From assembly GCA_025934735.1 (NCBI GenBank), contig JAICWP010000015.1, positions 1 to 64,000 on the forward strand: 64,000 bases of DNA, read 5' to 3'. Below are positions 1 to 64,000 of the stretch, one piece after another. A model generated the notes under the pieces. The model was not told where the DNA came from. It saw only the letters and a list, made by a program, of their open reading frames with translations, and searched no databases. How positions within the stretch are numbered: position 1 is the stretch's first letter; each line of letters begins with the position of its first letter. The position numbers were made by a program, and so were the translations under genes. The DNA is from Terriglobales bacterium (lineage in GTDB: Bacteria; Acidobacteriota; Terriglobia; Terriglobales; Acidobacteriaceae).

Positions 1-1986
1 CCGGTCATCTACGCCGGCACGGTCGCGGGCAGAATGTTTGTGACCACCGATGCCAGCGCTGGTCCCGACGCCTGGTATGACGCGACGCCCGCCGAAACCG
101 GCTATCCCATTTCCAGCCTCGTCCTTGATGCTGCCGATCGCACGGGCAAAACCGTCTACGCCGGCGGCATGGGCTTTGGAGTTCCGCACGTATGGAGGAC
201 CACCGATGCTGGCCTGAGCTGGACCGACCTTTCCGGCGACCTGCCCGATGCACCTCTGAATTCATTGCTGACTGACCCGGACAACCGTCAACTGCTTTAC
301 GCCGGCACCGACCTGGGCGTGTTCTCTGCCCAGATCACCGGTGCAGGTAATGTGACCTGGCAAGAACTGGACGCCACCGTGGGTGGCACGCTGCCCAATG
401 TTCCGGTCACGCAACTGACAATGTTTAAATCCGAAACGCTGAAAGTGCTGCGCGCGGCGACCTATGGCCGCGGCGCCTGGGAACTGATACTCTCCTCGCC
501 CTCTCCTGATTACACCCTGTCTCTGGATTATCCTTTGCTGACCTTGTTCCCCGACCAGGACGGCAGTTTCACGGGCAAATTGACGGCACTCTACGGCTAT
601 AACAGCCCGGTCACGGTCTCCTGTGAAGCCACCACCCTGCCCGACGCGTGCACTGGGGAGACGGTCATTCCCACGCCCGCAGGCCGGCCCTCCGCAGTCA
701 CTGTCCGGCATGGTAGCGTCGCCGACCTCAGCTTCAATCTCAAGGCCACCGGAAGCGATGCCAATGCCACGGTGCACCGTGCGGCGGCCACTCTGCGGGT
801 GGTGGATTTCGACCTCAAGTTCGCGCCCGGAACACCAGCCGAGCCTTCGTTCGCCGTCAACAGCGGATCCAACACCAATTCACTGAACCTGATGGTTCAG
901 GCCGAAGGATCGTTTATCGGCAGTGTCATCCTCAGCTGCGGCGGATTGCCCACGGGTGCTACCTGCAACTTTTTTCCTTCGAACGTGATCTCTTTCTCCG
1001 CTGCTGGCTCCAGCGCGGTCAGCATGTTTATTTCGACTCTGGAAAGCACGCCCAATACCAGCGCTCAGGCCGTAAGTATTTCCGCCACCACTGCAGGGGC
1101 GCCGGCGCCGAAGACCCAGAGTTTGCTGCTAACTGTGAAAAATGAGCCAGACTATGTTCCACAGCTCGATCCCAAAACCCTTAACGCCAGCCCAGGGGAT
1201 AGAGTAACGGCCCACCTCACCGTAACCGCCGTCCACAATTACAGCGGGATCGTGACCGTGAGTTGTGGCGCCAGCCCGCTGGCCGGCATGGATTGCAGCG
1301 TCAGCCCGACTGCGGTTTACCTGACAAATGCCACCACAGGTGGTGCCACTCTGACGCTTACTGTGCCGCTGACGGCTACGGCCGGCACCTACACTGTGGC
1401 GGTTGAGGCCAAGGACCAGAACGGTAGTCCGACGCGCACGGCTTATCTGACGCTCACCGTGATTTCCGGGTTCATGATGAGTGCTTCGCAGAGGACGGTT
1501 GCGGTTCAACAAGGAGGCACGGCAACTTACACTCTGCAAATTTCGCCCCAGGGGGGCGCCTTCAACAGTCCCATTACCCTGACCTGCACAGGGCTGCCAC
1601 CGAACACCACCTCATCCTTCAACTCTTCGCGCGTAATCCCTGGCTCTGGCGGCAGCGCGGTGATGCTCAAGGTGGTTACCAGCACGGTAATCGCTGCAAT
1701 TCCCGCGAGCAACCGTGGGCTCTGGCTGGCGATGTTGCTGCCCATGGGAAGCTTGTTTTTTGCCGGCATCGTTAGACAGAGGCGGCGCACCAGGCTTGCC
1801 TTCGCTCTCACACCATTATTGCTGGGCGTATTGCTGTGCAGCTGCGGTGGCGGCGGAGCAAGTTCATCGTCTCCGATCGTGCCCCCGCCCAACACCGCCA
1901 CGCCGGCTGGAACGTATACGCTGACGGTTACAGGCACGTCGGGTGCTGTGAGCCAGGCGATTGACCTGACTCTGATGGTGCAATAA
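1..1986 (+). CDS. Secreted BNR/sortilin-like repeat protein with Ig-like domains, 5' end cut by window
   Basis: The reading frame is open from base 1, so the gene begins upstream; the first ATG in view (34) is internal. Residues near the left edge (VIYAGT, VWRTTDAGLSW, LLYAGTDLGVF, ATYGRGAWEL) are typical BNR/VPS10-like beta-propeller blades. Four or more Ig-like or Big-type beta-sandwich segments follow, each with paired cysteines. Near the C-terminus a hydrophobic segment (LWLAMLLPMGSLFF), an Arg-rich turn and a second hydrophobic segment ending in LLCSCGGGG interrupt the last Ig-like domain, which then finishes with a GTYTLTVTGTSG strand. The protein is probably exported. The substrate is unknown; propeller families include glycosidases and adhesins, and I see no catalytic signature. 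Family call fairly sure, function open. Confidence 0.75.
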   Translation, partial: PVIYAGTVAGRMFVTTDASAGPDAWYDATPAETGYPISSLVLDAADRTGKTVYAGGMGFGVPHVWRTTDAGLSWTDLSGDLPDAPLNSLLTDPDNRQLLYAGTDLGVFSAQITGAGNVTWQELDATVGGTLPNVPVTQLTMFKSETLKVLRAATYGRGAWELILSSPSPDYTLSLDYPLLTLFPDQDGSFTGKLTALYGYNSPVTVSCEATTLPDACTGETVIPTPAGRPSAVTVRHGSVADLSFNLKATGSDANATVHRAAATLRVVDFDLKFAPGTPAEPSFAVNSGSNTNSLNLMVQAEGSFIGSVILSCGGLPTGATCNFFPSNVISFSAAGSSAVSMFISTLESTPNTSAQAVSISATTAGAPAPKTQSLLLTVKNEPDYVPQLDPKTLNASPGDRVTAHLTVTAVHNYSGIVTVSCGASPLAGMDCSVSPTAVYLTNATTGGATLTLTVPLTATAGTYTVAVEAKDQNGSPTRTAYLTLTVISGFMMSASQRTVAVQQGGTATYTLQISPQGGAFNSPITLTCTGLPPNTTSSFNSSRVIPGSGGSAVMLKVVTSTVIAAIPASNRGLWLAMLLPMGSLFFAGIVRQRRRTRLAFALTPLLLGVLLCSCGGGGASSSSPIVPPPNTATPAGTYTLTVTGTSGAVSQAIDLTLMVQ

Positions 1987-2029
1987 GGTTCAGCCTGCGC
2001 CTTCTGCCATAATCGCCAGCTGGATCCCT

Positions 2030-3265
2030 ATGCCGCAACACAACTTCGACATTCTGGTGATCGGCGGTGGGATTGTGGGCTTATCCGCGGCCCTGGAGGC
2101 CAGCCGCCGTTTTCCCCAGCTCCGCCTGGCAGTACTGGAAAAGGAAACCCAGGTAGCCCAGCACCAAAGCGGCCACAACAGCGGCGTCATCCATTCCGGC
2201 ATCTACTACAAACCGGGCTCGCTGAAGGCGCGGTTGTGCGTGCAAGGCGCGGCGGCCATGGTGGAGTTCTGCCGCCAGCACGGAATTCCGCATGAGATCT
2301 GCGGCAAACTAATTGTGGCCACCAGCGAAGCGGAACTGCCGCGTTTGCAGGAACTGCATCGCCGCGGCTTAGCGAACGGGCTGCAAGGGGTCCGGGAACT
2401 GGGGCCGGAACAATTGTGCGAACTGGAGCCGCACAGCGCGGGCATTCGCGCCCTCCATGTGCCCAGTACGGGTATTACCGACTACGCGGCAGTATGCCGG
2501 AAATATGCCGAGATCGTGAGCCGCAATGGCGGGCAACTGTTCACCGGCTCCAGGGTCACAGGAATGGTTCGCCGTGGCCGGGAAACCGTGGTGGAAAGCA
2601 CGCGCGGAAGCTTCGCCGCCATGTTCGTCATCAACTGCGCCGGCCTCTACAGCGACCGCATAGTGCGCATGGCGGGAGAGCGGCCCCAGGTCATCATCAT
2701 TCCCTTTCGGGGCGAGTATTACGAACTCGCGCCCGCGCGGCAAAACCTGGTGCGCGGCCTTATTTATCCCGTGCCGGACCCGGGGCTGCCCTTTCTGGGA
2801 GTGCACTTCACTCGCCAGGTGCACGGCGGAGTGGAAGCCGGCCCCAACGCGGTGCTGGCCTTCAGCCGCGAAGGCTATCGCCGCAGCGACACCGATGCCG
2901 CCGACATTCTCACCATGCTCGCCTTCCCCGGCTTCTGGCGCATGAGCATGAAGCAGTGGCGCACCGGCCTGGATGAGTTCTATCGCTCCTTCAGCAAGCA
3001 GGTGTTCACCCAAGCCTTGCAAAAGCTGCTGCCGGAAATCAGAAGAGAAGACCTGCGGCCCGGGGGCGCCGGGGTTCGCGCCCAGGCGGTGCGGCGCGAC
3101 GGCACGCTGGTGGACGATTTTTATTTCCTGCAGAGCGAGAACATGCTGCACGTGTGCAATGTGCCTTCGCCCGCCGCGACGGCCTCCATTCCTATCGGCC
3201 GCGCCATCGTGGACATGGTGGCCCAAGCACTGGAGCACAGGGGCGCAGCTATGCAACCGCGCTAA
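2030..3265 (+). CDS. lhgO: L-2-hydroxyglutarate oxidase (FAD-dependent)
   Basis: A 411-residue FAD-dependent oxidoreductase of the DAO family, matching the usual LhgO length (about 400-420). The N-terminus has the Rossmann motif IGGGIVGLSAA (residues 11-21), and HNSGVIHSGIYY, a signature of the LhgO/L2HGDH group, follows. The C-terminus carries GAGVRAQAV and a NVPSPAATASIPIG flavin-contact segment. In known members the enzyme oxidises L-2-hydroxyglutarate to 2-oxoglutarate and passes electrons to the quinone pool, acting as metabolite repair or in lysine/glutarate catabolism. It stands alone, 43 bases after the preceding gene and 138 before the macro-domain gene. The ribosome site before ATG 2030 is weak (GGAT). 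A family relative (glycerol-3-phosphate dehydrogenase-like) is the main alternative. Confidence 0.88.
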   Translation: MPQHNFDILVIGGGIVGLSAALEASRRFPQLRLAVLEKETQVAQHQSGHNSGVIHSGIYYKPGSLKARLCVQGAAAMVEFCRQHGIPHEICGKLIVATSEAELPRLQELHRRGLANGLQGVRELGPEQLCELEPHSAGIRALHVPSTGITDYAAVCRKYAEIVSRNGGQLFTGSRVTGMVRRGRETVVESTRGSFAAMFVINCAGLYSDRIVRMAGERPQVIIIPFRGEYYELAPARQNLVRGLIYPVPDPGLPFLGVHFTRQVHGGVEAGPNAVLAFSREGYRRSDTDAADILTMLAFPGFWRMSMKQWRTGLDEFYRSFSKQVFTQALQKLLPEIRREDLRPGGAGVRAQAVRRDGTLVDDFYFLQSENMLHVCNVPSPAATASIPIGRAIVDMVAQALEHRGAAMQPR

Positions 3266-3297
3266 CGAGCCAATACCTTCAAAATGATTTTTGAAAG

Positions 3298-3317
3298 GGC
3301 GCGGCTTCAGCCGCGCC
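3298..3317. repeat. Perfect GC-rich hairpin after lhgO (REP-like or terminator)
   Basis: GGCGCGGCT-TC-AGCCGCGCC is a 9-base-pair perfect stem 33 bases after the lhgO stop. No T tract follows, so it is more like a palindromic repeat unit than a classical intrinsic terminator. The core resembles the GGCTT(T/C)AGCC palindromes found elsewhere in this window. Confidence 0.55.
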
Positions 3318-3403
3318 GTCGCGACCGCCCGTCTCATGCCACTCCGAGGCGGCTTCAGTCCGCGAGGAATCTGGTCTAGACTTTTTAAAACGGACTAGCG
3401 CGC

Positions 3404-3937
3404 ATGACTCAAATAAGAATAGTCCGCGGCGACATTACCAAACGGCCTGTGGATGCCATCGTGAACGCCGCCAACCAGACTCTGCTGGGAGGAGGCGGCG
3501 TGGACGGCGCCATTCATCGTGCGGCCGGGCCAGAACTGCTACGGGAATGCAGGAGTTTGGGCGGGTGCCGGCCCGGCGAAGCAAGAATCACGGGCGGCTA
3601 TCACCTGCCAGCCAAACATGTGATCCACACGGTGGGACCCGTTTACGGAATGGAAGAGGGACACGAGGCCGAACTGCTGGCCGCCTGCTATCGCCATTCC
3701 CTTGCTCTCGCTGCCCAGCACGGGTGCAAGAGCATCGCCTTTCCATCCATCTCAACCGGCGCTTTCGGTTACCCCATCGAGGAGGCCAGCCGGATTGCGC
3801 TGCGGACGATTCAGGAGTTCATCCGCGAACAACCGAACGCGGTCACTCTTATTGAGATCGTGACCTTCTCCGAGCGCGATCAGCGCGCCTATCAGAAGGC
3901 GTATGGGGAGTTCTCCGGCGCTGCAAACGGCGCGTGA
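3404..3937 (+). CDS. Macro-domain O-acetyl-ADP-ribose deacetylase
   Basis: A 177-residue single macro domain of the YmdB/MacroD type. The N-terminus shows [19 protein letters not shown], in which the aspartate contacts adenine and the two asparagines line the ribose site. [14 protein letters not shown], the flexible catalytic loop, follows. Later [10 protein letters not shown] forms the diphosphate-binding loop. Family members hydrolyse O-acetyl-ADP-ribose or remove ADP-ribose from acidic residues in the cytosol; YmdB also modulates RNase III in E. coli. The length is normal. No operon partner: the next gene is convergent. I do not assign a symbol because YmdB orthology cannot be shown by reading alone. 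Confidence 0.9.
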
Positions 3938-3949
3938 ATCCCTCTCGCC

Positions 3950-4004
3950 CCGGGCTCAGCCTGTTCCCGTTCTGTGTTCCCTGGGCTTACCCGGGGCTAG
4001 ATTC
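3950..4004. repeat. Dispersed intergenic repeat copy (family B)
   Basis: The stretch CGCCCCGGGCTCAG ... CTGGGCTTACCCGGGGCTA ... ATTCT lies between the convergent macro-domain and alcohol dehydrogenase genes. It closely matches a segment at 16139-16195, and its GCCCC/GGGGC part resembles 11400-11455. It is read here as a short non-coding repeat, possibly acting as a shared bidirectional terminator; no transposase is associated. Confidence 0.5.
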
Positions 4005-5183
4005 TTACGCCGCCTTGGGATCAAGCACCACCTTGGTGCAGTGGTCCTGCTTGTCGCGAAACACTTTGTACATGCGGGGTGCATCGCGCAGAGCCACTCG
4101 ATGGCTGATGACCTCGCTGGGATCAATGGCGCCATCCATGATTTTCTGCAATAACGGCTTCATGTATTTGTGCATGTGGGTCTGACCCATCTTGAAGGTC
4201 AGGCCCTTGCCAAAGGCCGCGCCAAAATTGAGCTTGTTAAGAATGCCGGCATAAACCCCGGGAATGGAGACGATTCCACCCTTGCGGCACGCCTGGATGG
4301 CTTGGCGCAACACCATGGGACGGTCCGTTTCCAGAAACAGCCGGGTTTCAATCTCATCATAGATGCCGCTGGGCGTCATGGCATGCGCTTCCAGACCCAC
4401 AGCATCAATGCAGGCGTCCGGACCGCGGCCGCCGGTGCGGAATTTCAGTTCTTCCACCACATCGTCGCATCGGGAATAGTCCAGCGTTTCGGCGCCGCCA
4501 CGCTCCGCCAGCTGCAGGCGCTCGGGAATACGGTCAATAGCAATCACTCTGGCCGCTCCGAGCAGCTTCGCGCTGCGGATGGCGAACTGCCCAACCGGAC
4601 CGCATCCCCAGATGGCAACCACGTCGCCCGGCTTGATCTCGCAATTCTCCGCCGCCATGTAGCCGGTGGGGAAAATGTCGGAGAGGAAAAGCACTTTGTC
4701 GTCAGGAACGCCATCGGGAATTTTCAGCGGGCCTACATCGGCGAAGGGCACGCGCACGTACTGCGCCTGGCCCCCGGCATAGCCGCCCATCAGGTGCGAA
4801 TAGCCGAACAGGCCGGAGCCACTGTAACCGTACAGTTTCTCCATCATCCAGGCATTGGGATTGGTGTTGTCGCAGGCCGACCACAAGCCGCGTTTGCAGA
4901 AGAAGCACTGCCCGCAGGCGATGGTAAACGGCACCACCACTTTATCGCCACGCTTCAGGTTTTTGACCTCGCTGCCGGTGTCCACCACCTCGCCCATGAA
5001 TTCGTGGCCCAGGATGTCGCCGGCCTCCATAGTGGGGATGAAGCCGTCGTAGAGATGGAGGTCGGAGCCGCAAATCGCGGTCCGGGTAATTTCGATGATG
5101 GCGTCATGAGGGTTAAGAATTTTCGGGTCGGGCACGGTCTCAACCCGTACATCTTCCTTGCCATACCAGCACAGTGCTTTCAT
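4005..5183 (-). CDS. Zinc-dependent alcohol dehydrogenase (formaldehyde dehydrogenase-like MDR)
   Basis: A 392-residue medium-chain dehydrogenase. Catalytic zinc ligands fit C38 and H60-E61 (GHEFMGE). The structural zinc set is C90, C93, C96 and C104 (CGQCFFC...C). A cofactor Rossmann motif, [12 protein letters not shown], lies mid-protein. Length and motifs fit the glutathione-independent formaldehyde dehydrogenase-like branch (FDH_like), which oxidises small alcohols or aldehydes with NAD+. It lies 38 bases downstream of the SRPBCC gene on the same strand, so the two are probably cotranscribed. The ATG at 5183 follows GGAG/GAGAG purines. The true substrate cannot be read; threonine or sorbitol dehydrogenase relatives are less likely because of the FDH-type HEFMGEV and FCKRG motifs. 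Confidence 0.87.
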
Positions 5184-5221
5184 ATCTCTCGTCTCCGGAA
5201 CTTGGGATTGAAGGACACGCG

Positions 5222-5995
5222 TCAGCTGACCACGCGCTGCGCGCCCATTTGTTCGTCCGTGCGGCCGTAACCGCTCGCCGACTTCAGCATGGTCGTGATT
5301 TTGGAGCGGCGGCCGTGAGGCTGCCCATCGGTAGTGGCGATTTCGCCGGCCTCCATCAGCTCCTTGAAGCGGCGCATATCTTCGCGAATCTGCTGCTCGG
5401 GTTCTTCTCCGAAGAGCATGGCGAAAGCAGCTCCCAGCTTGCCCGCGGGCGGCTGGTACATGAGCTCCACCCGCACCTCCGTGCCCCTGCCCTCCGGAGC
5501 ACTCTGGAAGCGCACCGACCCTTGGTTTTCAATCTGCGAGCCGGGCAAAGAGCGCCAGGAGATGAGCTCGTTCTCTCGATCTTCGACGATTTCGGCATCC
5601 CAGCTAAAGCTCTTCCCCAGAGGTCCGGCGCTGACCCACTGCAGTCCCCGGCCGGTGCTGCGCACGGACCGCAGGTGGCGCATGAAACGCGGCAGTTCTT
5701 CGAAGTTGTGCCAGAAGCGGTACAACTCCTCCGGCGGCTTATCAATGCTCACTGCTTTGCGCACATAAATGAGGCTGGACGACCAGCCGCCCTTGGCGGT
5801 GATGCCGCGGTAAACCAGCAGCCCTCCGCCTGCCGCCATGGCGATGCCCAGCGGGGAGCGGCGAATGATACCCAGCGCCGCCAGGGTGGCTCCTCCCGCG
5901 ATCAGCGGAATGCGCAGCGCTTTGGGTGCTCTTTTTCTCTGGTTAACGTTTCGGCGGGCTTTCAGAGCGGGGATGTCAATAAGCTGGGAACTCAT
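5222..5995 (-). CDS. SRPBCC (cyclase/dehydrase-type) protein with N-terminal membrane segment
   Basis: A 257-residue protein. Residues 1-65 are basic, followed by two short hydrophobic stretches ([29 protein letters not shown]), like the DUF2892 inner-membrane domain. From about residue 78 a START/SRPBCC polyketide-cyclase-like domain follows ([27 protein letters not shown]), a hydrophobic-ligand fold. It is the upstream member of a two-gene unit with the zinc alcohol dehydrogenase. A membrane-anchored lipid or aldehyde handling role is plausible but only inferred. No catalytic residues are defined for this subgroup. The start ATG 5995 gives a complete N-terminus, and a divergent SDR gene begins 160 bases away. 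Confidence 0.8.
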
Positions 5996-6155
5996 GAGGT
6001 GGGACTCTCCTTCGCTACTTTCACCCTACGATGCTCTGTGCCATTCGCGAGTTTTGTGCAAAGGCAAAACTCCCGAGCTGAATGCACAGGCTCTGACAGC
6101 ATGGGACCGGAGCGCACGCATCTATGGCTAGAGACCGCGGCGAAGGAGCTCGACG

Positions 6156-7112
6156 ATGGCAGGCAAGAACAGCTCACGGAAACAGACCTCGCGTAAAGAT
6201 GGCGCCAAAGTTCACCAGTTCCCTTCCGCGCAGGAACGCGCAGAGCGGCAACAGCAGCCCCGCCCGCCATTTCCGCCGCAGCACCAAGAGCGGCCCGGGC
6301 TGGAGTCGAAGGTGCAGCCCCGGCCGGAGTACCAGGCGCCTCTCTACAAGGGATCAGAGAAGCTGAAGGACAAGGTGGCGCTGATTACCGGCGGAGACTC
6401 GGGAATCGGGCGTGCCGTGGCTGTGCTCTACGCGCGTGAGGGCGCCGATGTGGCCCTTGTTTACTTGCGCGAGGAGCAGAGCGATGCCGAGGAGACCCGG
6501 CGAGCGGTCCAGCAAGAGGGCCGCCAGGCCTTGCTGCTGCCCGGAGATGTCACTGATCCGGATTTCTGCCGCGAAGCGGTGGAGACCACAGTGGAGGAAT
6601 TTGGCAAGCTTGACATTCTGGTCAACAACGCCGCCTTCCAGCAGCACCAGGAAGGACTGGAGGAAATCAGCGAAGAGCAGTGGGACCGCACCTTCCGCAC
6701 CAACATCTATGGCTATTTCCACATGGCAAAGGCCGCACTGCCCTACTTGCGGCCAGGCAGCGCCATCGTGAACTGCGGTTCCATTACCGGCCTGCGTGGC
6801 AGCAAACAGCTGCTCGATTACGCCTCCACAAAAGGCGCCATTCACGCCTTCACCAAGTCGCTGGCGCAAAACCTGGTGGAGCGCCGCATCCGCGTAAATT
6901 GCGTGGCGCCGGGTCCGGTGTGGACGCCACTCAACATCGTGGACCAACCGCCGCAAAAGGCCGCCAAGCACGGCGAGAAAGCGCCGATGGAGCGCCCCGC
7001 CCAGCCGGAAGAGGTCGCTCCCGCCTTCGTGTTCTTCGCATCGGCGGCGGATTCCAGCTATATCACCGGCGAGGTGCTCACCCTCCTCGGCGGCGAAACC
7101 ACGGCAGCGTGA
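6156..7112 (+). CDS. SDR family oxidoreductase, YghA-like
   Basis: A 318-residue classical short-chain dehydrogenase. The segment FPPQ ... PGLESKVQPRPEY ... YKGSEKL before the Rossmann fold is the hallmark of the YghA/general stress Ydad group. The NAD(P) motif is TGGDSGIGRA, followed by the NNA segment (LVNNAAF) and the active-site pair YASTK with an upstream serine (CGSITG). The family reduces aldehydes or ketones with NADPH; YghA-type enzymes are linked to general stress. The first 35 residues are Lys/Gln/Arg-rich and extend past typical family members. ATG 6156 is preceded by GGAGCTCGACG. Although SDR and NAD-dehydrogenase genes surround it, no pathway is implied. Confidence 0.88.
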   Translation: MAGKNSSRKQTSRKDGAKVHQFPSAQERAERQQQPRPPFPPQHQERPGLESKVQPRPEYQAPLYKGSEKLKDKVALITGGDSGIGRAVAVLYAREGADVALVYLREEQSDAEETRRAVQQEGRQALLLPGDVTDPDFCREAVETTVEEFGKLDILVNNAAFQQHQEGLEEISEEQWDRTFRTNIYGYFHMAKAALPYLRPGSAIVNCGSITGLRGSKQLLDYASTKGAIHAFTKSLAQNLVERRIRVNCVAPGPVWTPLNIVDQPPQKAAKHGEKAPMERPAQPEEVAPAFVFFASAADSSYITGEVLTLLGGETTAA

Positions 7113-7244
7113 CCTCTGCGGCACCTGTCGCAGGGTTTCACGCCGCTCACTCGTAGTTTATTCTTTCGGCTTCATCATTCAACAGAGCCGGCCAGACATC
7201 CAGCCGATGTCCTGGCCGAGCTTCCCCCGCAAGAGAGGAACGCA

Positions 7245-8141
7245 ATGAAGGTCGCATTCATCGGGTTGGGCAACATGGGAGAGCCGATCGCGCGCAATTT
7301 GCTGGCGGCCGGCCACGAGGTGATTGCTTATAACCGCACGCGCAGCCGCGCCGAAGAACTCAGCAAGGGGGGCGCGCGGATCACTGCCAGCGCCGGCGAA
7401 GCGGCGGCACAGGCGGAAGTAGCCATGACCATGCTGGCCGATGACAGCGCAGTCGAGCAGGTGGTTTTCGGTTCAGGCGGGGTGCTGGACGCCCTGTCGC
7501 CCGGCGCGGTCCACCTTTCGCTTAGCACCATCAGCGTGGATTTTGCTGAGAGGCTGACCGCCGCTCACGCGCAACGCGGGCAGCAGTACATTTCTGCTCC
7601 TGTATTCGGCCGTCCCGGAGCAGCCGCTGAAAGCAAGCTGTTCGTAGTGGCAGCTGGGGCCAAATCCGCCGTGGAGCGCTGCCAGCCGCTGTTCGATGCC
7701 ATCGGCCAGAGGACCTTCGTGGTGGGCGAGCAGCCTTCTGCGGCCAACGTGGTCAAAGTGGCGGGAAATTTCATGGTGGCCTGTGTCATCGAAGGTCTCG
7801 GCGAAGCCGTCGCTCTGGCACGCAAGCACGGTATCCAGGCCTCCGCGTTCGTGGAAATGATGACGGAGTCCATCTTCCCTGCTCCCGTGTACAAGATCTA
7901 TGGTCAGCACATCGCGGACGAGAATTTTGAGCCCGCCGGCTTCCGCCTGGCGTTAGGGTTAAAGGATGTGCGCCTCGCCCTGGCTGCGGCGGAGAAAGCG
8001 GCCGTACCCATGCCTTTCGCCAGTGTCCTGCGCGACCGCGCTCTCAGCGGCATGGCCCGCGGCATGGCCGACCTGGACTGGTCCTCCATGGCGCGCCTCG
8101 CCGCGGAAGCTGCGGGTTTGGAACCGCGGAAGAAGAAATAG
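7245..8141 (+). CDS. NAD(P)-dependent 3-hydroxyacid dehydrogenase (HIBADH/GLYR family)
   Basis: A 298-residue beta-hydroxyacid dehydrogenase. The N-terminus reads FIGLGNMGEPIARNLLAAGHEV, a dinucleotide motif with the family GLGxMG pattern. The substrate-binding stretch near residue 120 (ISAPVFGRPGAA) and the lysine-containing VVKVAGNFM helix hold the expected catalytic residues. The C-terminal helical domain is complete. Family members act on 3-hydroxyisobutyrate, tartronate semialdehyde, or succinic semialdehyde/glyoxylate; the divergence of the substrate loop (SAPVFGRP rather than DAPVSGG) favours the last, wider group. AGGAACGCA before ATG 7245 gives a good ribosome site. Independent gene, 132 bases after the SDR. 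Confidence 0.87.
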   Translation: MKVAFIGLGNMGEPIARNLLAAGHEVIAYNRTRSRAEELSKGGARITASAGEAAAQAEVAMTMLADDSAVEQVVFGSGGVLDALSPGAVHLSLSTISVDFAERLTAAHAQRGQQYISAPVFGRPGAAAESKLFVVAAGAKSAVERCQPLFDAIGQRTFVVGEQPSAANVVKVAGNFMVACVIEGLGEAVALARKHGIQASAFVEMMTESIFPAPVYKIYGQHIADENFEPAGFRLALGLKDVRLALAAAEKAAVPMPFASVLRDRALSGMARGMADLDWSSMARLAAEAAGLEPRKKK

Positions 8142-8331
8142 ATTCTCAGTTTCCTGTGCCGACCCATCTCCGGCCATCAGCCCACTTCAGCACCCGTTCC
8201 CAATTTAGATCGCCGGGCGAGAATGTCCGAGGCAAGCAAGACCATCTTCTCAACCTTCCGTCACCGTGTTCGGTTACAGCCGTCAATTGCGCCTGCTCCG
8301 AAGTCCGCCTAGTATCGTTATCGGTGCAGGT

Positions 8332-9012
8332 ATGGAGTACTTGGTGATCACGCACGATCTGCTGATTGAGGAGGTCTTCCGCCGCGTTCTCACTGAGATG
8401 GACGCGACGGTGGAGTTCCGCGATAACGTCAAATCGGGATTGGCTGCCTTGGAGGAGCGACGGTTTGACGTGGTGGCGATTGATTGCGATGACCTTTACC
8501 AGGGAACCGGCCTGCTGCGGGCGGCGCATGCGTCGCGTCCCAACAAGAGCTCGGTCGTGCTCGCGATCACCAATGGTGAGACGAGCGCGGCCGATGCGGT
8601 TGATATGGGCGCGCAATTTGTGGCCGCCAAACCGCTTCCGCCCGACCGGGCGCGCTTCGAATTACGCCGGGCGGCACAGTCGCTGGCCGGCGGCCAGCGC
8701 CGCAAGCGTTATCCGGTGCGGCTGCCTGTCTTCCTCAGTTTTGGACAGGTGCTCGACCGGAGGGCGGAAGCGTTTAACGTGAGCCTGGGTGGGGTGGGCC
8801 TGCATGTGGGCGATCCCATGGAAGAAGATGAGATCGTACATGTGCGCTTCCGCTTGCCGGAAGACGCCACCTCCATCCAGGCTCGCGGCGAAATCGCCTG
8901 GTCGGACCGCCAAGGAAATGCCGGCATCCGGTTTACCAGCATGAGCGAGGCCGCGCTGGTCGCCCTGACACATTGGTTGCAGCGACTCGCCCTGACCGCG
9001 GGGCCTGCATGA
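8332..9012 (+). CDS. Receiver-like domain fused to a C-terminal PilZ domain
   Basis: From ATG 8332 the protein has 226 residues; an upstream ATG (8266) would add 22 residues of low-quality sequence, so I prefer 8332. Residues 1-115 have a receiver fold pattern with an aspartate at the phosphoacceptor position (D51), threonine T80 and lysine K100 (AAKPLPP), but the usual acidic pair at the end of strand 1 is replaced by ITHD. Residues 123-220 are a PilZ domain with RxxxR (R126-R130) and NxSxxG (N149, S151, G154), the c-di-GMP binding residues. It probably reads c-di-GMP while its receiver acts as a weak or phosphorylation-independent input. Partner unknown. Confidence 0.75.
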   Translation: MEYLVITHDLLIEEVFRRVLTEMDATVEFRDNVKSGLAALEERRFDVVAIDCDDLYQGTGLLRAAHASRPNKSSVVLAITNGETSAADAVDMGAQFVAAKPLPPDRARFELRRAAQSLAGGQRRKRYPVRLPVFLSFGQVLDRRAEAFNVSLGGVGLHVGDPMEEDEIVHVRFRLPEDATSIQARGEIAWSDRQGNAGIRFTSMSEAALVALTHWLQRLALTAGPA

Positions 9013-9039
9013 GAGAATCTGAATGCTAAATGCTACCCT

Positions 9040-9957
9040 TCAGTGCTCCACCTGAAACAGGTATCGCCCCTGGCGGGTGTTGCTCAGCGCTTCCACCACT
9101 TTCAAAAACGCCTGCGCCGCGTGGGAGAGCGTCGCGTGGCGGCGATAGACAATGCGCAGGCGCCGCTCGAAATTTATTTCGCTCACCGGCACTCGCACCA
9201 GGTCGCCGCGCGCAATCTCATCTTGCACCGTCAGCCCCGGCACCAGCGCCACCCCATTTCCCATGGCCACGAATTTCTTGATGCTTTCGATGGTGGGCAT
9301 TTCCACTTCCATGTGCAACGGCGTCTTGTGCCGAGCGAAAGCCTGCAGCACCTTGGCGCGGTACGGCGAAGGCACATTGTGGGCGACGAATGTCTCCGCC
9401 CCCAGTTGCCGGATGCTGACATTGGAAGCCGTGGCCAGCGGGTGCGTGGGTGGCACCACAAAGGCCAGTTCGTCGCGGTACACCACCAGCGAGCGCAGTT
9501 GCGGGTCTTCTGGCCGGAACGACACGGTGCCCAGTTCGGCGGCGTGCTCCTGCAACTGCTGCGGCACCTTGCTGGCCAGCGACCGCTGGATAGCGATGCG
9601 GATCATGGGATGTATCCGCCGGAACTCGTGCAGCACCTGTAGCAGGTAGAGCGAGGTGTACTCGTTGGCGGCAATGGTCAGCTTGCCCTTCTGCAGTTGC
9701 CGCAACTCGACCAGTGAGAGGCGTGCTTCATTGCGCAGGTTCAGCAACTCCTGGGCGTATTCGTGAAGCAATTTGCCCGAGTCCGTCAGGGTGCCATCGC
9801 GTGATGACCGGTCCAGCAGCAGCTCTCCAAGTTCCTCCTCCAGATTACGGATCATCTGACTCACCGCGGGCTGGGTGCGGTGCAGGCGCTTGGCCGCCCG
9901 GGAAAAACTCTTCTCCTCGGCCACCGCCAGGAAGGTTTCCAGCTGAAAAAGTTCCAT
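9040..9957 (-). CDS. LysR-type transcriptional regulator, divergent from leuABCD
   Basis: A 305-residue LTTR. The N-terminal winged helix (residues 1-60) contains FLAVAEEKSFSRAAKRL and the recognition helix TQPAVSQMIRNLE. The C-terminal part is a periplasmic-binding-like co-inducer domain (LTIAANEYTSLYLL; VAMGNGVALVPG). It is transcribed away from leuA, with 142 bases between starts holding a 15-base inverted repeat. LTTRs commonly control the divergently transcribed operon, so this protein probably controls leucine biosynthesis, perhaps sensing a pathway intermediate. The inducer is inference. It is not obviously LeuO, so no symbol is given. Confidence 0.88.
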   Translation of the reverse strand: MELFQLETFLAVAEEKSFSRAAKRLHRTQPAVSQMIRNLEEELGELLLDRSSRDGTLTDSGKLLHEYAQELLNLRNEARLSLVELRQLQKGKLTIAANEYTSLYLLQVLHEFRRIHPMIRIAIQRSLASKVPQQLQEHAAELGTVSFRPEDPQLRSLVVYRDELAFVVPPTHPLATASNVSIRQLGAETFVAHNVPSPYRAKVLQAFARHKTPLHMEVEMPTIESIKKFVAMGNGVALVPGLTVQDEIARGDLVRVPVSEINFERRLRIVYRRHATLSHAAQAFLKVVEALSNTRQGRYLFQVEH

Positions 9958-10006
9958 GCTCGCTCCATTACCCAGACTTACCGCGGCCAGCGTTTAGGGC
10001 GATAGT

Positions 10007-10052
10007 ATAAATCAGGCTTATGATAATGCAAAGAATTATAAGCTTGATTTAT
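10007..10052. promoter_or_regulatory. Large inverted repeat between lysR and leuA (probable LTTR operator)
   Basis: Left arm ATAAATCAGGCTTAT (10007-10021) and right arm ATAAGCTTGATTTAT (10038-10052) are complementary over 15 bases with one mismatch, separated by 16 bases. This AT-rich block stands out from the GC-rich surroundings and lies 48 bases before the leuA start. Size, symmetry and position suit a LysR tetramer binding site overlapping the promoters. Confidence 0.7.
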
Positions 10053-10099
10053 CGCTGATTTTCCTTTGAAATACCTGGGAATCCTGCGAGGAGGACGCA

Positions 10100-11305
<1,206 letters not shown>

Positions 11306-11309
11306 GATC

Positions 11310-11366
11310 CGTATCAGGGCACGTTTTCCGGCGTGCCGCACGCGACTGTTCAGAGACTCCGGCTTT
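11310..11366. repeat. Palindromic repeat (family A) in the leuA-leuB gap
   Basis: The string GTATCAGGGCACGT ... GTGCCGC, then AGACTCCGGCTTTAGCCGCTGTG, recurs as an inverted copy at about 36465-36563. It contains the imperfect palindrome CGGCTTTAGCCG. It lies immediately downstream of the leuA stop, inside the leucine operon. Confidence 0.6.
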
Positions 11367-11399
11367 AGCCGCTGTGTTCTGGCGGTCACCAATTTGCTT

Positions 11400-11456
11400 C
11401 AGCCCCGCAGGGGCGATATAGGAAAGCCCAGGACGAAAGTGCTGGGTAGACAGGCC
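11400..11456. repeat. Palindromic repeat (family B) before leuB
   Basis: AGCCCCGCAGGGGCGAT forms a 5-base-pair GCCCC/GGGGC hairpin with a three-base loop, followed by AAGCCCAGGACGAAAGTGCTGGGT, a second hairpin (CCCAG/CTGGG). The hairpins end just before the leuB start at 11459, leaving no clear ribosome site other than weak purines. Confidence 0.5.
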
Positions 11457-11458
11457 CA

Positions 11459-12565
11459 ATGAAACTCAGAATCACAGTTCTCCCTGGTGACGGCGTCGGC
11501 CCCGAGGTCACGGCTGAAGCCGTGCGCGTATTGCAAACTGTGGCCGAATTTGCCGGGCACGACTTCCAATTCCAGGAAAAGCGCTTTGGAGGCGCGGCTT
11601 ACCGCGCCAGCGGCAGCCCCCTCCCTCCCGACACGCTGGACGCCTGCCTGCAGAGCAACGCGGTGCTGCTGGGCGCCGTCGGCGGCCCCGATTTCGATGA
11701 ACTGCCGCGTCACCTGCGGCCCGAATCCGGCCTGCTGCAGTTGCGCATGGCTCTGGGTGGCTACGCGAACCTGCGCCCCGCCGTTTCCTACAAGTCGATT
11801 GCCGATTGTTCTCCGCTGCAACCTGCGGCCACCGAGGGGGCCGATATCCTGGTTGTCCGCGAATTGCTGGGCGGCCTCTACTTCAGCGAGGACCGCGGTT
11901 TTAGTGAAGAGGGCACCAGCGCCTTCAACACGATGCGCTACTCAGTTGAGGAGATCGAGCGTATTGCCCATGTGGGCTTCCGCGAGGCGCGCCGACGACG
12001 CCGTAAGCTTACTTCCGTCGATAAAGCCAACGTGCTGGAGGTTTCCCAGCTCTGGCGCAAGGTCGTAAGCCGCGTGGCCCGCGAGTATCCCGAGGTCAAA
12101 CTGGAGCACATGTACGTTGACTCCTGCGCCATGCACCTGGTGAACGATCCCCGGCGCTTCGACGTTATCCTGACAGAAAACCTGTTCGGCGACATTCTTT
12201 CTGACGAATCCGCCGTCATCACCGGCTCGCTGGGCATGCTGGCCTCCGGCACCATCGGCGGCACCGTGAACCTGTTTGAACCGGTGCATGGCTCGGCGCC
12301 TGACATTGCAGGGCGCGGCATCGCCAACCCGCTGGGCGCCATCGCTTCGGCAGCCATGCTGCTGCGCTATTCCGCAGGCCTGGAGCAGGAATCGCGGGAC
12401 GTGGAGTTTGCCATTCACTCGGTGCTGGAGGCCGGATATCGTACTGCCGACCTGGCCCGCGGGCGCTCTCGGATTGACCTGGTCTCGACCGTGCAAATGG
12501 GCATGCAGGTGGAGAAGGTGGTCTCCGACATTCTCGACAGCCGCCACGCCTACCACGCCGTGTAA
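11459..12565 (+). CDS. leuB: 3-isopropylmalate dehydrogenase
   Basis: A 368-residue NAD+-dependent beta-decarboxylating dehydrogenase of the usual length. The N-terminus [18 protein letters not shown] is the family start. [22 protein letters not shown] holds the substrate-binding arginines, and [16 protein letters not shown] follows. The metal site [21 protein letters not shown] and the cofactor loop [16 protein letters not shown] are intact. It oxidises and decarboxylates 3-isopropylmalate to 4-methyl-2-oxovalerate. Third gene of the leucine route by reaction, second by position; only 12 bases separate it from leuC. The preceding 153-base gap is filled with palindromic repeats, which may affect expression relative to leuA. 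Confidence 0.95.
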
Positions 12566-12577
12566 GCTGGAGGAAAG

Positions 12578-13996
12578 ATGAGCCGGCCGCGCACTCTGTT
12601 CGAAAAAATCTGGGACGACCACGTCGTCTGCCAACCTGCCGGCGAGCCCGCCCTGCTCTACATTGACCTTCACCTGGTGCATGAAGTGACCTCGCCGCAA
12701 GCGTTCGAGGGACTGCGCCTTGCAGGTCGCCGCGTGCGCCGCCCCGACCTCACTTTCGCCACCGTGGACCACAATGTGCCCACCCTGGCGGCGGAACGGA
12801 GCATCATCCGCGATCCCATTGCCGCCCAGCAGGTGAATGCACTGCGCCGCAATTGCCGCGATTTTGGCGTGCCCCTCTTCGACATTGATTCCGCCGAGCA
12901 GGGCATTGTGCACGTGATCGGCCCGGAACTGGGCCTGACACGCCCGGGGATCACGCTCGTTTGCGGCGACAGCCACACCAGCACCCACGGAGCATTCGGA
13001 GCCCTGGCCTTTGGAATCGGCACTTCCGAAGTCGAGCACGTACTGGCCACGCAGTGCTTGCGCCAGCAGCGGCCGAAAACGCTGCAAGTCCTGGTGCGCG
13101 GTTCCCTCCCCAATGGGGTGACGGCGAAAGACTTGGCGCTCGGAATTATTGGGAGCATCTCAACCGATGGCGCCACTGGGCACGTCATCGAATACGCGGG
13201 GGAAGCGGTGCGCGCGCTCAGCATGGAAGGCCGCATGACGCTCTGCAATATGAGCATCGAAGCCGGCGCCCGCGCCGGCATGGTGGCGCCCGACGAAACC
13301 ACCTTCGCCTATCTGCGCGGCCGCCGCTTTGCGCCCAAGGGCGCGGCCTGGAACGAAGCGGTGGCCTGTTGGAAGACTCTGCCCAGCGATCCCGGAGCGC
13401 AGTTCGACCGCGTGGTGGAAATTGATGCCGCCGCACTGGCGCCTGCCGTCACCTGGGGCACTAGCCCCGGCATGGTCATCTCGGTTACAGAGCGTGTTCC
13501 CGATCCGCAACGCTTCCCTTCCGAAGTTGAACGCAGTGCAGCCCTTCGTGCGCTGGAGTACATGGGCTTGCGCCCGGGGACGCCTATCCAGGAAGTCCCC
13601 GTCAACCGCGTGTTCATCGGCTCCTGCACCAACGCTCGCCTGGAGGACCTGCGGGCGGCGGCGCGCGTCGCCAAAGGTCATAAAGTGAGTTCCAAGGTCA
13701 TTGCCATGGTGGTGCCCGGCTCCCACGCCGTGAAGCAGGCGGCCGAACAGGAAAAACTCGACCAGGTGTTTCGCGAGGCCGGCTTCGAGTGGCGCGAGTC
13801 CGGTTGCTCCATGTGCCTGGGTATGAATCCCGATATCCTGCAACCACTTGAGCGCTGTGCTTCCACCAGCAACCGCAACTTTGAAGGCCGCCAGGGCACG
13901 CGGGGGCGCACCCACCTGGTCAGTCCTGCCATGGCGGCCGCAGCTGCTATTGCCGGGCACTTCGTGGATATAAGAAGCTGGGAGTACCGCGATTAA
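12578..13996 (+). CDS. leuC: 3-isopropylmalate dehydratase large subunit
   Basis: A 472-residue aconitase-superfamily protein. Ligands of the [4Fe-4S] cluster are C350 ([11 protein letters not shown]), C410 and C413 ([12 protein letters not shown]). The N-terminus [17 protein letters not shown] and DHNVPT segment are typical of LeuC, as is [30 protein letters not shown], quoted here only by position (about residues 129-157). With LeuD it isomerises 2-isopropylmalate to 3-isopropylmalate. GGAGGAAAG precedes the ATG by a short spacing. It is one base away from leuD, so the subunits are translationally linked. No missing residue seen. Confidence 0.95.
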
Positions 13997-13997
13997 T

Positions 13998-14609
13998 ATG
14001 CAGGCTTTTCAACTACATACGGGAAGAGTGGCGCCGCTGAATCGGGCCAACGTGGATACCGACCAGATTATCCCCAAGCAGTTCCTGAAACGCATCGAGC
14101 GCAGCGGCTACGGTCAGTTCCTCTTTTATGACTGGCGCTATCTTGCTGATGGCAAGCCGGATCCGTCATTCATCCTGAATCATCCGCGCTATGCCGGGGC
14201 GAGCGTTCTGGTGGCGGGAAGGAATTTTGGTTGCGGTTCTTCGCGGGAACATGCCCCCTGGGCGCTGCAGGATTATGGATTTCGGGCAATAATTGCCCCC
14301 TCTTTTGCCGATATTTTTGCCACCAATTGCACAAAAAACGGGCTGCTGCCGGTTGTGCTCAGCGACCCGGAAGTGGCAAAACTGCTGCTGAACGCTTCGC
14401 AATTTGAAGGTTATTTCGTCACCGTTGACCTGGAAAAGCGGGAAGTTCGGGATCAATCCGGCTTTCTGGCGCACTTTGAAATTGATGATTTCAAGCGCAA
14501 GTTTCTGCTGGAAGGTCTGGACGACATTGGACTTACACTGCAACACGAGCCGGATATCACGGCCTATGAGCGAGGACGCAAAACCTTCGCAACTCCGGCG
14601 AGCACTTAA
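13998..14609 (+). CDS. leuD: 3-isopropylmalate dehydratase small subunit
   Basis: A 203-residue swivelling-domain subunit of normal length. Landmarks are [16 protein letters not shown] (residues 19-34), [17 protein letters not shown] with the substrate-binding serine/arginine loop, and [21 protein letters not shown]. It pairs with LeuC to complete isopropylmalate isomerase. The start follows the leuC stop by a single base; ribosome reinitiation is likely. The gene ends the leucine operon and converges with a DUF72 gene 15 bases away; no hairpin plus T tract is visible in that short gap. Confidence 0.95.
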
Positions 14610-14624
14610 CCAAAATCCACCTAC

Positions 14625-15539
14625 TCAGGCAGCTGTAATCGCCGTTGCCGCCTTTTGCAATTCAGGGTAGCGCTTGAGCAGCAGTTCGGGAACCCGCACC
14701 GGGCGCCCCGTGATCAAGTGCTTCATCTGGATGGCGTTGACCACGGCCTTGCCCTGGAAGTGGTTGTTGGCGACCACGTAAGTGACCTGCGACTGGCGGG
14801 CAATGTTCTCAACTTTCCCCTTCCAACTTGCCAGTTCGGTTTCGCTGTACAGGTAGTTATAGCGGTCGTTGCGGTTGTCGCAATCGAACCACTGGTCGTA
14901 GTTCCGGCCGTGCAGGCGCACGTAGCCGATTTCGGAGGTGACGTGCTGCGTGGGCGCCAGCGATTGCCCGAGCACGGGCTGGTCAATGTTGCAGAAGGCG
15001 ACATTCTTCTGGGTGAAGTAGCGCAGGGTTTCTTCTCGGTTCCAGCTGGAGTGACGGACTTCGACCACGCGCGGGTACTCGATAAACTGGCGCAACAGCC
15101 ATTCCAGGTATTCGCGATTCTCGTCCGTGTTCTTAAACGAAACCGGAAACTGGATGAGCAATGCGCCCAGGCGGTGTTCCGAGGCTAGGGCCTCCAGGCC
15201 TTCCTTGGCCTGCACCTCATCTTCGTCGGTGGGTTTGATGGTTGAGGCCGAGGTGCCTTCGATTATGGCCACAGGTGAGTGAGTAAACGAGCGGTGCAAC
15301 TTGGCGGTGAAAACAAAATTGGGATTCGACGCTTCCACTTTCTTGCACCAGAGCTTGGCCAGTTCCGGTTTGATGTGGCCGTAGAACGAAGTATTGATTT
15401 CGATCACGTCAACGAACTGGGGCAGGTAGTCGAGCGGATGCAGCTTGCGCAGGCGCACTTCCGGTGGATAGACAATGCTCTCCCAGTCCTTGTAGGACCA
15501 GCCCGCAGTGCCGAAACGGATGTTGTCGCTGTTCTCCAC
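14625..15539 (-). CDS. DUF72 family protein
   Basis: A 304-residue TIM-barrel-like DUF72 protein. Family markers are FGTAGWSYKDWESIVYPP at the N-terminus, FVDVIEINTSFYGH, RHSSWNREETLRYF and YVRLHGRNYDQWF, with VVANNHFQGKAVVNA near the C-terminus. DUF72 has no firmly established reaction; fold and conserved acidic and aromatic residues suggest a nucleic-acid or sugar-phosphate enzyme, which I leave open. It is monocistronic and convergent with leuD. The start ATG at 15539 gives the full N-terminal strand. A 331-base non-coding stretch with a CRP-like palindrome lies upstream. Confidence 0.88.
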   Translation of the reverse strand: MENSDNIRFGTAGWSYKDWESIVYPPEVRLRKLHPLDYLPQFVDVIEINTSFYGHIKPELAKLWCKKVEASNPNFVFTAKLHRSFTHSPVAIIEGTSASTIKPTDEDEVQAKEGLEALASEHRLGALLIQFPVSFKNTDENREYLEWLLRQFIEYPRVVEVRHSSWNREETLRYFTQKNVAFCNIDQPVLGQSLAPTQHVTSEIGYVRLHGRNYDQWFDCDNRNDRYNYLYSETELASWKGKVENIARQSQVTYVVANNHFQGKAVVNAIQMKHLITGRPVRVPELLLKRYPELQKAATAITAA

Positions 15540-15870
15540 TCGATGCTATGGGACGCTGCGCAAGAACTCCGCGCACAGCGCTGAAAATGAAGCTTCTGGC
15601 TTGCAGATTAGCACACGCGCTTCGGTCCTCCCAACCAGCGTCTGCTCCCCATCGGGCTCAGTATGCACACGGCACGAAAATGCAGAACCAAGCCAGATTT
15701 GGCAGCTCGAGGTTCACGAGGCCATAAGCGGTTCCTCTCCGGGCCAATGTGGGCATCCCAGCACCCGACCGGCAGCTTTGTGATGGCCATCACACAACCC
15801 TGTGACCACAGCCATGGCCCGCGCAAGCACATCGCCTCTATCCTGATGCTCAGATCGTGGGAGGGCAGCA
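15540..15870. other. Intergenic region with a CRP/FNR-like palindrome
   Basis: This 331-base stretch between the divergent DUF72 gene and a small ORF shows no credible coding sequence. Its only clear structure is the 16-base perfect palindrome at 15779-15794, listed separately. Short open frames across it have no family resemblance. Confidence 0.5.
15779..15794. promoter_or_regulatory. CRP/FNR-family-like operator
   Basis: TGTGATGGCCATCACA is a perfect 16-base palindrome matching the TGTGA-N6-TCACA pattern recognised by CRP-type regulators. It sits 77 bases upstream of the small ORF at 15871 and 240 bases upstream of the divergent DUF72 start. That a CRP homologue exists in this genome is assumed, not shown. 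Confidence 0.55.
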
Positions 15871-16125
15871 ATGGCGGAACTGAAGAAGTGCTGGCGTCAA
15901 AAAGTGGTGGCGGAGATGACGGCGGCGCACCTGCAGCAGTTCGCTCGCGAAATGGGCACGTCGCTCAGCACGCCCGATGCGCTCGTATTCCTCAATGAGC
16001 ACGGCCGGGCCTACGAAATGTGGAAGCTGATGATGAAGGCCGGCGAAGAATACATCAAAAACAAGCTGCAGGAATCGCATCGGATGGCGGTTCGCACTGC
16101 TACCCAAGTGCAGGCTTCACGCTAA
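15871..16125 (+). CDS. Small hypothetical protein
   Basis: An 84-residue, mostly helical, charged protein beginning MAELKKCWRQKVVAEMTAAHL and ending in an Ala/Gln-rich tail. I do not recognise a family. Support for coding comes from a good ribosome site (GGGAGG six bases before the ATG), a compact amphipathic composition without low-complexity junk, and a palindromic operator upstream. No membrane segment or signal peptide is seen. A repeat of family B follows its stop codon. Could be a small regulatory or adaptor protein; function unknown. Confidence 0.5.
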   Translation: MAELKKCWRQKVVAEMTAAHLQQFAREMGTSLSTPDALVFLNEHGRAYEMWKLMMKAGEEYIKNKLQESHRMAVRTATQVQASR

Positions 16126-16138
16126 ATTCATTTCCTTC

Positions 16139-16196
16139 GCCCCGCTGGGGCTCACCTTCATGGCACCTTGGGTTGCTGGGCTTACGCCCGGGGCTA
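16139..16196. repeat. Dispersed intergenic repeat copy (family B)
   Basis: TCGCCCCGCTGGGGCTCAC (hairpin GCCCC/GGGGC) followed by CTGGGCTTACGCCCGGGGCTAC and ATTCT. It is nearly the same arrangement as at 3950-4004. It lies between the small ORF and the convergent CAP-domain gene. Confidence 0.55.
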
Positions 16197-16312
16197 CATT
16201 CTCAGGCCACTCCGGCCCAGCGCCTCGTAAAACAGGCGGCAAAGCGCATAGCGAAAAGAATTTTCGATCCACCCTGGACGGCGAGGGGTCGCGTTCCCAC
16301 CCAATCGATGAC

Positions 16313-17119
16313 TTAATAAGTCACCAGAACGACCCAGTAGGCGCCGGCGGGATACTTGCGGGTGCGAGCGAAGCAGGCGCCGACAGTAAAGGCCTGCGCG
16401 TTGCGTCGCTTGGCGAGGTCCGCGGCTTGGGGAGGAAGCACCTGCGGCTCGGTGGAGGTGAATGTGGCAGCTTCCCGAACCCCGGGAAGGCGCAGAGCGA
16501 GGCGGGGATCGAGCTTATCGTGATGCGCCATGGTGCAGGCATCATGCCGGAGTAACGGAACAAGACGCCGGCTGAGGCTGGGCAATCCGGCGCGGCCGCG
16601 CATCTCGGAAATACGTCCGGCCACGATTTCTTCCACCCCGGAAGCGGAATACTCGGCGAAAGTGCGGGCAAAATCCTCCGTCACCCAGATAGTGCCTCCG
16701 CGCTCCACCATCCCGATGCCCACTGCGTTGTAGTCGGGATTGAGAATGTTGGCGCGATGCGGAGGGGAATGCATGAATCCCTGGTGGGCGCCTTCGGCGG
16801 TCTGGTTGAAGCCAACATTTTCGCCGTCGGTGTCAAAATGCAAACCCGTCATGGCCAGGCGCTCGCGCATCACGGGTTCGTCACGAAGCTGGTGGGAGAG
16901 TTTCTGGCGTGAAGCCATGAGCTGGGAATGAGCGCGCGCGGCCTGCTGCAACTGGGCGTTGCTTTCCAGCGCGGGCAGTCCCTGCTGGGTGCGGGCCTGA
17001 TTCAGGAGCTGGAAAATTTTCTGCTCAGCGGCCTGGTCGTAGCGGCCGGCAGCGAAGAGGCCGCCGGCGGTGCTGAGGAAAACCCCTACTCCGCAGAGGA
17101 AAACGAGCAAGTTCTTCAT
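16313..17119 (-). CDS. CAP (SCP/PR-1) domain protein, secreted
   Basis: A 268-residue protein with a signal peptide (MKNLLVFLCGVGVFLSTAGGLFAAG, about residues 1-25). A CAP domain follows: LLNQARTQQGLPALESN, ARAHSQLMA, GENVGFNQTAEGAHQGFMHS, then the signature HSPPHRANILNPDYNAVGIG and WVTEDFA. Both histidines of the CAP cavity appear present (AHSQ and PPHR). The C-terminal 110 residues are an extension without a recognisable domain. CAP proteins are extracytoplasmic; in bacteria their roles are poorly known (lipid binding or proteolysis proposed). The gene diverges from rmuC with 86 bases between starts. Confidence 0.87.
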   Translation of the reverse strand: MKNLLVFLCGVGVFLSTAGGLFAAGRYDQAAEQKIFQLLNQARTQQGLPALESNAQLQQAARAHSQLMASRQKLSHQLRDEPVMRERLAMTGLHFDTDGENVGFNQTAEGAHQGFMHSPPHRANILNPDYNAVGIGMVERGGTIWVTEDFARTFAEYSASGVEEIVAGRISEMRGRAGLPSLSRRLVPLLRHDACTMAHHDKLDPRLALRLPGVREAATFTSTEPQVLPPQAADLAKRRNAQAFTVGACFARTRKYPAGAYWVVLVTY

Positions 17120-17205
17120 AGGTAGTCAGATACAAGCCACACTTTTCCCTTTTCTTCGCCTCACGTTCAATACTACAATCCTGCCATACTCGCTGGAGGA
17201 ATGGT

Positions 17206-18615
17206 ATGGGCTCGGTGGTACTGACGGCAATGGTTTTTGCGCTGCTGGGAGGCGCCGTGGCTTGGCTGCTGGCGCGTTCGCAGGCCCCGGCACTGCGGCA
17301 GAGGCTGCACGACGTGGAGCAGCAGTTCGCCGAGAGCAGCGGCGAGCTTAAGGCGCAAACCGCTGCCAATACCGAATTGCGGCAGCGGGTTGCACAGCTG
17401 GAGTCAGATGTGAAGCACACGCACGAAAACGCCGAGGAAAAGCTGCGCCTGCTGGGCCAAGCCAAGGATGAACTGAGCAATGCTTTCAAGGCGCTTTCGG
17501 CGGAGGCGCTGAAATCGAACAACGAATCCTTCCTGCAGCTGGCGCGAGAGAGCTTGCAGAAGTTTCAGGCGGGCGCCCAGGGAGACCTGGAGAAACGCGA
17601 GCAGGCGGTGGCGGAGCTGGTCTCGCCCATCAAAGACACGCTGGAGAAGTTTGACGCCCACATACGGCAAGTGGAGAAGGAACGGGGCACGGCTTACGGC
17701 CAGCTGAGCGAGCAGGTAACGTCGTTACGCGAGACCCAGGAGAGCCTGCGCGACCAGACAGGCAAGCTGGTGCAGGCGCTGCGCGCGCCCTCCGTGCGCG
17801 GGCGCTGGGGCGAAATCCAGCTGCGACGCGTCGTGGAGATCGCTGGCATGCTGCCCTACTGCGATTTCGAAGAACAAGCCACCGTCAACACGCCGGAAGG
17901 GCGGCTGCGCCCAGACCTGGTTGTGAAGCTGCCGGGAGGCAAGAACCTTGTAGTGGACGCCAAGACACCGCTGGCGGCTTATCTGGATGCCGTGGAGGCG
18001 CAGGATGAGGACGTGCGGCGCGCCAAGCTGGCCGACCACGCGCGGCAGGTGCGCGACCACATGGTCAAGCTGGGGTCGAAAGCGTACTGGGAACAGTTCG
18101 AGCACACGCCCGAGTTCGTGGTCATGTTTCTGCCTGGCGAAACGTTTTTCAGCGCCGCCCTGGAGCAGGATCCGTCGTTGATTGAATCCGGAGTTTACGA
18201 AAAGGTGATTCCGGCGTCTCCGACCACGCTGATCGCACTGCTCAAGGCGGTAGCTTACGGCTGGGGACAGGAACGGATCGCGCGCAGCGCGCAGCAGATC
18301 AGCGCGCTGGGCAAGGAACTGCACGAGCGCGTGCGCAGCCTGGCACGGCATTTCGAAGATGCCGGCAAGGGCCTGGACAAGGCAGTGGAGTGCTATAACA
18401 AGGCGATCGGATCGCTGGAAGGACGGGTGCTGGTCTCTGCGCGCAAGCTGAACGAACTGACCGCGTCGGCAGCGGCGGAAATTCCCGAACTGGAGCCGAT
18501 CGAGACCACGGCGCGAACCCTGCAAATAGAATTTGAGGAAGAAGAAACGCTGGCGCAGGCCAAGGCAGCGGAGGCTGGTTCTAACGGCAACCTGGTGGGC
18601 AGCAAACGTACCTGA
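17206..18615 (+). CDS. rmuC: DNA recombination protein RmuC
   Basis: A 469-residue RmuC homologue. Residues 1-22 form a membrane anchor (LTAMVFALLGGAVAWLLA), residues 25-200 are long coiled coil, and the conserved nuclease-like domain follows: SVRGRWGEIQLRRVVEIAGM, DLVVKLPGGKNLVVDAKTPLAAYLDA and VVMFLPGETFFSAAL with the VDAK acid/lysine pair expected for a PD-(D/E)XK-like fold. RmuC limits inversion at short inverted repeats in E. coli, relevant in a chromosome with many palindromic elements. CTGGAGGAATGGT before ATG 17206 gives the ribosome site. Length is typical. Confidence 0.92.
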   Translation: MGSVVLTAMVFALLGGAVAWLLARSQAPALRQRLHDVEQQFAESSGELKAQTAANTELRQRVAQLESDVKHTHENAEEKLRLLGQAKDELSNAFKALSAEALKSNNESFLQLARESLQKFQAGAQGDLEKREQAVAELVSPIKDTLEKFDAHIRQVEKERGTAYGQLSEQVTSLRETQESLRDQTGKLVQALRAPSVRGRWGEIQLRRVVEIAGMLPYCDFEEQATVNTPEGRLRPDLVVKLPGGKNLVVDAKTPLAAYLDAVEAQDEDVRRAKLADHARQVRDHMVKLGSKAYWEQFEHTPEFVVMFLPGETFFSAALEQDPSLIESGVYEKVIPASPTTLIALLKAVAYGWGQERIARSAQQISALGKELHERVRSLARHFEDAGKGLDKAVECYNKAIGSLEGRVLVSARKLNELTASAAAEIPELEPIETTARTLQIEFEEEETLAQAKAAEAGSNGNLVGSKRT

Positions 18616-18691
18616 AGCGCGCAAACGTGCTGCGTGTTGGCTAGTTCCTACTCCGCGCCGGTAGTGCTCGCAGCCTGATATGGTATCTGCG

Positions 18692-19444
18692 CTAGATAAA
18701 GTCGGGCGCTAGTTTCAGTCTCCGGGATTTCGAGTGGAGACGACGTAGAGCACGGTCGAGAGCACACTTTTCTTCAACCCGAAGAGCGCGTGAGCTGCCC
18801 TTGGGGAGTTCGCCCAGCGCAAGCGGACCGATGGCCACGCGCACCAGGCGCAGGACTTGCACGTCCAGCGCCGCGAGCAGGCGGCGGATGTGGCGGTTCT
18901 TGCCTTCCTCCAGAACTATCTCCAGCCAGGCATTGCGCTGGCCGGTGCGAAGTACAGCGGCCTGCTTCACGCGGAGCAGGTCGCCATCCGTGGTCACTCC
19001 CTTCTCCATGGCTCGCAGCAAGTGCGCGTCGGGAAGCGCGCCAATCTGCACGTGGTAAGTCTTGTCGAGGTGAGTTTCCGGTGCAAGAATGCGCGCCGCC
19101 CATTCGGAATCGTTGGTCAATAGAAGGAGGCCCTCGCTGGCTTTGTCGAGGCGCCCCACCGGCGCGAGCCAGGGCAGGCCGGCGGGAAGGCAGTCGTAAA
19201 CCGTGCGGCGGCCTTCTTCGTCGGCAGCGGTGGTGACCACGCCGCGAGGCTTATTGAGCATGAGGTAGAGGTGAGCGGAAGCAGCCAGAGACTGTCCGTC
19301 AACTAGAATTCGGTCTCCTTCCAGGTTGACCGGCGTTTCCGGATTGCGGCGCACAACGCCGTTCAGCGTGACCCGGCCGGCACGAATCAGCGCGAACGCT
19401 TGCGAACGCGAGCAATAGCCCAGTTTGGAGAGGGCGCGAGCCAT
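18692..19444 (-). CDS. Pseudouridine synthase, RsuA/RluB/E/F family
   Basis: From ATG 19444 the protein has 250 residues. An S4 RNA-binding domain leads (ARALSKLGYCSRSQAFALIRAGRV), then the catalytic domain with KPRGVVTT, the active-site aspartate in PVGRLDKASEGLLLLTND, and EGKNRHIRRLLAALD. The enzyme isomerises uridine in 23S or 16S rRNA. The frame stays open 74 codons further upstream to 19666, but that part overlaps HpnB and contains a palindromic repeat rather than protein-like sequence, so I place the start at 19444; GTG 19477 is the alternative. Which rRNA site it modifies cannot be read. Confidence 0.88.
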   Translation of the reverse strand: MARALSKLGYCSRSQAFALIRAGRVTLNGVVRRNPETPVNLEGDRILVDGQSLAASAHLYLMLNKPRGVVTTAADEEGRRTVYDCLPAGLPWLAPVGRLDKASEGLLLLTNDSEWAARILAPETHLDKTYHVQIGALPDAHLLRAMEKGVTTDGDLLRVKQAAVLRTGQRNAWLEIVLEEGKNRHIRRLLAALDVQVLRLVRVAIGPLALGELPKGSSRALRVEEKCALDRALRRLHSKSRRLKLAPDFI

Positions 19445-19508
19445 GCCGATGTGGCGGGACGATTTGGCTCCAGTCACACCGATATCGTAAACGATGACTG
19501 CTCGAGGC

Positions 19509-19550
19509 GGGTCTGCGACCCAGCCCTGGACGGGGCAGAGCCCCGTCCCC
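19509..19550. repeat. Palindromic GC-rich repeat upstream of the pseudouridine synthase gene
   Basis: GGACGGGGC-AGA-GCCCCGTCC (19528-19548) is a perfect 9-base-pair stem, next to the smaller stem GGGTC-TGC-GACCC. It lies in the 164-base gap between hpnB and the pseudouridine synthase start. A rho-independent terminator is unlikely because no T tract follows on either strand. Confidence 0.5.
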
Positions 19551-19608
19551 ACACGTGCACTTCGTCGTGCCATTGGGGCGGCAACGAGCCCTGTCCCAAG
19601 CCTTTTAA

Positions 19609-20775
19609 TCATGATTGCGAGATTCGAGCAGAGTGGGATGCTTGATCCTGGGCTCTTCCCTTCCATTCGCCGCCGCGGCCAAGCCAGAACTGGAAGGCCG
19701 AGTAGAGGGTAGCCCCCGTGTAGAAGAGAGCAGCCAGCGGCAAAGTGAGCGCCCAGAGAGGATTCAACCGATAAAAGCGGATCATCGGCAGATAAGCAGC
19801 GGTCATGCCCACCCAGGCCACAGCGCCCAACACGATCGGAACGGGGTGATGGGAGAAAAGCAACGACGGGGGAAGCAGATACGTGACCGCGAGCCCGATG
19901 ACGGCTCCCAGCAGAAGCAGCAAGGAATGATGCAATTGGTTGAAGGCGGTGCGCGAAATCATGCGCCCGATTTCGGCAAACGAGCCATACGGGCGGATGC
20001 TCACGCTGTTCTCGGTGAGACCCAGCCAGACTCTCCCGCCGCTGCGCTTGACAGCGCGGGCCAGAGCGCAGTCGTCAATAATTTCGCCGCGAATAGCGGC
20101 AATACCCCCGGCGCGGGAGAGAGTTTCAGGGCGAATGAGCAGGCATCCGCCGGCAGCACCCGCGGCAGTACGCTGGGGATCCCGAATCCATTCCGGGGGA
20201 TAAAGCATGAAGAAAAAGAACACGAAAGCCGGGATCAGCAGCTTCTCGGCAAAACTGCGGCAGTGCAGTTTGACCATGAAGGAAACCAGGTCATGGCCGC
20301 GCTCGGCTATGGCAACCAGGGATGGGATGGCGGCAGCGGAGTGGACAATATCGGCGTCGCTGAGCAAAAGGAAATCGGGAGCGAAACTGTTAGCGGCCTC
20401 GACGCCCTGGCTTACGGCCCAAAGCTTGCCCGACCAGCCCGGAGGCAGAGGCCGGCTCTGCAGAGTTGTGAGCGAGTCCGATTTGCCAGCCGATGCTGCG
20501 GCCTGGTGAGCAATCTGGGCGGTGCCGTCGCTGCTGGCGTCGTCCAGGAGAAAGATGTGGAGGTACTCGCCGGATATTTCCAGCAGCGAAGCAATGCTCC
20601 GGGCAATGACCGCGGCTTCGTTGCGCGCGGGGACGATGGCCGCTATACGGCGCGGGAAGATGGCCGCGCCGGTTCGCACCGTAATTTTTCCGATGCGCCA
20701 GAAACGGCCGCGCCCGAGCAGCAGGTAGGCCCAGATGAGCGCGGCAACGGTGGCGCCGATGGTGAGGCTGACCAT
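19609..20775 (-). CDS. hpnB: Hopene-associated glycosyltransferase HpnB
   Basis: A 388-residue membrane GT2 enzyme. An N-terminal membrane segment (IGATVAALIWAYLLLG) is followed by the GT-A domain: IVPARNEAAVIARSIASLL, LLDDASSDGTA, LLLSDADIVH (metal-binding DxD-like DAD) and GEIIDDCALARAVKR. Three or four C-terminal membrane segments follow (LLLLLGAVIGLAVTYLL, VLGAVAWVGMTAAYL, LPLAALFYTGATLYSAFQFWLGRGGEWKGR; last quoted in part). This layout and the WLGRGGEWKGR end are diagnostic of HpnB, found in hopanoid loci. Acidobacteria make hopanoids, but no other hpn gene is in view. The exact sugar transfer is unsettled in the family. Confidence 0.85.
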   Translation of the reverse strand: MVSLTIGATVAALIWAYLLLGRGRFWRIGKITVRTGAAIFPRRIAAIVPARNEAAVIARSIASLLEISGEYLHIFLLDDASSDGTAQIAHQAAASAGKSDSLTTLQSRPLPPGWSGKLWAVSQGVEAANSFAPDFLLLSDADIVHSAAAIPSLVAIAERGHDLVSFMVKLHCRSFAEKLLIPAFVFFFFMLYPPEWIRDPQRTAAGAAGGCLLIRPETLSRAGGIAAIRGEIIDDCALARAVKRSGGRVWLGLTENSVSIRPYGSFAEIGRMISRTAFNQLHHSLLLLLGAVIGLAVTYLLPPSLLFSHHPVPIVLGAVAWVGMTAAYLPMIRFYRLNPLWALTLPLAALFYTGATLYSAFQFWLGRGGEWKGRAQDQASHSARISQS

Positions 20776-20799
20776 CGCGCTTGAGTGTACAGGAGCGGC

Positions 20800-22134
20800 T
20801 CACTTCTCCTGGACGAAGATGATCTCGTGGCCATCGGGGTCCTTGATGGCCACCCAGGTTTCATCCGCCCTCTGGCCTTCGCTGAATTGGATGCCCCGGC
20901 CACGCAGCGCTTCGCGGGTGAAACCGAGGTGCGAAACGACAACGCCGATCTGGTTGCGTTGCTGCCCGGCGATGTTCGCATCGTAGTCAACACAAACCGG
21001 CACGCCGGCCACGGCAATGCGGAAGTATTCTCCCTTGTTCTCATCGAGCACTGGGAACTGCAGCGTCTCCACGTAGAAGCGGCGGGCGCGCTCCAGGCTG
21101 GCAGTGCGGATGGTGAAGAAATCCAGCCGCCGGATGGGCAAAGGCAGTGCGATGTCGCGCAGGTGGGTGGTGATGTACCACGTGAAACCGGAAGCATCCT
21201 TCACGCCGGCTTCGCGGTCGCCGTAAGGCTTGTCGTTTGGGGGTTCTATGGACGTGGCGCCGGCGCGCAGTGCGCGCTGGTAAAGAGCGTCACAATCGGG
21301 CACGTAGAGGTGGAGGGCGCAGGGGACCGGCTGGAACTGACCATGGGCGTCACCGATTTCAAGCGTGTTGTCGCCAATGCGCATGGTGACGTGCAGGACA
21401 GCGCCCTCGGGCGACCGGGGAACATCCCCTAGGATTTCCGCATCAAACGCGTCCTTCAGGAATTCCATTAACTGGTCAGCGCCGCGGGGATGCAGGACAG
21501 GCTGCACCGCAGGTGGCCCTCCGGCGGGAGGCGTCCAACCGATAGGCGTGGCAATGTACCACTGGTTGCCAAATTTATCCTTCACGTAGCCCTCACGGTC
21601 ACCATAAGGCTGATCCACAGGCTCAAACACCGAAGTGGCGCCGGCGGCGACGGCACGGGCAAAGGTAGCGTCAGCGTCGCTGACGTAAAGGTGGAGTTCA
21701 GCTGGCCGGGCCGGGAACTGCTGGTTGGAGTCGGCCAACTCGATGATGTAGCCGCCAAGATCCACCTCGGCGTGCATCACCAAATCCGTACCGGGCCGTG
21801 GGATGCGCAGGCGCTCTTTGGCTCCGAACGCAGCTTTCAAAAACTCGAGGAATTCGGCCGCCCCCGGCACAATGAGGTAGGGCGTAATCGTATGGAAGCC
21901 TTCGCGAATGTAGCTGACCGCTTGCGGCTTGGGTTGAGTGGCCATGGATGAGCTCCTTTGCAAATCGGATTTCAATTGCTCTCTGAATTCTTTCCTGGGC
22001 AGGTCACGCAAGTCGGCGGCCACGCTCAGCAGGGGCGCGAGTTCGGGCTCGGCCGCGGTCAGAAGCGAATCAGGACGGGAGAGCAGGGCCTGGACTGCCT
22101 GATCAAGTTGCTGGTTGAGGGAGCGCTTAGGCAT
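20800..22134 (-). CDS. Triple VOC-domain (glyoxalase/bleomycin-resistance-like) protein with N-terminal helical region
   Basis: A 444-residue protein. Residues 1-65 are helical (LLSRPDSLLTAAEPELAPLLSVAADL), resembling N-termini of proteins encoded after ECF sigma factors in this phylum. Three VOC units follow at about 75-195, 205-325 and 335-443. The first two are PhnB-like and similar to each other (AAEFLEFLKAAFGAKE and ADQLMEFLKDAFDAEI; PYGDREGYVKDKFGNQWYI and PYGDREAGVKDASGFTWYI). The third is a classical glyoxalase-like unit (FFTIRTASLERARRFYVETL ... DPDGHEIIFVQEK). The start overlaps the sigma factor gene by eight bases, so the two are translationally coupled. A sensor or small-molecule binding partner for the sigma factor is possible; enzyme activity unknown. 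Confidence 0.83.
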   Translation of the reverse strand: MPKRSLNQQLDQAVQALLSRPDSLLTAAEPELAPLLSVAADLRDLPRKEFREQLKSDLQRSSSMATQPKPQAVSYIREGFHTITPYLIVPGAAEFLEFLKAAFGAKERLRIPRPGTDLVMHAEVDLGGYIIELADSNQQFPARPAELHLYVSDADATFARAVAAGATSVFEPVDQPYGDREGYVKDKFGNQWYIATPIGWTPPAGGPPAVQPVLHPRGADQLMEFLKDAFDAEILGDVPRSPEGAVLHVTMRIGDNTLEIGDAHGQFQPVPCALHLYVPDCDALYQRALRAGATSIEPPNDKPYGDREAGVKDASGFTWYITTHLRDIALPLPIRRLDFFTIRTASLERARRFYVETLQFPVLDENKGEYFRIAVAGVPVCVDYDANIAGQQRNQIGVVVSHLGFTREALRGRGIQFSEGQRADETWVAIKDPDGHEIIFVQEK

Positions 22135-22672
22135 GGGCCCTCCTCATGCGCGCCCGCAGGTTTTCCAGGGCACGAAACTGCAGCTGCTTGATGGCGCCCT
22201 CGCTGCGGCGCAATTGGTGCGCGATCTCGCGAACGCTTTTTTGCTCCACAAAACGCATGTTGACGACGCGCTGCTGGTCCGGCGGCAGCTCGTTGACCAG
22301 ACGAAACAGAGTGGCGCGTTCCTCCAGTTGGCGCAGGGCGACGGGGTCCTCGATGGCATCGGCATCTGAGGGCAGCCCGGCTTCGCGGCCGGCCTGCTGC
22401 AGGCGATCGGCAATGGCGTTGGCAGCCATGCGATAAAGCCAGGCGGCGAAAGGCACGCCGCGCCACTCAAAACGGTGCAGGTTGGCCAAGGCGCGGTGGA
22501 ACACGTCCGAAGTGACGTCCTCAGCCTCAGCGCGGTTGCGCACGCGGCGAACCACGAACGCGTATACGCGCTCGAAGTTGCGCTTGTAGAGCTCGGCAAA
22601 GCGGCTGGCATCTCGCTGTGCCGCCTCGATGAGCAGCCGTTCGTCGTCGGCTTCCTGTTTGGCAGCCTTCAA
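22127..22672 (-). CDS. ECF-family RNA polymerase sigma factor
   Basis: A 181-residue sigma-70 family protein of the extracytoplasmic-function class. Region 2 is clear (RFAELYKRNFERVYAFVVRR, RNRAEAEDVTSDVFHRAL), and region 4 ends the protein (ELPPDQQRVVNMRFVEQKSVREIAHQL, RRSEGAIKQLQFRALENLR). No zinc-binding anti-sigma domain gene follows; instead the stop codon overlaps the triple-VOC gene. This lack of a classical membrane anti-sigma factor suggests control by the coupled protein. The gene diverges from the Nif3-like gene, with about 200 bases between starts. Confidence 0.9.
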   Translation of the reverse strand: MKAAKQEADDERLLIEAAQRDASRFAELYKRNFERVYAFVVRRVRNRAEAEDVTSDVFHRALANLHRFEWRGVPFAAWLYRMAANAIADRLQQAGREAGLPSDADAIEDPVALRQLEERATLFRLVNELPPDQQRVVNMRFVEQKSVREIAHQLRRSEGAIKQLQFRALENLRARMRRAHA

Positions 22673-22881
22673 CTTTCTCCCCAGGCAGGTGTTCCCTGCC
22701 CCATAGAGATTAACTGGAGAGAGGGGGAAAAGGTTACGGAGCCTTGCGCTGGCGTTCCTTCCCTGTGCCGGCAGTGAGTACTGGGGCTGAGTAGGGCTAT
22801 GCTTCGCTGGGGTCTGAATTCCGCACCCTCGGTTCAGGATGAAATTCGTGAAATTGATACGCCTTGGCTAGAATGCCAAGC

Positions 22882-23757
22882 ATGTGTTCCTTATTTGAAC
22901 GATGCGTCCGGCTCGCCGTGGTGGCTGTGATGATCAGCGCCTGGCCGGCGCACGCACAGAAGCCCCTCACTGCGCGCCAAATAATCGAGAAGATCAAGCT
23001 GCAGATTGGCGCGCCGGTAGACCCGAACACGGTGGATACGTTCAAGGCCGGGGATCCGGAAACACCGGTGACCGGCATCGCCACTACATTTCTGGACACT
23101 TACGATGTGCTGCAGGAGGCGGTGGCCTCGGGCGCCAACCTGATCATTACCCATGAGCCCACTTTTTATAACCACTTGGACGAGACGGGATTCCTCAAGG
23201 GCGACCCGGTTTTCGAGCAGAAGATGGCCTATATTCGCGAACACCACCTGGTCATTTGGCGGTTTCACGACCAGTGGCACTGGCGCAAACCGGACGGGAT
23301 CATTGAGGGATTCACCCAGGCGGTGGGATGGGAAAAATACCGCCGGCCTTATGAGCAAAATGCGTTCACCTTGCCGCCGATCACGGTGGGACAACTGGCG
23401 GCCGATTTGCGAGCGAAGCTGAATTCGCGATCTATACGCATAGTGGGCGATCCTCTGCTGCGCGTGACCAATGTTGCCTATTTGCCGGGAGCTTCGGGGG
23501 AGGCGAAGGAAATTAAGCAACTGGAGCGCGATGACGTGCAGGTGCTAGTGGCGGGCGAAGCGCGAGAATGGGAGACCGTGGAATACGCGCGGGACGCGGC
23601 AGCAGAAGGCCGGCAGAAAGCGCTGATTCTGCTGGGCCATGAGGTATCGGAAGAAGCGGGGATGGAGTACTGCGCGCGCTGGCTGAGATCTCTATTCCCC
23701 TCCGTGCGGGTAACATTCATTCCCGCTGGCGAACCGTTTCAGACGGTGGGAAGGTAA
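22882..23757 (+). CDS. Nif3-like dinuclear-metal protein with a signal peptide
   Basis: From ATG 22882 the protein has 291 residues. It starts with a Sec-type signal (CVRLAVVAVMISAWPAHA). The mature part shows the NIF3/YbgI pattern: VTGIATTFLDTYDVLQEAVASGANLIITHEPTFYNH carries the first metal-binding histidine in ITHEPTFY (usually THHP). LGHEVSEEAGMEYCARWLR near the C-terminus matches the family H...E metal-binding end. Members are usually cytosolic hexamers of unclear function, sometimes called GTP cyclohydrolase-like. Export would be unusual. Upstream TTG 22864 and ATG 22873 are alternative starts. Family call good, location and role uncertain. Confidence 0.72.
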   Translation: MCSLFERCVRLAVVAVMISAWPAHAQKPLTARQIIEKIKLQIGAPVDPNTVDTFKAGDPETPVTGIATTFLDTYDVLQEAVASGANLIITHEPTFYNHLDETGFLKGDPVFEQKMAYIREHHLVIWRFHDQWHWRKPDGIIEGFTQAVGWEKYRRPYEQNAFTLPPITVGQLAADLRAKLNSRSIRIVGDPLLRVTNVAYLPGASGEAKEIKQLERDDVQVLVAGEAREWETVEYARDAAAEGRQKALILLGHEVSEEAGMEYCARWLRSLFPSVRVTFIPAGEPFQTVGR

Positions 23758-23788
23758 GCGGTTCCCGGGTGCCAAGCTGTCTCCGTTG

Positions 23789-24814
23789 CTAGTGCGAGTC
23801 GGTGCCGGTGCGCTTCAGCGTAGGACGGCCGTCGTCGGTAGGGCCGGGAGTGTCGCCCGGTTGCTGGGTGCGGCGCAGGCTGGGCTCGGGCTTGCCGTTC
23901 GGGTTATCCACCTTGCGCCGGTTCTCGAGCCGTGCCAGACGTGATTTCACGTCCTGGAACTCAGAAGTATCCACCACATATTCATCGCGCGCGGGCAGGA
24001 TCTTCGCGATCTCTTTCTGGGTTTGCGCGGCGCGCGCCGGGGTGGGGGGATGGCTGTCAAAAGCCTTATCAAGGAAGCCAGGCTTCTTTTTTTCCAAGGC
24101 CTCGAGCTTCTCGAAGAAAGCTGCGAAGGACTGCGGATCGTACCCCGCCTTGTAAAGGTATTGCACGCCGAGATAGTCGGCCTCGGCCTCAAAGCCGCGG
24201 GAGAACTTCATGAAGGTGACGGGCAGGGCCAGGCCGGCAGCGCTCTCCACGGCATAACCGATGCCGCCGCCCACGAAGATCAGGGGAATGGAGGCAATGT
24301 TCGCCAAGTTGCCGCGAGTCTGCTCGCGGGCGATATGGCACGCAGCTACGTGGGCAATCTCGTGGGCCATGACGCCGGCCAGCTCAGCTTCATTATCGGC
24401 CGCCAGAATCAGACCGGAATTGACGTAGAAAAATCCGCCGGGCAGGGCAAAAGCATTGACCTGGTCGGAATCAATTACCTTGATGGTGAAGGGCACTTTG
24501 GAATCGGAGTTGCGCACCAGATTCTGGCCCACACGGTTGATGTACTCGCCGATAACGGGATCCTTGATCAGCTTGACCGAGGACTCCACCTGCTGGGCGT
24601 ACTGGCGCCCCATATTGACCTGAGAGTCAATGCTGTACCAGTTGCCCAGACCCTTGTTGCAGCCCACGTTGCGATGGCCGATGGAGGACACATCGTTCAG
24701 GCTGCCGTCCTGGACTTCCTTGGGCACTTCGTCCTTTTTGTTGGCGGCAAAAAGGCTGGCGGAGAACAGACAAACCGTGATCAGGGCAATGATGCGGTGC
24801 TTCATACTTTCCAA
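23789..24814 (-). CDS. M48-family metalloprotease, periplasmic
   Basis: A 341-residue zinc protease. Residues 1-24 form a signal peptide (ALITVCLFSASLFAA). The domain begins with MGRQYAQQVESSVKLIKDP, continues with VNAFALPGGFFYVNSGLIL, and has the catalytic HExxH at H151-E152-H155 (MAHEIAHVAACH). The third ligand is in RGFEAEADYLG. The C-terminus is rich in Pro, Asp and Arg. The layout is that of the Oma1/BepA-like M48C group, which acts in outer-membrane quality control, but the TPR part of BepA is absent. Transcribed on the same strand as the beta-barrel gene 283 bases upstream of it; linkage uncertain. Confidence 0.88.
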   Translation of the reverse strand: MESMKHRIIALITVCLFSASLFAANKKDEVPKEVQDGSLNDVSSIGHRNVGCNKGLGNWYSIDSQVNMGRQYAQQVESSVKLIKDPVIGEYINRVGQNLVRNSDSKVPFTIKVIDSDQVNAFALPGGFFYVNSGLILAADNEAELAGVMAHEIAHVAACHIAREQTRGNLANIASIPLIFVGGGIGYAVESAAGLALPVTFMKFSRGFEAEADYLGVQYLYKAGYDPQSFAAFFEKLEALEKKKPGFLDKAFDSHPPTPARAAQTQKEIAKILPARDEYVVDTSEFQDVKSRLARLENRRKVDNPNGKPEPSLRRTQQPGDTPGPTDDGRPTLKRTGTDSH

Positions 24815-25097
24815 CTCCCGCTAGCCGGCTAATGGCCCCAGCAAGCTCAACCCTGAGCGGACCAGCAACTCCCAACCGGTAAGAACCCGGACCGGCAAAG
24901 GTGTTCTCTAATGTACTCCTAAATTGCCTGTTTCGGTTACGCTCAGGGGTCTTGCAAATTGGATGTTGGGCCAGCTCACGACGCCACAAATTTTTGCAGT
25001 TTGTGCGACTGCTTGCCATTGTAAAGTCTTTTGGCCCGAAAACCGGCTTAAGCAGGCGGCGCCGAGACGGGTGAGTACCCCGCGGCCACACCCTGGG
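24815..25097. other. Intergenic region upstream of the M48 protease gene
   Basis: Bases 24815-25097 hold no convincing ORF; frames covering it lack protein-like character. The segment near 24990-25040 is richer in A and T (AAATTTTTGCAGTTTG) and may contain the protease promoter on the minus strand, but I cannot fix -10/-35 boxes. Confidence 0.35.
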
Positions 25098-25664
25098 TCA
25101 AAAGCGTACGGCAATGCCCGCAGTAACAAACAAGTTATTTTGACGCCCAAGGGTCAGGGTCTCGAGGCCAACGCCGCCGGAGTTGAAGTCGCGCACCTCG
25201 GCCCGCAATCCCACAAACGGAAGGAATTTCAGGTCCAGGCCGCCTCCTATGTCAAACGCGAAAGTGCTGTCGGATGTGGAACCTCCAGTGAAGAGCTGAC
25301 GGTTGAAGCGGCCATACCCCAGCCCCGCCGAAATGTATGGGGACAGGGGGAACGAGGGGGCAAGACGCACCCGCACTCCGGGGGTAATGAACAGAGAGGT
25401 ATAACTGCGGACGAGGGTAAGACCGCTGACGGTGGGAATATCGGAACTGAAGGACCCCGCGACGGGGAGCTCAGCGTAAAGGCCGAGCATAGGGACGGAA
25501 GCGATACGGTGGGCGAAGGTCCCTTCCAACGCCGGAGCAACACCCAGGCTGAGGGGGCTGGTAACGTTGAAATAACCGCCGCCGGTAAGGGCAATGTCGT
25601 TCTTCTGCCCATGGGCGGCCCCGGCGACCAATAAACACAACGCAACCAATACGGTCTTGCGCAC
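25098..25664 (-). CDS. Small outer-membrane beta-barrel protein
   Basis: A 188-residue protein with a signal peptide (TVLVALCLLVAGAAHGQ) and alternating-hydrophobicity strands ending in an aromatic residue (FVTAGIAVRF), the mark of OmpA-like or OMP_b-brl barrels. ISAGLGYGRFNR and DIGGGLDLKFLPFVGLRAEVRDF are typical barrel strands with Gly/Tyr turns. The strand count suits an 8-stranded barrel. Function unknown; small barrels of this type are common in Acidobacteria. Located downstream of the HTH-REC regulator on the same strand with a 152-base gap. Confidence 0.75.
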   Translation of the reverse strand: MRKTVLVALCLLVAGAAHGQKNDIALTGGGYFNVTSPLSLGVAPALEGTFAHRIASVPMLGLYAELPVAGSFSSDIPTVSGLTLVRSYTSLFITPGVRVRLAPSFPLSPYISAGLGYGRFNRQLFTGGSTSDSTFAFDIGGGLDLKFLPFVGLRAEVRDFNSGGVGLETLTLGRQNNLFVTAGIAVRF

Positions 25665-25816
25665 GAATCCTCCTTAAAGCCCTGGAAGAACGGAAAAAGC
25701 TGTTGCACGGGCAGAGCCACAGATCCTCTTGGCAGCCCAGATTTTCCAGGAAAGCTGGCAAGGTTAGATGCAGGTAAAGCCGAGCACGTGGGGGATGGAT
25801 GTTCCTGCCTGGGCAT

Positions 25817-26398
25817 TCACAAAGCGGCGGTATCCAACTGGTTGAGTTTGCTTAGTAATACGTCTGGATGGACAGGTTTGGGAAGCACCTCGAAGGAATA
25901 GCCCTGCTCCTCGGCGGTCTTCAGCAGATCAGAAGTAGCTGCCTGTCCGGAGAAAAGCAGGATCCGGGCCTCCGGGCACATCTCCTGAATGGCCTTGGCG
26001 GCTTCGATGCCGTTGACCCGGGGCATCATGACATCGGTGATGATGGCGTCAGGGCAGTTCTCCAGGACCTCGCGGATGGCCTGCCGGCCATCGTACGCGA
26101 CCCGGGTTTCAAAGCCATGCAGGGAAAGGATATCGGCTATGCTGTGGGCAACGGTGCGCTCATCGTCCACCACTAATGCGCTGAGTTTGCGTCCGCGTTT
26201 GCTGGCCGGAAGGTTCCTGCCTATGGCCTTCAGGGCAGCCTCGACGCGACGCAGTTCGCCGCGCAAAGCGTTTTCAATTTCCTCCGAGCGGCGCTCGCCA
26301 CGCGCGACTCGGCTGACGTAAGAACGGTCGACGCCCAGTTGCCGGGCTACACGGCTATAAACGCCACGAAAAAGTGCGTAGGGTTCGCGCTCATCCAT
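25817..26398 (-). CDS. Response regulator with an N-terminal HTH and C-terminal receiver domain
   Basis: A 193-residue protein. Residues 8-40 look like an XRE-type helix-turn-helix (VYSRVARQLGVDRSYVSRVARGERR). Residues 72-190 are a receiver domain: acidic pair D78-D79, phosphoacceptor D122 (IITDVMMPRVNG), S150 and K174 (LPKPVHP). The order is the reverse of normal response regulators, which carry REC first. The receiver is clearly paralogous to the stand-alone one at 26804 (shared LLFSGQ and GYSFE segments). No sensor kinase gene adjoins. A DNA-binding autoregulator is a reasonable inference. Confidence 0.8.
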   Translation of the reverse strand: MDEREPYALFRGVYSRVARQLGVDRSYVSRVARGERRSEEIENALRGELRRVEAALKAIGRNLPASKRGRKLSALVVDDERTVAHSIADILSLHGFETRVAYDGRQAIREVLENCPDAIITDVMMPRVNGIEAAKAIQEMCPEARILLFSGQAATSDLLKTAEEQGYSFEVLPKPVHPDVLLSKLNQLDTAAL

Positions 26399-26803
26399 GC
26401 TTGGGCGCCTGCTTTCTGCTCGTCAAATTCAGAGCGAGCCTTCATCAACATTGGAGACGAAGCAGTGCACGCAGTACGCGGCAGGCGAGGCACGACGCGG
26501 CACTCTGGCGTCAGCGCTGCATGCGCGGGACACAATTGGAGTTCGAGAACCGACGGCCAGACTCCCCGACAAACCTACTGAGCCACATTAGGTTAGGAAG
26601 CAAACTCCCGCAACGGAGTTGCTAGGCCATTCCAGCCGCTACACGGGCTTGCTCCTGTGGTTCTTCAACGCTTTTTCAGTTGTGGTAATCTTTCAACTCC
26701 TGGTTGTCACCAAAGGTGACTCTGCTTCTGTTCCCCTGTCACAGTTGTGGATGTTTGAGTACCCCTGGGAGGCGTGTACCCCGCCACCGGGCTGACTGCT
26801 ACT
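26399..26803. other. 405-base divergent intergenic region between two response regulator genes
   Basis: No protein-like ORF is seen. The stretch holds the near-perfect small palindrome at 26706-26720 and AT-rich parts around 26660-26700 (CTTTTTCAGTTGTGGTAATC), both close to the receiver gene at 26804. It probably contains promoters for both divergent genes. Confidence 0.45.
26706..26720. promoter_or_regulatory. Short palindrome upstream of the receiver gene
   Basis: GTCACC-AAA-GGTGAC is a perfect inverted repeat with six-base arms and a three-base spacer, 84 bases before the start at 26804. Position and symmetry suggest an operator, possibly for the neighbouring HTH-REC protein; this is inference. 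Confidence 0.45.
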
Positions 26804-27181
26804 ATGGCAGAAAGCAAAAAGACCATCCTCATCGCCGATGATGAACCGAAGGTGGCGGACACCTTGCGGATGATCCTGGAGAACGCAGGCTACCGCACGC
26901 TGGTGGCGCACAACGGAGAGGAAGCGGCCCGGCTAATCAGCAAAAGCGCTCCTGACGCCGTGCTGCTGGATGTGATCCTGCCGGCGATGGATGGAGTGGA
27001 GGTGGCAATCCAAGCGTGCCGATCCGCGCCCAACTGCAAGGTGCTGCTATTTTCGGGCCAGCCTGATGCCGCCGAACTCCTGGCCCAGGCAAGTTCCCGC
27101 GGGTACAGCTTCGAGATTCTGGCTAAGCCGGCACGCCCAAAAGAGCTGCTGCAAAGAATCGGGGAGTTGCTGGCGCGGTAG
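26804..27181 (+). CDS. Stand-alone receiver (CheY-like) response regulator
   Basis: From ATG 26804 the protein has 125 residues; a GTG 30 bases earlier would add ten poorly conserved residues. Receiver landmarks: D12-D13 (IADDEPKV), phosphoacceptor D56 (VLLDVILPAMDG), S84 (LLFSGQ) and K108 (LAKPARP). No output domain follows. It is a paralogue of the receiver in the divergent HTH-REC gene, including the rare LLFSGQ...GYSFE(V/I)L segment, so the two likely arose by duplication and may exchange phosphate with one kinase. No kinase gene is next to them. Confidence 0.85.
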   Translation: MAESKKTILIADDEPKVADTLRMILENAGYRTLVAHNGEEAARLISKSAPDAVLLDVILPAMDGVEVAIQACRSAPNCKVLLFSGQPDAAELLAQASSRGYSFEILAKPARPKELLQRIGELLAR

Positions 27182-27358
27182 GTTCTTGGGAGAGCGCCTC
27201 GCTTCAGGTGCGAAGCTTCGCAAATGCCCGACCGAAGCCGCGGGCTGCCAAGTAGAGGAACCCCTCCACCAGATAACAGAGGATTCAACCCTGAAATTGA
27301 GGACGGCGCATAGCTTGCATTGTACGCGCCAGCCGACGCCCCGGCTTCTCCGCATTGC

Positions 27359-28426
27359 TCATCCGCGGCTCCCACTTTCGAAGGCCGCAGCCGTGACCAG
27401 TTGCGGTTTATCAGGTGCAGCAGCGGATTCCACATCCACTTCGCGCAGGAATTCAGCCGCGGCTTCGGGCAGTACTGTATTGATGTACATTCCCGAACCT
27501 AGTTCGAAACCGGCCACCCGCGTCAGCCGGGGAATGATGCTGAGATACCAGTGGTAGTACTTCACGCCGGCACATTCCGCGGGAGCGGAACGAATGGTGA
27601 AGTTGAAGTCGGGATCATGCAAGCCATAGTAGAGCTTGGCTAGGACCAGACGCAGCACGCGCGCCAGATCCGTAATCTCCTCTCCACTGATATCGGCAAA
27701 ATTGGCCATGTGGCGGCGGGGATATATGTGGGTACAAAACGGGGTAAAGGAAGCAAACGGCTCCAGCGCGACAAAGCGGTCGGTGACCACCACTAAACGG
27801 CTTTTATCCTGCAGTTCCTCCTCGACAGCGGAACAAAACATGCACTCGCCAAAATCGTCGTAGTGGCGCAAGGCCTCGTGCAGGCGGCTGCGCACCTGGG
27901 AAGAGATGACGGGCGTGGCGATAAGCTGGGAATGGGGATGTTCCAGGCTGGTGCCGGCATCCACGCCGTGGTTCTTGAAAATGATGATGTTGGCGATGCG
28001 GGAATCGAGGCTAAGGTCGGTGCAGCGAGCCTTGAGGGCGCGAAAGACGCTGGCCACTTGTGAATCCGGCATCAGGGGGGTGATCTGGGAGTGGTCTGAA
28101 GTCTCGATGACTACTTCGTGAACGCCGAAGCCGTTCACCGTGCGATGAGAGCGTTCCACCACCCGGCGGGGCGTGAGTTCGGGCTGCAGAGCCGCAAACT
28201 TGTTGGGCACCACGCGCACCAGCCAGCGGCTGTCATTGGGCGCGGTCACCCGCAGCACTTCCGGCGGCGTGGACTTCTCATTACCGGGGCAGAAAGGGCA
28301 CCTGGGATCGAAGCTGGGCAGGCTGCGGGGAGCGCGCAGCACCACCATATCCTTGGGACGCTTGGCGCGCTCCGTGGCGATGATGACCCATTCCTTGGTG
28401 AAACGGTTCTGGCGGAGTTCAGGCAT
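27359..28426 (-). CDS. galT: Galactose-1-phosphate uridylyltransferase
   Basis: A 355-residue HIT-superfamily enzyme. A zinc site is suggested by C43 and C46 (CPFCPGNE). The catalytic motif is H163-P-H165-S-Q167 (LEHPHSQLIATP), with H165 the nucleotidylated residue in known GalT. FKNHGVDAGTS and YHWYLSIIPRLTRVAGFELGSGMYIN (shown in part: YHWYLSIIPRL) agree. The enzyme exchanges UMP between UDP-glucose and galactose-1-phosphate in the Leloir route. No galK or galE is adjacent. Divergent from asd with 89 bases between starts. Some related proteins act on other sugar-1-phosphates, which is the chief alternative. Confidence 0.88.
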   Translation of the reverse strand: MPELRQNRFTKEWVIIATERAKRPKDMVVLRAPRSLPSFDPRCPFCPGNEKSTPPEVLRVTAPNDSRWLVRVVPNKFAALQPELTPRRVVERSHRTVNGFGVHEVVIETSDHSQITPLMPDSQVASVFRALKARCTDLSLDSRIANIIIFKNHGVDAGTSLEHPHSQLIATPVISSQVRSRLHEALRHYDDFGECMFCSAVEEELQDKSRLVVVTDRFVALEPFASFTPFCTHIYPRRHMANFADISGEEITDLARVLRLVLAKLYYGLHDPDFNFTIRSAPAECAGVKYYHWYLSIIPRLTRVAGFELGSGMYINTVLPEAAAEFLREVDVESAAAPDKPQLVTAAAFESGSRG

Positions 28427-28515
28427 GTGTCACCTCCCTGGCCTGAGGCGCGGCGGCTTTGCCTTCGTGGCAAAGGTCAAGCGTCCGCCTGGTGTAAAAT
28501 CCGAAGCAAAGTTCC

Positions 28516-29571
28516 ATGCAGCCAAACAAAGTTCCCGTCGGTGTGCTCGGTGCCACCGGTATCGTGGGCCAGCGCTTCCTGCAGATGCTGGAGCGGCATC
28601 CGTGGTTCGAGGTAGCGTGGCTGGCCGCATCCGAGCGGTCGGAAGGCCGAGCTTATGCAGAAGCGGTGCGCTGGCGGCTGAAAACGCCGATTCCGTCGCG
28701 CGCTGCCGCTCTGCCCGTATCATCTGCTAACCCGGATGGCGCTCCCAAAATCATCTTTGCCGCGCTGGACGCCAGCATCGCAGCCGAACTGGAACCACGC
28801 TTTGCCGCTGCCGGGCATGCAGTGATCTCCAACTCCAGCGCGCTGCGCATGCAAAGGGATGTCCCCTTGGTCATTCCCGAAGTCAATGCCGAACACCTGA
28901 AGGTGTTGGAGTGCCAGTCGTGGCGGCGCCAGAGCGGCGGGTTCGTAGTGACCAATCCCAACTGCTCCGCCATTGGCCTGGTGCTGGCCCTGGCTCCATT
29001 AGAGCAGCATTTCGGGCTGGAGAAGGTGATGGCCGTCACCATGCAGGCGGTCAGCGGAGCCGGCTATCCCGGAGTGGCATCGCTCGACATTCTGGGAAAC
29101 GTAATCCCCTACATCGCCAAGGAAGAAGAAAAGATGGAGGAGGAAACCCGCAAGCTGCTGGGCCAGGTGCGGGATGGGCACATCGAACTGGCGGGATTCG
29201 CCATGAGCGCCCAGTGCAACCGAGTAGCGGTGGAGGACGGGCATACGGAGTCAGTCTCGGTGAAACTGAAGAAGAAAGCAGGCGGAGAGGAGATTATCGA
29301 AGCCTGGCAACAATTCCGCGCGGTTCCCCAGGAATTGAGGCTGCCCAGCGCACCGGAACGGCCGGTGGAGTATTTGCCCTCTTCGGACCGGCCGCAGCCG
29401 CGGTTCGACGTGGACCGGGGAGCAGGCATGACGGCTTGCGTGGGGCGATTACGGCCGTGCGGCGTGCTGGAGTGGAAGTTCACCGTCATTTCGCATAACA
29501 CCATCCGCGGCGCCGCCGGAGCTGCGCTGCTGAACGCCGAATTGCTCAAGGCGCAGGGATACCTGGATTAG
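28516..29571 (+). CDS. asd: Aspartate-semialdehyde dehydrogenase
   Basis: A 351-residue enzyme of the archaeal/fungal-type branch. The NADP motif is GVLGATGIVGQRFLQML (residues 9-25), the catalytic cysteine is C150 in TNPNCSAIG, and QAVSGAGYPGV and ISHNTIRGAAG hold other active-site residues. It reduces aspartyl phosphate to the semialdehyde, the branch point to lysine, threonine and methionine. It is first in the plus-strand series asd-lysC-dapB-dapA, although the 219-base gap to lysC suggests a separate promoter there. Length fits the family. Confidence 0.93.
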   Translation: MQPNKVPVGVLGATGIVGQRFLQMLERHPWFEVAWLAASERSEGRAYAEAVRWRLKTPIPSRAAALPVSSANPDGAPKIIFAALDASIAAELEPRFAAAGHAVISNSSALRMQRDVPLVIPEVNAEHLKVLECQSWRRQSGGFVVTNPNCSAIGLVLALAPLEQHFGLEKVMAVTMQAVSGAGYPGVASLDILGNVIPYIAKEEEKMEEETRKLLGQVRDGHIELAGFAMSAQCNRVAVEDGHTESVSVKLKKKAGGEEIIEAWQQFRAVPQELRLPSAPERPVEYLPSSDRPQPRFDVDRGAGMTACVGRLRPCGVLEWKFTVISHNTIRGAAGAALLNAELLKAQGYLD

Positions 29572-29790
29572 CTGCACTTCCTTGCCACGGTTGAATCAAC
29601 TTCGCTACCGCAGATACACGCTGATGAAAACGGATTTTGTCTTCTTCTTCGACTTGGGACTATGGCCATCCGCATTTTTGCCCCAGCTAACGAGTGGTTC
29701 TGATTTATCAGTCCAGAAAATGTCGGCGCTCATCCGCACTAATCCGCGCCAAATGAACTTGGGAACGAAATTGCAGCCGAGGACGGCGCG

Positions 29791-31164
29791 ATGCTGGTAA
29801 TGAAATTCGGCGGCACGTCTGTGGAGAATGCCGCCGCCATAAAGCGCGCCGGCGAGATCGTGCGCGGGCGGCTGGCACAGCGGCCGGTATTAGTAGTCAG
29901 TGCCATGGCCAAAGTCACCGACAGCCTGCTGGCCATGGCTCGCGCCGCCGGCGCCGGCGACCGGCACCGCGCGCTGGAGCTTTCGCGGTGCCTGCGCGAG
30001 CGCCACTACACCACGGCCGGCGAACTGCTCGGTACCGGCCTCTTCACCCAATTCCACTCCGAACTGGAAGCCGAATGCGATGCCCTCGATGAACTGCTGC
30101 GCGGCATCGCCGCCGTGGGCGAGCTGACGCCCCGCACCTCCGACCATGTAGTTTCCTTCGGGGAACGGCTGTCCAGCAAATTAGTCCATGCTTCGTTTTC
30201 CGCGCACGGCATGGCGGTTCAACTGGTGGACGCGCGCCAGTGCATCGTGACCGATGCCACGCACACCCGCGCGGTACCCTTACTGGAGGAAACCAACCAG
30301 CGGCTGCGCAGCCGGGTGAAGCCAATGGTGGAGGCGGGCCGGGTGCCGGTAATGGGCGGATTCATCGGGGCCACTGCGGAAGGAATCACGACCACCATCG
30401 GCCGCGGAGGATCGGATTTTTCCGCCGCCATTGTAGGCGCGGCCTTGGGTGCCGAGCGCATCGAGATCTGGACCGATGTCGACGGAATGATGACCACCGA
30501 TCCTGGCATCTGCCCGGAGGCGAAACGTATTAAGGTCCTCTCCTTCGAAGAGGCCGCCGAACTGGCCTACTTTGGGGCCAAGGTGCTGCACCCGGCCACG
30601 GTGCTGCCCGCCATCCAGAAGAACATCCCGGTGTACGTGCTGAACTCGCGTAATCCCACGTGCGAGGGGACGCGCATCACGGCGCAGGCCCCGCAGTGTC
30701 GCAGCACCTTTAAGGCAATTGCCGCCAAGAAGCGCATCACCATTGTGGACATTGTGGCCACGCGCATGTTGATGGCGCACGGATTCATGCGCGCCATCTT
30801 TGAGGTTTTTGACCGGCACCGCTGCGCCGTAGATGTGGTTTCGACCTCGGAGGTGAGCGTGTCCGTCACCGTGGATTCGAACGAGTCGATTCCAGCCATT
30901 GCCGCCGACCTTGCCACGCTGGCGGACGTGAAATACGAGGGGCGCAAGGCGATTGTCTGTTTGGTGGGCGACAACATTCGTGGCACGCCGGGGGTGGCAG
31001 CCAAGGTTTTCACCACGCTGGGCGACATCAATGTACGCATGATTTCCCAGGGCGCTTCGGAGATCAATCTGACCTTCGTCGTAGAAGAAGAGGACGTGCC
31101 CGACGTGGTGCGGCGGCTGCATGGCACGTTTTTCGCGGATCCCGATCCGGAAATCTTTGCGTAA
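29791..31164 (+). CDS. lysC: Aspartate kinase
   Basis: A 457-residue monofunctional aspartokinase. The N-terminus KFGGTSVENAAAIKRAG holds the nucleotide-binding motif; GRGGSDFSAAIVGAALGA and IWTDVDGMMTTDP form the aspartate site. Two ACT domains follow from about residue 310 (FEVFDRHRCAVDVVSTSEVSVSVT; CLVGDNIRGTPGVAAKVFTTL), giving lysine or threonine feedback control in known enzymes. It phosphorylates aspartate, committing carbon to the Asp family. The upstream 219 bases show no lysine riboswitch that I can recognise. The start ATG follows a purine-rich GCCGAGGACGGCGCG segment. Confidence 0.93.
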   Translation: MLVMKFGGTSVENAAAIKRAGEIVRGRLAQRPVLVVSAMAKVTDSLLAMARAAGAGDRHRALELSRCLRERHYTTAGELLGTGLFTQFHSELEAECDALDELLRGIAAVGELTPRTSDHVVSFGERLSSKLVHASFSAHGMAVQLVDARQCIVTDATHTRAVPLLEETNQRLRSRVKPMVEAGRVPVMGGFIGATAEGITTTIGRGGSDFSAAIVGAALGAERIEIWTDVDGMMTTDPGICPEAKRIKVLSFEEAAELAYFGAKVLHPATVLPAIQKNIPVYVLNSRNPTCEGTRITAQAPQCRSTFKAIAAKKRITIVDIVATRMLMAHGFMRAIFEVFDRHRCAVDVVSTSEVSVSVTVDSNESIPAIAADLATLADVKYEGRKAIVCLVGDNIRGTPGVAAKVFTTLGDINVRMISQGASEINLTFVVEEEDVPDVVRRLHGTFFADPDPEIFA

Positions 31165-31171
31165 GGAACTG

Positions 31172-31232
31172 GCTGGCTAAACCGACTTGCCGCGATCGGC
31201 CGGTCAGCTAGTAATCTAGGCAGTTAGCCAGC
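31172..31232. repeat. Inverted repeat in the lysC-dapB gap
   Basis: GCTGGCTAA (31172-31180) and TTAGCCAGC (31224-31232) form a perfect nine-base-pair stem around a 43-base loop, ending 19 bases before the dapB start. There is no T tract, so it is a hairpin of unknown purpose rather than an obvious terminator. Confidence 0.4.
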
Positions 31233-31251
31233 ACATTCTTTCGTTGCAACA

Positions 31252-31935
31252 ATGATCCTCCTCATTCTTGGTCGCGGGAAGACCGGCTCACTGGTGGCGG
31301 AAGTGGCGCGCCAGCGCGGACACGAAGTGCGGGTACTGGGCAGCGCCGAAAACCACGGCGCCGCCGGGCTCACCACGGACGCGCTGCGCGATGTGGCAGT
31401 CGTCATTGATTTCACCACTCCGGAGGCTGTGCTCGACAATATCGCCGCCTGCGCGCACGCCCGCAAGAACATCGTAGTGGGCACGACCGGCTGGTACGAA
31501 AAGTTGCCCAACATTCGGGAAATTGTGGCCCAGAGCGGCACCGGACTGCTCTTTGCTTCCAATTTTTCCGTCGGCGTAAACATCTTTTTTGAGATTGCCC
31601 GTGCCGCGGCTGCGGCGCTGCACCACGGCTACAACGGCGAGATCATGGAGCGCCACCATGCGCAGAAGAAAGATGCGCCCTCCGGCACGGCGGCAGTGAT
31701 TCAGAAGATCCTGCGCGAAATTGGGGGCCAAGCACCGGAAATTGTTTCCCTGCGTGAAGGTGAAACCGTCGGACTGCACGAGATCGTGCTGGATTCACCC
31801 AATGACACCATCCGCTTGGCCCATGACGCCAAATCACGGCGCGGCTTTGCTGAAGGCGCGGTGCGGGCGGCCGAGTGGCTGGCCGGGCGCAGCGGCTTTT
31901 TCGAATTCCGCGACATCTGGCGGGAGCTGCGGTAA
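31252..31935 (+). CDS. dapB: 4-hydroxy-tetrahydrodipicolinate reductase
   Basis: A 227-residue enzyme, shorter than the usual 240-275. NAD(P) motif ILGRGKTGSLVAEVA; IDFTTPEAVLDNI and VVGTTGWYEKL form the cofactor site; FSVGVNIFFEIARAAA and the catalytic EIMERHHAQKKDAPSGTA carry the family HH..K.D.PSGT signature. It reduces the DapA product to tetrahydrodipicolinate. It lies between lysC and dapA (52 bases to dapA). The shortness comes from a compact N-terminal loop; no key residue appears missing. Confidence 0.92.
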   Translation: MILLILGRGKTGSLVAEVARQRGHEVRVLGSAENHGAAGLTTDALRDVAVVIDFTTPEAVLDNIAACAHARKNIVVGTTGWYEKLPNIREIVAQSGTGLLFASNFSVGVNIFFEIARAAAAALHHGYNGEIMERHHAQKKDAPSGTAAVIQKILREIGGQAPEIVSLREGETVGLHEIVLDSPNDTIRLAHDAKSRRGFAEGAVRAAEWLAGRSGFFEFRDIWRELR

Positions 31936-31987
31936 GCGCCGAATCCCCTTTAACAAGCCCCTCCCGCTTGGTTTATCCTATTAGGCT

Positions 31988-33430
31988 ATGAATTTACGTG
32001 GCTGCGGCACAGCACTGGTAACGCCCTTTCGCCACGATGGCGCGGTGGACGAAGCGGCGCTCCGCGAACTAGTCGCTTGGCAGGTGGAATCGGGAATTGA
32101 CTTCCTTGTTCCCTGCGGGACCACCGGAGAGACGCCGACGCTTTCGCGCAAGGAATGGCTGCGCGTGATCGAACTGACGGTGGAAGTGGCGGCGGGGCGT
32201 GTGCCCATAGTGGCCGGCGCAACTTCCAACTGCACCCGCGAGGCCATTGAAAAGGCGCGCGTGCTCTCCGATCGGGCGGGCGTGGACGCAATTCTGACCG
32301 CGTCGCCGTACTACAACAAGCCCACGCAGGAAGGCCAGTTCCAGCACTTCCGCGCCATTGCGCAGGCGGTCAAGAAACCACTCATCCTCTATAACGTGCC
32401 GGGTCGAACCGGCGCCAATATCGAGCCGGCCACGCTGGCGCGACTGGCTCACATCCGCAACATCATCGGCGTGAAAGAAGCCAGCGGCAATCTGACGCAG
32501 ATTGTGGAAGTATTCAATGCCGTGCCTGGCAGTTTTTTAGTCTTTTCCGGGGATGACGCGGTGACGTTACCCGTCATTTCGCTGGGCGGGGCGGGAATTA
32601 TTTCTGTGGCGTCCAATGAAATTCCGCGCGAGATGGCAGAGATGACGCGGGCAGCGCTGGGCAACGACTGGGACACCGCGCGCCGGCTGCACCGTAAGTA
32701 CCTGCCCCTGATGCAGGCCAACTTCCTGGAATCAAATCCGATCCCGGTGAAGGCGGCGCTGGCCATGATGGGCAGGATTCGCGAGGTTTATCGCCTTCCG
32801 CTGGTGCGCGTGAAGGAAGATACGCGCGCCAAGCTAGAGAAGGTGATGACTGGCGTGGGACTGGAATTGAGGCCGGCGGAGCCAGCGCCGGCGCGGCGCC
32901 CGCGTCCGTTAACAGCGGCAGCAGCCGCGATCGCGGGCCAACCGCCCGTGGCGGCCGAACCTGCGCCGCCGCTGGAAGCAGCAACCGCCTCACAAGACGG
33001 TGGCGAAACTGGAGAACCGACAGCTGGGGCGGAAGAAACCTATGTTCAATCAGTCGAGGAGGTACCGGCGGCTGCACCCGAGAGCGGTGGCGGCAATGGA
33101 ACTGCCGCGGTCCAGAGCGAACCGGCAGCATCGGTAGCGGTGGCTGAGGAAGTGCCTGCCATCGTATCAGAGGCGCCGGCGCTTCAGGCACCACCCGAAC
33201 CGCCAACATTTTTCTTGTATGAGAGCTGGCAGGCGGGACCGCACAAACTAGTTCTGCACCGTTCCACGTGCGGCATTTGCCGGAGCGGTACCGGCCGCCC
33301 CACAGGCAGCGATGAAGCCCACTCGCGCTGGCACGGGCCTTACACCACGACGCAAGAGGCGCGGGAAACCTCGCGTAGTCTGACCAACATCCTGATCCGC
33401 AGCGAGTGCAAGTGCATGGCGAAAAGCTAG
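31988..33430 (+). CDS. dapA: 4-hydroxy-tetrahydrodipicolinate synthase fused to a C-terminal Cys-rich small domain
   Basis: A 480-residue protein, whereas DapA is normally about 290-300. Residues 1-300 are a complete TIM barrel: T45-T46 in CGTTGETP, Y135 (YNVPGRT, with R140) and the Schiff-base lysine K163 (GVKEASGN). Residues 300-405 are a Pro/Ala/Glu-rich linker. Residues 407-480 form a small domain: HRSTCGICRSGTG, RWHGPYTTTQEA and ECKCM, with C428-x2-C431 and C474-x-C476 as a possible metal site. This resembles a stand-alone family of short CxxC...WxGPF...CxC proteins of unknown role. The barrel condenses pyruvate with aspartate semialdehyde. The frame is continuous, so it is not a sequencing break. 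Convergent with the glycosyltransferase. Confidence 0.92.
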   Translation: MNLRGCGTALVTPFRHDGAVDEAALRELVAWQVESGIDFLVPCGTTGETPTLSRKEWLRVIELTVEVAAGRVPIVAGATSNCTREAIEKARVLSDRAGVDAILTASPYYNKPTQEGQFQHFRAIAQAVKKPLILYNVPGRTGANIEPATLARLAHIRNIIGVKEASGNLTQIVEVFNAVPGSFLVFSGDDAVTLPVISLGGAGIISVASNEIPREMAEMTRAALGNDWDTARRLHRKYLPLMQANFLESNPIPVKAALAMMGRIREVYRLPLVRVKEDTRAKLEKVMTGVGLELRPAEPAPARRPRPLTAAAAAIAGQPPVAAEPAPPLEAATASQDGGETGEPTAGAEETYVQSVEEVPAAAPESGGGNGTAAVQSEPAASVAVAEEVPAIVSEAPALQAPPEPPTFFLYESWQAGPHKLVLHRSTCGICRSGTGRPTGSDEAHSRWHGPYTTTQEARETSRSLTNILIRSECKCMAKS

Positions 33431-33485
33431 CGCACTCAGCGTCAGCAATCACCAACGCGATTTGCATTCCGCAGAGGGATGGCAC

Positions 33486-34562
33486 TTACGCGGCCTTTTG
33501 TGCGCTGCCCTGTCCCAAGACTTGCAGATAGAGCTGCTCGTACCCGTCCCCCATGCGAGCGGCAGAAAACTTCTGCTCGGCATGGCGACGGCAGCTTGCC
33601 GGGTTAATTTCACCGATATGCCCCACCGCTTGGGCCATTTCCTCAACCGAGTCCACCAGAAATCCGGTTGCGCCATGGCGCACCACCTCGGGTAGCGCCC
33701 CCCGCCGAAACGCGACGACGGGAGTGCCACAGGCGGCGGCTTCCATGGCTACAAGCGAACTAGTCTCCTCGGCCAGGCTGGGAATCAGCAGAGCCCGGGC
33801 ATGGCTGAGAAGATGGACCTTCTGCTCCGGGGTGGGGGCTTCAGCGAAGCACACACGCTGCAATTTATCGTCTAAATGAGGCGCGATCTCGCGCTGAAAA
33901 TATTGCTGGTGATAGCTGAAGGGGTAAACCTGTCCAGCAAGAATGAGCGGCAGGCCAGCCAAATGCGCAGCCTGAATGGCGAGATGAGGACCCTTCTCCG
34001 GGCAGATGCGGCCGAGCCACAAAAGATAGGAGTGCTTGCGCGCAGTCCACGGAAATCGTTCCACTTCGATGCCATTTCGCACTACGCCGAACAGGCGGGG
34101 AAAGTCCGAGAAGGAACGCGCTTGCGATTCCGAAACACAGCTGAACCCGACATTCAAAGGAATGTTCTCAAACATCTGCGGCGAGTAGAAGGGTCGTGGC
34201 AGATGCAGAGTCGCCAGCGCGGGAAGGCTCAATACAGCAGCGTGCGGCCAGAAGGTGCCGCTCATGTCGTGAATAAGATGGAACCGCCGGTGAGTTCGCT
34301 GGCGCCGGGCGAGAAACTGCAGAATGGCTCGATTATGTTCAGCATCGCGCTGGGGCAAAGCGTCCGGCCGCTCAGGAGGGGGGCCTGTGGGCAGCAACTC
34401 GCCTGCCGCCTGGGAACCGTCGCAAGCGGCAAGCATGGTGCTATGACCGCGCTGCGCCATCTGGCACTGGGTGACCCGCAGCATCTGCTCGGCGCCGCCG
34501 GCGCTGGCTTCCGAAACCGGCAGCAGCGGGTAAGCGATATAGAAGATGCGCAAGCAAGTCAT
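33486..34562 (-). CDS. Family 4 glycosyltransferase
   Basis: From ATG 34562 the protein has 358 residues; the open frame reaches 34718, but those 52 codons lie inside the PIG-L gene and look unlike protein. GT-B fold: IAYPLLPVSEASAGGAEQM at the N-terminus (nucleotide-sugar glycine loop), LWLGRICPEKGPHLAIQAA, and the C-terminal donor site ALLIPSLAEETSSLVAMEAAACGTPVVAF with the EX7E-like spacing. Donor and acceptor unknown. The ATG overlaps the PIG-L stop as ATGA, so the pair is translationally coupled, suggesting a sugar transfer followed or preceded by N-deacetylation. Confidence 0.87.
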   Translation of the reverse strand: MTCLRIFYIAYPLLPVSEASAGGAEQMLRVTQCQMAQRGHSTMLAACDGSQAAGELLPTGPPPERPDALPQRDAEHNRAILQFLARRQRTHRRFHLIHDMSGTFWPHAAVLSLPALATLHLPRPFYSPQMFENIPLNVGFSCVSESQARSFSDFPRLFGVVRNGIEVERFPWTARKHSYLLWLGRICPEKGPHLAIQAAHLAGLPLILAGQVYPFSYHQQYFQREIAPHLDDKLQRVCFAEAPTPEQKVHLLSHARALLIPSLAEETSSLVAMEAAACGTPVVAFRRGALPEVVRHGATGFLVDSVEEMAQAVGHIGEINPASCRRHAEQKFSAARMGDGYEQLYLQVLGQGSAQKAA

Positions 34563-35344
34563 GATGGTGAAGCGGGCGCAAGTTCCGCCGATTGCAGGAA
34601 ATTGGCGAACGCGGCGCTGACTTCCGTGCCCTTGATGGGCCAGCCCCAGGCTTCGTAGTTCAGCACTCCGGAATGCGGGGGCTGCGAGTAGTCGTAAGCA
34701 GCCTGTGGACGGAACCATTCGGTTGCCGCGCTGAACTGCTTCAGCACCTCGCCCTGAGAAGCATAGGCGGCCAGCACCTCATGTTTCGTTTTCTGCTCTT
34801 GCGGCGTGGGTTCCAGCGGGATTTCCGAACCGTTCAGGGAGCGAAACTGCTGGCATAAGGCTGCGCCATCGGTTCTGCGGAAATAGAGCGGCATCTCCCA
34901 GGCGGGCAGCGAAAACTTTCGCGCCAACACAGAGGTCAGGAAGCTGCAACTGTCGTGGTCCGGGTGGCCGCCCTCGTAAGCAAGCGTGAGCAGGGCCTGG
35001 GGACTGCGGCGACGGACCAGGGCAGAAAGGCTCTCCAGAGCCGCGCCCAGGCAGCGAAACAGCTCCTGATCCGTAAAGTAACCTTCGCCGGCTTTCAGGA
35101 ATTCGATATGGCGCACGCCTGCCTGGCCGAGCGCCGTCCGGGCTTCGCGGCGGCGCAGATCGGCGTAGGCTTCGCGGGAACCGGTCTTCTCCCAGAAATA
35201 GCGGTCATGGGGGGCGCCGTCGGTAGCGAAGACCACCACCGGCTCGCTCATGCGCTGCAGCAGGGCACCGCAGCCCACAGCTTCGTCGTCCGGGTGCGCG
35301 ATGAGGATCAGCGTTTTCTGCAGCAAGGGCGCGAGGGCGTCCAT
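34559..35344 (-). CDS. PIG-L/LmbE-family deacetylase
   Basis: A 261-residue zinc-dependent N-deacetylase. The signature H17-P-D-D-E21 (LIAHPDDEAVGCGALL) is followed by ATDGAP and a second metal motif H127...H130-D131 (YEGGHPDHDS). Known members deacetylate GlcNAc-containing glycosides, for example in mycothiol, bacillithiol or lincosamide-type pathways. It shares a four-base ATGA overlap with the downstream family 4 glycosyltransferase and lies 141 bases after dapD. Its real substrate is unknown; the other genes of thiol pathways (BshC- or MshC-like) are not seen in this window. Confidence 0.87.
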   Translation of the reverse strand: MDALAPLLQKTLILIAHPDDEAVGCGALLQRMSEPVVVFATDGAPHDRYFWEKTGSREAYADLRRREARTALGQAGVRHIEFLKAGEGYFTDQELFRCLGAALESLSALVRRRSPQALLTLAYEGGHPDHDSCSFLTSVLARKFSLPAWEMPLYFRRTDGAALCQQFRSLNGSEIPLEPTPQEQKTKHEVLAAYASQGEVLKQFSAATEWFRPQAAYDYSQPPHSGVLNYEAWGWPIKGTEVSAAFANFLQSAELAPASPS

Positions 35345-35485
35345 GAGGAAGTGAGATGCAGGTTAATTGACGATTGTTTGATTGCCGCTTGACGAAAGAG
35401 CACCTAATCAGCAGCTGTTAACACTCAGCCTCTAAACGTCTCCGTCACGTTCGGAAAGTTCGGTCGCTAAATGCTACTTGCTGCC

Positions 35486-36319
35486 TCACCGCAGCCAATC
35501 TTCCAGCTCAATGGCCCGATCGGTGCGCTCATCACGGTATTTGACGATTACGGGGGTGTAAAGCGACAAGTTCCACTCCGCCGCTTTGCCTTTGCCGATG
35601 GCACGCGAGCCTGGCACAACCACGGCATTTTCAGGCACAGTAAGGGGCGCCTCCGCGCTGGCCCGGTAGACCTCGCCCCGCACAATGTCAAAAAGCGGAG
35701 TGGAGCGGGTCAGGATAGTGCCAGCGCCCAGCACCGCGCGCGCCCGCACCCACGTGCCCTCGTAGACGCCGCAGTTGCCGCCCACCAGCACATCGTCTTC
35801 AATCACCACGGGCGCGGCGTTCACCGGCTCCAGCACGCCGCCGATCTGGGCGGCCGCGCTCAAGTGGACGCGCTTGCCAATCTGAGCGCACGAGCCGACC
35901 AGCGCATGCGAATCCACCAGCGTGCCTTCATCCACGTAGGCGCCTACATTGATGTACATAGGCGGCATGCAGATGACGGACGGCGCCACGTAAGCGCCCT
36001 GGCGGACGGAGGAGCCGCCGGGCACCACGCGCACCCGGTCGGCGGGCCGGAAGCGGCGTAGCGGGAAAGTGTCCTTGTCCACGAACGATAAAGCTCCGCC
36101 TTCTCCCGTTTCCTGCAATTCGCCCAGGCGGAAGCCGAGCAGGATGCCCTGCTTCACCCAGGCATTCACCACCCAGCGATCGCCTTTTTTTTCGGCGGCG
36201 CGAATACGGCCCTGGCTCAACGCCTCGCGAAATTCCAGGAACGCCTGGCGTGCCTCCTGCGTGTGCTCTCCCATGGCCATCGCGAACAAATGCTCGATGG
36301 TAGTTTTCAGGTCTGCCAT
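35486..36319 (-). CDS. dapD: 2,3,4,5-tetrahydropyridine-2,6-dicarboxylate N-succinyltransferase
   Basis: A 277-residue left-handed-beta-helix acyltransferase. The N-terminal domain ([10 protein letters not shown] ... [18 protein letters not shown]) is typical of DapD, then hexapeptide repeats: [27 protein letters not shown] (shown in part), [27 protein letters not shown] and [24 protein letters not shown]. It transfers succinyl from succinyl-CoA in the succinylase branch of diaminopimelate synthesis, the route implied here with dapA and dapB on the opposite strand. Length is normal. It heads the minus-strand set with PIG-L and glycosyltransferase genes. Confidence 0.92.
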
Positions 36320-36659
36320 TCAGGGGCAGTATAGCGAATTGAAGATTAATGATTGAAGATTGAAGGTTGATGAGTTCTGACCTTGAGCATTCAAGCCGGC
36401 GACGGTGCGCAGGAGCGATGCGTGTCAGGGAATGGCTTCAGCCATGCCGACCCACTGCCCCGCCAAGACCCCGGCTTTAGCCGCTGTCAGTCTCTGCGCA
36501 CAGCGGCTGAAGCCGGACTCTCGCAAGAATCCTTCGGCACGTCTAAAGACGTGCCCTGATACCAATCGCTTGTGGCAGAGACACCACATTGTTCGGGTGG
36601 GCGACGCCGGGGATGCGTCCGAGCGGAAAGGAACGGAAAGAGAGGAGTGATGTCAATGG
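36320..36659. other. 340-base intergenic region with palindromic repeats
   Basis: Between dapD and the GH15 gene. No credible ORF. It contains a family A repeat copy (36465-36563, listed separately) and CTTCAGCC palindromes; part near 36340-36380 is AT-rich (GAATTGAAGATTAATGATTGAAGATTGAAGG) with the direct repeat ATTGAAGATT. Confidence 0.5.
36465..36563. repeat. Palindromic repeat (family A), inverted copy
   Basis: CCGGCTTTAGCCGCTGTCAG ... CACAGCGGCTGAAGCCGGACTC forms a large imperfect hairpin, and CGGCACGTCTAAAGACGTGCC then CCTGATAC follows. Read on the minus strand this matches the 11310-11366 element: GTATCAGGGCACG ... GTGCCG ... CCGGCTT(T/C)AGCCGCTGTG. Confidence 0.6.
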
Positions 36660-38534
36660 TCAAGCGGCCTGCCCCGACCCGCCTTCGATGATGGCGTGAG
36701 GCGTGGGCTTGCGGCCCTCGCGGGCGGCTTCCAGTCGGGCAGCGGAGTTGATCAGCGAAATGTGGCTGAAGGCCTGAGGGAAATTGCCCAGCTGCTCGCC
36801 ATTGTCCGGGTCAATTTCTTCCGAATACAAACCGACATCATTCTGAAATGACAACACGTGCTCGAAGAGATCTTCGGCTTCGCGCAGCCGTCCGAGCAGT
36901 ATGTAAGCGTCAATCAACCAGAAGCTGCACATGGAGAACGTACCCTTTTCCTCGCCGGAAACACCATCATCCACCCCGCGGTAGCGGTACACCAGCCCCT
37001 TGCGCACCAGTCGCTGCTCAATTTTGTGAATGGTGGAAAGCATGCGCGGGTCGCCAGCGCCGATCAGGCCTATGATGGGCAGGCGCAGAGCGGAAGCATC
37101 CAGGTCTTCCGAGCCGTAGGACTGAACAAATGCGCCAACCTTGGGATTGAATCCATTCTGCATGATGCTGCCGTAAACGGCATCGCGCTCGCGCTGCCAC
37201 AGGGCAATATCGCCGTTACCCTGCATAACATCGGCCAGCTTTACGGCACGGTCGAGCGCGGCCCAGCACAGCGCCTTGGAGTCCACGAAGTGGCGCTGCT
37301 TGCCCCGCATTTCCCACAAACCGCTGTCCGGCTGGCGCCATACGTGGGCCACGTGGTCGGCAATCTGCCGCACCAGGCCCCAGAGTTCATCCATAAATGG
37401 TTCGCGGTGCGCGGCAAACGCCTCGTGTGTGACATAGAGATAAATGCACTGCAGCAGTTCGCCGTAAACGTCCAACTGCTTCTGGGTGGCGGCGGCATTG
37501 CCAACACGGACCGGTTGCGAATTACGATAGCCCCGGAGGTGCTTGAGTTCGACCTCTCGCTGCTCGTGTTCGCCGTCAATACCGTAGAGGATCTGGAACG
37601 ACTTGTTGAGGTTGGGACAGGTGCGGCGGAAGAAGTGGAGAAAGTCACAGGCTTCGCCGTAGTAGCCGAGCACCATGAGCGCGGTCAGTGTATAGCTGGC
37701 GTCGCGGAGCCAGGTATACCGGTAGTCCCAATTGCGCTCGCCGCCAATCTGCTCGGGCAGAGAGGTGGTAGGCGCGGCCACAATGGCTCCCGAAGGCTCG
37801 AAGGTAAGCAGCTTGGAAGTGAGTACGGCGCGCAGGACGGAATCGCGATAGGGCCCCCGGTAATGGCAACTCCGGAGCCAGGTTTCCCAGTACTCGCGCG
37901 TTTCGCCCAGCAGGGCCTCGGCCCGGGGCAAGTCCATAGGAACAATCGGAGTCCTGGGTGCGGCGTGACGAAGGCCAATAAAGCTGGCTTCCCCGGCGTG
38001 CAATTGCACTCTTGCCCTTGCCTTATCGCCTCCCGCAACCTGAAACAAAGCGCCCTGCACGTGCAATTCGTCATGTTTACCGCGGAAAACCAAAGCGCCA
38101 CTGCGGCTTTCAATTTTTGCCCGGTCGCGGGCGAAATTAAAGGTCGCGTGTACTTCAACGTCCGCTTCCACGGTTCCGGATGTGCACCGCAGCAGGCGAA
38201 CAATCTGGTGATCGCTGTCCACATCCTGGCCGGTGTGGGTCGGTTCTTGCCGCCTGCGCAGGGGCATGAAATCAGTGAGTTGCAGCACACCGGAAGCGGT
38301 GGTGAAAGTGGTCTCAAGAATATTGGTGGCGGGCAGATAGCGGCGGGAGCGGGATTTCAACTGCTCAGGAGTCACCGCACAATAGCCGCCCTCTTCATCG
38401 TCAAGAATACGCAGGAAAACCGCCCCGCTGTTGAAGTGGGGCAGGCAGGCCCAGTCCAGCGAACCGTCCGAGCTGATCAGGGCGGCGGAGTGGGTGTCGC
38501 CGATGATGGCATAGTCCTGGATTGGCCGGTACAC
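36660..38534 (-). CDS. Glycoside hydrolase family 15 (glucoamylase/trehalase-like)
   Basis: A 624-residue GH15 protein. The N-terminal beta-sandwich begins PIQDYAIIGDTHSAALISSDGSLDWACLPHF. The (alpha/alpha)6 barrel holds GGERNWDYRYTWLRDASYTLTAL, GLWEMRGKQRHFVDSKALCWAALDRAV and the C-terminal GLYSEEIDPDNGEQLGNFPQAFSHISLI (shown here by its ends GLYSEEID and GNFPQAF), in which a glutamate serves as catalytic base. Known members hydrolyse alpha-1,4-glucans or trehalose; subfamilies cannot be separated by reading. There is no signal peptide, so it is probably cytosolic. A sodium:solute symporter gene precedes it on the same strand by 123 bases. Confidence 0.88.
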   Translation of the reverse strand: MYRPIQDYAIIGDTHSAALISSDGSLDWACLPHFNSGAVFLRILDDEEGGYCAVTPEQLKSRSRRYLPATNILETTFTTASGVLQLTDFMPLRRRQEPTHTGQDVDSDHQIVRLLRCTSGTVEADVEVHATFNFARDRAKIESRSGALVFRGKHDELHVQGALFQVAGGDKARARVQLHAGEASFIGLRHAAPRTPIVPMDLPRAEALLGETREYWETWLRSCHYRGPYRDSVLRAVLTSKLLTFEPSGAIVAAPTTSLPEQIGGERNWDYRYTWLRDASYTLTALMVLGYYGEACDFLHFFRRTCPNLNKSFQILYGIDGEHEQREVELKHLRGYRNSQPVRVGNAAATQKQLDVYGELLQCIYLYVTHEAFAAHREPFMDELWGLVRQIADHVAHVWRQPDSGLWEMRGKQRHFVDSKALCWAALDRAVKLADVMQGNGDIALWQRERDAVYGSIMQNGFNPKVGAFVQSYGSEDLDASALRLPIIGLIGAGDPRMLSTIHKIEQRLVRKGLVYRYRGVDDGVSGEEKGTFSMCSFWLIDAYILLGRLREAEDLFEHVLSFQNDVGLYSEEIDPDNGEQLGNFPQAFSHISLINSAARLEAAREGRKPTPHAIIEGGSGQAA

Positions 38535-38657
38535 AGTTATTCAGAGTAGCAATGGCACTGGAAGGGTTGCGCGCAGATCCGCCCTGGAGGCACAGATACA
38601 CGCAGCAAAGCCAGTCCAAAGTCGGAGGCGAATGAAATTTGTTCTGTTTGCACGAAA

Positions 38658-40508
38658 TCAGTGGCGGGGCAAAGCGGCGTGCACCTGGCCTGCGGGTTCG
38701 GCGGGCTCCGGTTCCATTTCCCAGCCGCCATGGGTGATGTTGCGATACAGCAAAATGGCGGCCACGGCCGCAATCGCCAGCATCACTGCTCCCAGCCATC
38801 GCGGAGTGAGCGTGAGCCAGCCGATGCCGAACAGAGCGCCGTAAACCATCACGCAGCCCAGGATCCAGGAACCGAGGTTACGGCCCAGGTCGCGGGTGGC
38901 GGGAGTCTCGGGGGTTTTGAGCGCCACCGGTTTCCAGCCGCGCACGTCCGGCCGAGCCTTGCGATAGAAGCGAAGCAGCACTTCTTCTGACTCGGGTTTG
39001 GTCAGGAACGTAACCAGAATCCAAACCACGGTAGTGACAGCAGTTGTGGTAATCGCGGTTTTGGCGAACAATACCGGGCCCTGTCCCACAAACGGAGCGG
39101 CCCAGCGCAGGGCGATGGTCACAGCCAGGGCAGTCGCCATGGCGGAGATTTCGCTCCACGCGTTGATGCGCCACCAGTACCAGCGCAGCAGGTAAACCCC
39201 ACCGGTGCCGGCGCCTATTTCGAGCACCACTTCCCAGCCTGACTTGATGGAAGTCAACTGCGCGGCCACGTAGCCGGAGCAAATCACCAGCAGGACCGTA
39301 ACCAGACGGGAAATGTTCACATAATGATTCTCTGAGCCGTTGCGCTTAATGAACCGGCGGTAGAAGTCGGCCACCAGGTAAGAAGCGCCCCAGTTGAGTT
39401 GGGTGGCAATGGTGGACATAAACGCCGCCATGAAACCGGCCACTACCACGCCCTTAAGCGCGTGCGGCATCTGGTTGTTAACGATCAGCATGTAGCCGGT
39501 TTCGGGATGATCAAGATGGGGATAGAGGACGATGGCAGCCAGAGCGGCAATGATCCAGGGCCAGGGACGAATGGCGTAATGGGCGATGTTGAACCACAAA
39601 ACCGAGAGCAGGCCGTGGCGCTCATCCTTGGAGCTGAAGATGCGCTGCGCAATGTAGCCGCCGCCGCCGGGCTCCGCGCCTGGATACCAGAATGCCCACC
39701 ACTGCACCGCGAGGTAAACCACGAAGGTGAGTCCAGGAAGCAGCCATAGCGCCTGGGAGTTGAGGGGCCGGGAGAAATCCGGAAAAAAGGAAAGGGCATT
39801 CCCGGGCGCGGCTCCGCCGGAGGAGGCCGTAGTGCGCAGGTGATGAAGCGTGCTGACCAGCGCGCCCAGTCCCCCAACCGCGTCGACTGCGTAGTAGGCC
39901 ACCGCAATTACGATGGCCATCTTCAACACGAATTGGAACAGGTCGGTCCACAGCACGCCCCACAATCCGCCCAGGGAAACGTAGAACCCCGTAAAGGGGA
40001 TGAGAAAGAAAATACAGATGGCCAGGGCGGCGTGCGGGCTCACGCCTAGCGTGATTCCGACAATGGTGACCATCGCCTTGGTCACCCAGCCCAGGATCAG
40101 GCAGTTCATGAGCAGGCCAAGGTAGATGGCCCGGAAGCCGCGCAAAAAGGCCGCTGGCTTGCCGGTGTAGCGCATTTCCGCAAACTGCACGTCGGTGAGG
40201 AGTCCCGAGCGGCGCCACAGCCGCGCAAAGAGGAATACGGTCATCATGCCCGAGGGCAGCAGGCACCACCACAGCCAGTTGCCGGCAATCCCCTGGCTGT
40301 ATACCAGGCCGGTGACCACCAAGGGCGTGTCCGCCGCAAAGGTAGTAGCCACCATGGAGGTGCCGGCCAGCCACCAACTGACATTGCGGCCGGAAACAAA
40401 GTAATCATCCACGCTGCGCCCGGAGCGGCGCCGGAAATATAGGCCCATGGCCAGCGTGATCACCAGATAGGCGACGATGGCTGACCAGTCCAGAAAAGTG
40501 AAATTCAT
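38658..40508 (-). CDS. Sodium:solute symporter family transporter
   Basis: From ATG 40508 the protein has about 616 residues; the open frame extends 15 codons upstream, but MNFTFLDWSAIVAYLVITL is a natural start. Thirteen or so membrane helices with the SSS signature: DDYFVSGRNVSWWLAGTSMVATTFAADTP near the N-terminus (shown in part as SGRNVSWWLAGTSMVATTF), then GGLWGVLWTDLFQF and a Na+-site region ATQLNWGASYLVADFYRRF. These carriers import sugars, amino acids or myo-inositol with sodium. The substrate is not readable; the GH15 gene downstream makes a sugar tempting but unproven. The SpoIIE phosphatase gene lies upstream on the same strand, 77 bases away. Confidence 0.87.
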   Translation of the reverse strand: MNFTFLDWSAIVAYLVITLAMGLYFRRRSGRSVDDYFVSGRNVSWWLAGTSMVATTFAADTPLVVTGLVYSQGIAGNWLWWCLLPSGMMTVFLFARLWRRSGLLTDVQFAEMRYTGKPAAFLRGFRAIYLGLLMNCLILGWVTKAMVTIVGITLGVSPHAALAICIFFLIPFTGFYVSLGGLWGVLWTDLFQFVLKMAIVIAVAYYAVDAVGGLGALVSTLHHLRTTASSGGAAPGNALSFFPDFSRPLNSQALWLLPGLTFVVYLAVQWWAFWYPGAEPGGGGYIAQRIFSSKDERHGLLSVLWFNIAHYAIRPWPWIIAALAAIVLYPHLDHPETGYMLIVNNQMPHALKGVVVAGFMAAFMSTIATQLNWGASYLVADFYRRFIKRNGSENHYVNISRLVTVLLVICSGYVAAQLTSIKSGWEVVLEIGAGTGGVYLLRWYWWRINAWSEISAMATALAVTIALRWAAPFVGQGPVLFAKTAITTTAVTTVVWILVTFLTKPESEEVLLRFYRKARPDVRGWKPVALKTPETPATRDLGRNLGSWILGCVMVYGALFGIGWLTLTPRWLGAVMLAIAAVAAILLYRNITHGGWEMEPEPAEPAGQVHAALPRH

Positions 40509-40585
40509 CAGCTGTGTCCAGTGTGCTGGGGTGGCGGCGCCCGCTGGAGCCACGCGGGCCGCCGCGGCGTGCCGTGTTGAGGTGC

Positions 40586-42244
40586 TTAACCCGTGAACTG
40601 CAGTTCGACCACGGTGCAGTCATCGGCCAGGGGGGTGCCGGCGCAGAAGGTGTTCACCGCGGCGAAGATCTGGTCGAAGGAACTGTGGGCCGCAATCTCC
40701 TGCAGGCGCGTGTCTTCAAAGAATTCGCCTTGCGCATTCTCCGCCTCGGTTACACCATCGGTCACCAGCAACAGGCGGTCGCCGCGGGCCAGCTTGCAGG
40801 CGCCGCCCTGGTAGCCGGCGTCGGCAAGCAGGCCAACGGGCACGTTGGAAACCTCCGGCCGCATGACCTGGCCGTTGCTGATGAGCAGCGGCGGCACATG
40901 ACCGCAATTGACGTATTCCAGCTCACCGTTGCTATTCAGGCGCACGATGACTGCCGTGGCGTACTTTTCGCCGATATGCTTCTGGCAGAAGAAGCGATTG
41001 ACGGCAGAGGCTATCTCAGGCAGCGGCATGCGCGCCACCAGGTGTGAGTAAACCATTCCCTGAAGGGTGGAAGCCAACAGGGCCGCAGTAATTCCCTTCC
41101 CGCAAACATCGGCAATCACGACCGACAATTCGTCTCCGGTACGCACGGCGTCGAAAAAGTCGCCGCCGATCTCCTTACAGGAGATGTTGCGGGCGCGCAG
41201 GGCCGCAAAAGAGACTTCGGGGATGGTGACAGCCATCAATCCCTGCTGGATGGTGGCCGCAATAGCCATCTGCTGCTCGTAGCGGCGGTTGGCTTCCTCC
41301 GCTTCGGCGAGGCGGGCGTTTTCCACCAGCGCGGCAGCTTCGCGTGCGATGGCGTGCATCACGTCGTGACCGACGCCAGAAAGATTGCGGGAAGTGTAGC
41401 GGGCATCCAGGTAGAGTACGCCCAGAACCACCGGCTGAGCGGCAGTGTCCGCGGCGCGGGCGGCCTGTACTTGGGTGCGACGCAAGGGTATGCAGATCAC
41501 GGTGCGCAAATCATAAGCAATCACGCTATTGCGTACCGCCATATCGCTGGACTGGCTGGTATCCGACACCACGAACTCCGAATTGGAATTGATAGCATCG
41601 TCCAGAATGGAATGAGAAATGGTTTTATCGTCCAGCAAGGCGGCGCCGGAGGAATTGCGTCCCGCCGCCAGGCGCAGTTTGCCTGGGCCGTCGACTAGGA
41701 ACACATAGCCGCGCTCAGCCCCGGTGAGACGAAGCGTGGATTCGATGAGCGTGAGCAGAATTTCGTCCAACACCCCGGTGGTGTTGAGCTTGCGTGCCGC
41801 CTCCAGGAACAGGGTCAGCTTCTCCAGGTCGGTGGTCTGGGTGGTGATGTGCAGATCGGAAATCTGGCTCAGGAACTCGCGGGCAGTGCTGGTGCCAGCC
41901 TGGACTGGCTGGAAGACCGCGTACACGGAGTCGCGGGCGCCGAATTCGATGCGGTCGTTGGGCTTTAACTTGACCCGCTGCACCCGCTCGCCGTTGACGT
42001 AGGTGCCGTGCTTACTGGCTTGGTCAACCACCGAGAATTCGCCATTTTCCGAGAGGATGACGGCGTGGTCACGGGAGGCGCGGGGGTCGCTAATGACCAG
42101 GTCCTTGTCCATCTTTCGGCCAACGGTGAAGGGGGAATGATCCAAAATCAGGGTGCGCGTATCGTTGCCCTGCACCAGCAGCAGGGTAGGAAAAGCTCCA
42201 GTTCCAGGTTCGATGGCAGGAGTGGCGGCGCTGTGTAAAGCCAT
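40586..42244 (-). CDS. FHA-GAF-SpoIIE serine/threonine phosphatase
   Basis: A 552-residue signalling protein. Residues 30-105 are an FHA phosphothreonine-binding domain (FTVGRKMDKDLVISDPRASRDHAVI; HGTYVNGERV). Residues 140-315 form a GAF-like sensor, then a helical linker (ANRRYEQQMAIAATIQQGLM), and a PP2C-type SpoIIE domain from about 350: KEIGGDFFDAVRTGDELSVVIADVCGKG (shown by GGDFFDAV and IADVCGKG), NCGHVPPLLI, and LVTDGVTEAEN with the metal aspartates. The domain set resembles RsbU-type phosphatases acting in partner-switching on anti-sigma antagonists. No STAS or RsbW gene is nearby. The membrane is not needed. Confidence 0.9.
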   Translation of the reverse strand: MALHSAATPAIEPGTGAFPTLLLVQGNDTRTLILDHSPFTVGRKMDKDLVISDPRASRDHAVILSENGEFSVVDQASKHGTYVNGERVQRVKLKPNDRIEFGARDSVYAVFQPVQAGTSTAREFLSQISDLHITTQTTDLEKLTLFLEAARKLNTTGVLDEILLTLIESTLRLTGAERGYVFLVDGPGKLRLAAGRNSSGAALLDDKTISHSILDDAINSNSEFVVSDTSQSSDMAVRNSVIAYDLRTVICIPLRRTQVQAARAADTAAQPVVLGVLYLDARYTSRNLSGVGHDVMHAIAREAAALVENARLAEAEEANRRYEQQMAIAATIQQGLMAVTIPEVSFAALRARNISCKEIGGDFFDAVRTGDELSVVIADVCGKGITAALLASTLQGMVYSHLVARMPLPEIASAVNRFFCQKHIGEKYATAVIVRLNSNGELEYVNCGHVPPLLISNGQVMRPEVSNVPVGLLADAGYQGGACKLARGDRLLLVTDGVTEAENAQGEFFEDTRLQEIAAHSSFDQIFAAVNTFCAGTPLADDCTVVELQFTG

Positions 42245-42366
42245 ATTTGTCTGTCCGGGGGGTAGGCTTCCCGCTGGGCGTTACCCCGGGGGTGGCGGGC
42301 TTGCTACCTTATGGTGGGAAAAGCGTAATCCCTGAGTGCGCTTAAAAGCAAGACAGAAGGCGGAAT

Positions 42367-43755
42367 TCACGGGTTGAGCCGGCCGGCCCAGCGCCGCAAG
42401 GCATAAATCCCCAGAAGCGCCATGACGCCAAAGGGGATGAGCAGCGATGTGGCAACCGGTAGAGCCACGCTGCCCTGGACCACCGCGGGGGGACGGGTAA
42501 ACCACAGCGCGCTCAAATCTAGGGTGGCTACCCATGGCCAGATCACCAGCGCGGCAACCATCAGGTAAAGCAAGCGCGGCAATGTCCCAAAACGCGTGAT
42601 AACACGCCAGTTTCGAACTAAGAAGAACAACCCCGGGAACAACAGGATCTGGTTGTACGGCGACCAGACTGGAATGATAAGCACGGTCATCGCAACGCTC
42701 AGCGAGAGCATCAGGCCAAAGCGCGACGACCCGGCTGGTTCATGGCGCCACTTCCATCCCAGCAAAATAAGGAGACCCAAGAGCAGGGCGGTTGCGATGC
42801 TGCCTCCCCATGGCGTCAGCATCGCCTGCAGAATGGAAATGCCTCCTGCGTATTGGCGATAGGCAACTAGGGCGGAGATGAACTTCGGAATCCAGCCGGG
42901 CTGGAGCAACTCCCCCCCTAGGATCAAGCAGGCCATAGCGAGCACAAAGCTCAGAAACAAAGGCCAGCGCTTTCGCCAGTCACCGATGACCCATAGGAAG
43001 AGAAAAATCAATAACGGGACCACCAACTGCGGCTTAATGGTGGAAAGTGCCAGCAGAAGGCCCGCCGATGCCAGCCAGCCGGCGGTAAGGGCTGCCGCTG
43101 CGGCCGCAATCAAAGCGGCCACCAGGATAGTAAGTTGCTGCAGCTTAATGGCTTGCGCTGCGGGAAAACTGCCGACCGTCAGCAGCAGGAACATAAGCTT
43201 GGCGCTGCGCGAAAGATGGCAGCCCAAGGCATTGAGCCAAAGCAGGGTGGAGGCCAGTACCAGCCCGGCCAGCAACCAGGTGAAGGCGCTGCGCACAAGA
43301 GAAAAATCCAGGTGGAGGCAGGGGGCGAGCAGGAAAACGACGTACACCGGGTAGGCGAAGCCTGCCTGGTCTTTGGGATCATTAGGACGTGCCGGATCCA
43401 GCGCCCTGCCGTAGTATCCAACCTGAATTTCGCGTGTCACTTGCTGACTGTAAGGATCGCGGCCGTGGAGGAACAACTCCCGTGCTCCCAACCAGCGCGG
43501 ATAAAGGTCGGAAAGATTGCCGCGGGGCTTTCCGTAGCGCACTGCATCTGCTTTTTGGTAAGGAATCAGCACGCCTTGCACGTAAAACCACATGCTGGCT
43601 GCAAACAGCAAGGAAATGGCTACGCCCAGCAAATGACGGGGGCGGCGTGGCGTGAGCCACGCAGAAAGCGGCACCCTGTTGCCCCCTCGAGGAGCTTTGC
43701 GGGGGACCCGTGGGGCCAGCACGCCGAAAGTTAACCCGCTCAGAGGTGAAGCCAT
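42367..43755 (-). CDS. Polyprenol-phosphate-mannose-type membrane glycosyltransferase (GT87/DUF2029-like)
   Basis: A 462-residue integral membrane protein with about ten hydrophobic helices. The N-terminal periplasmic loop holds YPRWLGARELFLHGRDPYSQQV, the 'GAR-LL-GRDPY' mark of DUF2029 mannosyltransferases. Later helices FMFLLLTVGS... and LLLALSTIKPQLVVPLLIFLF (in part) fit. Family enzymes add mannose from polyprenyl phosphate to cell-envelope glycans. Start uncertain: the ATG at 43755 leaves only 21 bases to the divergent paralogue, so the true start may be further inside. Probable paralogue of the next gene. Confidence 0.7.
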   Translation of the reverse strand: MASPLSGLTFGVLAPRVPRKAPRGGNRVPLSAWLTPRRPRHLLGVAISLLFAASMWFYVQGVLIPYQKADAVRYGKPRGNLSDLYPRWLGARELFLHGRDPYSQQVTREIQVGYYGRALDPARPNDPKDQAGFAYPVYVVFLLAPCLHLDFSLVRSAFTWLLAGLVLASTLLWLNALGCHLSRSAKLMFLLLTVGSFPAAQAIKLQQLTILVAALIAAAAAALTAGWLASAGLLLALSTIKPQLVVPLLIFLFLWVIGDWRKRWPLFLSFVLAMACLILGGELLQPGWIPKFISALVAYRQYAGGISILQAMLTPWGGSIATALLLGLLILLGWKWRHEPAGSSRFGLMLSLSVAMTVLIIPVWSPYNQILLFPGLFFLVRNWRVITRFGTLPRLLYLMVAALVIWPWVATLDLSALWFTRPPAVVQGSVALPVATSLLIPFGVMALLGIYALRRWAGRLNP

Positions 43756-43776
43756 GTTAAAAGTAGCTCAACTTCC

Positions 43777-44727
43777 ATGTGGCGCCGCCTCGCCGTCTCC
43801 GGAGCTATCGGCATCTGCAGCGGAGTACTCTGCTGGGCGATCATGCGCCATCTGGGCCTGGGGGCGTGTGATTTCAATTATGCCCTGCGTGAGGCTGGCG
43901 AGTTGCTCGCTGGGCGTGATCCTTACACCATCTTTCACGGAATGCCATCCTACCCTCTTCCAGCGGCCATTGTTGGGCTAGCCTTCGTCTGGGTCAAGCC
44001 TGAAATCGCCGCCGGGCTCTTCTTTGGTGGGAGTTCAGCACTCCTAGCCTTTGGCTTAACCCGGAAGGGGTACACCCGTCTGCTGGTTTTTCTCGCTTAC
44101 CCGTATTGGGCGGCTATGATTACCGTGCAGTGGGCGCCGCTAATAATGGCGAGCGCTCTTCTCCCCTGGCTGCTGCCAGTCACCACCGCTAAGCCACAAC
44201 TGGGCGCGGTGGTGGTCCTGACCTATCCCACGCGACGCGGCCTGCTCGGGTGCGTTCTGCTGCTGGCGGCCAGCCTGATCCTGATGCCGAACTGGCCGCT
44301 GCGATGGCTGGCCGGCGTCAGCCAACACACGCACTATGTTCCCATGCTGGCCCTTCCCGGACCGGCATTGTTGCTGGCGGTGTGGCGGCGCCGCGATCCT
44401 GACTCTCACCTTTTCCTGCTCAGTTCTCTGGCCCCGCAGCACTGGTTCTACGACAGTTTTATACTCTGGCTGATACCCAAGACCCGGCAGGAGATTATGG
44501 CTACCGTCTTCCTCAGTTGGGGCGCGGGGATTACGCGCTGGTACCTGACGCCGCACTCATGGGCCGAGGTTGGAGCTTGGGCCGTACTCTGGATTTACCT
44601 GCCGATGCTCACCGTAATTCTCCTGCGCGGCACCGAAGCCAGCATTCGTGAGCGCCAGAAGCAAATGTTTACTGGTGTGCACACCCCGGCTACTGCGATG
44701 GCTGCCTTGTCAGTTGAGGATCACTGA
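43777..44727 (+). CDS. Integral membrane protein, GT87/DUF2029-like paralogue
   Basis: A 316-residue membrane protein with eight or so helices. The N-terminus shows CDFNYALREAGELLAGRDPYTIF, matching the R(A)GELL-GRDPY segment of the divergent GT87-like protein. WAPLIMASALLPWLLPVTTAKPQLGAVV, in part KPQL, echoes the partner's IKPQLVVP. It is about 140 residues shorter than the partner. Probably a related membrane glycosyltransferase or its partner. The region upstream overlaps the partner's start area, so promoter layout is unclear. Confidence 0.65.
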   Translation: MWRRLAVSGAIGICSGVLCWAIMRHLGLGACDFNYALREAGELLAGRDPYTIFHGMPSYPLPAAIVGLAFVWVKPEIAAGLFFGGSSALLAFGLTRKGYTRLLVFLAYPYWAAMITVQWAPLIMASALLPWLLPVTTAKPQLGAVVVLTYPTRRGLLGCVLLLAASLILMPNWPLRWLAGVSQHTHYVPMLALPGPALLLAVWRRRDPDSHLFLLSSLAPQHWFYDSFILWLIPKTRQEIMATVFLSWGAGITRWYLTPHSWAEVGAWAVLWIYLPMLTVILLRGTEASIRERQKQMFTGVHTPATAMAALSVEDH

Positions 44728-44790
44728 GCGGGAAGAAGACTGAGAATACGTTACCGCTGTGCTGGGGCCGCACGCTGCTGCGGAAGCGCA
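44690..44790 (-). pseudogene. Fragment of a histidine kinase C-terminus
   Basis: On the minus strand 44720-44779 encodes SSVRPQHSGNVFSVFFPLSD, nearly the same as the C-terminal end of the plus-strand kinase that follows (SSVRPGHSGTCFSVFFPHGA); 14 of 17 central residues agree. A stop follows at 44690. Nothing upstream of about 44790 resembles a kinase, so this is a truncated remnant of a different kinase copy (nucleotide sequence is clearly diverged), overlapping the end of the membrane-protein gene. Confidence 0.6.
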
Positions 44791-44883
44791 AAAACGACGG
44801 AAGTTGCACAGGACTCCACAGCGTGCAAAGCGAGTGTTTGGTGTAAGCTAATTCCCGTTTAAGCCCAGCCGTGGACGCTTTCC

Positions 44884-46509
44884 ATGAGGAACTCCAAGCG
44901 CGCTCCCGCCAAAGGCCGAAAACAGCCGCCTGACGTGCCCAAGGACGGTTTACGCCCAGCTCAGCCCTCCCCCGCAGGGCACCCGGAAGCACAGGCAAGA
45001 GTCGAACTCGCAGCCATTGTGGAGTCCTCCGATGATGCCATCTTGAGCAAGGACTTGAATGGCATCATTCATAGCTGGAATAAAGGAGCGGAGCGAATCT
45101 ACGGATACTCCGCCGCCGACATGATCGGCCGGCATATTTCATTCTTGCTTCCGCCAAACTACCCGGACGATACGGTGGATATCGTGCAGCGGCTGCGCCG
45201 GGGCGAACGAATCGAACACTACGAGACCAAGCGGCAGGCCAAGAATGGCGACGTGCTGAGTGTCTCGCTGACTATCTCACCCATTCGCGAGGAAAGCGGG
45301 ACGATTATCGGGGCCTCCACCATCGCCCGTGACATTACCGAGCGCAAGCAGTCGGAGCAAGAGCTGCGGCGCAGCCGGCAGGCCTTGCAGGAAAGCGAAC
45401 TGCGCTTCCGTTCGCTGGTGCAGAATTCTTCCGACATCATCAGCATTCTGGCGGCCGACGGCACCATACGATACGAGAGCCCTTCCATTGAGCGCATCCT
45501 GGGTTATAAGCCGGAAGAGCTGGTGGGGAAAAGCGCTTTTTCATTCATACATCCCGACGACCGGCAGCGCGTGATAGAAGTTTTTCAGAGGCATTTGACC
45601 ACTCCCGGCTCGATCACTCCCATCGAACTGCGCTTCCGGCACAACGATGGCAGCTGGCGTACCCTCGAAGCCACGGGGAACAATCTGCTGCACGAACCGG
45701 GCGTCGCCGGAGTGGTGGTCAATTCCCGTGACATCACGGAACGCAAGCGCACGGAAGACGTGCTCCATGCCACCGAGAAGCTGGCCACGACGGGGCGGCT
45801 GGCCGCAGCCATAGCCCATGAAATCAATAATCCTCTGGAAGGCGTAACCAACCTGCTTTACCTGCTGGAGAACCATCCTTCCTTGGACGCCGCAGCCCGC
45901 CGCTATGCGCGCATGGCCCAGGAAGAAGTGGGGCGAGTGGCGCGCATCGCCCGCCAGACGCTCGCCTTTTATCGCGAACCGACGGTCCCGGTGGAGGTGG
46001 ACGTGGTGGAACTCCTGAACGGGCTGCTGGAGCTTTACACACACAAGCTGCAAAACCGCAGAATCAACTTGGAGAAGCGGCTGGAAGGTGCTGCCTTTAT
46101 CACCGCTTCACCGGGAGAAGTACGGCAGGTCCTCTCCAACCTCGTAGGAAATGCACTAGACGCCGTTCCCGAGGGAGGCGAGATCAAAGTGCACGTGTTT
46201 CAGTCGCGCGATTGGCGGCACCCGTGGCAGAGTGGCGTGCGCGTGACGGTGGCAGATAACGGCCACGGCATTCGCCGCGAACATCTGGAGAGCATCTTTG
46301 ATCCCTTCTTCACTACCAAGGGTGAAAAGGGAACCGGCCTGGGACTGTGGGTTAGCCATGGGATTGTGCAGAAGTACGGAGGGAACATCCACGTGCACAG
46401 CAGTGTCCGCCCGGGCCACAGCGGCACCTGTTTTTCTGTCTTTTTTCCCCACGGAGCCATTGTGGAAAGCCCGCGCAAACCGGTGCGCCGGGTGAAAACA
46501 GAGGTGTGA
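44884..46509 (+). CDS. PAS-domain sensor histidine kinase
   Basis: A 541-residue soluble kinase. After a charged N-tail there are two PAS domains: about residues 40-165 (AIVESSDDAILSKDLNGII, ASTIARDITERKQSE) and 170-290 (FRSLVQNSSDIISILAADG; VVNSRDITERKRTED). The dimerisation/phosphoacceptor helix is AAAIAHEINNPLEGVTNLLYLLE. The HATPase domain follows: N box NLVGNALDAVPEGG, G1 VTVADNGHGIRREHLESIF, F/G2 FTTKGEKGTGLGLWVSHGI. No membrane segment, so it senses an internal cue. No cognate response regulator is adjacent. The start ATG lies after CGCTTTCC without an obvious SD. Confidence 0.92.
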   Translation: MRNSKRAPAKGRKQPPDVPKDGLRPAQPSPAGHPEAQARVELAAIVESSDDAILSKDLNGIIHSWNKGAERIYGYSAADMIGRHISFLLPPNYPDDTVDIVQRLRRGERIEHYETKRQAKNGDVLSVSLTISPIREESGTIIGASTIARDITERKQSEQELRRSRQALQESELRFRSLVQNSSDIISILAADGTIRYESPSIERILGYKPEELVGKSAFSFIHPDDRQRVIEVFQRHLTTPGSITPIELRFRHNDGSWRTLEATGNNLLHEPGVAGVVVNSRDITERKRTEDVLHATEKLATTGRLAAAIAHEINNPLEGVTNLLYLLENHPSLDAAARRYARMAQEEVGRVARIARQTLAFYREPTVPVEVDVVELLNGLLELYTHKLQNRRINLEKRLEGAAFITASPGEVRQVLSNLVGNALDAVPEGGEIKVHVFQSRDWRHPWQSGVRVTVADNGHGIRREHLESIFDPFFTTKGEKGTGLGLWVSHGIVQKYGGNIHVHSSVRPGHSGTCFSVFFPHGAIVESPRKPVRRVKTEV

Positions 46510-46704
46510 GGCAACTTCAACCATTGCATTCCCAGACTCCTCTGCCTCGCCTGAACCACATTCCACCACAACGGTACGGGTCATTCGGCCCCAATTACCC
46601 TCGTACATAGACCGCAGGTACTTTTACCCTTGCACCATCAACAGTAACCTACCTATTCCGGCGCGAACTCCGCTGGCCTGGGTTCCCCTTGGAGCAAACC
46701 AGAT

Positions 46705-47724
46705 ATGTCAGAGGCGTTCGACCAACTATTACTGCCGGAACGCAAAGTGAACTGGCGCACACTGGCGGCCAGTTTCCTGATGCAGGGTGTCATGGCCCTA
46801 ATACTAGTGGAAGCCGGCGTTCTGCATCCGGAGCGCCTGGCCGTGGTCACGCAGCATTTGACGTACACCCCATTGGTGGAAAAGAGTCTGGCGCCTGAGC
46901 GGGTGCGGCCCGCGTTCAAGATGGGTTTGCTTCCAGCGCCTGCCGTGAGCGCGCGCCTGGTCGTCCCGCGGGGACTGCAGGTTGCTAAGTCCAGAACGGC
47001 GGCGGCGATGATGCCGCCCAAAGTGGTATTCGCCGCTCCGCAACTGGAGCCGGCGCTGGTACGCCCAGGGGGAGCGCTGCCCGCCATTGTGCATACCGGA
47101 AGTTTTGGCGGCAGTTCGGCCCAGCCAACCATCGTGCGGTCGGCAGAAAAGGTGCAGACAGGTGGATTTGGAGATCCCCGCGGGGTCCCTGCACAGAGCA
47201 GCCGGCGAGGCAATCTGGTAATGGCCAGCATGGGCAGCTTCGATAGACCGCAAGGCACGGGCACCGGGAATGGGATGAAGGGGACACGGGGCGTTCCAGG
47301 AACCGTAGCCAGCGCCGGCTTCGGCGACGGCATAGCCGCAGCCGGCCGGGGGGATGGCCGCAGTAATGGGCGAGGCAGCATCCACGCCGGTAGCTTCGGC
47401 GATGCGACAACGGCGGCCACAGGACCACAACCGCACGCAGTAAGCGCGCCGGCGGCCAAGCCGGTCGAGGTTCTCTCCAAGCCGAAACCTGTTTACACGG
47501 AAGAAGCGAAGCGATTGGGATTGCAGGGCGAGGTTCTGGTGCAGGTGCTGTTCGAGGCCAGCGGGCAAGCACACGTGCTGCGAGTGGTTCGCGGCCTGGG
47601 CCATGGATTAGACGAGGCTGCGGTCAACGCCGCCAGCCAGATTCGATTTATGCCGGCACAGCAGAATGGGCACGCGGTTGACTCCACAGCCGTGGTCCAC
47701 GTTGCTTTTGAGCTGGCGTACTGA
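46705..47724 (+). CDS. TonB-family energy transducer protein
   Basis: A 339-residue protein. One N-terminal membrane helix (ASFLMQGVMALILVEAGVL), a long periplasmic linker, and a TonB_C domain from about residue 255 (PVYTEEAKRLGLQGEVLVQVLFEASGQA; FMPAQQNGHAVDS). The linker contains five loosely repeated Gly-rich units (HTGSFGGS, QTGGFGDP, SMGSFDRP, SAGFGDGI, HAGSFGDA). Such proteins link the inner-membrane proton motor to outer-membrane receptors. No exbB/exbD adjacent. Six bases before the M48 gene, so cotranscribed. ATG 46705 is preceded by TTGGAGCAAACCAGAT. Confidence 0.85.
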   Translation: MSEAFDQLLLPERKVNWRTLAASFLMQGVMALILVEAGVLHPERLAVVTQHLTYTPLVEKSLAPERVRPAFKMGLLPAPAVSARLVVPRGLQVAKSRTAAAMMPPKVVFAAPQLEPALVRPGGALPAIVHTGSFGGSSAQPTIVRSAEKVQTGGFGDPRGVPAQSSRRGNLVMASMGSFDRPQGTGTGNGMKGTRGVPGTVASAGFGDGIAAAGRGDGRSNGRGSIHAGSFGDATTAATGPQPHAVSAPAAKPVEVLSKPKPVYTEEAKRLGLQGEVLVQVLFEASGQAHVLRVVRGLGHGLDEAAVNAASQIRFMPAQQNGHAVDSTAVVHVAFELAY

Positions 47725-47730
47725 AAGAGG

Positions 47731-49431
47731 ATGACCATGCAGGTTGGAAAATGGATTATGGCCGCCGTGCTGGCGTGCAGTTGCGGCGTATTTGCCCAAG
47801 ATAAATCCGAAACGGCTGCGCCCACCGTGACCATGGACCAGGTTGTGGATCAAGTTGTGGCCCGCGAACAAGCCCTGGTGAAGAACCTGGACAACTACAG
47901 CCCGGTGGTGGAAACCTACTTTCAGGCCATGAAACCCGATGCCGACCTGGGCATGGTGCCGGTGGCTGACAAGTATTTCCTGGGGCGACTGGACCTGATG
48001 CACGGGAACGAAAGCAGCTACCTCGGCACCACCTCGCGGCTGAAGCGGTTCCTGGGAACGCTGACGGAAACCTATTCCTTGCGGCTGAACCCCGCGGGGT
48101 TCGCCTGGATGATTTATGCCGACCGGGATGAGTTCGACCGGGAACATTACGATTTCCTCTATGTGCGCCGGGAATTTCTCGGCGACCTGCGCTGTCTGGT
48201 TTTCGACGTGCAGCCAAAGAAGAAGACGGGGGACGGCCGCTTCCTCGGACGAATCTGGGTGGAAGACCAGGGCTACAACATCGTTCGCCTGAACGGAACC
48301 TATTCCAATAACGGGAATGGCAAGTACTATTTCCACTTCGACAGCTGGCGCCTGAACCTGCAGCCGGGGGTGTGGCTGCCCGCGTATGTGTACAGCGAAG
48401 AGACGGACGTGCATTACGGGATGGGGCGGGCAACCAGCTTCAAGGCGCAAACCCGGCTGTGGGGCTATAACCTGAAGCATGCGGCGCACGAGTCGGAGCT
48501 GACGCAACTGACGGTGGACTCCCCAGATGTGCAGGACCAGAGCGCGGCGGCTCAGGATGCCACGCCAGTTCAGAGCCAGCGCCTGTGGGAACAGCAGGCC
48601 GAGAGCAATGTGGTGGAACGACTGCAGCAGGCGGGACTGCTGGCGCCTCGCGGCCAGGTAGATACCGTGCTGGAAACGGTGGTCAACAACCTGGAGGTCA
48701 CCAGCAATATCAATCTTCCCTGGCCCGTGCATTGCCGGGTGATGCTGACCGAGCCGCTGGAAACCTTTCATGTGGGACACACAATTGTGATCAGCCGCGG
48801 GCTGCTGGATGTGCTGCCCGACGAGGCTAGCCTGGCCATGGTGCTGAGCCATGAACTGGGGCACATCGTGCTGGGACATCAGACGGACACCAAATTCGCC
48901 TTCGTGGATCGCATGCTGTATTCCGACCAGTACACGTACCAGCAGCTGGGCTTTGCGCACAACAGCAACCAGGAGCAGGCGGCGGATAAAAAAGCCTTGG
49001 AACTGCTGCAGAACTCTCCTTATAAAGCCAAGCTGGCAAGTGCCGGACTGTTCCTGAAGGCGCTGCAGGCACGTTCGGCGGAACTTTCAGCCCTGCTGAC
49101 GCCCCACTTGGGGAACCCTCTGGCGGCAAAGGACCGGGTACTGCGGATGCCCGACCTGATGAATACAGCGCCTAACCTGGAAATGAGCAAACTGGACCAG
49201 GTGCCGGCGCTGCCTCTGGGCGGGCGAATCAAGGTGGACCCATGGAGCGATCAGGCGGAACTGGTGAAATCGCCATCAGTGGCGCTGGCTTCAGCCCGGG
49301 AAAAGATGATCTTTGAAGTGACGCCGGTGTTTCCGCACCTGGCACGGGCGGCAGAACCGGGTGCAGCGAACCCAATGCCGCAAGCGTCGGCGCAACCACT
49401 CACACCCACGGCGAGCACTCCTCAACCGTAA
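47731..49431 (+). CDS. M48-family metalloprotease with a large N-terminal domain
   Basis: A 566-residue exported protein. Signal peptide (WIMAAVLACSCGVFAQD). Residues 60-240 form a beta-rich region resembling outer-membrane lipoprotein-sorting folds (RIWVEDQGYNIVRLNGTYSNN; FHFDSWRLNLQPGVWLPAYVYSEE). The protease part has VFH... HTIVISRGLLDVLPDEASLAMVLSHELGHIVLGH, of which the HExxH is H374-E375-x-x-H378; the NQEQAADKKALELL segment holds the third ligand. The tail after residue 470 is Pro/Ala-rich. Linked to the TonB gene by six bases. A periplasmic protease that may process envelope proteins; substrate unknown. Confidence 0.85.
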   Translation: MTMQVGKWIMAAVLACSCGVFAQDKSETAAPTVTMDQVVDQVVAREQALVKNLDNYSPVVETYFQAMKPDADLGMVPVADKYFLGRLDLMHGNESSYLGTTSRLKRFLGTLTETYSLRLNPAGFAWMIYADRDEFDREHYDFLYVRREFLGDLRCLVFDVQPKKKTGDGRFLGRIWVEDQGYNIVRLNGTYSNNGNGKYYFHFDSWRLNLQPGVWLPAYVYSEETDVHYGMGRATSFKAQTRLWGYNLKHAAHESELTQLTVDSPDVQDQSAAAQDATPVQSQRLWEQQAESNVVERLQQAGLLAPRGQVDTVLETVVNNLEVTSNINLPWPVHCRVMLTEPLETFHVGHTIVISRGLLDVLPDEASLAMVLSHELGHIVLGHQTDTKFAFVDRMLYSDQYTYQQLGFAHNSNQEQAADKKALELLQNSPYKAKLASAGLFLKALQARSAELSALLTPHLGNPLAAKDRVLRMPDLMNTAPNLEMSKLDQVPALPLGGRIKVDPWSDQAELVKSPSVALASAREKMIFEVTPVFPHLARAAEPGAANPMPQASAQPLTPTASTPQP

Positions 49432-49459
49432 GCCCTTCTCACAAGTTGAGGTAAGCAAA

Positions 49460-49508
49460 GCCGGGAGCGGGCCTGGGCAACAGAGGCCTCCCGGCTTTTG
49501 CCTTTTGG
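49460..49508 (+). terminator. Rho-independent terminator after the M48 gene
   Basis: GCCGGGAG (49460) pairs with CTCCCGGC (to 49495) with an inner GGCCT/AGGCC stem, then TTTTGCCTTTT. It starts 29 bases after the stop codon and separates the TonB/M48 unit from the TetR operon. Confidence 0.8.
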
Positions 49509-49545
49509 GGCATTCCCTCCCGGGAACCAGCCCGCGGCAGCTTTC

Positions 49546-49580
49546 TTTACGTTCACAACATTTACATTTTTTTACGAACC
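49546..49580. promoter_or_regulatory. TTTAC direct repeats upstream of the tetR gene
   Basis: TTTAC occurs at 49546-49550, 49561-49565 and 49571-49575, the outer two extended to TTTACGTTC and TTTACGAAC. The GTTC...GAAC ends are inverted. This AT-rich block 40-80 bases before the tetR start is the likely promoter/operator region. Weak evidence. Confidence 0.35.
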
Positions 49581-49622
49581 AGGGCTGAGGTGGCGAACAT
49601 CGAATGGTAAGTAAGTGATTAC

Positions 49623-50363
49623 ATGCGGGTCCCGGCGAAAACACGGCGGCAGCAGATCATCACGGCCGCCACAAACTTGTTTTCGCGGAACGGGTTTGAC
49701 GGCACCACAACACGGCAGATTGCAGCCTCGGCGGGAGTGAACGAAGCTATCATTTTCCGCCATTTTACGTCTAAGGATGAGCTCTATTGGGCGGCGGTGT
49801 CAGAGCAGATTGCCAGGCGAAAATACCCTGGCCGGGTTCAACACTATTCGCGTTCCTCGCAAATCACAACCGAGAGGCTGCCGGAAATTGCGCAAAGGCT
49901 CTTAGAGCTGAGCAAGGAAGATGCTAGTCTCACGCGTTTGCTGCTGTTCAGCGCGCTTCGCGGTGGCGAACTCTCAGAAAAGCTCTTGCGTAATTACCTG
50001 AGAGGACCGTTGAGTCTTTTGTCCGGCTACATTCGCCAAGGCGTGGAGCGAGGCTGGCTGCGCGAGATTGATCCGGTGGTGGGGGCGCGCGCATTCCTGG
50101 GGATGGTGGCCGCGCAGAACCTGATTCAGGAACTTTTTGGTAGCACTGGGCATCAAAAATACGATTCCCGCCACCTGGGGCAGCAACTCGCGGACATGTG
50201 GCTGAACGGAATCACCGCTCGATCTGGCAGGCCTGTGTCACGCCTGGGCTCCAATGGTTCGGCAAGAGGGGTGATTGGCACAGGCGGGAATGGACACAAG
50301 CCCGCCAACAAGGTTGCTGGCAATGCTTCTGTCTCGAGTCGAAAACACGCTGTTACGGCCTAA
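49623..50363 (+). CDS. TetR/AcrR-family regulator, first gene of an RND efflux operon
   Basis: A 246-residue regulator. The N-terminal helix-turn-helix (residues 7-55) reads RRQQIITAATNLFSRNGFDGTTTRQIAASAGVNEAIIFRHF (in part: NLFSRNGFDGTTTRQIA). The rest is an alpha-helical ligand domain, with a 40-residue Gly/Ser-rich tail. It is only three bases ahead of the RND adaptor gene, so it is cotranscribed with, and probably represses, the pump. Autoregulated TetR-pump operons are common. Ligand unknown. Confidence 0.9.
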   Translation: MRVPAKTRRQQIITAATNLFSRNGFDGTTTRQIAASAGVNEAIIFRHFTSKDELYWAAVSEQIARRKYPGRVQHYSRSSQITTERLPEIAQRLLELSKEDASLTRLLLFSALRGGELSEKLLRNYLRGPLSLLSGYIRQGVERGWLREIDPVVGARAFLGMVAAQNLIQELFGSTGHQKYDSRHLGQQLADMWLNGITARSGRPVSRLGSNGSARGVIGTGGNGHKPANKVAGNASVSSRKHAVTA

Positions 50364-50366
50364 ATA

Positions 50367-51539
50367 ATGAAAACTGTGACCCATGTTGTGGTTGTAACGC
50401 TTGTATTGGCCGCTGTGTCGCTGTTCATTGCTTGCGGAGGCAAAACGCAGGAGAAGAGCGCACGGCCGGCATTTCCCCCCGCTCCGGTGACGGTGGCGGT
50501 GGCTGAGCAAGCATCCATACCGCTGCAACTGAACGCCATCGGAAATGCGCAGGCCTACCGGGCGGTGCAGGTGAAGTCCATGGTGGATGGCCAGATCCAG
50601 CGCGTGCTGTTCAAGCAAGGCGATGACGTTCGCGCCGGGCAGTTCTTGTTTCAACTGGACAAGCGGCCCTTCCAGGCAGCGCTGGACCAGGCGCAAGGCA
50701 AATTGGCGCAGGATGAGGCGACGGCCGCCAACAGCCGGACGCAAGCGGCTCGCGACGACGCTCTTCTGAAAGCGGGCGTTCTGGCACCCCAGGAAGCGCA
50801 GGCCCAGGAGGCGCAAGCAGCGGCATACACGGCCGCGGTGCAAGCCGATAAGGCTGCGGTGGAAACGGCGCGAGTCAACCTCGGCTACACCGACATTCGC
50901 GCTCCCATCGGCGGAAGGGCGGGAGCCATTCTGGTGAACCTGGGCAATCTGGTGAAGGCCAACGATGCAAATGCGCTGACCACTCTCAACCAGATCTCAC
51001 CCATCTATGTGGCCTTCAACATTCCGGAAGCGCAGTTGCCCGCAGTACGGGCCAAGGCACAAAGAGGGTTGCAGGTGCAGGCATTTGTGCCCAACCAGGC
51101 GCAGCCGGAAGTGGGCACGCTGAGCTTCATTGACAATAGCGTGGACCAGACCACCGGCACCATTAAGCTCATGGGAACTTTTCGCAACCAGGACCGGAAA
51201 CTCTGGCCTGGGGAGTTCTTCAACGTCCGTCTGGTGACCGGAGTGGACCCGCACGCCATTGTGGTGCCGGCCACGGCGGTGCAGAACGGCGAGAGTGGAA
51301 AATACGTTTACGTAGTGCAGCCGGATACCACGGCGGTTATGCAGCCGGTTACATCCTCCCGCACTTACCGCCAGCTGGCGGTCATTGATAAGGGCATCCA
51401 GCCCGGCCAGCGCGTGATCGTAGACGGGCAATACCGGGTGATCCCCAACGGCAAAGTGCAAGTAGTGCGCACGGTACCGGTGACCCCAGGGCCCCAGCAG
51501 ATGGCCGACAACGGCCCCGCGGCAGGAGACCAGCAGTGA
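50367..51539 (+). CDS. RND efflux periplasmic adaptor (membrane fusion protein)
   Basis: A 390-residue HlyD/AcrA-type protein. A lipoprotein signal ends in SLFIAC, suggesting lipidation at the cysteine. The lipoyl-like half (QVKSMVDGQIQRVLFKQGDDVRAGQFLFQLD), a helical hairpin (AQGKLAQDEATAANSRTQAARDDALLKAGVLAPQEA, in part AQGKLAQDEATAANSR), the second lipoyl half (YTDIRAPIGGRAGAI) and a beta-barrel domain follow. It connects the inner-membrane pump to an outer-membrane channel. Between tetR and the permease. No TolC-like channel gene is in the window. Confidence 0.92.
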   Translation: MKTVTHVVVVTLVLAAVSLFIACGGKTQEKSARPAFPPAPVTVAVAEQASIPLQLNAIGNAQAYRAVQVKSMVDGQIQRVLFKQGDDVRAGQFLFQLDKRPFQAALDQAQGKLAQDEATAANSRTQAARDDALLKAGVLAPQEAQAQEAQAAAYTAAVQADKAAVETARVNLGYTDIRAPIGGRAGAILVNLGNLVKANDANALTTLNQISPIYVAFNIPEAQLPAVRAKAQRGLQVQAFVPNQAQPEVGTLSFIDNSVDQTTGTIKLMGTFRNQDRKLWPGEFFNVRLVTGVDPHAIVVPATAVQNGESGKYVYVVQPDTTAVMQPVTSSRTYRQLAVIDKGIQPGQRVIVDGQYRVIPNGKVQVVRTVPVTPGPQQMADNGPAAGDQQ

Positions 51540-54500
51540 CCGGTCTGTTCATTCGCCGTCCCATCATGACCACCCTGGTCATGGTGGCGATTGTGATTTT
51601 TGGCGTTTTTGCCTATCTGGCTCTGCCGGTCAGCGACCTACCGAACGTGGATTTTCCCACCATACAGGTAAACGCAGGCTTGCCTGGCGCGAGCCCGGAG
51701 ACGATGGCGTCCTCGGTCGCCACACCTCTGGAACGGCAGTTCACCACCATCGCCGGCATCACCCAAATGACCTCCACCAGTCAACTGGGGTCGACCAGCA
51801 TCACCATTCAGTTTGATCTGTCGCGCAACCTGGACGGAGCGGCGGTGGATGTACAATCCGCCATCGCCGCGGCGGAAGGCCAGCTTCCCACCAACATGCC
51901 CTCTCCGCCGACCTTTAAGAAGGTGAACCCGGCGGAGTCGCCCATCCTCTACCTGGCCCTGACTTCTTCCGCCATGCCCATCTACAAGGTGGATGAAGCC
52001 GCCGAGACCACCATGGGCCAGCAGCTCTCCATGATTCCGGGCGTGGCGCAAGTGCAGGTTTTCGGCGCCTCCAAGTACGCGGTGCGGGTGGACGTGGACC
52101 CCAGCAAGCTGGCGGCGGAACAAATCGGCATCAACGAGGTAGCGGAAGCCATCCAGGCTGGCAACACCAATCTTCCGGTGGGCAGCATTTACGCTCCTGG
52201 CAAGACGTACACGCTGCAGTCCAATGGGCAACTGCTGGATGCATCCCAATTTCAGCCGCTAATTGTGGCTTACCGCAATGGGGCTCCGGTACGCCTGGAC
52301 CAACTGGCAACCGTGGTAAACGGCACCGAGGATCAGTATGTTAAGGGCGCGCTCAACAATCAGCGCGCCGTAGTCCTAGCTATTCAGAAACAGCCGGGCA
52401 CTAACACCGTAGATATTGTCGACGCCATCAACCAGGTGCTGCCGCGGCTGGAACAGCAGATTCCGCAATCCATTAAGATCACCACGCTTTACGACCGATC
52501 TGTGTCCATCCGGAAGAGCGTGAACGACGTGAAGTTCACGCTGCTGCTGGCCATCGTGCTGGTGGTGCTGGTCATTTTTTTGTTCTTGCGCAACGCTTCC
52601 GCCACCATTATTCCCAGCCTGGCGCTGCCCATCGCGATCGTAGGCACATTCTCCGTGATGTACGCGCTGGGATACACGGTGGACAACCTGTCTCTAATGG
52701 CGCTCACGCTATCGGTGGGCTTCGTGGTGGACGATGCCATCGTAATGCTGGAAAACATCGTGCGCCACATGGAGATGGGAAAAACGCCGCTGCAGGCGGC
52801 TCTAGATGGATCCGGTGAAATCGGGTTCACCATTCTGTCCATGACGCTGTCGCTGGCCGCGGTGTTCATCCCCATCCTCTTCATGGGCGGCATTATCGGC
52901 CGGCTGTTGCACGAATTTGCCGTGGTGATCACGGCCGCCATTCTGGTTTCAGGCGTAGTGTCGCTAACCCTCACCCCGATGCTGAGCAGCCGGTTCCTGC
53001 GCCCGCCTTCGGAAACGCGGCATGGCGCCATGTACAACGCCACCGAACGCATGTTCGACGGCGCGCTGAAGTTCTATGACTGGTCGCTGGCCAGAGTGCT
53101 TCGCCACAAGTTGGCCACTCTGCTGGTCAGCTTCATGATCGTCGGTTTGACGGTTTTCCTTTATGAGAACGTGAGGACAGGCTTCATCCCTAACGAGGAT
53201 ACCGGGCTGCTCTTCGGTTTTGTGCAGGCGCAGGAAGGCATCGGCTTCGACCAGATGGGCCAGAACATGCAGCAGATCGCCGAAATCACGAAGGCTGATC
53301 CGAACGTCGAGTACACCATGACGTTCTACGGCAGCCCGGTGAACCAGGGCCGCGTATTCATGCACCTGAAGGATGTAAAGGACCGCGCCAACCAGATCAG
53401 CGCCGATCAGGTCATCCAGGAGTTGCGCGGCAAATTCGCCAGCATTCCGGGCGTGTTTGTGTTTCTGCAGGTCCCGCCGACCATCAACGTAGGCGGCAGC
53501 CTTACCAACGCGCAGTATCAGTACGCTCTGCAGTCGCCGGACATCAAGGAACTGTACACGGACGCGCCCAAGCTGGAGGCGGCGCTGCGCAAAATTCCAC
53601 TGCTGCAGGACGTGAGCAGCAATCTGCAGAACCACAATCCGCAGCTGGACATCAAGGTGGACCGGGATAAGGCGTACGCGCTGGGACTGACGGCGCAGCA
53701 GGTTTCGGATGCCCTTTACTCCGCCTTCGGGCAGCGCGAAGTCAGCACCATCTACGCGCCCAGTAACGAGTACTACGTCATTCTGGAACTGGCTTCTCCG
53801 TACCAGAACAATCCCCAGTCGCTCTCCATGCTGTATGTGAGGACCAATGGCGGCAAGCTCATACCCTTGAGCACCGTCGCTCAAGTTGTGCCTGACCTGG
53901 GGCCGCTGACCGTCAACCATCTGGGACAGCTCCCGGCGGTCACGCTCAGCTTCAACCTCAAGCCGGGCGTGTCGCTGGGCGACGCCACCAAGGCGGTCGA
54001 GCAAGTCGCCAACAGCATGCTGCCGGCCACGGTACAGCGCAGTTTTCAGGGTACCGCGCAGGCCTTCCAACAGTCTTTCCGCGGTCTCGGACTGCTGCTG
54101 GTGGCCGCCATTCTGGTTATCTACATCGTTCTGGGCATTCTGTATGAGAGTTTCATCCATCCGCTGACCATCCTTTCCGGACTACCCTCGGCGGCGGTCG
54201 GAGCGCTCCTTACGCTGATCGTGTTCCACCAGGAGCTGAACTTATATTCCTTCGTCGGCATCATCATGCTGATCGGCATCGTGAAGAAGAACGCCATCAT
54301 GATGATTGACTTCGCGCTGGCGAACGAGCGGGAAAAAGGCGAAACGCCAGAGGAATCCATCTACCAGGGCGCCCTGGTTCGGTTCCGTCCCATCATGATG
54401 ACCACCATGGCCGCGCTCATGGGCATGGTGCCGGTAGCGGTGGGCTGGGGAACGGGCTCGTTGCAGGGCTTGGGACTGGCGGTAGTGGGCGGGCTGATCT

Positions 54501-54649
54501 TCTCCCAGATCATCACGCTTTACATCACGCCCGTGTACTACGTCTATCTCGACGAAGTGCAGAACTGGATGAACCGCAAGTGGTCGGGATACACCGGCCG
54601 CCGCAAGCGCGGGGAACCGAGAACGCAGGAGCCAGTGCCCGCGGATTGA
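51536..54649 (+). CDS. RND-family efflux permease
   Basis: A 1037-residue HAE1/MMPL-type pump of usual length with twelve membrane helices and two large periplasmic loops. The N-terminus FIRRPIMTTLVMVAIVIFGVFAYLALPVSDLP is typical. Helix 4 region LALTLSVGFVVDDAIVMLENIVRHME contains the proton-relay aspartate pair (VVDDA). The start is GTG at 51536, overlapping the adaptor stop as GTGA, with AGGAG nine bases upstream, so the pair is coupled. Family exports drugs, solvents or toxic metabolites using the proton gradient; the substrate cannot be read. Convergent termination site not evident. Confidence 0.95.
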   Translation: MTGLFIRRPIMTTLVMVAIVIFGVFAYLALPVSDLPNVDFPTIQVNAGLPGASPETMASSVATPLERQFTTIAGITQMTSTSQLGSTSITIQFDLSRNLDGAAVDVQSAIAAAEGQLPTNMPSPPTFKKVNPAESPILYLALTSSAMPIYKVDEAAETTMGQQLSMIPGVAQVQVFGASKYAVRVDVDPSKLAAEQIGINEVAEAIQAGNTNLPVGSIYAPGKTYTLQSNGQLLDASQFQPLIVAYRNGAPVRLDQLATVVNGTEDQYVKGALNNQRAVVLAIQKQPGTNTVDIVDAINQVLPRLEQQIPQSIKITTLYDRSVSIRKSVNDVKFTLLLAIVLVVLVIFLFLRNASATIIPSLALPIAIVGTFSVMYALGYTVDNLSLMALTLSVGFVVDDAIVMLENIVRHMEMGKTPLQAALDGSGEIGFTILSMTLSLAAVFIPILFMGGIIGRLLHEFAVVITAAILVSGVVSLTLTPMLSSRFLRPPSETRHGAMYNATERMFDGALKFYDWSLARVLRHKLATLLVSFMIVGLTVFLYENVRTGFIPNEDTGLLFGFVQAQEGIGFDQMGQNMQQIAEITKADPNVEYTMTFYGSPVNQGRVFMHLKDVKDRANQISADQVIQELRGKFASIPGVFVFLQVPPTINVGGSLTNAQYQYALQSPDIKELYTDAPKLEAALRKIPLLQDVSSNLQNHNPQLDIKVDRDKAYALGLTAQQVSDALYSAFGQREVSTIYAPSNEYYVILELASPYQNNPQSLSMLYVRTNGGKLIPLSTVAQVVPDLGPLTVNHLGQLPAVTLSFNLKPGVSLGDATKAVEQVANSMLPATVQRSFQGTAQAFQQSFRGLGLLLVAAILVIYIVLGILYESFIHPLTILSGLPSAAVGALLTLIVFHQELNLYSFVGIIMLIGIVKKNAIMMIDFALANEREKGETPEESIYQGALVRFRPIMMTTMAALMGMVPVAVGWGTGSLQGLGLAVVGGLIFSQIITLYITPVYYVYLDEVQNWMNRKWSGYTGRRKRGEPRTQEPVPAD

Positions 54650-54738
54650 AGCGGGATGCCGATTTGGGACGGCCCCACAAAATTTTCCTCTTTTCTTATA
54701 GCCGTACCGCATCCAGGAATGTACAATCTTCGATAAGT

Positions 54739-54790
54739 GACATTGGCGAAAGCCGCTTCCAGAGCCGCATTCGCGGGGGATGCCAATGTC
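54739..54790. repeat. Inverted repeat before the DUF4382 gene
   Basis: GACATTGGC (54739-54747) and GCCAATGTC (54782-54790) are perfect nine-base arms 34 bases apart, in the 262-base gap between the RND permease and the lipoprotein gene. Purpose unknown; no T tract follows. Confidence 0.4.
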
Positions 54791-54911
54791 TGGTGCACGC
54801 GCGAGGTCGAGATTTGGCCGCCGTTCTGCGCGTCAGATCGCGACACCCCGTCGCGTGCCACCGCCACATCGTCGGAAAGCTGGACAAGACTGACGCATTC
54901 CGGAGGTGTCA

Positions 54912-56309
54912 ATGGACCGCACTCATGTTGCAGCACTTCTGTTGATTCCTGTGATCATAGGTGTTGCCGTACTGACTGCCTGCAGTAGCGGCGGCAGCAG
55001 CAGTTCGCAGACAGGATTGGTGAATACGGTAATCAGCGATCCGGCGCCCTGCACGTCGCCCACAGGTCCTTTTAGCGGCGTGTGGATCACGGTCACCGAT
55101 GTGCAAATTCACAACAGCAGCACCGGGAAGTGGGTGGATCTGACTCCCGGTCTGACGCCTACGCAGATTAACTTGCTGAATCAGCCCAGCACCGAGTGCT
55201 TTCTGGCGCAGCTTGGTTCTAAGACCGAACTGCAAGCGGGCAGCTACGAGCAGATTCGCATCAATCTGGCGGACACAAACGACCATAGCGTGAAGCTGCA
55301 AGCCGCGAATGCCTGCGGAAGCCAGGCAAACGCTCCCCTTAACTGCGTAGCAACGACGGTCGGCAGCCTGACCACGTTTTCTCCCTTGCTGCTATCCAGC
55401 GAAGACAAGAACGGCATCAAGATTCCGTCCGGGCAGATAGCGGGTGGTAGTTTCACTATTGCCGCGGGCCAAACCAAGGACCTCGATATTGACTTCAATT
55501 CCTGCGCCTCCGTGATCGCCCAGGGCAACGGGCAATACCGGCTCAAGCCGGTGCTGCACGCAGGCGAGGTGGCGCTCAATTCGGCTATCAATGGCAAGAT
55601 CGTGGACGCAGGCAACAACAATCTGCCGATCGATGGCCCGGTCCTGGTGGCATTGGAAGAACGTTCGGACAACACCGATCGGGTGCTGCTGTCCACGATG
55701 GCGGATGCCAACGGCAATTTCACGCTCTGCCCAGTTCCCGCGGGAACCTACGATCTGGTAGCGGTTGCGATCAGCAAATCAGGCGTGGTCTACGCGGCTA
55801 CCGTGGTTACCGGCATTCAGGCTGGAACGGTGATGGGCAATGTGGCGCTGTTCCCTGAGAAAACTGTCAACACCGGAGCCGCCATCATCAGCGGCAATGT
55901 GACAACCATCGGTTCGGGCGAGGATGTGCTGGTGTCAGCGCTGGAGCAGGTCAGCGATGGCGTGAACCCGCCATTTTTCGTCACAGTTCCTTCTATTACG
56001 CCCCTGCCGTCGGCTACATTTACGCTGCCCACCGCGGATGCTCCAACCTGTACGAACTCGCTGTGCACGTTCGAATTCGGCTTGCCGGGTGTGAACCCCG
56101 CGGTTGGCGTGTTCGGGTCTGCGATCAATTACACGCAGTCTTCCGGCGCTACCTACATAGTGGATGCGTTGACGCTGCCGACAACCACGCAGGTGTGCTC
56201 GAAAGCTGAGGTGCAGAGCACCAACATCATGCTAAACCCCGGAGGCTCGCAGGCGAATGTCATCCTGGGATTCAGCGGCTGCACGCCACCGCCGCTTTCG
56301 AATCAGTAA
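54912..56309 (+). CDS. DUF4382 lipoprotein
   Basis: From ATG 54912 (GGAGG six bases upstream; GTG 54906 is an alternative) the protein has 465 residues. Lipobox AVLTAC at about residues 19-24. A DUF4382 domain follows: FSGVWITVTDVQIHNSSTGKWVDLTPG ... LGSKTELQAGSYEQIRINLAD (parts), then carboxypeptidase-regulatory-like Ig strands (NAINGKIVDAGNNNLPIDGPVLVALEE; PVPAGTYDLVAVAISK, in part). It is an outer-surface lipoprotein of unknown role, common in Acidobacteria. Monocistronic. Eight or more cysteines suggest disulfides in the mature protein. Confidence 0.8.
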   Translation: MDRTHVAALLLIPVIIGVAVLTACSSGGSSSSQTGLVNTVISDPAPCTSPTGPFSGVWITVTDVQIHNSSTGKWVDLTPGLTPTQINLLNQPSTECFLAQLGSKTELQAGSYEQIRINLADTNDHSVKLQAANACGSQANAPLNCVATTVGSLTTFSPLLLSSEDKNGIKIPSGQIAGGSFTIAAGQTKDLDIDFNSCASVIAQGNGQYRLKPVLHAGEVALNSAINGKIVDAGNNNLPIDGPVLVALEERSDNTDRVLLSTMADANGNFTLCPVPAGTYDLVAVAISKSGVVYAATVVTGIQAGTVMGNVALFPEKTVNTGAAIISGNVTTIGSGEDVLVSALEQVSDGVNPPFFVTVPSITPLPSATFTLPTADAPTCTNSLCTFEFGLPGVNPAVGVFGSAINYTQSSGATYIVDALTLPTTTQVCSKAEVQSTNIMLNPGGSQANVILGFSGCTPPPLSNQ

Positions 56310-56688
56310 CGCCGAAGGATGCGACGGCTCCTCTTGAGTTTGTCGGGGGCCGTCTGTATTGGCGCAAAGGATGATTGTTGCTTTTTTTGAGCAAACCCGG
56401 AACCGCCAGGCGAACGCCCGAGTGTGACCTACGTCACTCAAGCATTGTGTCGTAGGTCACTGACGGGCTGCAGCAGGTGCCGGTAAGCTCGAATAAATTT
56501 ACGCAGGCGCGCGTTGTGCCATCCTTACCCCACATTCATAACGCGCGCCGTTCCTTTTTGCGTCGCGCACGGCCCTCCCCTAATTCTCCGAGCTTCACGC
56601 AACCAGGCGTCCAATGCAGCCAGTCGCGCCGTCTAAAGCGGCACGCGGTTGACAACCCACGTACACTGTTGCCCCAGGTTCGAGCAAC
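56310..56688. other. 379-base intergenic region before the phytoene-desaturase-like gene
   Basis: No credible ORF. Main feature is the inverted repeat 56424-56460 listed separately. TTGACA near 56650 could be a -35 box but no suitable -10 follows at the right spacing. Confidence 0.45.
56424..56460. promoter_or_regulatory. 10-base inverted repeat (possible operator)
   Basis: GTGACCTACG (56424-56433) and CGTAGGTCAC (56451-56460) are perfect arms with a 17-base spacer. TGACCTACGTCA inside the left arm is itself nearly symmetrical. It is 229 bases upstream of the flavoprotein gene and 115 bases after the lipoprotein stop; regulator binding or an RNA hairpin are both possible. Confidence 0.5.
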
Positions 56689-58293
56689 ATGTACGACGCC
56701 ATTTTTGTCGGCAGTGGCATCAACTCGCTGGTAGGCGCGGCCTTGCTTTCCAAGGCGGGGTGGAAAGTGTGTGTGCTGGAGCGTAGTTCCTGGCTGGGCG
56801 GAGCGATTCGGACCGCGGAGATAACCGAGCCGGGGTTCATGCACGACATCTTTTCCGCCTGGCACCCGCTGTTTGCAGGCTCGGAAGCGTTCGGGCTGCT
56901 GAAGAAAGACCTGGCGGAGCGCGGGCTGGAATACCTCAATACCGAGTATCCCACCGCTACCTTAATGCCCGATGGCAGTGCAGCTTTTCTTGCTACTTCT
57001 CAGCCGGCCAACGTGCAGGAATTCGATCGCCTGGCGCCGGCTGAAGGAGCCGCGTGGGCCCAGACTCTTGATGAATTCCTAAAAAACGCGGATCTCGCCT
57101 TTGGGCTGCTGGGCACCGAGCTCTGGTCCGGCGCCGGGCTGCAACTCGCGGCGAAATCTTTTCGCCGTCTGCGCACCCGGGGCGCGCTGGAATTCTCCGC
57201 GGCACTGCTGGGCACCAGCCGCGACTGGCTCACTTCCACATTTCGCGCTCCCGCTGTGCACGGCCTGCTGGCTCCATGGGTACTGCACATGGGATTGGGG
57301 CCGGAGGGCGCCGGCTCCGGACTGATGAACAAAATCATTGCGGTGGCCCTGCAGCTGGGAGGCATGCCGGTGCCGCGCGGCGGTGGTGCAAAACTGGCCG
57401 ATGCCCTGGTCCGCCTCATTCGCGATGCTGGGGGGCAGCTCGAGACTGGCGCCCACGTGGAACGCGTGGAGGTGAAGAACGGGAGGGCTGTCGGTGTGCG
57501 CTCTCGGGGCAAGCTGATAGAAGTGCGCAAGGCGGTGATTTGCAGCGTGACCCCGCAGCAACTCTACACACAGTTGCTGGAGCGCAGGTTTCTTCCCGAC
57601 TGGGTTGTGGATCGCGCCCAGCGATTCCGCTATGGACGCGCCGACATGCAGATCCATCTTGCGCTTTCCGAGCCGCCGCGCTGGCCGCATGGGGATCAGC
57701 GCTTTCTGCGAACCGCCATTGTCCACGTCAATGACGGGCTGGATGGGGTTTCTCGTGCGGTGAATGAGGCCGAACGCGGACTGATACCCGCTGATCCCAC
57801 AGTGGTCGTGGGCCAACCCGTGGCGGTGGACCCGTCGCGCGCCCCCGAGGGCTGCTGGATATTCTGGCTGCAGTTGCAGGAACTGCCCAGCCATCCCAAA
57901 GGCGATGCTGCAGGTCAGCTGGACACAAGTGATGGCACGTGGACGGAGTCGCTGCGCGAGCGCTACGCCGATCGGGTCATGGCCAAGCTGGCGCGGCAGA
58001 TCCCCAACCTGGAAAGCTCCATTCGCAAACGCGTGGTGCTCTCGCCCGCCGACTTGGAAGCCTCCAATATCAACCTGGTTGGCGGCGATCCTTACAGCGG
58101 CTCCTGCGCACCCGACCAGTTTTTTCTGTGGCGGCCTTTCGCCGGCGTGGCCAACCACCGCACGCCAGTTCACGGCTTGTACCACATTGGAGCTTCCACT
58201 CATCCCGGACCCGGCTTGCACGGAACCTCCGGACTTTTGGTGGCGAAACATCTCCTGGGACAGGCCAAGTTGCGCAAACTCGCGGCGAAATGA
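56689..58293 (+). CDS. FAD-dependent phytoene-desaturase/PYROXD2-like oxidoreductase
   Basis: A 534-residue flavoprotein. The N-terminus IFVGSGINSLVGAALLSKAGWKV carries the dinucleotide motif, and GGAIRTAEITEPGF the CrtI-type second motif. Near the C-terminus GLYHIGASTHPGPGLHGTSGLLVAKHLLG is the amine-oxidase/phytoene-dehydrogenase flavin closure (partly quoted: GLYHIGASTHPGPGLHG). Length fits bacterial relatives of PYROXD2, which act on polyenes or unknown substrates. It converges on the monooxygenase fusion gene with only two bases between stops. No carotenoid gene neighbours, so a role near indole or aromatic metabolism is possible but unproven. Confidence 0.8.
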   Translation: MYDAIFVGSGINSLVGAALLSKAGWKVCVLERSSWLGGAIRTAEITEPGFMHDIFSAWHPLFAGSEAFGLLKKDLAERGLEYLNTEYPTATLMPDGSAAFLATSQPANVQEFDRLAPAEGAAWAQTLDEFLKNADLAFGLLGTELWSGAGLQLAAKSFRRLRTRGALEFSAALLGTSRDWLTSTFRAPAVHGLLAPWVLHMGLGPEGAGSGLMNKIIAVALQLGGMPVPRGGGAKLADALVRLIRDAGGQLETGAHVERVEVKNGRAVGVRSRGKLIEVRKAVICSVTPQQLYTQLLERRFLPDWVVDRAQRFRYGRADMQIHLALSEPPRWPHGDQRFLRTAIVHVNDGLDGVSRAVNEAERGLIPADPTVVVGQPVAVDPSRAPEGCWIFWLQLQELPSHPKGDAAGQLDTSDGTWTESLRERYADRVMAKLARQIPNLESSIRKRVVLSPADLEASNINLVGGDPYSGSCAPDQFFLWRPFAGVANHRTPVHGLYHIGASTHPGPGLHGTSGLLVAKHLLGQAKLRKLAAK

Positions 58294-58295
58294 AT

Positions 58296-60020
58296 TTATT
58301 CCGGAATATCGGGATGCCGGGTGGCCAGCCGGTAGCGGCCGGAATGGAACACTAGCGGCTCGCCATCGGCATACTTGTAATCCTCCACCTCGCCCAGAAA
58401 AATCACGTGGTCGCCGCCGTCGTACTGGCGCACGTTGCGGCAAACGAAGTGCGCGTTCACACCGCTGAGCAGCGGCACCCCGCCGGAGCCCTCGGCGAAT
58501 TCTACTCCAGAGAATTTGTCGGGGAGCGGAGTGGAAAATTGCCGCGAAAGGTGGTGCTGGTTGGCGGCCAGCACGTTGACCCCGAAGTGACTGGCGTGGG
58601 TGAAGTCGACGAAGCTGGGGGCCTGGCGCGAGAGGCTCCACAACACTAGTGGCGGGTCGAGTGAGACGGAAGAGAACGAGTTGACGGTCACGCCTACTTT
58701 GCGGCCGTCGGCGGTGCGCGCGGTCACCACCGTCACACCGGTGGCAAACTGGCCGAGCGCGCGCCGGAAATCGCGCCGGTCCATGCGATCGGCAACCGCC
58801 TTGGCCTCCTGGCGTACGAAATTGTCTGCTTCTGCGGAATCCATGAACCAGGGAAAGAGCGTGCGCGGATCATCAAACCCGTTGACCACCGCCGCGCCCA
58901 CCGCCTGGATCCTGCCAGCGCAGTCCAGCAACTTGAGCACGTGCCCCGGCGGCTTCAGCAGCAGGTTGGTCCAGTTGACCACCCACTGAGCGTAGCCGGT
59001 CCAATAACGTTCGAACGTCTGCTGCATCCAGGCTGCATCAGCGGAGTTTGCAGCGCGCTCCAGGATGCTCTCCAGGTAAATTTCGGCGCAGCGTGCGGCA
59101 TTGTTGGAACCCTGCCCGGTAATGGGATCGTTCAACACCACGGCATCGGCCATGCCCAGCACCGGCCGGCCTGAGGGAAGCACCCCTACGGGCTTGCGCA
59201 CCGCCGGAATCACTCGTCCAGTCAGCACGCCGTGATCATCAGTGAGTTCGAGGTCGGCGCAGCGCTCCGCCTCCCAAGGCAAAAAAGTTTCCAGGATCCA
59301 CTTGCTGCGCGCGAGATGCTCGGCGGGACTTTTTACGTCGTCCCAGCAATCCATGGGGCTGCCGGGCAAGCCCTCGAAGACCATGATTTCGCAGGCGCCG
59401 GAGGTGGTCAGCGCGGGAAACACGAAGTATTCGCCAACATTAGGGATCAGATTGAAGCAGACGGCAGGATAGGGCCGGCGGGGCCGCAGGTTGCGGACGT
59501 AAGTGAGAGCCAGGACGCGCTGCGGCTCAGCATAAGGCGAGCGGCTGGGATCGCGCTCGAAAAGGCCGGCGAGAGAACCCTTGCCGCTGGCGACAATCAC
59601 CAGGTCTTGACTCCGGGCGCAAGACTCAAGTTCGGCCACGCCAGCAGCCTGAACCTGCAACTTGCCGCCACGTTGTTCAAATTCGCACATCCAGCGGGGA
59701 ATCTTCACACGCTGGTCCACCGATTGCGCGTAGTCATCCAGCCGTGCCGCCCAGTCCAGGCTCTTGCCGCCCACGCCGTCGGGCACAGCAAAAGCAATCC
59801 CCTCCACCTTCGAACATTCCTCTTCCCAGAAATTCAGGTTGAGGTTGCGCTCGATCTCCAGCGCCGAATCGAACATGCATTGGCTGGACATCACATAGCC
59901 GTCGCGGATTTCCTGAGCCGAGCGGTCGGAGTAAAGCGTCACTTCGTAGCCGGCGCCCAACAGTCCCAGGGCAAGCTGCAAGCCCGACTGCCCGGCCCCG
60001 ACAATGGCGATGCGCTTCAT
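58296..60020 (-). CDS. Self-sufficient group E flavoprotein monooxygenase fused to flavin reductase (StyA2B-like, probable indole monooxygenase)
   Basis: A 574-residue fusion. Residues 1-411 are a StyA-type epoxidase: IVGAGQSGLQLALGLL (residues 6-21), NDPITGQGSNNAAR (298-310). From about 413, DRRDFRRALGQFATGVTVVTA begins a flavin:NAD(P)H reductase (StyB/HpaC) domain with NSFSSVSLDPPLVLWSL and SGVNAHFVCRN. Reported residues separating indole from styrene monooxygenases align here as S45, Q47, M49, V72, I75 and A98 (styrene enzymes: N, V, H, Y, H, S), as recalled from group E comparisons. Such enzymes oxidise indole at C2-C3, giving indigo precursors. It lies 15 bases after the SDR gene. Similar fusions are known from Rhodococcus opacus (StyA2B). 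Confidence 0.85.
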   Translation of the reverse strand: MKRIAIVGAGQSGLQLALGLLGAGYEVTLYSDRSAQEIRDGYVMSSQCMFDSALEIERNLNLNFWEEECSKVEGIAFAVPDGVGGKSLDWAARLDDYAQSVDQRVKIPRWMCEFEQRGGKLQVQAAGVAELESCARSQDLVIVASGKGSLAGLFERDPSRSPYAEPQRVLALTYVRNLRPRRPYPAVCFNLIPNVGEYFVFPALTTSGACEIMVFEGLPGSPMDCWDDVKSPAEHLARSKWILETFLPWEAERCADLELTDDHGVLTGRVIPAVRKPVGVLPSGRPVLGMADAVVLNDPITGQGSNNAARCAEIYLESILERAANSADAAWMQQTFERYWTGYAQWVVNWTNLLLKPPGHVLKLLDCAGRIQAVGAAVVNGFDDPRTLFPWFMDSAEADNFVRQEAKAVADRMDRRDFRRALGQFATGVTVVTARTADGRKVGVTVNSFSSVSLDPPLVLWSLSRQAPSFVDFTHASHFGVNVLAANQHHLSRQFSTPLPDKFSGVEFAEGSGGVPLLSGVNAHFVCRNVRQYDGGDHVIFLGEVEDYKYADGEPLVFHSGRYRLATRHPDIPE

Positions 60021-60035
60021 GGCTGAAGAACGAGT

Positions 60036-60824
60036 TTATTCCATCAGCTTGGGAATGGCAGGAGCCGCCATTTCCGGGCCCATCGCCGAATAGCCGCCGT
60101 CCACCGCCAAGTCAGTTCCGGTAATAAAAGACGCGTGGCTAGAGCAGAGGAACAAGACCGCCTGCGCTACTTCCTCCGGTTCGCCCACTCGGCCCAGCAA
60201 ATGGAAGGGGCCGCCCACCCGGTTGGTCTTGGCTTTGTCACCATGGGTGAGGTCATCCATCAGGCGGCACCAGGTCCAGCCCGGCGACACCGAGTTCACG
60301 CGAATCTTGTCGCCGGCCAGGTCCATGGCTTCATTGCGCGTGAGCTGGAGGATGGCCGCCTTGGTGACGGGATAAAGCCAGCGACCGGTCTGCGCCACCT
60401 TGGCGCTTATGCTGCCAAAGTTCACCACCGCGCCGCCGCCGCGCTTGATCATGTGGGAGCGCACCGCTTTCAGCATCATCACGCCGCCCACCACATTCAC
60501 GTTGTAGCTGTCCAGCCAGTCCTTGCGCGTGGAGTTGAGGGCGTCGTCTATATAAACGCAGGCCAGGTTAACCAGAAAATCCACGCCGCCGAAAGTGGAA
60601 ACCGCACGCTCAACACAGGTGGCAATCTGGGCGTCGTCGGCCAGATCGGTTTTGACGAAAAGCACATCCTTGCCCAATTCCTTGGCCACAGCTTGGCCGC
60701 CAGGTTCGTTGACGTCGGCAATCACGACCTTGGCGCCTTCACGCTGAAACGCGCGCACCACGGCCGCCCCGATCAGGGTTGCTCCGCCGGTGACGATGCT
60801 TACTTTGCTTTTCAGTCCATCCAT
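60036..60824 (-). CDS. SDR-family dehydrogenase in the monooxygenase operon (IifB-like candidate)
   Basis: From ATG 60824 (CGGAGC about nine bases upstream) the protein has 262 residues; an open frame continues upstream to 61037 but is not protein-like and overlaps the divergent gene. NAD(P) motif SIVTGGATLIGAAVVRAF, then VDFLVNLACVY and active-site S-YxxxK (GSISAKVAQTGRWLYPVTKAA). It is followed 15 bases later by the monooxygenase-reductase fusion. In Acinetobacter and relatives, SDR IifB oxidises the dihydroxyindoline made by IifC/IifD. That analogy, not direct homology evidence, underlies the IifB suggestion. Confidence 0.85.
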   Translation of the reverse strand: MDGLKSKVSIVTGGATLIGAAVVRAFQREGAKVVIADVNEPGGQAVAKELGKDVLFVKTDLADDAQIATCVERAVSTFGGVDFLVNLACVYIDDALNSTRKDWLDSYNVNVVGGVMMLKAVRSHMIKRGGGAVVNFGSISAKVAQTGRWLYPVTKAAILQLTRNEAMDLAGDKIRVNSVSPGWTWCRLMDDLTHGDKAKTNRVGGPFHLLGRVGEPEEVAQAVLFLCSSHASFITGTDLAVDGGYSAMGPEMAAPAIPKLME

Positions 60825-60922
60825 GCTGTGCTCCGTGCTAACTGCCGGTTTTGGGAAGGCAAACCGTATCACGCCGCTCCGTGGCTGAACAAGTATGCCA
60901 AACGCCCTTGCCGCGACGCATT

Positions 60923-60952
60923 TTGCCGCTGCGGCAGGGTTGGGGTTATAGT
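60923..60952 (+). promoter_or_regulatory. Candidate promoter for the standalone monooxygenase
   Basis: TTGCCG (60923) and TATAGT (60947) are 18 bases apart, 66 bases upstream of the ATG at 61018, within the 193-base divergent gap to the SDR gene. GGAG lies a few bases before the ATG. The consensus match is moderate. Confidence 0.4.
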
Positions 60953-61017
60953 ATGCAGCCTGCAACGGCAGCGAAGCCGTACCAGAAAGTACCCGGAGAG
61001 CGACCAGGAGCGAACAC

Positions 61018-62250
61018 ATGCGCAAAATCGCGATCATCGGCGGCGGACAATCGGGATTACAGCTGGGGTTGGGCTTGCTTCAGCACAAGTATGAAGTGAC
61101 GCTGGTGTCCAACCGCACGCCTGAGCAGATTTTTCAGGGGCGCGTTACCTCCAGCCAGTTCATGTTTCACGGTTCCCTGCAGAACGAGCGCGACCTGGCC
61201 ATCAACTTCTGGGAGAAGGATTGTCCCATCACCGAAGGCATCGCCTTCACCATTCCCGGCCCTAACCGCACAAAGGCGCTGTTCTGGGAGTCGAAGCTGG
61301 ACCATTACGGGCAGTCCGTGGACCAGCGGGTAAAGTTTTCCGGATGGCTGAAGGAATTCGCAAAGCGCGGCGGCAACCTGGTGATTCAGGATGCCGGTCC
61401 CAAGGACGTGGACCAATACAGCCAAAGCAACGACCTGGTGATTGTGGCCGCCGGCAAGGGCGAGATCAACCGCATGTTCGAGCGAGACGCGGAGAAATCT
61501 CCCTTTGATCAGCCCATGCGCGCGCTGGCTCTTACTTACGTGAAAGGCATGGTGCCACGGAAACCTTTCACCGCAGTATCGTTCAACCTGCTTCCGGGGG
61601 TGGGCGAGTACTTTGTGTTTCCCGCACTGACCACCACCGGTGCCTGCGAGATTATGGTCTTTGAGGGCGTGCCGGGCGGGCCGATGGATTGCTGGGCGGA
61701 TGTGAAGACGCCGGAGCAGCATCTGGCCAAGAGCAAGTGGATCCTGGACACTTTGATGCCGCTCGAAGGCGAGCGCTGCCGCGACATCGAACTCACCGAC
61801 AATAACGGCATTCTGACCGGCCGGTTTGCCCCGACGGTAAGGAAACCGATCTGTAAGCTGCCTTCTGGGAAGCTGGCGCTGGGGATGGCTGACGTGGTGT
61901 GCACCAACGATCCCATTACCGGGCAAGGATCAAACACCGCCAGCAAAGGCGCCGCAATCTACATGCAATGCATTCTCGACCGCGGCAATAAGCCGTTTGA
62001 TGCAGCGTGGATGCAGGAAACCTTCGACCAATTCTGGAAGTACGCGCAGTGGGTAACGCGCTGGACCAATTCCCTGCTGGTTCCGCCGGAGCCCCAGATC
62101 CTGCAATTGATGGGGGCTGCCAGCCAGATTCCCCGATTGGCGTCCAAGATCGCCAACGGTTTCAATAACCCGCCTGATTACGCGCCCTGGTGGTTCGATG
62201 GCAAGGAAGCGGAAAAACTTATCAATGGCATGGCGGCAGCGGCCGTCTAA
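61018..62250 (+). CDS. Standalone group E flavoprotein monooxygenase (StyA1-like)
   Basis: A 410-residue StyA-type oxygenase without reductase domain. IIGGGQSGLQLGLGLL (residues 6-21) and NDPITGQGSNTASKGA near the C-terminus correspond to the StyA core. It is clearly paralogous to the fusion protein on the opposite strand (EYFVFPALTT.GACEIMVFEG shared). Fingerprint positions: S45, Q47, M49 as in indole enzymes, I75, but T72 and G98 rather than V/I and A. It needs reduced FAD, plausibly from the fused reductase next door. The divergent gene pair is set around a 193-base region. The ribosome site CAGGAGCG precedes ATG 61018. Confidence 0.87.
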   Translation: MRKIAIIGGGQSGLQLGLGLLQHKYEVTLVSNRTPEQIFQGRVTSSQFMFHGSLQNERDLAINFWEKDCPITEGIAFTIPGPNRTKALFWESKLDHYGQSVDQRVKFSGWLKEFAKRGGNLVIQDAGPKDVDQYSQSNDLVIVAAGKGEINRMFERDAEKSPFDQPMRALALTYVKGMVPRKPFTAVSFNLLPGVGEYFVFPALTTTGACEIMVFEGVPGGPMDCWADVKTPEQHLAKSKWILDTLMPLEGERCRDIELTDNNGILTGRFAPTVRKPICKLPSGKLALGMADVVCTNDPITGQGSNTASKGAAIYMQCILDRGNKPFDAAWMQETFDQFWKYAQWVTRWTNSLLVPPEPQILQLMGAASQIPRLASKIANGFNNPPDYAPWWFDGKEAEKLINGMAAAAV

Positions 62251-62555
62251 AAGCGAGAGCGGCTACAGCAAAAGCAAACACCGTCTGTTGTGAATTTCAA
62301 CGAACGGTCATTTTCAGATGTTGACCCGTCCGAATTTCCGCTCAGGCTCTTGACTTTGATTCTGCTCCGTTGTTGAATAAGCCGCTTTCGCAACTTTTTC
62401 CGTCAAAAGAACTCAGTATTCGCGTGGGGTGAGTGCTGAGGTGCGATTCAGTTAGCAAGTACTAGCTGGAGCGGCATTGTCTCGAGACCTCTCATTGTCG
62501 TTTTCAACACATTTTGGAAGGTGCTGCGAGCCGAATCACCGCTGAAGGGGGAGAA
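62251..62555. other. 305-base intergenic region before the TonB-dependent receptor gene
   Basis: AT-richer than its surroundings (CAACTTTTTCCGTCAAAAG). No ORF of note. TTGACT at 62350 with TTGAAT 17 bases on is a possible minus-35/minus-10 pair but weak. No repeats recognised. Confidence 0.4.
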
Positions 62556-64000
62556 ATGCGCCGAACATCGCTTCGTCTGCTGGGTGCCGCCGTTATTGTC
62601 CTATTGCCTTGCCTGGTTGCCGCGCAGGAACTGGCCACACTGAAAGTCACTGTACAGGACCAGACCGGGGCGGTTATTCCCGGGGCCACGGTCACGGTTA
62701 AGAACACGCAAACCGGAGCCCAGCGCTCTGACGTCACCGAATCCCATGGACTCTCGGTTATCCCCGGGCTCCCCGCCGGCAGTTACCAACTGAACGCCGA
62801 GGTCAAAAACTTCTCGCCGCTGAAGATGCCGGTAACGCTTTCCGTGGGCCAGACGGCCTCGCTGACCGTTACGCTGGGCATCACCGTGAAGCAAGAGGTA
62901 GAGGTGCAGGAAACGGCGCAGGGCATTGACACGGAGCAATCGGAGGTCAGCCAGGTGATTGACACGCCGAAGATCAATGACTTGCCTATTTCAGGCCGCG
63001 ATTTCATCGATTTCGTGCTGCTTACGCCGGGCGTGGACGTGGGCCGCAGCACCGCCGTGGGCTCGCAGTCGCCGTTCACCGAAACGGTGCTTAAACTGAG
63101 CTTTGGCGGCATCCGCGAAAGCCACAGCTCGTTTTTCGCGCTCGACGGAATTGATTACACCACCAGCATTTCCGGCGTGCAGCGCGTCAGCCCCTCGCAG
63201 GACTGGGTGCAGGAATTCCGCGTGGTGGACAGCCCCTACACCGCCGACAATGGCCGCAACCTGGGCTCGGTGGTCAACACGGTGACCAAATCAGGCACAA
63301 ATAGTATTCATGGGTCAGCTTATGAGTACTTCCGCAACAACAATTTGAACGCCAAGAACCTGCTCTCCGCTCCTGGTTTCAATACCTTGCGGTCAAACCT
63401 GTTTGGAGCGGAGGCTGGCGGGCCAATCCGCAAAGACAAGAACTTCTACTTTCTCGGATATGAGGGACAGCGGCGCGCTGAATCCCCCCTCTATTCCTCA
63501 TTCATCCTGCATTGCGTAGATACCCCAAACTGCCTGGGACCGGGCACGCCCAGCATCAACCAGGTGAAGCAAATGCTGGGGCTGCAACCGGAAAACCTGG
63601 GCTCGCTTTTGCAAATTGACAACTATGACAAGTTCATCGCCAAGACCAATAACACGCTGAGCCAGAACACGTTTCTGAACGTCAGCTATCTGTTCAACGA
63701 TTCGCGCAAGCAGAACGTACGCGGTGCGGCGCCGGGAGAGGGCCTGCCTTCCTCCTACCGCGATAATCCGGTGCGCGACCAGACGCTGTACAGCAACCTG
63801 ATACACGTGTTCAGCCACGATCTGACCTCGGAAACGCTGGCGCAATATAACAAGCGCACATTCAACCTGCAGCCCAAGGGTTTGGGCTTTGAGCCGGCAC
63901 TGGGGATCCCTGACCTGATGTCATCGGGCGGATTTGTAGGCAGCGTGCGCTTCTACCGCGAGCAGCACTTCCAGACCGCCGAGAACCTGACCTACACCCG
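62556..64000 (+). CDS. TonB-dependent receptor with N-terminal carboxypeptidase-regulatory-like domain, 3' end cut
   Basis: From ATG 62556 (AAGGGGGAG just upstream) 481 codons are visible to the window edge with no stop. A signal peptide (LLGAAVIVLLPCLVAAQ) is followed by an Ig-like carboxypeptidase-regulatory domain (residues 25-110: VTVQDQTGAVIPGATVTVKN; IPGLPAGSYQL). The plug begins around INDLPISGRDFIDFVLLTPGV, with SFGGIRESHSSFFALDGIDY and VNTVTKSGTNSIHGSAYEY, as in the large acidobacterial 'TonB-dependent receptor/carboxypeptidase-like' family. The barrel continues past the window. Such receptors import siderophores, oligosaccharides or other large nutrients. Substrate not readable. Confidence 0.9.
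   Translation, partial: MRRTSLRLLGAAVIVLLPCLVAAQELATLKVTVQDQTGAVIPGATVTVKNTQTGAQRSDVTESHGLSVIPGLPAGSYQLNAEVKNFSPLKMPVTLSVGQTASLTVTLGITVKQEVEVQETAQGIDTEQSEVSQVIDTPKINDLPISGRDFIDFVLLTPGVDVGRSTAVGSQSPFTETVLKLSFGGIRESHSSFFALDGIDYTTSISGVQRVSPSQDWVQEFRVVDSPYTADNGRNLGSVVNTVTKSGTNSIHGSAYEYFRNNNLNAKNLLSAPGFNTLRSNLFGAEAGGPIRKDKNFYFLGYEGQRRAESPLYSSFILHCVDTPNCLGPGTPSINQVKQMLGLQPENLGSLLQIDNYDKFIAKTNNTLSQNTFLNVSYLFNDSRKQNVRGAAPGEGLPSSYRDNPVRDQTLYSNLIHVFSHDLTSETLAQYNKRTFNLQPKGLGFEPALGIPDLMSSGGFVGSVRFYREQHFQTAENLTYT

Follow-up and report, generated by a model that had tools for sequence, protein, structure and literature searches.

A conserved, unnamed cysteine-rich domain fused to the sole DapA of a Terriglobales bacterium and of many relatives in its family

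DapA, a textbook example of a branch-point enzyme, is also a target for antibiotics; it is normally a tetramer, and its known control is exerted by lysine at the dimer interface. In the window, by which we mean the whole 64,000-nucleotide stretch of Terriglobales DNA analyzed here (contig JAICWP010000015.1), DapA is like the described members of its family (TIGR00674; PF00701) in its full barrel, in all of its catalytic residues, in being the sole DapA of the genome and in lying in an asd-lysC-dapB-dapA cluster, but differs from them in a 190-aa C-terminal extension with a folded Cys-rich domain and in having Trp in place of His56 in the lysine site. A first-pass annotation, made from the letters of the sequence, had described a DapA joined through a long linker to a Cys-rich domain, and its coordinates and strand were confirmed: 31988-33430 on the forward strand reads as a single 480-codon ORF without interruption, with a product of 480 aa. 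The positions it gave for C428, C431, W448-HGPY, C474 and C476 were exact on residue check, which also placed a further Trp of the tail domain at 414; the linker and domain are both there, but at 117 and 73 aa as judged by conservation rather than at 105 and 74 (Table 1). The composition of the linker (residues 291-407) is A30, P20, E16.

Table 1. Coordinates of the fused dapA gene, its pathway neighbors and two relatives of the domain outside DapA (window positions unless a locus is named)
Feature	Position	Strand	Basis or remark
asd-like gene (aspartate-semialdehyde dehydrogenase), same pathway	28516..29571	+	named from sequence; same order in L027
lysC, aspartokinase with ACT domains	29791..31164	+	PF00696, PF22468
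dapB-like gene directly upstream of dapA	31252..31935	+	named from sequence; same order in L027
DapA catalytic barrel, residues 1-290	31988..32857	+	TIGR00674, PF00701, residue table
Ala/Pro/Glu-rich linker, residues 291-407 (117 aa), pI 4.1	32858..33208	+	conservation
Cys-rich C-terminal domain, residues 408-480 (73 aa), predicted beta-beta-beta-alpha-beta	33209..33427	+	conservation, AlphaFold2
H424-R-x2-C428-x2-C431, candidate first half of metal site	33257..33280	+	conservation in homologues
W448-H-G-P-Y motif	33329..33343	+	conservation in homologues
C474-K-C476, candidate second half of metal site	33407..33415	+	conservation in homologues
Stop codon of dapA ORF	33428-33430	+	
dapD, tetrahydrodipicolinate N-succinyltransferase, 2 kb downstream of dapA	35486..36319	-	PF14805, hexapeptide repeats
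L076 (G431), 72-aa standalone, H-x3-C-x2-C, WHGP, C-x2-C	3016-3234	+	
L079 (G177), domain at N terminus of 290-aa protein	4557-5429	+	

The barrel matches TIGR00674, the DapA equivalog model, over residues 8-288 with 347.7 bits against a cut-off of 206.15 (E 3e-104), PF00701 also matches it in a Pfam search, and the active-site residues T44, T45, Y107, Y133, R138 and K161 are all present (numbered on the E. coli DapA sequence, found identical to 1dhp_A). The fused DapA is the only TIGR00674 match in the genome at E <= 1e-70, and two more distant DHDPS-superfamily proteins are encoded elsewhere in it. The pathway operon neighborhood is kept between the window and a relative (L027), in which dapD directly follows dapA on the same strand, whereas the dapD of the window is inverted. 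On the reverse strand (33486-36319), two genes that by eye are glycosyltransferase-like and PIG-L-deacetylase-like lie between dapA and the inverted dapD. Neither a lysine riboswitch nor any other Rfam element was found near the operon (Rfam, window 20-45 kb).

Searching with the domain alone against 60 relatives gave strong matches (50-63% identity) in 13 further genera, one in each, all of them in this family of soil Acidobacteriota; matches elsewhere were weak. A family-wide survey then placed the domain in 111 of 398 genomes, which fall in 33 of the 79 genera; in five of these genomes (3 genera) it is part of another protein, and about 106 genomes thus have the DapA-type domain, so that the extension is shared by the acidobacterial homologues of about 30 of the 79 sampled family genera. 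We read 39 distinct complete fused proteins, each with barrel and domain in one frame, and judged the remaining loci by profile score, those of DapA type having equal scores and mostly frames of similar length; a Candidatus Sulfotelmatobacter MAG (Acidobacteriota) is a named record among the fused set. Nearly all fused proteins are 374-379 aa long with a linker of ~18 aa, the short-linker form hardly departing from 375-376 aa, and among those read, linkers of ~115 aa occur only in the window and in one relative (G010, locus L019). Thus the Cys-rich fusion proposed in the first-pass annotation is common in the family, but the long linker that went with it is confined to these two, and neither outcome that would have spoken against it was seen: relatives share the domain, and no frame error separates it from dapA. 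Nothing speaks for an erroneous frame or an artefact of assembly, a reading that is excluded, with next to no probability left to it, because independent genomes carry the fusion: it is found in many independent assemblies and in the public record JASHNU010000038.1, with the long-linker form seen again in G010. Two phylum-wide genome samples yielded no clear domain match outside the family, and the five matches at E about 0.001-0.01 in one of them all contain stop codons. Around dapA in 12 non-fused relatives, domain remnants did not rise above chance. No relative was returned when IMG/VR was scanned with the domain, or by a DNA-pattern scan. Five loci (L022, L023, L025, L026, L028) were on reading rejected as chance matches, L025 being the antisense of a radical-SAM-like gene, as were most of the weak plasmid and phage tblastn matches.

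Within the domain, 20 of ~70 columns are invariant in 15 relatives, and because of this invariance, together with the recurrence of the architecture across the family, we conclude that the fusion is not due to chance. The near-universal motifs are E-x-W, GP-x-K, HR-x2-C-x2-C, WHGP, R and LIRSECKC; H424 and the first Cys (C428) are invariant in 46 of 46 aligned homologues, as are W, G and P of the WHGPY motif, and C474-K-C476 is invariant in the 39 fused proteins. Median dN/dS (Nei-Gojobori counts, pairs of moderate divergence) was 0.07-0.08 in the barrel and 0.08-0.10 in the domain, with the linker higher at 0.14-0.25, showing that purifying selection on the tail domain matches that on the enzyme in strength. 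These values, with about 20 invariant columns, make it quite improbable that the tail is a passenger close to neutral or does no more than stabilize or solubilize the protein, a view favored by the many relatives that keep DapA without a tail and by the very long linker tolerated in the window. Given that non-fused relatives in the same family live without it, the tail is not essential to catalysis. As for its origin, fused rows stood in two spots in a first quick DapA tree, but two independent fusions were not borne out: a one-clade constraint gave a better likelihood (+22), and a tree with all fused rows as one clade was not rejected (p-AU 0.756), so that the DapA tree agrees with a fusion that happened once. 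One fusion is the simplest account, the linker having expanded later in the lineage to which the window and G010 belong, and some relatives may have lost the tail.

AlphaFold2, run on a 79-residue construct with a domain alignment without plasmid rows, returned a confident fold (pLDDT 87.8, pTM 0.77) with strands at construct residues 7-12, 19-24 and 45-51, a helix at 54-63 and a strand at 69-72, in which one Cys pair comes after strand 2 and the other after strand 4. A full-length homologue was modeled with the same elements, a linker pLDDT below 50 and an overall pTM of 0.73, and for this reason the tail reads as an independently folded small module on a flexible tether. The tail of the window had no sequence match in Pfam, NCBIfam or PDB, those of 41 homologues gave only chance-level matches to Pfam/NCBIfam (best E 0.11), and Foldseek with the predicted domain found no convincing match in PDB (best E 1.4); the domain, searched alone, is a real conserved module that recurs as a DapA fusion and is unnamed in Pfam/NCBIfam. 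Against viral models the best Foldseek match had E 0.06, and the weak matches included several GIY-YIG or NUMOD proteins, which we take as a lead only. Small Cys-rich modules often bind nucleic acid, and this habit, the domain pI of 9.2 (residues 408-480) and the weak viral matches to GIY-YIG or NUMOD nuclease proteins could be read as pointing to a nucleic-acid binder through which DapA moonlights on RNA or DNA, for instance in autoregulating its operon. We regard this as unlikely, in that the best such match stands at E 0.06 and the rest are weaker, and in that the domain has no sequence match to a known nucleic-acid-binding family; its resemblance to GIY-YIG / NUMOD nuclease-associated domains is not significant in fold (best viral Foldseek E 0.06), and Pfam gave no match. 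A working analogy is with small zinc-binding domains of the Cys4 kind, such as the zinc ribbon or the treble clef, which likewise have two Cys pairs set apart by a structured stretch, although the tail matches no solved one in sequence or fold and is predicted to have a helix between its third and fourth strands. Of the 39 fused proteins, 38 have all four Cys, and with them the two conserved pairs of a zinc-ribbon-like site, the exception being L019, which is without the second Cys. Metal binding by the tail is plausible; against a zinc site, besides L019, are two relatives outside DapA (L075 and L077) without the last Cys.

The pocket through which lysine exerts feedback in Gram-negative DapA (S48, A49, H53, H56, N80, E84, Y106) is not found intact in the window DapA, which has N80, E84 and Y106 as in E. 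coli but T48, P49, R53 and W56 at the other positions; this pocket is a trait of regulation and does not define the catalytic family. Position 56 in E. coli numbering is encoded at 32155-32157, with Trp where the lysine site usually has His. In reported mutants, feedback was removed by H56K and E84T and weakened by A49P (review, PMC10464499), and because the pocket residues differ at the window's enzyme, its lysine sensitivity is likely altered. The differing pocket, the H56K and A49P effects and a linker length that is nearly fixed in 36 of the 39 fused proteins would fit a tail that senses an effector (a small molecule, a redox signal or zinc) within the molecule and serves as a new allosteric arm on its own barrel, beside or instead of the lysine site. 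Yet nearly every DapA of the family has W56, whether fused or non-fused (most DapAs sampled from the class's other families have His), and the tail therefore does not go together with the altered pocket; moreover, the full-length model shows a loose tether with no docked domain, and the window tolerates a linker of 117 aa. We therefore consider an intramolecular sensor rather improbable. The notion that the tail replaced lysine feedback, with W56 tied to the fusion, found no support, since W56 is present in both groups; the Trp change does not link the tail to a loss of feedback.

The domain also occurs outside DapA. The standalone relatives carry CxxC + CxxC, and L075 and L077 hold the domain within other short proteins. 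The standalone L076 has a PIN-domain gene on one side and a gene resembling coaD on the other. The protein of L079, which has no Pfam match and contains a basic stretch and a hydrophobic segment resembling a membrane span, is a second architecture in the same family. Two rhizobial plasmids, Bradyrhizobium p186_1 and Mesorhizobium 113-3-3, carry broken, unannotated copies of the standalone domain (L029, about 1991-2130; L034, about 1500-1707), one with a frame break and the other with a stop codon. The unnamed standalone proteins (L076 and the plasmid remnants) share with the tail a Y-x-W start, H-x3-C-x2-C, W-x-G-P and a closing Cys pair, but are not fused to DapA, close with CxxC rather than the CxC of the window and, on both plasmids, are broken. 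Identity to the window's domain is 50-66% for DapA-type domains vs. 28-39% for free relatives. Since free relatives exist, the domain is a module with a life outside DapA and not a private invention of the enzyme. We might go further and picture an uncatalogued domain family, free in some bacteria, that DapA captured once in a single acidobacterial family and that was turned into a dedicated zinc- or partner-dependent control arm for lysine and cell-wall synthesis in a lineage with an altered lysine-feedback site, a scenario that we find doubtful.

The reading we favor, tentatively and with somewhat less than even confidence, is that the tail is an interaction module, probably zinc-stabilized, for docking or control on the sole DapA. 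The mechanism would run as follows: 1) the genome's sole DapA is made as a fusion of the barrel with a small domain, predicted to be folded and on a flexible tether; 2) the four Cys, with the invariant His nearby, would most likely hold one zinc ion that stabilizes the fold; 3) because DapA is normally a tetramer, four modules would be displayed per enzyme; 4) the module would most likely bind a partner, be it a protein of the diaminopimelate/cell-wall pathway or a regulator; and 5) partner binding would localize or tune flux into lysine and peptidoglycan precursors. A point against this reading is that Foldseek matched no known zinc-binding or interaction fold. The interpretation in the first-pass annotation is supported in part: a housekeeping enzyme does carry a real, folded Cys-rich module that is conserved and that relatives have as well, and the new kind of regulation or localization inferred from it would be a further, putative step. 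We found no description of the fusion in the open-licence literature searched; what is new here is a known enzyme carrying an unnamed, conserved extra domain. As this domain is unnamed in Pfam/NCBIfam, it offers a handle on a small uncharacterized protein family, and the function of the tail is approachable through the well-understood DapA enzyme assay. A folded extra domain on the sole DapA, selected as strongly as the barrel itself, points to control or docking at a level so far undescribed.
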